The translations under genes and the position numbers were made by a program. Positions 1 through 32,425 of a DNA stretch of 32,425 nt are shown in pieces; the stretch's first letter is position 1; each line of letters starts with the position of its first letter. The notes below the pieces were generated by a model. That model was not told the origin of the DNA. It saw nothing but the letters and a program-made list of their open reading frames with translations, and did no database searches. The DNA comes from Serendipita indica DSM 11827 (taxonomy: Eukaryota; Basidiomycota; Agaricomycetes; Sebacinales; Serendipitaceae): contig CAJVGD010000026.1 of NCBI GenBank assembly GCA_910890315.1, positions 1-32,425 on the forward strand, written 5' to 3'.

Positions 1-613
1 AGACCCATGTGGTGGATCGAGTAGTTTCGCAGCGGTAGTGATATGAGAGTCTGGAGAGTGTCACGGCATTCGCACAGGATACGGGGCCAGGCCAATTGAG
101 ATTCGTAAGTCATCACGTTGATGTGGAGTGATTGGATGGGTGGAGGGTTCGACCATTTGCGCCAACAGCGAAGAGAATGTAGGCGGAGTTCCTTGAGATT
201 TGGTGCTACACGCTTGGAAGGCCCATTCGTGCAGTGACCATTCAAGTCGAGCTCGAGTATTGTCAGATGTTCGAGGAGTGAAAGATAGATAACCTGGGAC
301 ATGAAGCATCCAAACTGTCCTACTAGGCGGAGAGATACAAGACGGGGTACCAATGTCCAGGCGAGAGACTGGCGATCCCTGTGCACCGTGTACTCGACGA
401 GGGCATGTGTCGGCCGTTTTATGGCTCGTATAAGCCATAGATTGACATTTCGAGGGGTCATTGGCGAGTCGTCGGGGATGTCGAAATAAGTCCATGCCTC
501 TCGAGTCAATAGAGTCGCACAGCGCCACGCCTGGCATACAGCACACGCTATTGTCGGTGCTTTCCAGTCAAGCAAAGTATGATAGAGGATAATGCCCCAA
601 GACCGGGTAATCG
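1..613 (-). CDS. F-box/LRR-like protein, partial (3' end beyond window)
   Basis: One minus-strand frame stays open from about 613 to base 1 and reads like a basidiomycete F-box protein. Near its start is VCQAWRCATLLTREAW, matching the second half of fungal F-box domains (VCxxWRxxALSTPxLW). Further on are leucine-rich stretches such as EHLTILELDLNG and NLKELRLHSLR. Such proteins recruit substrates to SCF ubiquitin ligases; here that is known only from the family. The start is not resolved. An in-frame stop lies just upstream of about 613, and another frame at about 620-710 holds EIISFTNSKRLDDITQDPVR, which could be the first half of the F-box, so an intron or frame break probably separates the two. 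The C-terminus lies outside the window. A longer overlapping minus-strand frame (61-546) looks like a shadow because it lacks the leucine pattern. Confidence 0.5.
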
Positions 614-1206
614 GTCAATCGCCCTGGTGAGCCATTCGCACGGGGTCCTGTGTGATGTCGTCGAGACGTTTAGAGTTGGTGAAGGATATAATTTCATGGT
701 GGATGAGAATGGTTTGCCTTGGTCAACGTCGGATTATGTAGGCGCGCCCAAGTGGCCGAACTGTCTTTTGAACCGTGCCATGGCTGACGAGTCGTCAATG
801 CCAACGTAAAATGATCCGACGGCGCTATTCCAGACATTGCTGGGCTGATCCTCAATATCTTCGTGTGGATTCCGTGTTGTCAGTGGTAGACACGCCAGCC
901 CTCGGCTGCAACAGTCGGTCAACGTGACTGGAGCATCTTATTTCCCTCTACTTCTTACCAGTCACCCCGATACAAATTCCAGCAAAGGGCTCAAAAGTCG
1001 TTTCGGTGCTCGGAGCCATTCGATGATCGAGGAAAAGTACCTTTTTGTAAATTTCCTAATGACCCTAGAATCTCGACATGCACTTGAATTATGTCTATAT
1101 CTCTATCGCGCCCTGGTGCTCCGCGGTCGGAGTCGGTTGGGCGTAAGCCGCAAAAAGGGGCGACCGGAGTCCTCCTCATCTGCACACTTCCAACCTCTTC
1201 CACATC
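614..1206. other. Intergenic region upstream of the P450 cluster
   Basis: No convincing gene. The left part may hold the missing 5' end of the F-box-like gene (minus strand). The right part is the 5' flank of the first P450 copy. Several overlapping open frames on both strands (for example 924-1370 and 991-1212) show no recognisable motif and overlap each other. Confidence 0.4.
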
Positions 1207-3256
1207 ATGCAAGAGGTCCAGACACTGTTGTCAAACGCGAGCCCAGTTCAGCTCGGAGCTGCTGCAACCGCACTCATCTCCGTTGGACTCGTCTACGCAT
1301 GGTCGACAAAGATACATCCGTCTTCGTGTCGTTATCCAAAAGGGCCACCAAGACTCCCTCTTATCGGTAACTCTCACAACTTTCCGACAGAAAACTGGGG
1401 AGTCATCTTCAACGAGCGGCAAAAGCTCTATGGTGAATGAGACTAGCAGAACCATTGAACAAACGTAACGGGTGTTATAGGTGACATAGTCTATGTTCAG
1501 CTTCCCGGAATGCCCTTCTATATCATCAATTCACTGGAAATTGCGCAAGAGCTCTGTAACAAACGCGCAAAGCTCAATTCAGAGAGAAAGATAGGGTATA
1601 TGATCATGAATCTGTACGTATGTCCTTTCACCTGCATTCCTTTCACTCGACCTGCAGTATGGGTGGAGCTGGTTACCTGCGTTTATGAGTTCCGATGCAC
1701 TACCCGGCAGAATCAGAACCCTGTTTAGACGTGGCATAGGGCCAACAAAGATGCCGTTAAAGGATCCCTCATCGAGAGAAAGGCTCAGGATTTTGTGCTC
1801 GACCTACAAGGCGTAAGAGGAAATCCGAAGAGCACGATATTAAAGTAGGCTCACTCGGTTCTAACCTCTCTAATTGAACATTGATGACAGCACTGTCAGA
1901 ATGATCATTATCGAATTGGCGTATGGCCGAGGCATCGTGAAGGAGCATGGAGACGAGATGATTGCACTCAACTTGGAGGCAAGGAACCTGTTGGAAAATG
2001 CCATTTTGACCGTGTGGACTGTTGATCGAATCTCGTTATGTGAGTGAGGCCTTTGCGATTGGATCGGCTCAAGCCAGTTACAGTGCGCTTCTGGCCAAGC
2101 TGGATGCCTGAAGGAGAATTCAAGTACACCGCTCGCCGTGCTTTAGTCTTAAACTGATATATATATCCAGACGATCTGGCGCATACTGCAAGCAACTTGT
2201 GGATCGAATCCGGCAATGGCCATTCCGAATGGCTATCGAGTGCCGTGTGAGCCGCATCCAAAATAGCGACTTCATTGACCTTACACTCGCTTAGAAAGCT
2301 GGAACGCTTGATCACTGTTTCGCGGATGACTTGATGAATGAATTTGGGACCTCCTTCGAAGTTCGAGACACGCTCGCCAATATCTACTTTGGTATGTGCT
2401 CTCTCACCTACTTGGAATTCGCTAACTCGTCTCTAGCCGGTGTCGATACAGTACGAGAAATCAGTACAAGTTGCTTTCATGCTCACACATCTCGTGCAGA
2501 CACCCACTCTAATCATCCGATTCTTGCACACCATGTTCATTTACCAGAGGTCACAAAGAAGATGCAATCTGACATCGACTCAGTAATTGGTCGTGACCGG
2601 TTGCCGACAGCAAAGGAACGAAATCACCTACCATACTCCAATGCCGTCTGGAAGGAAGCTATTCGGTACAAGTGTTCCATGCCTCTGGGCATTCCTCATT
2701 CGAGTAACGAAGATCAGCTAATTAACGGGCACTTTATCCCAAAAGGCTCAATCATCAACCCAAATTTCGGTACGCTGAATCCTTCTAAGCAAGATAAATT
2801 CACATACCATCACAGGATCGATGCTCAGCAACCTAAATATATGGGGTGACCCTGACGTCTTCCGACCCGAACGTTTCCTCTCTTCCGACGCAAGCTCATT
2901 GCCTGATCCAACCACTCTTATCTTCGGGTTCGGACCAAGGTAAGACATTGAGAAGGGAATAGCTAATGTATTAACCTGTTCCGGGATCTGTCCAGGAATG
3001 TACTTTGCTGACCGTACAGGATTCCATCTCGTGACCACGGCCATTGCATTATTCGACATCAATTCGCTACCTGGAGAGTCAGTACCTCATCCCGCAACAG
3101 TTCAGTACCTCAAGAGAGGCATGCGGTACGTTGAGCGGTCTAATGGTGATCAATATTTGACTGCTTTTTAGACTTCCCGTCAATTTTGATTGCGTATTCA
3201 CGCCAAGGGATGATAAAGCCAGTCAGCTCTTATCTTCTCTTGCGTTGAGTCGTTGA
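1207..3256 (+). pseudogene. Cytochrome P450, tandem copy 1 (decayed)
   Basis: This is a twelve-exon P450 homologous throughout to the copies at 4139 and 6919. It begins with a membrane anchor and hinge (KGPPRLPLIGN), and has the I-helix AGVDTT split by an intron, an ExxR motif (KEAIR), and FRPERFL-like and FGFGPR heme-loop segments. It looks dead. Compared with its sisters it has single-base losses near 1663, 1768 and 2540, the last just after the I-helix. The acceptor of the intron that splits the heme-binding loop, expected as AG at 2983-2984, reads GG. Other splice sites are intact, including the first donor (G|gtgaat after LY) and the last acceptor before LPVNFDC. The stop is at 3254-3256. 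The loss of a splice site as well as frame breaks makes true decay more likely than sequencing error alone. The family resembles fungal O-methylsterigmatocystin-oxidoreductase-like (OrdA-like) P450s; the substrate is unknown. Confidence 0.75.
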
Positions 3257-4138
3257 GCCTCATGTGGTTCTGGCTTCCAACGACCCTGACATTGGGATGG
3301 ACAGTGATTTCAGGGTATCCGCATTGAAACTGACCTCGAGATTTCATATGAATCGAATGGAGTTGCGGGCTATGTCGAAGGAATCCTGCTCGTCAATGGA
3401 GTGCGAATTGTGAGCTCGTCAGGACCAGGTGTAGTATGATATTCACTATCCATAAGGTCCAAAAAATAGGATAAAGGTGTGTCGGGCAGCCTAGAACACA
3501 TATTCAGCGGTAGAGCCCAAATTAAGACGACAAGAATCTGGCGAATAATAAGATTGAATTAGGGAAGCCAGTGAGAAAGGATAAACTGATAGAGGAGCCA
3601 AGGAAACCGGCACCTAGCTGAGGCCTCTTAAACACGACTTCTCGTGAGACCTTCATGCCAAGATCGTCATCCTGGCGCAATCAGATGCACCACGTGACCT
3701 CCAATAAGCAATTCTTCTTTGAATAATTGTCCGCCGCCAACATACCTGGATAGTGAAAGAAGGAGCTAAGTTGGGGTAGGTCAACCAGTGGATATTCTCC
3801 TGGAGCAGGAGGCGATAGACTTACTGTGATTTATGACTCGATAGATCCTGCATATAGATAAGACATGTCAAGGAGGTAAAGAATCACTTGAATTGCACGC
3901 CATCTTCGTTGCGGGTCTAGCTGTCTATTACCTCTTGGACGTCGCCTCATCGTCTTTACTGTTACTGACGCTCTGTACGTTATACTCTTGGCTGGTGCTT
4001 CCTCTTGTGGGGCACAATGAGAATTGAAACGGCGCTATCGGGGATAATTTATCATTAGATTGCGGTTGGATCTCGACAGGTCTGTGGAGGATACCACACC
4101 GTGTTCCTGCTTGTACCAACCTTGGACTCGTCCTCAGC
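3257..4138. other. Intergenic spacer between P450 copies 1 and 2
   Basis: No gene seen. The first part is old duplicated 3' flank: a stretch at about 3320-3360 (GCATTGAAACTGACC, then GAATCGAATGG) recurs at about 6238-6278 behind copy 2. The last 60 bases are the 5' leader of copy 2, ending in GTCCTCAGCATGG, which is shared with copy 3. Confidence 0.6.
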
Positions 4139-6183
4139 ATGGAAAATATCCAGGCATTGCTATCAAACGCGACTCCAGTCCAGTGGGGGGCTGCAGCGGC
4201 GGCTGTCATCTCCCTCGGGCTCGTCTATGCAACATCACGAAAGACATACGGCTCAGGCCGACATTATCCACCAGGACCGCCCAAGCTTCTTCTCATCGGA
4301 AATGCGCACAACTTTCCTGTGGATAACTGGGCCGTCGTGTTCAACGAATGGCAAAAGCTCTACGGTGAACTAAAGGGCAGTCCGTTTGAAATGGGTCTAA
4401 CAGGTTGAATAGGGGACATAATCCACATACAACTTCCCGGAACCTCTTTTGTTATCGTCAATTCTTTTGAAATCGCACAAGAACTATTCAATAAGCGGGC
4501 AAAGTTTAATTCAGACCGAAATGTTGGTCACATGATTATGAAACTGTGCGTGATGGCCAAGGAAATCCTTCAACGTGCTGAATTTCCATAGTATGGGCTG
4601 GGAATGGACACCTATATTCAGAAACGCCGATATCGTTCACAGCACCGAGCGAACAATGTTCAAACGTGGGATCGGTCCAACAAAGATGCCGTTGAAAGAT
4701 CCTCTCATTGAAAGTCATACCCAGCAACTCGTTCTCGATTTACAAAGGATTAAAGGAAACCCAAGAAATACAATAGTAAAGTACGTTTACCAAGCTCATA
4801 GTTGCTCATAGCTTACAGTTGCTGAAAGTATCATTGGCATGACTATCATCGAGCTCGCTTACGGCCGTGGCATTGTAAAAGATCATGGAGTGGAGTTGAC
4901 TGCACTTAATGTAGAAGCGATGAGACTCTTGAATCAAGCCGTCGTGACAGTATGGGCTGTGGATCTTTTCCCTCTGCGTGAGTCGAATACAATCCCATAA
5001 ACCTCATCGAGCCATTACAGTTCGTTTCTGGCCTAGTTGGATGCCAGGAGGACAATTTAAGTGGGTAATTGTTTTTGTCATGCCTCTAGTCCTCATACAT
5101 ACTGTAGACGGCATGGTGCATACAGCAAGCAGCTTGTCGACCGTATTCGGGAATGGCCTTTTCAGATGGCCATCGAACGTCATGTCAGTAATTTGAAGGC
5201 TTTAGTTAATCTTTTACCTCATCAAGTGGCAGAAAGCCGGAACTCTTGGCCACTGCCTCGCTGACGATCTTATCAACGAGTTTGGTACACGGTTTGAAGT
5301 TCAAGACACGCTAGCCTCTCTCTATCTAGGTATCAGGCTTTTCACTCAGCTTTCCATTCTGACTGATTCTCAGCCGGTGTTGATACTGTAATGAACTTGA
5401 GTGACGCAGTCATCTATTTACTTCTTTCAACAGACATCCACAGTGGTTGTCCAGTTTCTACATGCCATGTTTGTTTTCCCGGAAATCGCAAAAGGTGCAA
5501 GCAGAGATTGACTCTGTTATTGGTCGGGAGCGACTACTGAGTGAAAGATCGTGCTGATCTCCCTATACCAATGCCGTCTGGAAAGAATCGCTGCGGCTCA
5601 AATGTGCCGCGCCCGTGGGCGCTCCTCGTTCGAACATGCACGATGAAACAATCAACGGTTACTTTATCCCTAAAGGCTCCATTATAAATTCCAATTTCGG
5701 TATGTTAGACCCGCTATAATGAATGTTTGATGACCATCGTAGGCTTCATGCTCAATAATCCAAAGATATGGGGAGACCCGGAAATCTTTAGACCAGAGCG
5801 TTTTCTCTCAGCCGAGGCCAGTGCTCTGCCAGATCCCACTGTTCTCATCTTTGGATTTGGAGCGAGGTCTGTTAATTTATTAGATGCATTCGACCTACTC
5901 AGCCACTCTAGAATTTGTCCAGGAATGTATTTTGCTGATCGTACTGGGTTTCACATGGCGGTTTCGACGATGGCATTGTTCGATATCAAGCCTCTACCCG
6001 GAGAGTTGGTTCCGCTATACACGGAGGTTGAATACACGAAAACTCTTTTCCGGTGAGCATGGTAGCAAGCCGAGTTGTTCGTATTCACGATTATACAGAC
6101 TTCCCGTCAAGTTCGATTGCAGTTTTGCTCCGAGGGATAGCAAAGCCACTCATCTCTTATCCTCCCTGGCATTGGGCTATTGA
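4139..6183 (+). pseudogene. Cytochrome P450, tandem copy 2 (frame-broken)
   Basis: The exon plan matches copy 3. The anchor exon starts with MENIQALLSNATPVQWG and carries the PPGPPKLLLIGN hinge. Next come GDIIHIQLPG, the TERTMFKRGIG C-helix region, ELAYGRGIVKDHG, FWPSWMPGGQF, the AGVDT I-helix split by an intron, ExxR (KESLR), and FRPERFL. The heme loop FGFGAR|ICPGMYFA is also split by an intron. The end reads LPVKFDCSFAPRDSKA. Relative to copy 3, about two bases are missing near 5493, two near 5540 and one near 5564, all in the exon between the I-helix and ExxR. Outside that 75-base stretch no break was found and all splice sites are usable. It is either a recent pseudogene or a good gene with a badly read patch. 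Heme-thiolate monooxygenases of this kind sit on the ER membrane. Confidence 0.7.
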
Positions 6184-6918
6184 AGCTATAGCTAGCTGAA
6201 CGAATGAATTGGGACGGACGGGCTTTTCGGAGTATACGCATTGAAACTGAACTTGTGATGTCCTTTGAATCGAATGGGTGTGCTTGATTATGTAGTGCGA
6301 ATGGTGGAATTCTCGGAGTCGAGTAGCCACGCACTTTCTAATGGCAAATTAAGAATAGAGATAGGTTGATGCAGCCCAGAAAGTGAAGCAAGTCAACCTC
6401 TAACACCCCTACTACATTGTGGCGGGCATGGAACAAACTAGCATCAATATGATCGAATCACGGCGACATATAACCTGCTTTGAAGACGCCTATGTTGTTC
6501 AATCAAGAGGACAGGATCATTCGAGCAATCTCATACAGCTATTCAGAAGACTCGAATCATAGTGAAAGCTTACTCCTCATAAAAAGGATTGAGGAACTGA
6601 CGCCAAACTACCGATACCTCTTAGACTCGACTTCGCTCAGATGCCCCTTCACCAAGATCGCCAAGCCTCCAACTGCTTCAACAAATTTAATGAAACGACC
6701 ACCAAGAAGCGTTCTTTTGGAAAGCTTTGCTGGCATCCCACCATGAAGGCATCAAGATGCAAACCTCGGGCTCAAATCAACCTCCTATCGTGAATACTTT
6801 GATCAACAGACTGCGGCAGGATCTCTAGTGGCCCTGTTGGGCTCACAATCTGGATTGCCGGTTATGGACCAACCCTGTCCCACATGTCGCCCCTTCGCCC
6901 CTTGGACTTGTCCTCAGC
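6184..6918. other. Intergenic spacer between P450 copies 2 and 3
   Basis: No gene seen. It starts with 3' flank shared with copy 1 (about 6238-6278) and ends with a 5' leader (CCTTGGACT, then GTCCTCAGCATGG) shared with copy 2. An open frame at 6480-6746 has no recognisable motif. Confidence 0.55.
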
Positions 6919-8972
6919 ATGGAAGGCATCAAGACGCTCGTATCGAGAGTGACTCTAGTCCAGTTGGGAGCAGCAGCGGCGGCAGTCGTCTCGGTCGGGC
7001 TGGCCTGCGCGGCATCGAGAAGGGCTTACCGTTCAGGCCGAACCTATCCGCCAGGTCCTCCGCGACTACCGTTGCTGGGGAACGCGCACAACTTTCCGAT
7101 GGAGGATTGGGCTGTCGTCTTCAATGAATGGGGAAAACTCTATGGCAAGTGAGATAACAGCCCGTTTACATGCCTCTAACAAGTTGAATAGGTGACATAG
7201 TATATGTGCAACTCCCAGGAGTGTCCTTCTATATCATCAATAGTCTGGATGTTGCCCAAGAACTCCTCAACAAGCGCGCAAAATTCAATTCGGACAGAAG
7301 AATAGGTTACATGATTATGCAACTGTAAGTGAAAGCTTCGAAGTACGCCTCTTAAATCCTGACCCTCCATAGTATGGGCTGGAATTGGTCGCCCGCGTTC
7401 ATCAATGCCGACATAGTCCATGGTACAGAGCGAACAATGTTCAGACGTGGTATCGGGCCCACAAAGATGCCACTCAAAGATCCTCTTATCGAAAGGAATG
7501 CACAGCAGTTTGTCCTCGACTTGCAACAACTCAAAGGGAATCCAAAGGAGACGGTTACAAAGTGCGTCTACTATGCTCTACATACCAAGCTGATTCAGGT
7601 GAAGCATTATGGGCATGACTATCATCGAACTCGCTTATGGGCATGGTATCGTGAAGGATCACGGCGCAGAGATGATTGCACTCAATTTAGAAGCAATCAA
7701 ACTTTTGGATGAAGCACTCCTGACTGTATGGGCTGTGGACTTGATCCCGCTGCGTGAGTCCAAATTATTCATGGTTCTCCTCATTGAACCGCCATCTAAA
7801 GTTCGTTTTTGGCCAAGTTGGATGCCGGGAGGACAATTCAAGTATGTGACCGCTTGCGTCAAATCTCTTATGCTCAGACATGCTATAGGCGGCATGGTGC
7901 ATACAGCAAGCGGCTCGTCGACTGCATTCGTGAATGGCCTTTTCAGATGGCTGTCGAGCGTCATGTAAGTTGCTTCAACACTCCGTCTGACTCATATCTC
8001 ACATAGTACTAGAAAGCCGGAACTCTCGACCACTGTCTGGCTGACGACCTCATCAATGAATTTGGTACTCCATTTGAAGTTCAGGATACGTTAGCCAATC
8101 TCTACTTCGGTACGAGGGTTGAATCTTGCTCTTCGATTCTGACTCGCTTTCAGCTGGCGTTGATACTGTACAAAACTTGTGTCACCTAGTCATCCACTGA
8201 CTTCCTTCCACAGACATCTACCGTGATAATCCGGTTTCTACATGCCATGTTTCTATTTCCGGAGATTGCAAAAAAGATACAAGCTGAGATCGACTCCGTT
8301 ATTGGCCGCGATCGACTACCGAGGGTGACAGATCGTGCTGACCTCCCTTACACCAACGCCGTCTGGAAAGAATCACTTCGGTTCAATTCCGCCGTGCCTC
8401 TGGCTATTCCTCATTCGAACAGGCACGACGAAACGATCAACGGCTACTTTATACCAAAGGGCTCCTTGATAAACCCAAATTTCGGTATGTTCGACCATCT
8501 ATGATGAGTGGTTTGATAATTTCCCGCAGGTTTTATGCTCAGCGATCCGAGGATATGGGGGACCCAGAAATCTTTAGACCGGAGCGTTTCTTATCATCCG
8601 AGGCCAGCAAGCTGCCGGACCCTACCGTCACCATCTTTGGATTCGGACCAAGGTAATTTACATGCCTTATACTCATTCTGCGTGCTCAGTAACTTCAGAA
8701 TCTGCCCGGGAATGTATTTTTGCTGACCGTGCCGGGTTTCACATGACGGCTACTACTATAGCATTATTCAATATCGACCCTTTACCAGGAGAGTCGGTTC
8801 CCTTATACACAGAGGTTCAGTACACGAAAAATGTTCTCCGGTACGCCTAATAAGCAGTCAAGGCTGCTCGTATTGACGATTATACAGGCTTCCAGTCAAA
8901 TTCGATTGCATGTTTACCCCGAGGGATGGCCAAGCCGTTCATCTGTTATCATCAATCGCATTGAATCAATGA
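6919..8972 (+). CDS. Cytochrome P450, tandem copy 3 (OrdA-like, best-preserved)
   Basis: Twelve exons read 6919-7144, 7192-7324, 7373-7561, 7605-7753, 7802-7841, 7889-7964, 8013-8109, 8154-8167, 8214-8484, 8530-8652, 8699-8840 and 8888-8972, giving 1545 bases or about 514 residues, normal for a microsomal P450. Visible parts are an N-terminal anchor (GAAAAAVVSVGLACAA), a proline hinge (YPPGPPRLPLLGN), the I-helix AGVDTT spanning two introns, ExxR (KESLR), the PERF region (RPERFLS), heme loop FGFGPR|ICPGMYF with its cysteine ligand, and a C-terminal LPVKFDC strand. The first intron has a GC donor (gcaagt). A base seems missing in the G run near 8561 and one extra in the T run near 8717. The two cancel, but the heme loop between them is out of frame, so they are more likely read errors than real. 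The C-helix Trp is replaced by Arg. It lies tail-to-tail with the dioxygenase gene, 92 bases away. Confidence 0.8.
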
Positions 8973-9064
8973 TTATTTGTACAGCTGGGTAGATAAAGAG
9001 GCACGTCATGAATATGGAAGCTGTCCTTGTAACGACCTCGTACACTCTCGGTTGTTATGAGATG

Positions 9065-10080
9065 TTAATCTGTCTTGGGTACACGCTTGTACATCAAGTC
9101 GGTTCGCATGGTATGTTTGATGCCAGAGGTCACATAGTCGCCCGAGTGAAGAAGGTCGGCGTGCTGAAACAGGAGTACACGACCGGCTTTTGGATGGACG
9201 TCGATTCGACGACTGAGGTCCGAGGATAAGAAGGGTGTAGATCCTCCCTCTAATGGCTCGTCACTGAGATACAAAGGATTCGGTGTTTGTACGGGGAGAG
9301 GAAGGAGACTGCTCGGTCCGAAGTGCGCTGGCCAGGTGTAATTGCTTGTACAGAATCATTGAGGTAGAGATGGAGTGTGACGAATGAGCGCTCCGTATTA
9401 TCTGGTGTCGAATACATTCCGTCACAGTGTTCTAGGAGGGTAAGTCGAAAGGTTGATGGAACTCTAAAAAGCCTCCGCACCTTTGAAGAACTGCCCAGGA
9501 CCATACTCAAGAATCGCATGCGTTCGTTCAATCTTGAGAAGATCCAACGACTATTCTGTCCGCGGCGTCCCTGGATGAGCGGCTTGTGATCCAGTGTGCC
9601 AATCTCCTCGAGGACACCATCCACCTTGGTACACCGCTCCCACAAGCGATTCATCACCTCTTGATCATCCCATATAATCCTATCCGAGTTTCTGTACTCG
9701 GTCATCATGACCTCGCGGCCAACACCTGCATTTACCATCGCCGCCTTCCAACCGTTATTGTCTACTCCCTCGTCACTCGCACCAGCACTCTGCTCCGCGT
9801 ACTCAATGAGTTGCTTGCACTCACTTGGGCTGAGAACATTATCGAGCACGACGGCGTAGCGGCCTTCGTACTCGGGCAAAATCGACTCGGAAAAGTTGAC
9901 CGTATGGAGGGTGATTGCCTGTGCATCTGGTGCGGGTGATTTGAGAAAATCGTCCGGAATGTCCACTTTCTTTGACGTATACGAAGTGGCGACGATGCGC
10001 GTGTGCGCCGGGGTTGTCTGCTTGGAGTCGACTTTGTGCCCACTATTGGGCTTTCTGACCTTGGAGAGAAGGAAAGACAT
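9065..10080 (-). CDS. 2-oxoglutarate/Fe(II) dioxygenase, prolyl 4-hydroxylase-like
   Basis: Read on the minus strand from the ATG at 10080. The N-terminal part (to about residue 75) is low in pattern. The catalytic double-stranded beta-helix follows: YAVVLDNVLSPSECKQLIEY, FSRLNERMRFL, YGPGQFFK, then EHCDGMYSTPDNTERSF with the iron-binding H-x-D. Next are LHLYLND, LEGGSTPFL, and HSGDYVTSGIKHTMRTDLMY with the distal His and the Arg that binds 2-oxoglutarate. Such enzymes hydroxylate peptides or small molecules. One intron is 9432-9480 (acceptor ctcctag). A base appears missing near 9508, before YGPGQFFK. The stretch 9257-9351 is either an intron with a weak GAG acceptor or coding sequence with another one-base break, because LYLSDEPLEGG reads in a third frame. 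The gene is probably functional in the genome, but the sequence here is not clean. It sits between the P450 genes, which suggests a shared oxidative pathway. Confidence 0.75.
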
Positions 10081-10263
10081 TGTAATAGAGGTTTCTGAGG
10101 GAGAAATTAGAGGGTGAAGATATGGGCAGGTCCAAGAAAGACTTAGGCGCCAAGTTAGGCTGTAGAGGCTCGTGACTCTTCTTCGCGGGAATAAACAGGA
10201 GCAGTGTATACAAGTACATTACATCTCAGATAGCGGCTCTAACAAATCGGAATCCACCGGCCT
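10081..10263. other. Spacer between dioxygenase start and P450 end
   Basis: This 183-base gap must hold the promoter of the minus-strand dioxygenase and the 3' end signals of the P450 that also reads leftward. No clear TATA motif was seen. Confidence 0.35.
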
Positions 10264-12556
10264 TTATGACTTGTCCGAAAGCGGGCGAAGAAGAATGGGC
10301 AATTGAGGCCCATCCTCCTTTCTTGCTTTCAATACAGGACGAGTGACAACCCTTTGTAGTGTGATGAGCCCAATCTCCTTTGATAAACGTGATACGCACA
10401 TTTCTCGTCCCATAAGTTCGTCTGGCTGAACCGCGACGTTAATCTCAAACGAGCGAAGGAGATAGAGAAGGAGAATTTTCATCCTGTAAAGTCAAATTAG
10501 ATGTGTATGAAAAATGCTGTGCCAAGACATACTCCAAGACGGCGAACCGGAATCCTATGCAAGACCGAGGACCAGCACCAAAGGTGAGGAGATTCGCCCA
10601 TAGGGCAGGTGTCGCTTTAACCGCTGGTGGAAGATCCCCGAGCCACCTGTCTGGACTATAGGACGTAAGCGACTGAGAGCTTAAGTAAAGCGCAGACATA
10701 CTTGAATTTATCTGCGTCCTCTCCCCACGTCTCTTTCAATTGATTGATCAGTTTGATGGGAATAAGAATGTGATCGCCCTTTTTGATACTGTAACACGTT
10801 TTCGTCAGCTTTTTCCCTTCGGTTCGGTTCGGACTTACTAGAGGTAAGCATGCTGTTGACCCCTTTTGTCGATAAACGGACGCTCTAACGGAAGGACATC
10901 ATCTTCGACTGCAACTCGAGAGAAGACGTCGATAGGCGGGTGGAAACGAAGCATCTCCCGCACGACAGCTTCCAGGTATGGTAAAGCATTGAGGGCATCG
11001 ACGGTGACCGGAGTATCTCTGTTGGGAATGCTACTAGAAGCTCTTCGCGTAGGCGCATTTGTATATCTGGATGCAATGCAAGCTCTTGAAGTCCCCATGC
11101 AGTACCAGTTGCTGTGGTATCATGGCCTAGAAAGGCTTTAGACGAGACCAACAACAAGATTATGTCACTTACCTGCTATGAGGAACGTAGGTATCTGGTC
11201 GAGCATGCAATTGACACTGAGCCGCTGCTCTGGGGGAATCGTGGTCGACTTGTTTGACTTGATCATCAAAGAGAGTAGATCCCTATCACTGACGTCTGAC
11301 GACTACTCAGACTTTGAAGCACGAAACTAAACGAGGACTCACTAGATACGCTCTCCTCATATGCTAGAGAATTCTTCTCGGACGGCATCTCCTGCATCCT
11401 GTCACCAATCAGCCTAAGGCCAATTCGGCGCAGGAGCGTTCGTGTCCACCGAGACTCCCGAGCAATATAGTCAAAGAATATGATACGAAAAGGCGGGAGA
11501 GAAATCTTGAGCGCCATGACGATGGGAAACTTTTTAGGCGAGTTGAGACGGTGAAGACTCGCCGCAAGTTCGTTCCCACTCTCGCCTTTTCGAAGGGTAT
11601 CAAAGTCGTAGTTGAAGCCGGCTAGGCCGATGATATCAATTGTTGCTCGAGAAAGCCAGTGGAGGATGTCGACTCTGATAAACTCCTGGCCGATTGTAAT
11701 TTGCTGTTGAAGAATGTCCCGAAGCTAGCAGACAATAAGTATACCTGATTTAGATGATCAAATCCATACCTCGGCGGCCTTTCTTTGGAAGGATGGAAAG
11801 ATGTCTTTCAAATGTCCGCTGCTAAAGGCGGGATTCTGAAAGACCGTGAGATACTTAGGAATGAATTAATTTCAGCGAGTTTCTTACCATTACTCTACGT
11901 TGAATACGGTGATCGTTTCCTGCCAATGTTTGTTGGGATTGGGTGCTGACTATGACGACGTACCTTCTACGAGCACAAGACCTGAGGGAACCGGATAAGT
12001 CTTGGAATTTCCAGTATTTTGGTCAACCCACCATCTCCTATAACAAACGAAAGCTGGTAGCGAGCAGCTTCGGGTTTGTGATACTTGTTCGTATTGGTCA
12101 AGATGTAGCCTATTGCCTTGTTATCTGTAGTAATGCACCTCTGATCCTAAAAGGATGACCGTTAGGGGATCACTTGTGATGCTAAATTGTTTCGCTCACC
12201 CCGAGGACCGTGTTGATAGTAAATATTGGGCCGAACTCTTCATACCACTGTGAAATCGACAAGAAGAGTCTTCCATTGATCATTTGGGGAATATGTCCGA
12301 ACAGGAAACCAAACAGAGGTGAAGAATTTGGTGGGCCTGGGATAATTTTGAGGTTGGAGAACCACGGCCGGGTAACCCATCGCAGGCTTCGATAGAAAGC
12401 ATAGAGTACAGAGACTCCTAACGCGGCGACAGGTATGCCTATGTCATCTAGTTTTGACTGGGTGACGATGGACGGAAGTCTCAGCATTCGGTCGACGAGG
12501 GAGAGTCCAAGTTTGGGTGCGGCCGGGATCGGCGGGCCTCGAGCAACCGAGTCCAC
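10264..12556 (-). CDS. Cytochrome P450, second family (SCIGFRFA heme loop)
   Basis: Minus strand from the ATG at 12556 to TAA at 10264-10266, with ten or more introns. The first exon (12556-12200) has an N-terminal anchor ([17 protein letters not shown]), hinge [10 protein letters not shown], and [12 protein letters not shown]. Next exons give [45 protein letters not shown], the I-helix [16 protein letters not shown] split by an intron, [16 protein letters not shown] (ExxR), KFN|PDRWLGD, and heme loop [22 protein letters not shown]. These are all hallmarks of a full-length microsomal P450. It is not a close relative of the tandem P450s; the HRxQRR C-helix and SCIGFRFA loop are of the CYP3/CYP4-like kind seen in many agaricomycete families. 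One base seems missing near 11035, between REELL and [11 protein letters not shown]. The substrate is unknown. Confidence 0.8.
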
Positions 12557-13360
12557 CGAGTACGCGCAATCTATGGCAGCAAAGCATTATTGCCCATGTT
12601 GTCCACCTCGAATGACTATGCCGATAACCACGGTCAATCACAGTACGATAACTCTGCCACTTGGTCTCGTCCATGACGTGCCAGAGCAGTCAACGAGACC
12701 AGGCCGTCGTGACTCTGGGCTCAGTTTCATAAATGGCGGTCAAATAGACTTATTTAACCTTCGATCTGCGACAAGCGTACGCCCGACGTGTACCCTGTCG
12801 CTTTTGTGAAGATCTGGGTCGTTGGAATCCTTCGTTCATTGATACTAAGAATTTAGTATCCCATTTATCTTCTTTGGAGTCTCGGTTGCAGACTCTCGTT
12901 CACCCACGCTTTACCTATTAAGCGATAGGACCGTCTGATAGAAATGAGCAGCTCAGACAACGCCCCGACTAATCGATTCTGAAGAAGAAGCTATAAATGA
13001 AACATGGAGCTTCATCGCCTTGCCATCCAAAAAGGCTATTTACCCATGTTCACGAGCCTCGGTTCCTTGGTCGTGGTATCAATGGGGTCGACGCCGCAAA
13101 GCCAGGTGCCCTAATTCCTCACCCGAGGTAAGTACGCTTATCTGAGTCGCTACCCTCTTCAAACCCTAGACTATTGGTGACCTTCCCTCTCTTCTTGTTC
13201 GCCAACACGACTCTGACAGCACGACTGTTTCAATAGATCCACGATCGTTGAATATTATAATCGTTAGCTTCAGAGAGGACCAGAACCGCAACTGTCCGAA
13301 AGGTAGCAGGACCTGGGCAAAAGCGTCACTTTAGCATATAGATTTCGGGTCGAAGACAAA
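12557..13360. other. Divergent intergenic region, P450 (-) and DUF6533-like gene (+)
   Basis: About 800 bases without a supported gene between two genes that read away from each other, so it should hold both promoters. A short perfect palindrome with a four-base loop lies at 12841-12860 (GATACTAA/TTAGTATC). The open frame 12435-12809 overlaps the first P450 exon on the other strand and looks like a shadow. Confidence 0.45.
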
Positions 13361-14914
13361 GTGAAGAGTGAGATAGTAGTAGACCTTGCAACACTACAAG
13401 GAGAAGCAGACTTCTTTGGCTTCCAAACGCTCGCCTCGTTTCGCGGTTTGTCGGGTTCAGTACGGACAACCCGCGCAGTGAGCTATGCTGCGTTAGCTTT
13501 AATGGCGTACGAAATGATTATTACATTACCAAAAGATGTAAGCTCATCCAATCTTCGTTTACCTTAGGAGCTAAACATCCTTGGATGCGCTTCAGGTCGA
13601 GTTTATGCGGAGATCGCGCATCAGGGTCATTAAACTCGCCTAATTCATCAAAAATACGTTCCAGCCTTGGTTATTATTGGGAATACCTATGGTATGCTAC
13701 GCAGCCTCATGGATAGTGGTATGGCTGACGGCGCACAAGTGATGAGTGGTAGTGTCCATGGGTTGACTAGTCACGTAAGTCCTCTTAGTGCATGTGAACA
13801 AGGTGCTGACAGGTGCTCAGATGTAGGCTCCACCGCCAACGCAATGCTCGTCTCATTTATTCATAGATGTCAAGTCTGGTTCTCGCTCGCGCCTCGTACT
13901 TCAGTTCCTCTGTATCACAATGGTTTCTTTCATTATCTCATTACGGTGTGTCGTTTCTCCCCGCTCACCTTGGCTGAGGTATTGAGGGTAGGCTCTGGGC
14001 GTGGTACGAGCTGTCCAACAGGTTGCTGTATTTTATGTTGGCAATCTGGTTTGCTTCTTTGTGTGCGTCTTTTGGGTTAATTGTCGAGTCGATGTGGGCA
14101 CATTCCGAAAGTAAGTACTACTTCAAACAAGGGGAGAATTAATCCTCTTCAGACCTCATGTGCGAAGTTTCTTTCAATGTCTTTCTCACTGTATCTCCAA
14201 CATTTGGGTCCAATGGATCCCGCCGACAGTCGAGCATGACTATACTTCCTCATCCTGTTCGTTAGCGCAATGGGAACTCCATGGTACTTGCATATTTCTC
14301 TACTCTATATGACTTACAATCGTCTAGGGAGGCACGTAAACTGGCTATGGCGATCCCGTACCGGGACGGGATCACATTCTATGCAGGGACGTTCTCGATC
14401 ACGTTGGCTGTGCTCGCGACATGGCATTTTGCAAGCCGCGTATATATAGGAGTGACAGTCTACGCACCATGGATCGCGTTCCAGATTGCGATTTCGTGGA
14501 TTCTGCTAGATTTCCGAACGTCACAAGTGTTTGAGAGGGCGTCACATCAACGTCAAGCTCACATCCAGTACGTACAAATAAAAACAACAGAGTGCTCCAC
14601 CAGTAACTGGACGCCGTCCGATGGGCCACATTCCTCCAAGAGCGAGGGCTCAACTGGACGAAACAACGAACCGAATGCCAAATGTGATCGAATTACAATC
14701 GCATGCCGATTACCCACTACATGTGGTACATTCGCAGAAGCGCGCTAACTGCGGGTACAGTATGGCCGGTGTCATCGCTCCGCGTGAGCGAGAATCGCAA
14801 CAAGGCGCATCGACACAGCTTATTTATACCTCTGATAGTAGAGATGCGGGACATAAGGCGCCTATTTCTTCGGGCCTGTCTGCCTGGTTGAAGAGACCGA
14901 GTCAGTATGGATGA
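13361..14914 (+). CDS. DUF6533-type multi-pass membrane protein
   Basis: The first exon (from ATG 13361) has TTRAVSYAALALMAYEMIITLPKD|VEFMRRSR, split by an intron with gtaagc donor. This fits the opening of fungal DUF6533 domains (a helix ending YDxLLTLxxE, then a basic WxxR stretch). Later hydrophobic segments are PALVIIGNTYGMLR, RLLYFMLAIWFASLCASFG (about 14020-14085), then REARKLAMAIPYRDG and FSITLAVLATWHFASRVYIG. VYAPWIAFQIAISWILLDFR follows. The YRDG-helix-APW-helix-LDFR order is the usual end of this family. The hydrophilic C-terminus ends at a TGA just after 14911. Exon joints are only partly resolved: a base seems missing near 13643 (before LIHQKYVPALV), and the joint near 14570 lacks a good intron. 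The family is common in Agaricomycetes and of unknown function; the seven-helix look suggests a plasma-membrane sensor, which is inference. Confidence 0.6.
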
Positions 14915-15275
14915 ACATGGTGGTTCACGTCGTCGCTCAATACCGGTGGAAGAGATAATGACTTGTATGTGGATGTGTATCCGGACGTTGACGAAAGGGA
15001 ATCTAGCGAGAATGTAGGTGGGTTGAGGGAAACGCGATTAGGTCGGTACGACGGATGGCTCTGATCAATGAAACCTGTGTATCGTTACTTTCCCGTGTTT
15101 ACTCTCGTTTCCATTGGAGGTGTCAGGAGCAGCCGCGTTCTCGATTTTCGTTGCGAAGGTTGTCGGCGAGATATAATTAGGTGATTTAGCGAATCAGCAT
15201 AAATAGAATGCCGGTTGGAATCCGTCACTTCGAGGTGCGGACGGCGCATGGCTAATTGTGGATCGTCGTCGTCGG
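14915..15275. other. Upstream region of small-protein gene A
   Basis: No gene. It holds the 3' end of the membrane-protein gene and the distal promoter of gene A. AATCCGTCACTTCGAGG at about 15219 resembles GGAGTCCGTC, which lies 25-50 bases upstream of the TATA boxes of genes B and E. Confidence 0.4.
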
Positions 15276-15283
15276 TATAAATA
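15276..15283 (+). promoter_or_regulatory. TATA box of gene A
   Basis: TATAAATA followed by GTCGGCCATCG, 89 bases before the ATG. The same TATAA(A/G)TAGTCG(G/A)CCA block precedes genes B and E. Confidence 0.65.
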
Positions 15284-15364
15284 GTCGGCCATCGTGGGTC
15301 CAATGAGACCTTATCTCTTCGACCTCTCTTCTTCGACACTCGTCTCCGTTCCTCGTTATCGACT

Positions 15365-15844
15365 ATGCTTCAGCAGCAGCAGACTATCGATCAGGGTACG
15401 TAGCTTGCTTCTCCCCAACTACGACTTGGACCCTGACGGCTCGTCCTAAATGCAGCGCAAGCCAACACCAGCGTCGATATCAGCGCGAAGAATGTCGTAT
15501 CCCAGCAACCAGGCGCAAAATCTATGTCGCTTTCGGGAGAGGACAATAACCCCATGCGTCTTCGCGGTGGAGATGGCCATCACCCCGTTGTCGCATGTCT
15601 CTGCATATGCTGTATCTGTGAGTAATACAATCTGCCCTCAAACTGGGATTCTATCCCCCGAAGAGGGAGTAGTGTCCTTCGTCTGAACGCTGGTTTCCTG
15701 GAATGATGGGTATTGACTGTGTCGATCAGGCTGTGGATTGGAGGAGCTTTGCTGCCTAGAGGCGATCGATGACTGCTTCGCAATGTGTAAGTGGGTCTAG
15801 CGCTCAGATAAACGTGATGACTTACGCACCCATTAGGTTGCTAG
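15365..15844 (+). CDS. Small RLRGG/cysteine-tail protein, copy A (85 aa)
   Basis: Exons 15365-15395, 15456-15617, 15730-15786 and 15837-15844 join in frame to an 85-residue protein. It starts MLQQQQTIDQAQ, has the family core VVSQQPGAKSMSLSGED then NNPMRLRGG (about residues 41-49), and a tail rich in cysteine (CLCICCICC, ELCCLEAIDDCFAMCC). There is no signal peptide. The soluble Gln-rich head and Cys-packed C-terminus resemble CYSTM-like proteins, thought to attach to membranes through the tail; that likeness is inferred by eye. If the last donor is not used, the protein ends MCKWV at 15800 instead. It is the only whole member with this longer tail. Phase-1 introns after residue 10 and inside the Cys tail are at the same places in all copies, which shows common descent. 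Function unknown. Confidence 0.7.
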
Positions 15845-16313
15845 ATATACCATCAACGTTGCCCCGTAAATCATTCTTTATCATATCTGTTGAATCAAAC
15901 TCGTTTGAAATATTTGTTCTGGTTTTGAAGTGTTTCTTCTGTCGTCATTCTCCTAAATTCGGGATCTTCGCTCGGTAACTTTGTCGAACGCTTGTGAGCC
16001 TTGTACCGTATCAAGCGGGGAATAGTGGCACAAATGGTGTTATTGGATGCTTACTTGGGCGGTTACCTCCATTGATTGAAAGCTTTGCAACATAGAATTG
16101 CAATATAGTAGACAGTTCGCCAACCCGATGCGGAGATACAGAAGGCCCAGCCTAAACTCGATTATAACCGCTTCTAAAGAAGATAATCTAGTTGGCAGAC
16201 GGAGAAAGGTCTAATTCTAAGCCGGAGTACCCAGTCCTGCTTTCAATTGTGGCTGGTTTTCCAATCCTGCGCGATACTGTCAGTCCTTCATATCATAGTA
16301 TCAAGGCTGATGA
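15845..16313. other. Spacer downstream of gene A
   Basis: No gene seen. AT-rich with no strong repeats. The matching interval behind relic A' is only about 65-80 bases, so either about 400 bases were inserted here or lost there. Confidence 0.4.
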
Positions 16314-16628
16314 TCAATTTATTTTAAAAGTATACTGAGTAGAGAGCCTAGAAGCCGCTTGAACTTCGCTAGACTGGTGAGAATCCATTCGGTTAGCCAT
16401 TTGATGAATGATGATCAATACACCACACGGTTTGAGAATCAAGTATGCTACGAAAGCGTGCCATAACTCGTCTGCGGGGCGTCCTTCAGTAACAAAATCT
16501 ACCACGGGGGCGAAAGTAGGAGGACAAAGACCCAGAAATAAAAGTTCCCATCGTTTATCGTGATTATTTCGGATATAAACGATTCGATCATCTCTGTCGG
16601 CAGCCCGCACGGAGTCACTCGATTGCAA
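16314..16628 (-). CDS. Hypothetical minus-strand frame downstream of gene A
   Basis: An open frame of about 104 codons on the minus strand with no good ATG at its start, so at best an internal or last exon. It contains KRWELLFLGLCPP, DFVTEGRPADELWHAF and a hydrophobic run LILKPCGVLIIIHQ. I do not recognise it. A diverged copy lies at about 21235-21430 behind relic A', with two in-frame stops. The two stretches are duplicated DNA, so their likeness does not by itself prove coding. The frame could equally be unused sequence. Confidence 0.25.
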   Translation of the reverse strand: MQSSDSVRAADRDDRIVYIRNNHDKRWELLFLGLCPPTFAPVVDFVTEGRPADELWHAFVAYLILKPCGVLIIIHQMANRMDSHQSSEVQAASRLSTQYTFKIN

Positions 16629-16926
16629 GCTGGGTTGACATAATATTACAGCTCTAGGCTACTAAAGAACCGAGGGTGCCTTTCCATGCTGACACTGTAA
16701 CCACGGCTGCCCACCTGTTCCATCAACACTTAGAAGCCACTCTTTTGTCAACTCAGTCGCAATATGCTGGGGGTGGTGACATCGAACATACTGGCCATGG
16801 TTGCTTCGGCAAGCACGACGCACGCTTCAACGTCCCACAACAGATATCCTATTCATGAAGGACTCTCCTACAAATAAGCAAAGATATCCTGTTTGACTGC
16901 ACACAGTTCAACGAAGCGGGACAACA
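16629..16926. other. Spacer left of the inverted-repeat element
   Basis: No gene or repeat recognised; a 60-codon plus-strand frame (16676-16858) has no motif. Confidence 0.4.
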
Positions 16927-17140
16927 TACAGTGACCACATCAAGTGTTCACGCGTGTGCCACCCGTCACCCGCTTCCTAATTTGTGAGCGAACAGATAGC
17001 TATAAAATATTCATAAATTTAAGAAATGTATTTCAGCTTCTTATCTACTAAATCGTTGACTTTTAACCCAAATCATGCAAGTAAAGCGATCAGAAGAGAA
17101 TTTCTACGAAAATCACTGCAAATGAACATTTCTGTGCCGT
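16927..17140 (+). repeat. Left terminal inverted repeat
   Basis: It pairs with the reverse complement of 18226-18438. By eye most positions match, with a few short indels. It begins (TA)CAGTGACCACATC. Confidence 0.7.
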
Positions 17141-18225
17141 TGCTTACTTGACCAAGCTCTTCTGCGCACCAAAAGCAGCCTGTTTCCCCGCGGATGTGCT
17201 CCGAGTAAGCTTCTTGTAATAGTTCTTTAGTAGATTGTTCCACTCCACCTAAGTTTCGGACCTTGGCTTGTCTATGATCAACAGTAGGTCCCAGAAGCGT
17301 TGAGGGATCCTCACGGTGGTGTTTCGTGGGATTGAGGTTGAGGGTTGGGCAGGGCAGCTTCATTCTGAGATTACTTTGAGCCCGAACAAGGTCTGTGACG
17401 AGGTTGGAGGTATGCTTGGGTATAATTCTTACTATAGAAGGAAATTAAGGCAGAGAATGCCAAGCCTGGCCGCAGAATGTGCCAATTTCTGGTGGATTAG
17501 GGTGGTAGACTGATAATGATTCATAACATCCTCGATCTTTACCATTATACCAAGACATACACCACGTGTGTACCCTTTAATCATGATGCTGCTGCCGCTG
17601 CCTTTGACTCTTTCCCTGACCTTGCATGGCACATGAGGTGCGTTCTTGATCCCCCATGCCCGCTTGCTCCTATCCAAGTCAAAATGCATAATGAAGGTCT
17701 TTTGGAAAAATTCAACGTATTCCCAGTTCTTAGAGGTCTATTCGTAGGACTGCTTCCTGCAATTAAGATGGGAGAGCTGCGCAAGCCTCAGAGAAGCGGC
17801 ATTTTGGACTTGGTGCGGGCCACAGATACTTTATAGACAGTTTCATTACAAACTTTAAATGTTATTACTTTGAAATTAGCAGCTCTATGCAGTTCACAAG
17901 TCGTCACAGTCTTGCTTGAGATTCCGGTGTGTTACTATCAGGCCTTTAAGCGGGTTTGGCGCGCTCGCTTTGAGATATTGACTCTCTTTGTAACTATTCC
18001 CATTATCTGGATTAGTATGGCGAGAGATTTACTGGCGTCATGCACCCAATGGTGCACTTGTAGCACTATAGCGGTTTGAGCCCTCTGACCAGTTGAGAGC
18101 ATCTGCAGCATCAATTAACACGTCCAGATAGTTTTAATGGTCTTTAAATATGATTTTATTACTCATTTCAATCTAGCCTGGTGTTTAGTTGCTCAAGATC
18201 AATCTCGAGACGGAGGTCGAGCGAT

Positions 18226-18438
18226 CTGCACAGTAATGTTCATTTGGAGTGATTTTCGTAGAAATTCTTTTCTGACTGCTTCAGTCTCTTATTTCGCCCT
18301 CAAATTCAATCAATTTGTAGATAAGAAGCCAATCTACATTTCTTAAATTCATCGAGACTTTACATGTATTCGTTAGCCTACAAATGGTGAAATGGGTGGC
18401 GGGTGGCACATGTGTGAACACTTGATGTGGTCACTGTA
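18226..18438 (-). repeat. Right terminal inverted repeat
   Basis: Reverse complement of the left arm, ending GATGTGGTCACTG(TA). The inner end is near CACAGTAATGTTCATTTGGAG. Confidence 0.7.
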
Positions 18439-18945
18439 CGAGGCTGCACCAGGTGGACACCTCGGACCACTGAGAAAATGTGCATAGCCGCGCCATTTCA
18501 CTCGGAGATTGTCCTGATTTAAGCAACCGAGTCAGACTCGACGTCCTCAAATTAACCAGCCCAGTGCCTAGCGTCAAGACCACCGCATTTGGGGACGCCA
18601 CTCCATCTCCACCGAATAACCCATTCTATCTTAACTAGTATCATACCGTTGACATCACACGAGGGACACGTGCATCACCTGCACGCCAGAGAGTACCCTA
18701 GGCCCGCTTACCAGTAGAACTCGAACAATGCCCCCAAGATTCCAGCTCGATTTCATGTATTACCTGTTAGCGAAAGCAAATTCAAATTCAAATTCTCTTT
18801 CCCTCTCTCTCCCACACACAATCTCTCTCTCCATGCTGGCACCGCTGGCACTGCCGACATCGGATTAAGACGCAAGAAATACAACTAGAGATATGATTAA
18901 GGAGGCGACCGGAGTCCGTCACATGAAATTATGGTTCGTGGCCAG
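18439..18945. other. Upstream region of gene B
   Basis: No gene. It contains three AAATTC hexamers (18778-18795), then a pyrimidine-rich tract (about 18795-18832). CATGCTGGCACCGCTGGCA follows at 18832-18850 and is nearly repeated upstream of gene E (about 21518). GGAGTCCGTC at 18911 is also shared with E (about 21639). These look like duplicated promoter parts. Confidence 0.5.
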
Positions 18946-18953
18946 TATAAGTA
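18946..18953 (+). promoter_or_regulatory. TATA box of gene B
   Basis: CAGTATAAGTAGTCGACCACTG, with TATAAGTA 77 bases before the ATG; nearly identical to the E promoter. Confidence 0.65.
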
Positions 18954-19022
18954 GTCGACCACTGTGCATCCAAGGATCAATATCTCTACCAACTTCTCCA
19001 CTTACCAACCCGGTCGCGACAG

Positions 19023-19535
19023 ATGTTCCTGCATAAGCAGCAGACTGAGCCAGGTGCGTTTCTTCTTTTCATTGATGACAATGGGATCTGATACATTGAC
19101 TTTAATATAGAACAGAGCAAGGACAGAAAAGACGTCGAAGTGCATGCAAGTCACGTGATATCCCGTCAACCAGGTCCAAAGTCGATGTCATTTTCTGAGC
19201 AGACGACCAGCCCCATGCGTCTACGTGGCGGCTGTTGCACTGTCTGTTGTGAGTAAACTTCCGTGCTGCTCAAGTTTCCCTGGACACCTCCGAGTAGCAA
19301 CGTTCGATCCAGAATGTTATGAGGGGCTCCAAAGAAAGGAGAAATTGAAGCATTTCCTCTCGGCTCTCCAAAAGGGGGGAAAGCAATGCTCTTAAGGGGC
19401 TGTCTCTTTGTTGAATCTTATTTCGTCCAGCTAGCTGCCAAGGAATACTGACTAGATCACTTATTAGGCTGCTGCCCTAATCCATTTGAGAAACTTTGCG
19501 ACTGTCTTTTTGACTGGCTACCTAAATGCAAATGA
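19023..19535 (+). CDS. Small RLRGG/cysteine-tail protein, copy B (78 aa)
   Basis: Exons 19023-19053, 19111-19248 and 19468-19535 join to 237 bases, 78 residues. The head is MFLHKQQTEPEQSKDRKDVE, the core HASHVISRQPGPKSMSF and SPMRLRGG. The tail is CCTVCCCCPNPFEKLCDCLF and then DWLPKCK. RLRGG is followed directly by CC. Intron 2 (19249-19467) is long for this genome at 219 bases. Phase-1 joints agree with the other copies. Closest relative is E, with shared QQT(I)EPE(Q/R)S, and the two promoters match over about 60 bases. No signal peptide. Function unknown. Confidence 0.75.
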
Positions 19536-20156
19536 TCCTGCTTGGGTAGGGTATGAACTCCCCCTCGACAGTCTGCGACTGGCTAGATGTGCAGCTGCCT
19601 CGCTCTGAAACTTGATAAAATAACGCTCAACTCAGATCTGACTTCTATTTGAATCTTGTAACAATGTCATGCCTTCCACGACCCATCCTAATATATATAG
19701 TATTTCCATTCGGGCACTCAGCCAGTTGTAAAGTACTCATAATTCACTAAAAGACGTAGTCTAATGGTTTCTGGGTGTGGGGGAAAGGCTTTCCATAAGC
19801 CAGACGGTAGCTTGAAGCATGATTTATCACAGATCCTCTAATACGTCCATTGTTTGGAGGTCAAGTGGTTCTGGGTCTAAATCTACATGATGAGTGACCA
19901 TTTATTGATTCTCATTTGCTTATTACAAGCATCTCTCCTGGATATCCTACCTAGAATCATTCCCTTCCTTGCTGGGCCGGCCACCCGTGCGAGTCAACAC
20001 CGGCCCATTCCAGAACTGGGCAACGCCGTACATGCCGGCCTTGATTACACTGCCAGTATAGAGCCTCGCCATAATCTGGCCTTTTGAGTTAAGAAGGCAT
20101 GAACCTGGACCAACTCGCGAGACGATTGAGGCTGACAGGACTTTCATAATCTGCCA
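19536..20156. other. Spacer between B and C, with C upstream module
   Basis: No supported gene. GAGTCAACACCGGCCCATTC followed by CAGAACTGGG at about 19992-20021 matches blocks upstream of E (GAGTCGACGCCAGCC, CCAGAACCAAG, from about 21477) and F (GAGTCAATACCAGCCC, CTAGAACCAAG, from about 22689). It lies about 165 bases before the TATA box. Open frames here (19887-20087 plus, 19947-20207 minus) look like shadows. Confidence 0.45.
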
Positions 20157-20164
20157 TATAAGAA
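20157..20164 (+). promoter_or_regulatory. TATA box of gene C
   Basis: TATAAGAAGTTGACCGCGG, 73 bases before the ATG; a weaker match to the family promoter. Confidence 0.5.
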
Positions 20165-20229
20165 GTTGACCGCGGTGCACTGAAGGTTTATTATCCTTAC
20201 TACTCAATATACTTGGACGTCTCCCACAT

Positions 20230-20652
20230 ATGCTTCCGCACAGGCAACAATTGGAGTCGGGTGGGCTTCGCTATTTCCCATTGACCATGACAAGACCTGA
20301 TGAGTTGTCTGTGATTCAGGGCAAATCAAAATCAGTATCGATGGTTACATGTACCCAAGTCACGTAGTGTCGTATCAGCCAGGCGCAAATATGACGATCT
20401 GTCAAGAGATAACACCTACACGTCTGCGTGGTGGAGGTGCATGCTTGCCTTTTCTCAAACTTTGCTGCTGTGAGTATTTCTGTGCATTTATTTGGTCCTT
20501 CAGAGGTTTAAGGAAGCTGTCTCGGGTGTGTGGAGATGTTGAGCTCAGATGTCTCCGTCCAGAGGTCCTCGTTTGCAGAATATTATTGACCATTTAAATC
20601 AGGCTGCATTTATTTGTGCTTGGAGACTTGGGAACTTTGCGATGATCCTTAG
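20230..20652 (+). CDS. Small RLRGG/cysteine-tail protein, copy C (76 aa)
   Basis: Exons 20230-20260, 20320-20469 and 20603-20652 join to 231 bases, 76 residues. Head MLPHRQQLESGQIKISIDGY, core PSHVVSYQPGANMTICQE, then TPTRLRGG, tail GACLPFLKLCCCCIYLC and LETWELCDDP. The KSMS of the core is replaced by NMTI and the M before RLRGG by T. The last six residues are acidic. Sister of F: exon 1, intron 2 and the 3' flank to about 20819 all align with F. No signal peptide, function unknown. Confidence 0.7.
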
Positions 20653-20830
20653 GAATGACGAATTTTGTCTGGGTGCTCTGTCTTCGGCTCGGACATCAAG
20701 CAGTGCTTATGCATTTGACACTGCCCAAGACTGACTTATGAATCGCTTCACTGATCAGTTGTATCGCATGTCGCCTAGTATGACGCCTCTACTCGATATT
20801 AATTTTTGTGATCTGTACACTTGGCCACAG

Positions 20831-21093
20831 TCCATGTACGTCGCTTTCGGGAGAGGACAGTAATCCCATGCGTCTTCGCGGCGGAAATGTCCATTATCCT
20901 ATTGCCGCATGTCTCTGCATGTTTGCATCTGTGAGTACTCCAAACTGCCCTCAGGCTGGGATTCTGTCTCCCAAAGAGGAATGTCCTTTATCTGAACGCC
21001 GGTTTCCTGGAATGACGGATATTAGATGTGTAGGTCAGGTTGTGGATTGGAGGAGCTTTGCTGTCTAGAGGCGATCGACGACTGCTTCGCAAT
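20831..21093 (+). pseudogene. Relic of copy A (A'), 5'-truncated
   Basis: It matches gene A from just before SLSGED through the Cys-tail exon and the intron between (donor gtgagt at about 20931, acceptor ggtcag at 21038). It includes NPMRLRGG, GLEELCCLEAIDDCFAM and most of intron 2. The first exon, start codon and half of exon 2 are missing. The left edge lies against the end of the C 3' flank. One base is lost in the first Cys cluster (CLCMF where A has CLCIC), so it could not encode the A-type tail. It is the left end of the second duplicated block. Confidence 0.75.
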
Positions 21094-21234
21094 GTGTAAG
21101 TGGGTCCGGATTCCATTCCAATCTCATATCACACAGTCAATGCTTGGGGTGAATATTTCCAGCTCATTGATTCAGATATTTCAAGTATACATTGAATAAA
21201 GAGTATAATGGCCATTTGAACTTCGCTAGAGAGG

Positions 21235-21430
21235 GGTAATTAACATGACCGACAAATACACATTTGTCGACTATACTTACAATGACTGCATCCTACATTT
21301 TTGGAATGAATTGTACTAAATGAACATCTCATAACTGATCCGTGCGGCGTTTCTCTAGATCTGCCACAAGGCGACAGTACCGATGGATAAAGAGAATCAA
21401 AGAGAAGAAATATCCTGTCGCACATTGTAG
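21235..21430 (-). pseudogene. Decayed copy of the frame at 16314-16628
   Basis: The minus-strand reading LVADLEKRRTDQL parallels VVDFVTEGRPADEL of the frame behind gene A, and DNA likeness extends on both sides (for example TTTGAACTTCGCTAGA at about 21216, against CTTGAACTTCGCTAGA at 16357). It has two in-frame stops. It marks the block duplication rather than a working gene. Confidence 0.4.
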
Positions 21431-21476
21431 ATAAATCCGTGTGGAGTCCACCCAGAACCCCGAGCTGGATCGAGTC

Positions 21477-21660
21477 GAGTCGACGCCAGCCGACTCCAGA
21501 ACCAAGTGTGCCTGTTCATGCTGGCACTGCTGGCACCTAAGTTCAGCGACATCTAGAACTAGATTCAGCTTTGATTTTCAAATATCCCAGAAGATACATA
21601 TCCAGACCAGCTCGAGAGATGGCCACGGAGGTGGACGGAGTCCGTCGTATGAATCTGTGG
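21477..21660. promoter_or_regulatory. Upstream module of gene E
   Basis: GAGTCGACGCCAGCC, then CCAGAACCAAG, CATGCTGGCACTGCTGGCA (about 21518-21536) and CGGAGTCCGTC (about 21638). Parts recur before B, C and F at similar distances from the TATA box. They may be activator sites or only duplicated DNA. Confidence 0.4.
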
Positions 21661-21671
21661 CTCATAGTCAG

Positions 21672-21679
21672 TATAAGTA
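21672..21679 (+). promoter_or_regulatory. TATA box of gene E
   Basis: CAGTATAAGTAGTCGGCCAC, with TATAAGTA 85 bases before the ATG. Confidence 0.65.
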
Positions 21680-21756
21680 GTCGGCCACTGTCCATCATGG
21701 ATCGATATTTCTACCAATTTCTCTACTTGGACACTTTCCCAACCTAGTTGCTCCGT

Positions 21757-22269
21757 ATGAAGCAGCAAACTATCGAGCCAGGTAAACTCTTTGCCTCATG
21801 AAAAATCTACAAATCTAACGAGTTGACTCTCACATAGAACGAAGTGAGGATAGCAAAGGTATCGATGATACCGACCTGCATGCAAACTGTGTAGTATCAA
21901 ACCAGCCAGGTGCAAAGTTTATGTCACTCTCTGAGAGGACCAACCCCATGCGTCTTCGTGGTGGCACAGACCCATGCACATGTTTGTTCATACTGTGCTT
22001 TTGTGAGCATTTTATAGCTTCCTCAAATTCTCTTGAGTGCGTTGAATGATGCGTATGCATCATTGAACGACCTGCCTGTTTCTCGCTGACAAGCCTGAAC
22101 CAAGCGGCTATCCGGACATGGACTCCACCATAATATTCCTTTTCGGCTTCTAGAAGCTCGGCACATTTAAAAAACCTAATTTTTTTAAAATCTAGACGTC
22201 TATAGAATGATACTGACACACCACTTAGGCTGCTGTCATTTCTGCGACGACATATGCGACGACCTCTAA
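21757..22269 (+). CDS. Small RLRGG/cysteine-tail protein, copy E (76 aa)
   Basis: Exons 21757-21781, 21838-22002 and 22229-22269 join to 231 bases, 76 residues. Head MKQQTIEPERSEDSKGID, core VVSNQPGAKFMSLSERTN and PMRLRGG, tail TDPCTCLFILCFCCCHFC then DDICDDL. The tail mixes cysteines with hydrophobic residues and ends acidic. Sister of B. Intron 2 is 226 bases and contains a perfect eight-base palindrome with a four-base loop (22044-22063). No signal peptide. Function unknown. Confidence 0.75.
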
Positions 22270-22680
22270 GAATGGTGAGATAATGGAGAGTGTTTTGTCT
22301 AGACTTGGCTTGGTCGGTGTGATACAGAACACACACTCTTGATAGCAACTAGAGACGCACTTTGTCTCACCACTCAACAAGATGTTGCCCATGTGTTATT
22401 CTTTCGTAATAGTTTTCGTGATTTTTTGCATCCCACAACTATGAAATGCAGTAATTGGATGGGACTAGGTACTTGTAGGAATCAATTCCACTTATCTCAG
22501 TATCATATTACCACATAATCGTTTCAGCTGAAGTGACTGCTTTCGTGCGCGCCCTGCCCCCTACCCTTATAAAATCACTTCTTGAGTAGGAATATTAGAA
22601 AGCCCTTTGAGAAGACTTCCGCCTATCATTCGTGTCAGCAGATTAGTATGTCCAGACTCACTTGCTCAATTGCTGGCTGG
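22270..22680. other. Spacer between E and F
   Basis: No gene seen. The minus-strand open frame 21830-22348 covers gene E on the other strand and is a shadow. Confidence 0.5.
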
Positions 22681-22866
22681 GTCACGTTGAGTCAATACCA
22701 GCCCGGTCTAGAACCAAGCCAGCCTGTCCATTCCGCAGTGCTGGCATCTAGTATCGCCGAAATTTCGCATTGAAGCTTCGTTAAAGTTATATTCTCTCGA
22801 AAGCGCAAATCTAGGCCCATTCGCAAGATTATAATTGGAGAGGCGAATGGAACATTTGATCTTCAG

Positions 22867-22874
22867 TATAAGTA
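22867..22874 (+). promoter_or_regulatory. TATA box of gene F
   Basis: TTCAGTATAAGTAGGCGATC, with TATAAGTA 71 bases before the ATG. The upstream module GAGTCAATACCAGCCC plus CTAGAACCAAG starts near 22689. Confidence 0.6.
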
Positions 22875-22937
22875 GGCGATCGCGATACATCAACAGGTCA
22901 TTCTCTGCTACTTGCTCTGATAGGATTACTGCTACGC

Positions 22938-23341
22938 ATGCTTCCGCACAGGCAACAGTCGAAGCCAGGTGGTGAGCATCGCCGTTTCCGATTGATGAGG
23001 ATCTAATGCAGGTTTCTGTTATTTAGAAACCAGTGGAAATGGCTATATACATCCGAGCCACATAGTGTCACATCAGCCAGGCGTGAAGTCCATGTCGCTC
23101 CTCAAGGAGGAGAGAATAGCTACGCGTCTGCGCGGAGGCATATGCTCATGCTTACTTTGCTGCTGTGAGTGTTTCTATGACTTAATCAGGTTTCTCTGGG
23201 CGCTTCAGGCCGTTGTTCAGGCCGTTGTGGCTTGGGACTTCTCCTCTTGGGGTCCTTGTTTGCAGAATATTATTGACCATATTATAATCAGGCTGCGTTT
23301 ACTTGTGCTTGGAGTCTTGGGAACTTTGTGATGAACCTTAG
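22938..23341 (+). CDS. Small RLRGG/cysteine-tail protein, copy F (72 aa)
   Basis: Exons 22938-22968, 23027-23164 and 23292-23341 join to 219 bases, 72 residues, the shortest member. Head MLPHRQQSKPETSGNGYIHP, core SHIVSHQPGVKSMSLLKE, then IATRLRGG, tail ICSCLLCCCCVYLCLESW and ELCDEP. The first seven residues equal those of C, and the downstream flank also aligns with C to about 23480. The frame is clean through all three exons. No signal peptide. Function unknown. Confidence 0.75.
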
Positions 23342-23679
23342 GCACGACATATTGTTGGCTTATGAGTTTGGCGACTGTCCGGGATCACATCAACCCATGA
23401 GTTCCCTCACCACTCAATCGTATCACAAACGGCCCTGTATTACATCTCCACTCTTTGTATTACTTTTTGTGATTGTATAGCATATCCGATAAATTCATAA
23501 ATACTGAGCGACTCTATAACCCAATTTCAATATCTTATTGCCCTTCTTCCCAGGATCACAAGAACAATGAACCCACATGAGACTGATGACGGAGTAAACA
23601 GCTATCTGAGGATCGTAATTCTGGGGGCAAGTGAACTGTATATCAAAAGTAAGCGTATTTCAATGATCAAGTATTGAGA
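23342..23679. other. Spacer between the small-protein array and the housekeeping genes
   Basis: The first 140 bases are 3' flank shared with C (compare about 20653-20820, including ACTTTTTGTGAT). The rest has no recognised feature. Confidence 0.5.
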
Positions 23680-24842
23680 TTATTCCTTCTTGGCACCTGT
23701 CACAGACATCCCAGCCATCGCCTGCTGCAACATGTGCTCCCTATTCGCATCCCATTCCTTCTGCACTGCCAGAATCGTCTCGCGAATTTTTTCGTCTGAC
23801 ATTGCAAGGACATCTGCACTCGTAAAGTTGAGTTTGAAGTGTTTGAGAATGTCCCCAATGACTTTCCCTTCCCTTCCTGTCACCTCCGTTACAAGAGTAC
23901 CGTTGAATTTGGCCCTGACAGCTTTGCGGGTCTCGATAGACTTTGCAAGTGCGTTATATTCGTCACGCTTACCGAACGCGTCGAGCGCCTCTTCCACGAC
24001 AACGGCTGGGTTCGCCGCGACTCTGCCCTCTGGCCATTGCGCATCGTGATCGATATACTGCAAAAACTCTTTGTACATCCAGCGGTCGAGATGCGTGGGG
24101 GAGACTGTGCGGAGAGAGCCCAGTGTCGCGAACCGGGATGAGATGAGCCAGTCGAAAATTTCCACGCGTGTCTTGAAACCTCGCTTCCAGTGCCCGTAGT
24201 CGAGATCAATGAACTTGAGAATGCGATCGACGGACGGCTCCAAGATGAATGGGCGGTTCTCGATAGGCTCGGTATGCTCGCGACGGGCAATCTGAGCGAG
24301 GATCAGTCGAGTTTGATAACAGTTTTGATACATACCTTGAGTCCTTTCCGAGAGAACGTGAGACCGATGGACTTGCAGAGCAAGCCAATGATGAGGCCCG
24401 TGTCACCATATGAATTGAAAAAGAGTAGCCTTTCGCGAGTATGGTCGTCTTCAACCATGTTTAAGTCCACCTGATAGTACGTCTCCGCTTCGTCTTGACC
24501 CTCAGGTTTGACATCTGACTGGAGACCGACCTGGCTTTGAGGGATGGCCAAGCTGATGAAACTGTCGCCATTGGAAACAGTATGGCGTGCACCAAGGAGT
24601 TCCTTGGTCTTCGTTTTAAAATCTTCATCGCCGCTGACGCGTCGATACGCGTCTTGCGTGATGACCACGTCCAGATCACCGTAGTCGACCTTTCCAGGGT
24701 CTTCCGGTGCGACATGAACAGGCCCGCATTCGGGTTCGAGTCGAGTCACGACGTACGTCTTGAGCGCGGCGTACACAGCCGGACTCATACGCGGAAAAGC
24801 TGCGGACGACCCGAGAGAAGATGCAAATGCTTTGCCACCCAT
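23680..24842 (-). CDS. Nucleotidyltransferase-like fungal protein (372 aa)
   Basis: Two exons, 24842-24336 and 24291-23680, joined in phase 0 after RKGLK; the 44-base intron has a gtatgt donor and ctcag acceptor. The protein starts MGGKAFASSLGSSAAFPRMS. YGDLDVVI near residue 55 is the G-x-D-x-D-like metal-binding strand of the nucleotidyltransferase fold. YYQVDLNMVEDD near residue 125 could supply the third acidic residue. The C-terminal half (LDRWMYKEFLQYIDHD, AVQKEWDANREHMLQQAM) is helical. Similar uncharacterised proteins occur in fungi. RNA end-processing, or an inactive relative of it, is a guess. The frame is clean. Tail-to-head with PHB2 upstream, 150 bases apart. Confidence 0.7.
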
Positions 24843-24991
24843 GATGCCTGGTCGAAGTGAGGATCAACTTGCACTTACCACTCCGTCAAAAGGACCCCTC
24901 CGTTTTATGTCAAAGTCGAGCAGAGTCTGATTCGATTGGGTTCCCTGGCGGCTGGAATCTGATAGATTGTACCTAGATATGAAACATGGCT

Positions 24992-26254
24992 CTACTTTTT
25001 CCCCTCCTTCGATGCCTCGTTCACTGTCGACATTTGCGTTAGTCAATTGCCAGGCAAGAGCCAGAGAGCGCTCACCATTCAACAACAGCGTATCAGAGTC
25101 TAGCATTACGCGATTGTCGCTTGTAGATAACAGGCCCGCGATGTCTCTTGCGGCCTCCAGTTTTCGCAGTTCGAGAAACCCCTTGTTCTTGCGAACGGCA
25201 TCACCAATCAGCTCCGCGGAACGTGCCTCTCCCTGTGCCCTGACAATAATCGACTGTCAAATGGGTTAGATTAAATCTCCAGGCGCCATCATAATGCACA
25301 CCTGTTTCTCTTGGATTGCCTGGTCGACCAAGAATGCCGCCCGCAAGGCAGTCTGCTGTGCAATCTAGACAAACGTGTGAGTTTCATACCCAAAGAATAG
25401 GAGATGTACCATACCTGCTTGGCCTCGACAGCAGACGTAAACTCGGGCGAGAACGCAACATGGGTAATCGAAACGTCATCCAAAACGAGGTTGAAGCGCA
25501 GCGCTCGCTTCGTCAAGTTGTCTCGCACGAGCTTTGAGACCATTTCTCGCTGCGTGATGAGCTGACTGGCGTTGAACTGGGCAACGACCGACTTCAAAAC
25601 TTCGTTGACGATCGAAGGCAGCACGCGCTCATCATAGTCGTTTCCTAGTTCTCTATATATGGTCGGGAGTGCGTCTATCGACGGTCGAGACAGAACACGA
25701 CAGCTAATGTTGACCATCTGCAGGTCTGCGAAACGCTCGTCTTCAGCTTTGCGCACTCCATACAATCACATAAACGCACCCTTTGTGCCCGTTAATGACG
25801 CTATTATACGCGGCTTTGCACGAATGTCGAATATGATGGGTTTCTCAAACCAAGGAATCTGCATCGTCGTGAACAGTCAGCTCTCCATAGTACACGGGCA
25901 GCAAGACATACGTTGATATGTGTTCCCTCGGAGTAAATATCCTGCTTGACACCATGTAGCCTTACAAGCAGTCAGCCAAGTTGTGCCGGTGTAGAACGCG
26001 TCGTGTGCTTACCTCGTATATTTGATCGCCCGGTGACCACCGTCGACTGAAAATACATTTATAAACTTTATTCTTAGGAATAGAGCCAATAACTCACCTG
26101 TGAACAAGCTGGCGTTGAGGGCTAGACCTCCAAGAACCAACAACGCGAGTCCTCCGCCAGCTGCAAAGAATCCACCAGGTCCAGGACGAGGAGACGATGC
26201 AGGTCTCCGTCGTTCAATTTCGCGCATCCATTTTTTGATAGTTTCCTCGTTCAT
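24992..26254 (-). CDS. PHB2: Prohibitin-2
   Basis: Eight exons on the minus strand, ATG at 26254 and TAG at 24992-24994, about 300 residues as expected. The N-terminus [20 protein letters not shown] is followed by a glycine-rich membrane segment ([20 protein letters not shown]). The PHB domain follows: [45 protein letters not shown], then [31 protein letters not shown] and [14 protein letters not shown]. The coiled-coil part ([20 protein letters not shown]) leads to [14 protein letters not shown]. Prohibitins form ring complexes in the mitochondrial inner membrane with PHB1 and support cristae and protease control. All seven introns keep frame and have GT..AG ends. A clean gene beside broken ones. 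Confidence 0.93.
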
Positions 26255-26546
26255 GGCCAATGAGGTCGAGCAAAGGGATGCCGCAACTTCTTTGGTCAAC
26301 CATTCACCATTTATTCATTCTCACCATTGGATAACGAGACGTTGGTCATTTATTATAGTACCTTCAAAGGACTCGTCACATAATACTCATGCGCGCGATG
26401 ATGAGGGATGCACTGCGGGCATGGGATTGCACTGAAAAAATGAAGCAAGGGTAGGAAAATGAAGACTATGTGCATTAGACTACAAGGGACGAGGTATAAC
26501 CGCAGGGCAAGGCAAGCGATCACGCAGCCAAAAACAGCCCCTTGGG
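26255..26546. other. Spacer between PP2C end and PHB2 start
   Basis: About 290 bases with PHB2 promoter and PP2C 3' end; both genes read leftward. No separate gene seen. Confidence 0.4.
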
Positions 26547-28700
26547 TCAAGCTTTGATTGTATCTTCGTTTTTGTCCAATAAATGGTTTGTCAAACCAGG
26601 ATGAGCGTCTGCATCTGGCACCCTCCCCGTATCTTGTGGCGGCACCTTGTCTTCGGGTATAGCAGCAGACGGCGCTGGGACAGGTGGCGGAGGCGTCTCC
26701 TGGCGTTTCGACGCTTCTGCACCCGCGGGCGCCTTCCCGATGGCCAGTGATGGGAGTGGGACAAGAGGCGATCCAATCGAAGAAATTTCAGAGTGGGCAG
26801 GGCTGGAGACTTTGACCCAGCTCTTGCCATCGTTGGCGAATCCAGTCTCCGATGGCGTTTCCGAGCTCTTGTCAACTTGTACGACACCCAAGTCAATCAT
26901 TCCTTGCTTCTCCGAGGGCGACGCGAGCGTGATGTGCGCACGCGGGAGCGAGTCGGTCATCTCCTCGTCCTCGTCAACAGCGGTAATTTTTGCCCCACCA
27001 TCGTGGTCCATCTCGTCATCATGCAGACCAGACTCGAGGTCACTTAGTTGACTCTTGAGCGAGTTGGTCTTGTCCTTCCCGTCGCCACCCACTTTGAGTC
27101 GGTTGACCCCAAAGAGGCCACCCTCCCCCGTGTCTCCCGCGTCGTCATCGTCATCATCTTCATAGTCGTCGTCATCATCGTCGTGACTAAATGAAAGAAT
27201 ATTAGAGCCCCCACCGCGACCGGCAGGCGCAAAGCTGATGCCCGTTCCTCCCGCCATGATTCTGGCCAGCGCACCAAAGCCAGCCGGTCCTCGCAGTGTA
27301 AAAGTGCCCGGAGCCGATGCCGCATTGCTGCGATATTGACTACGATTCTGGGCGGCGAGGATTCGGCTCTCGGCGAATATCTGAGGGAGATCCTCCGGTG
27401 TGGCGTAGCCATAATTCTTCTCGACTCGTTCGGCAATCCAGTCGTACCATTGATCAATGGTTCGCCCATTCAGAATCGCAACGACGATCATGGTCATGTT
27501 GTCGCAGCCGACGCCAGCTCCTGTATCGGCGTCGGGCGCACAGCAACGTTGAATGGTCGTTTCGCAAATCTCTTGTAGCGACTTTTTCTGAGCAATCAGG
27601 CGCCTAACCATGTCAACGGCCTGCTGTGAGCTTAGGCAGTCCCAGATGCCTAAGGGGGTGTAAGTGACTGGTACATTTCGAACCAAAAGATGTACCATCG
27701 CAAGCAAGGATCAGAAACTCGTCTTCATCACTTAGTTCATGAATTTCAATATCTGGGTTTGCCGTAACAATTTGCTTCTCTGGACCGAGGGAATTATTGC
27801 TCTTGAATTCAGAATCCCCAATGGCTCGAGAGAGCGCAAGATTGCCTGAAACTGTTCAGCTAAACTGCCAAGGTACGGATATGCCAACCGTTTACACGTC
27901 CATATTCCACAAAGCCGCCAGCGGCCACAATACGCGCAGTTTCATCTGTTGTAGGTGAGGAAATCCTCTAAATAGGAATAGGTGAGTCGCACCTTTATTT
28001 GTCGGTTTGTGGTCAAAGCTCATTGGCTTAACTTCTCCCTTGATACTGAGGACGGATCTCAGAATCTCAGCATCGCCTAGAGCTCACTCGGACGACTGTA
28101 TTAAATATAACGAGACGACGTACGACATAGAGCTTGCGATCCTTTGTCAGTAAGGCGGCAACGGCCGTGCACCCTGAAGGATCGTGCATAAAAGTCGTAT
28201 CTGCCATTCAATGTCAGCGGCGATCTGAGGCGTCTATTGGAGAGGCTACTACCAGCACGGAGTCGTCGTCTGTCCCCAAAAAGCCTTCTTCAGCGCCGTT
28301 GCATAGTCGCCTTCTATATAGGCGGATTCCTGAGCCTAGACGTTCTGCTACATGTTGTGACCGGCGTATTTGGCCACGGTGGAGCCTAGAGGCGGTGTGT
28401 GCATTAGTAGATGGACGTGAAGGATAACCGCGATTGTATTCCTCCGTGGCCGTCAAACACGGCGAAGAATGAGTTTCCCTCGAGGGATCTAGCGAGGAGT
28501 GTCGTGCGCGTCCTCCATGCCTGTAAACCAAAGACGACGATCAGCCGTTGGGGCCCAGGTGGCGCTGCGTACAGAGGCGGAGATTAAGGTAAAAATACGC
28601 ACTGACTCGCCATCCTTGCATCTGAGATTGCATACGCATAGCGGTCATCGGCGCCAGACTCAGGTGCTTTTCGGTGACTGTGCATGAGCGTTGGATTTGT
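26547..28700 (-). CDS. PP2C-type Ser/Thr phosphatase (PTC2/PTC3-like)
   Basis: The last exon (27649-26547) is clean: [36 protein letters not shown] (the metal-binding GxDN), then a C-terminal extension of about 250 residues with an acidic run ([14 protein letters not shown]) and Pro-rich end. Earlier exons hold [63 protein letters not shown] and [11 protein letters not shown] with MQGWRVSMEDAH, the PP2C motif series in order. Such enzymes are Mn/Mg-dependent and switch off stress MAPK and checkpoint kinases in yeast. Between about 28090 and 28650 the frame is broken several times: a base short in the T run of KKAFLGTDDD (near 28278), one short near 28265, and a lost GT donor after FDGHGG (near 28440). 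The start codon was not found; it should lie in 28690-28830. Confidence 0.85.
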
Positions 28701-28976
28701 ATAATCCACGGATAACAAGACAATACCTGGCTCTGAAAGTGTTTGACCCTACAAGAATCAGCCATCTCGTCGCTGCGCCGCGGAAGGAGACTGACCATGA
28801 GACAAAGCAAGACCGCGTCGCCCAAGACGTTGCAATCGTTATAATAATCGTATTCTCAGCTCACTGGCGGCGCTCGATGGGACGCGGCTCGACGGTCAAT
28901 GACGGCGCAGAGGTTAAAGCGATCCCAACTACTTTTGCACGCGAGCGCCGCCGTCGTCGCCAATATTCACAACAAA

Positions 28977-30858
28977 ATGGCATTTACAGTCAAGAGAACA
29001 CTTATGAACCCAAAGTTTGATGGCTGCAAGCTGGCCGCTCAGTGAAGCAGACGTCGTGCACTCTACTACTCAGCAGACGGTCTCTCGCAGGCGACAGTCG
29101 CTGCGGGTGCCTACTTGTCCTTTCAAGAGGTTCAGAACCGTATCCGCCACAATCATCTGTCCCCTGGATCGGCTCACAAGGCTCAGCCACCCTGGTTACA
29201 TCGACAAGGCAGGGATTTTTACCATCATTGAGATCGACAGGGTGAGCCACTATAATTAGACGTATGTCATTACTAACGACGATTGGAGGACTCCTAGTCA
29301 ACCTTGACCGTTCGATTTCGATCTGTGTTTGAAATCCCTCAGGTCATCAGGAGTTCACAAAGAGGCTCAGAGTATCCTGTCGCAATCTGTGCAGCACCCG
29401 ACATCTGGGTCATCTCAGACGGCGGCGGTCAGCTCTTTGTGGTGCGAACCCCACAAACAGCAGACCAGGCAGAGCTGTTAGCTCAGCACGACTATATCGT
29501 CGATAACGAACCAAAACCCTGTAGAATGCATGCAGCGTGCATGCGTAACGAGTCAATACTCATCATTGTGTCCAGCCGAGGTCAGGTCGAAAAGGCCGCC
29601 AGTGGCAGGCCCTCGATGACCTTTCATCTGGCAACGTTGCGAATTCTCATTCCAGATGGGCCACCAATGGACACCAGATCTTCTCTGTAGAGATTCTGTG
29701 GACGAAGCGAAGCACAGATATTCCTTCGTACGTGAGCTCCATCGCAGACAATTGGCTCATTTGCGCTGAGGCACGTTCGAAGACGTTTTGGACCCAATCG
29801 TCGTACCGATGGAGATGTACCTATGGTTACCTTGCCAGACACGCAGCCCACTGGCAAGCCCCCACCGTATACTCGTGGACTCAAACCAATGACTCGTGAC
29901 CATCGCAATTCCTCTTTATTCTACTACTGCCAAAGTCCCATATCCACGTCTCCATTGCGCCAAAATACCTGAGCGTGCTGATCAAGGACGCTGAAGACTC
30001 CCTTTCCCGATTCCTCGATACGCGATGAAAGAGCTCTGGGACCATATCGATAAAGAGACCAGCCTCTGGACTTGGGACAAACAAGGAGAGGCACTGTAGG
30101 ACTCTTTGACCTTCATCTCGAAAAAGAAGAGAGGGACCAAATGGCCGCACGTCTTTGCTCATGATGGGACTAACCCGACTCGGAAGAAGTTACCAGAGAC
30201 TGTAGATCCATCGGAAATGTGGAAGATTCGCGAAGCACTTGAAAAATACATCAGACCTGCAGGCAGCAGGCGGAATTTGGGACTGAGATGCCGAGTCTCG
30301 CTGCTGGTGAATTGGACCTAGTGTTGATACAGAAGTTGGCCGAGAATGACCGTGTCGTACTTTGACGTTCTCACTGGACAAGAGGCGTCGCCTCACTCAG
30401 CATATGAAGAAATCTCCTTCCCCATCCCTTCCACCATATCCACTCTTAGCTCAGAGACAGATGCGATCTATGGTGATCAAACGCGGGATCGACGGACTAT
30501 TGTTCGAAGGCCCAGTCGTACCTACCGTCGAACCTGGAACACACCCACACATTCCCAGCACTCGGTTTTGTACTCGCCAGCAAGCGTGATCTGCGGTACG
30601 CCTTTCACCTTGGAAAGCTGCCATCGTAGCGCTGGAAAGTGGCGGCAAGGACGTCAATCCTAACATGTACATCTACTGCGGCCAAAGGAGCACCCAATGC
30701 GAGACAGAGCGTGGTCAGACTAGGCAGAGATGGATCTGCTGGATCCTTGGTTGGAGTAGCCCTGGTAGAGACAGAAAAGGGTTGGTCCTGGTTGGTCTTC
30801 GTGAACGAGAACTTGTACTTGTTGCGACTTTCTCTGAAATAATATGCGTTGGTTGAAA
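28977..30858 (+). CDS. NUDCD1-like protein (CS domain), frame-broken
   Basis: From ATG 28977: MAFTVKRTLMNPKFDGCKL matches the NUDCD1 opening (VKRxLLxPxFxGYKL). Further parts appear in order in shifting frames: LSQATVAAGAYLSFQEVQNR, SEYPVAICAAPDIWVISDGG, then YSWTQTNDS and VTIAIPL of the CS (p23-like) domain. KETSLWTWDKQGE, TKWPHVFAHDG and TVDPSEMWKIREALEKYI follow. Near the end is FPALGFVLASKRDLRYAFH, then ARQSVVRLGRDGS and GVALVETEKGWSWLVFVNE. NudC-type proteins act as HSP90-linked co-chaperones. I count at least six frame changes that introns do not explain. For a single-copy housekeeping gene that points to poor sequence, although a true pseudogene or extra copy is possible. It is divergent from the PP2C gene, sharing about 150-280 bases of promoter. 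Confidence 0.75.
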
Positions 30859-30892
30859 ATAGTGCCTTGAACTCGACCACGCCGTGGGTTTG

Positions 30893-32425
30893 AATGCAAA
30901 AGAGCTGGCAAGCTCACCGTCGACGAGTTTACGCGTCTTTTTCAGAAATCCAGGCCTCAAATGGCTGGGGAAATACTATTGGTTTGTCTCAGCCGGTTCT
31001 CCGTGCTGCTTTCTCAACCTGTTGGTAGCCATCGCATTTTCTGGCGGAGTCGACTCAACATGTCTCCTACATTTACTGCATAAAATGAAGCAGGAAACAG
31101 ATGATCCAAATCTAAAGGGCCTCCAGATTGGTGGCTATCCATATTGACCATGGATTTCGTTCAAAGTCGACACAAGACGCTCCACTGTGAAAAACTGGGC
31201 AAAATCTCGCTCTATTCCTCTCGTCTGCATGCAAGATTCCATGGGGAGAGCCACCCTTTCCGAAACTGAAATCTTAAACGAGCATAAAGAAATGGCGCGC
31301 CTCCTTGGATGCAGCTCTTGTTCTGGGTGATGCAAGAGAAGAAGGCGAGCACGATATCTCATGGCCCATCATCTTGACACGACCAGATTGAAACGTCAGT
31401 GATGCGGTACCGGCGCCTCAAGGACCGAACCTTTGCGTCTGGTATTACTCCACTGGGTCTCGCGGGTATGAGACCTTGTCGAAGATGGGGATGGGTCTAC
31501 CACCCAAATCTGGACTGGGCTTTTTGGTGCGGAAGGATGAACCATTGGATTTCTCGGCCACCTCGAAGTTCCAAAGGTGAAGACATGGAAATTGTTGGAA
31601 ATGGAACTAATCTCAATGGATAGTCTCGTATTATACAAACGGCGAAGACGACGGCCTCATTTGGGTGGAGGACAGAAAGCAACGACGTCCATTTTACGGA
31701 ACGAAATTCGATCCGAGCACAGATACGAGTAGCGCCAGAGTCTATTGGCTCTTGGCTCCCCACTTCCTCCTTACTCGCCTTTTGAAGACGGTAATCACCT
31801 TCCTTTGGTCGACAAAGTCAACCGTCACATCGAAGTGCGAGATGAAGTCGAGAACGAAGGCGAGTGGCCAAATAGCGTTGATAGACTAGTCTAATTAAGG
31901 GTTACAGCCGACGTCTATCTACGCAAGCATACAGGTTTTGGACCGGAAGGCACTTTTCACCTGTGACGAGCAAATCAACGTCACCATCAGGTAACGTGAG
32001 GCTAGCCGTCGTTTCACGCATACTGCGCTACATGTCACCACATCCATGGGGATCTCCACAAGCAGAGGCAGGTCGCGACAGGGCCAAGCTACGCAGGATA
32101 GCAGATATATGGCCTTATGTACGTGTGGCCTAATCGTCGTTCTTCTTTAAAGGATCATCAGAGAGATGAGGCTGAGGAAGAGACTTTCTGGAAGGCGAAC
32201 CTGGCAGGGACTCGCCGCAAGTTTAGCGGAGGAGGCTTCGTCTTTGGCATCCCTACCCCATGGACCAGTCTTACGAAAGTGCTCAGCCAAGGCTACGTTG
32301 CAGATACTCGTGGTCTGGACTCCATTATTCGGCATGATGAGGCATTCGGCTGGCTCGCACAAAGGCAACCGACCCACAAATTTTGTCCAGCAACAGTTGA
32401 CATCACAGAAAAACTCGAATCACGA
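30893..32425 (+). CDS. TilS-like tRNA(Ile) lysidine synthetase, partial and frame-broken
   Basis: Near 30912 is KLTVDEFTRLFQKSRP, then the PP-loop VAIAFSGGVDSTCLLHLLH (about 31030), the ATP-pyrophosphatase signature. IDHGFRSKSTQDA (31138) matches the VDHGLR motif, ARYLMAHHLD (31350) is the AHHxDDQ site, and GLAGMRP (31458) and NDVHFTERNSIR (31680) are later TilS motifs. YMSPHPWGSPQAEAGRDR (32030) and FSGGGFVFGIPTPWTSL (32222) belong to the C-terminal part, open to the window end. TilS converts cytidine 34 of tRNA-Ile(CAU) to lysidine; fungal copies are presumably mitochondrial. The frame changes several times (for example two extra bases in the HHLDDQ site near 31377), as in the neighbouring gene. 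The 5' start is not certain and the 3' end is outside the window. Confidence 0.75.

Follow-up and report, generated by a model that had tools for sequence, protein, structure and literature searches.

A tandem array of small cysteine-tailed proteins with an invariant RLRGG motif in Serendipita indica

What kind of protein is encoded by a row of tiny related genes in Serendipita indica, and what does the RLRGG motif that none of them has lost contribute to it? We addressed this question in a 32,425-nucleotide stretch of genomic DNA (the window). The reading that we prefer, with a probability of roughly one in two, is that the array encodes tandem-expanded, CYSTM-like small cytosolic proteins, which would be tail-anchored or S-acylated and would work in the manner of CYSTM stress proteins. 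The family of small proteins encoded here is compact and under constraint, and none of the searches described below gave it a name.

Gene models and organization of the array

The forward strand of the window contains, at positions 15365-23341, five intact spliced genes and one broken copy. Gene A (15365-15844; 85 residues) was modeled with exons at 15365-15395, 15456-15617, 15730-15786, and 15837-15844, of which the last exon (15837-15844) and the intron preceding it are tentative. The spliced models of the other genes comprise three exons each: gene B (19023-19535; 78 residues; exons 19023-19053, 19111-19248, and 19468-19535), gene C (20230-20652; 76 residues; exons 20230-20260, 20320-20469, and 20603-20652), gene D (21757-22269; 76 residues; exons 21757-21781, 21838-22002, and 22229-22269), and gene E (22938-23341; 72 residues; exons 22938-22968, 23027-23164, and 23292-23341). 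All 11 introns are of the GT-AG type and keep the frame. These models reproduced the lengths given in a preliminary description of the locus, which listed five unbroken genes of 72, 76, 76, 78, and 85 residues; the three-exon plan proposed there held for four genes and failed for gene A, which with only three exons would encode 87 residues ending in CKWV and requires an 8-base fourth exon for the 85-residue form. The single relic reported alongside them was also recovered, as a broken copy on the forward strand (20834-21106). It is a 5′-truncated duplicate of the 3′ half of gene A, with 84-89% identity in exon and intron stretches; it lacks QPG, and its exon 2 ends in a phase other than that of gene A.

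Five TATA-containing elements on the forward strand recur 5′ of the intact genes, at 15273-15315 for gene A (TATAA at -89 from the ATG), 18943-18985 for gene B (-77), 20154-20196 for gene C (-73), 21669-21711 for gene D (-85), and 22864-22906 for gene E (-71). The likeness of these elements suggests that the cluster genes may be co-expressed. A bacterial promoter scan was discarded as not applicable to a fungus. Because the six related tandem copies have common splice positions and the upstream element, with introns that are alike in some pairs, the array is not a product of chance, and the original observation of a tandem small-protein array was thereby confirmed as real. Genome searches found the family only at this cluster and its second allele; lying at a single genomic location, the cluster could therefore be removed in one step.

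Conserved motifs and selection

Six-frame motif searches located the M-RLRGG codons of genes A, B, and D at 15554-15571, 19215-19232, and 21948-21965, and the T-RLRGG codons of genes C and E at 20418-20435 and 23122-23139, all on the forward strand. Six-frame translation of the window yielded six matches to R[LMIVF]RGG, each within the cluster and each reading RLRGG, preceded, as described previously, by M (genes A, B, and D and the broken copy) or T (genes C and E). Both QPG and RLRGG are invariant in the five intact genes. The core (H)(V/I)(V/I)SxQPG stood with respect to QPG in all five genes, and its His is restricted to genes B, C, and E (Asn in gene A and Cys in gene D); the alignment showed the conserved head element as VVSxQPG, with VIS in gene B and IVS in gene E, followed by a variable linker. 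Shuffling of the 61 gap-free alignment columns produced a run of five invariant columns in 4.7% of cases, and thus the unbroken run alone is only modestly unusual.

The codons of RLRGG vary synonymously among the paralogs (pS 0.52, pN 0). Across QPG and RLRGG together, which limit codon tests to three and five codons, respectively, pN was 0 with pS of about 0.5, such that the codon-level dN/dS check suggested for the five copies gave no sign of near-neutral evolution over either motif. The whole-protein pN/pS of 0.45 showed that constraint extends over the entire protein; the proposal of selection was therefore supported, with constraint that is not restricted to the two motifs.

The window is an unmerged haplotig, the second allele of which lies on contig C17, and allelic divergence across the compared region was 0.3-1.4% per block. 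Comparison of the five genes between the alleles revealed six synonymous and no replacement substitutions (P of about 3.5e-4 if random), together with one in-frame Gly insertion adjoining RLRGG. The proteins of genes A, C, and D and the coding sequence of gene B are identical between the alleles, and gene E encodes 73 residues in the C17 allele, with one extra Gly after RLRGG. All five reading frames are intact in both alleles, and the broken copy is likewise present in C17. The excess of synonymous over replacement substitutions indicated purifying selection on the five genes, which is supported between alleles and between paralogs. Separately, one of the alleles carries, between genes A and B, an insertion that resembles a mobile element.

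Resemblance to CYSTM proteins

The five proteins divide into a hydrophilic head (GRAVY -0.33 to -1.16) and a hydrophobic tail (GRAVY +0.43 to +1.25). Structural prediction by AlphaFold2, applied to exon-2 pieces only, yielded no confident structure (mean pLDDT 59.2; pTM 0.14) and spoke neither for nor against a strand in the conserved head element. Each tail of 24-36 residues holds 7-11 Cys, in agreement with the clustered tail cysteines described at the outset, whereas the heads have almost none (0, 0, 1, 1, and 0 in the five proteins). By eye, runs of three to four Cys are found in four tails, and an acidic residue follows the Cys cluster in all five proteins. The best 19-residue hydropathy window lies within or overlaps the tail in every protein, with values of 1.79-2.27 in four of them and 0.87 in gene B, the weakly hydrophobic tail of which contains a Pro-Asn-Pro stretch.

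A published account describes CYSTM (PF12734) as a C-terminal membrane helix with 5-6 Cys, 3-4 of them consecutive, followed by an acidic residue, and ascribes to the family an N-terminal cytosolic beta-strand element, a variable linker, membrane location, and stress induction, with yeast YDL012C and MNC1 as examples (PMC10217909; Venancio and Aravind, 2010, as cited therein). Relative to that description, the array proteins are alike in small size, a short conserved N-terminal element, a variable linker, and a Cys run preceding an acidic residue. They differ in the invariant RLRGG before the tail and the VSxQPG-like core, in holding 7-11 rather than 5-6 Cys, in the absence of a three-Cys run from gene A and of a clear membrane stretch from gene B, and in the lack of a profile match. 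The CYSTM resemblance noted earlier thus stood for the layout and not for the profile, as none of the five members matched PF12734 at E-values up to 10 and a repeat search with three full proteins and two tails gave no match. This negative result is weak, because a CYSTM-like tail encoded elsewhere in the same genome also scored below the cut-off of 25.2 bits (13.9 bits as a piece and 16.2 bits in the genome search). By eye, a CYSTM-like gene of this genome likewise has a Gln/Pro-rich head with QPG.

Gene models, conservation, selection, and tail composition form the observed basis of the CYSTM-like reading. From them we infer an arrangement in which a polar, probably disordered head containing several Gln would present the short V-V-S-x-Q-P-G or a close element, and a linker ending in the basic RLRGG would lead into the hydrophobic Cys-rich tail. 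Either a tail-anchor mode or S-acylation of its cysteines would hold the tail at a membrane, and the two arginines directly before the tail would favor the cytosolic side. Co-expression and a stress role would likewise be inferred features of such proteins.

Searches with the array proteins returned no match above cut-off in Pfam, NCBIfam, or PDB, and a PDB profile search returned none at E-values up to 10. A phage hyaluronidase model in Pfam matched gene A (E-value 0.0011; 19.3 bits against a cut-off of 27; one of the five members), but this match, which involves the head, was rejected as likely due to chance; one member at an E-value of 0.13 in NCBIfam was rejected, and none of seven stretches fitting the peptide pattern in a viral contig scan was confirmed by tblastn. 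In small basidiomycete proteins, a Cys tail may be preceded by a motif resembling MRMRGG. The pattern MRLRGG, with RLSGG also admitted, occurred at 12 places in the genome, eight in the cluster and its allele and four outside, and MRMRGG at one place; at none of these five outside places, two of which read RLSGG in the frame and strand of the match, is the motif preceded by QPG or followed by a Cys-rich tail. The looser RLRGG pattern occurred at 366 places, as compared with 544 for a reversed control. Among the matches listed in open-licence literature, titles and abstract beginnings on CYSTM and fungi contained no description of the family, queries for RLRGG with cysteine-rich or basidiomycete terms listed no RLRGG, and those for CYSTM with mushroom terms listed no CYSTM. 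MRLRGG occurred there solely in a robot context, and the matches to MRMRGG, RLRGGG, and MRLRG were unrelated by title.

Alternative explanations

Tandem-amplified, metallothionein-like metal-binding peptides are an unlikely alternative, although CC and CxC are clustered in the tails and tandem amplification fits metal tolerance genes. Fungal metallothioneins are small, Cys-rich, and present in tandem copies, as are the array proteins; unlike them, the array proteins have hydrophobic and aromatic tails, in each of which F, W, Y, I, L, V, and M together account for 7-11 residues, and long Cys-poor heads. Such residues are unusual in metallothioneins, and the near-restriction of cysteines to the tail points in the same direction. 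The metal-binding role suggested initially is therefore disfavored by the hydrophobic tails.

Another explanation, which we regard as improbable, takes RLRGG as a ubiquitin-tail-like site cut after its second Gly by a ZUFSP-type deubiquitinase. The array would then be a natural non-ubiquitin substrate class of this enzyme, with RLRGG as a cut-to-release switch: cleavage would free a soluble head with a ubiquitin-like end from the membrane tail. According to one report, the ZUP1 core is active on an RLRGG peptide and inactive on ubiquitin itself, the fungal relative Mug105 cleaves RLRGG-AMC, and the ability to cut after partial ubiquitin is discussed as unexplained (PMC8776766); these peptide substrates share the five residues RLRGG with the array proteins. 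RLRGG is also the end of the polyubiquitin repeats in the same genome, and in the array it is invariant despite synonymous codon variation, yet a five-residue match could arise by chance. The 43-46 residues preceding it are too short for ubiquitin, none of the five proteins matched the Pfam ubiquitin profile, and, unlike ubiquitin, the array proteins have no ubiquitin fold before RLRGG and a Cys-rich tail after it. In one allele, moreover, the supposed cleavage site has an additional Gly.

As for the enzyme, the genome appears to encode a ZUFSP-type deubiquitinase, as suggested by a C78 peptidase match above cut-off (64.3 bits), a 32-residue piece with HQGHSRT matching PDB ZUFSP chains (E-values 4.9e-6 and 3e-5), and, by eye, a C-x2-C ... 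H-x3-H stretch upstream. However, the C78 match crosses four in-frame stops, which were taken as introns without proof; other pieces of the gene matched weakly (PDB E-values 0.23 and 0.75-1.3; Pfam 0.0002, 0.025, and none), and nothing links the candidate to the cluster. Open-licence literature contained nothing on E1 with short ubiquitin-tail peptides. If cleavage occurred, a ubiquitin tail would be in use as a site of proteolysis in proteins that are not ubiquitin-like, and the ZUFSP core would gain a physiological substrate and a reason why such cores act on RLRGG without ubiquitin; if RLRGG is not cut, the array would be an unremarkable CYSTM-like cluster that has diverged.

It is hardly likely that the genes encode secreted or processed peptides resembling effectors or pheromone precursors, even though the products are small, Cys-rich, and tandem, with heads and tails that diverge between copies. 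Plain hydropathy, used in place of a dedicated predictor, agreed with the earlier statement that signal peptides are lacking: the N-terminus has no hydrophobic stretch (best 11-residue hydropathy of -1.35 to 0.52 within the first 25 residues of the five proteins), and for this reason the secreted form of the suggested peptide precursor is disfavored. Basidiomycete pheromone precursors end in a C-terminal CaaX, whereas the five models end in CC, CK, CDDP, CDDL, and CDEP, none a typical CaaX end; the low allelic divergence is also unlike a mating locus. Finally, a decaying gene family without function is very improbable, since the broken copy and the mobile-element-like insertion in one of the alleles are set against the 6:0 ratio of synonymous to replacement substitutions and five reading frames kept in both alleles.

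A constrained tandem family of small proteins

The small-protein genes of the window form a real tandem family, and this family is constrained. Six-frame reading of the window for R[LMIVF]RGG returned six occurrences, every one of which was RLRGG on the + strand inside the cluster (15365-23341), with QPG upstream in five. The five intact genes (A, 15365-15844; B, 19023-19535; C, 20230-20652; D, 21757-22269; E, 22938-23341), spliced by eye at GT-AG sites with positions matched among the copies, gave open models of 85, 78, 76, 76, and 72 residues, the same lengths as in the preliminary description; gene A yields 85 residues with a fourth exon and 87 without it. Their alignment contained 17 invariant columns, including S26, QPG, M34, RLRGG, and four cysteines. 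A TATA-containing element was located upstream of all five genes (-71 to -89), and some gene pairs shared intron sequence. The sixth, broken copy (20834-21106, + strand) is a 5'-truncated duplicate of the 3' half of gene A, with an identity of 84-89% by stretch and an exon-2 end in a phase unlike that of gene A.

The second allele of the cluster, on contig C17 of the same assembly, differed in the five coding regions by six substitutions, all synonymous (three in A, one each in C, D, and E, that in E read by eye from the alignment, and none in B); given a synonymous share of ~0.27 expected at random, P was ~3.5e-4 for six of six. The introns differed at 19 of 1159 aligned columns, and the gene E alleles by one in-frame Gly codon insertion adjoining RLRGG. 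Among the paralogs, whose synonymous sites are near saturation, pN/pS was 0.45 overall, 0.49 in the head (before RLRGG), and 0.44 in the tail (after it), and was 0 over QPG and RLRGG, which span only 3 and 5 codons and in which synonymous codons vary (pS 0.51 and 0.52); the selection on these motifs proposed earlier is consistent with this ratio, far from 1. A run of five invariant columns appeared in 4.7% of shuffles (61 gap-free columns).

A 44-residue query matched five places in contig C26, whose positions 1-32425 are the window, and five in C17, and none elsewhere in the genome (24.7 Mb, 55 contigs) at E up to 10. A 62-residue gene C query gave 12 matches, each within the cluster or the allelic copy, and missed gene B; both counts are lower bounds, and split genes can escape six-frame searches. 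None of the five motif matches outside the cluster and allele had the family context.

Resemblance to CYSTM proteins

The five proteins combine a polar head with a hydrophobic, Cys-rich tail. For these proteins neither Pfam nor NCBIfam returned a match above the cut-off, the PDB returned none at all, and no confident fold was predicted for the exon-2 pieces. The resemblance of the tail to the cysteine-rich transmembrane module (CYSTM; PF12734) held in part: the layout resembles in kind what PMC10217909 describes for CYSTM proteins, whereas there is no profile match, cysteines are more numerous than described there, gene A lacks the Cys run, and the hydrophobic segment of gene B is weak. The negative profile result weighs little, because a CYSTM-like gene on contig C2 also scored below the CYSTM cut-off of 25.2 bits (16.2 bits in the genome search; 13.9 bits for a 35-residue piece spliced by eye). 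This gene lies on the - strand ~2 kb from the contig start and has a Gln/Pro-rich head (by eye) and a Cys-rich tail.

The most probable reading, to which we give about one half, is a CYSTM-like small protein, tail-anchored or S-acylated, possibly a new variant of the CYSTM kind rather than a proven member. If expressed, its head would face the cytosol, and its tail would serve as anchor or be S-acylated.

RLRGG as a possible deubiquitinase cut site

Alternatively, RLRGG, the end of ubiquitin, might be a built-in cut site at which a ZUFSP-type deubiquitinase (C78 peptidase) frees the head from the membrane tail. Polyubiquitin of the same genome carries RLRGG at 228-base spacing, and, according to PMC8776766, the ZUP1 core is active on an RLRGG peptide and inactive on ubiquitin; its authors name, as one possible role, the cutting of ubiquitin chains that are misfolded or fragmented. 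The genome probably encodes such an enzyme, judging from a C78 match at C40:1131943-1132572 (64.3 bits, above the cut-off, with four stops within). Its pieces contain GCGY, YRN, and HQGHSRT, with a Cys/His stretch upstream; the HQGHSRT piece matched 7oje_A (E 4.9e-6) and human ZUP1 (6ei1; E 3e-5), two other pieces matched ZUFSP chains only weakly (E 0.23 and 0.75-1.3), and in Pfam three pieces gave C78 at 0.0002, 0.025, and none. However, nothing ties this gene to the RLRGG cluster, and we consider a cut site very improbable. Counting slightly against it, Mug105, the fission-yeast relative, cleaves not only RLRGG-AMC but also K48 ubiquitin chains (PMC8776766).

Second haplotype and genomic setting

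From 2768 onward, the window and the compared part of C17 were 97.9-99.2% identical in alignment, with substitutions of 0.3-1.4% per block (blocks up to 2 kb). By this alignment, positions 2768-32425 are an unmerged second haplotype of the C17 region, so the genes there are counted twice in the assembly. Between genes A and B, a 1.5-kb element (16930-18436) has terminal inverted repeats of ~210 nt (78% complementary), CAGTG ends, and a TA duplication (both by eye); it is absent from the C17 allele, with partial copies on C2 and C10, and is presumably a non-autonomous Tc1/mariner-type insertion. Only C17 carries, between genes D and E (at window 22578-22586), a further 770 bp flanked on either side by CTTGAG (by eye), a presence/absence polymorphism.

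P450, Band 7, and PP2C domains were found in three of the 10 open frames scanned, the P450 domain at 2295-2849. Together with the introns, these domains are compatible with a basidiomycete origin. Positions 4120-6174 and 6900-8963, ~75% identical to one another as seen via C17, form an apparent tandem duplication, perhaps of P450 genes.
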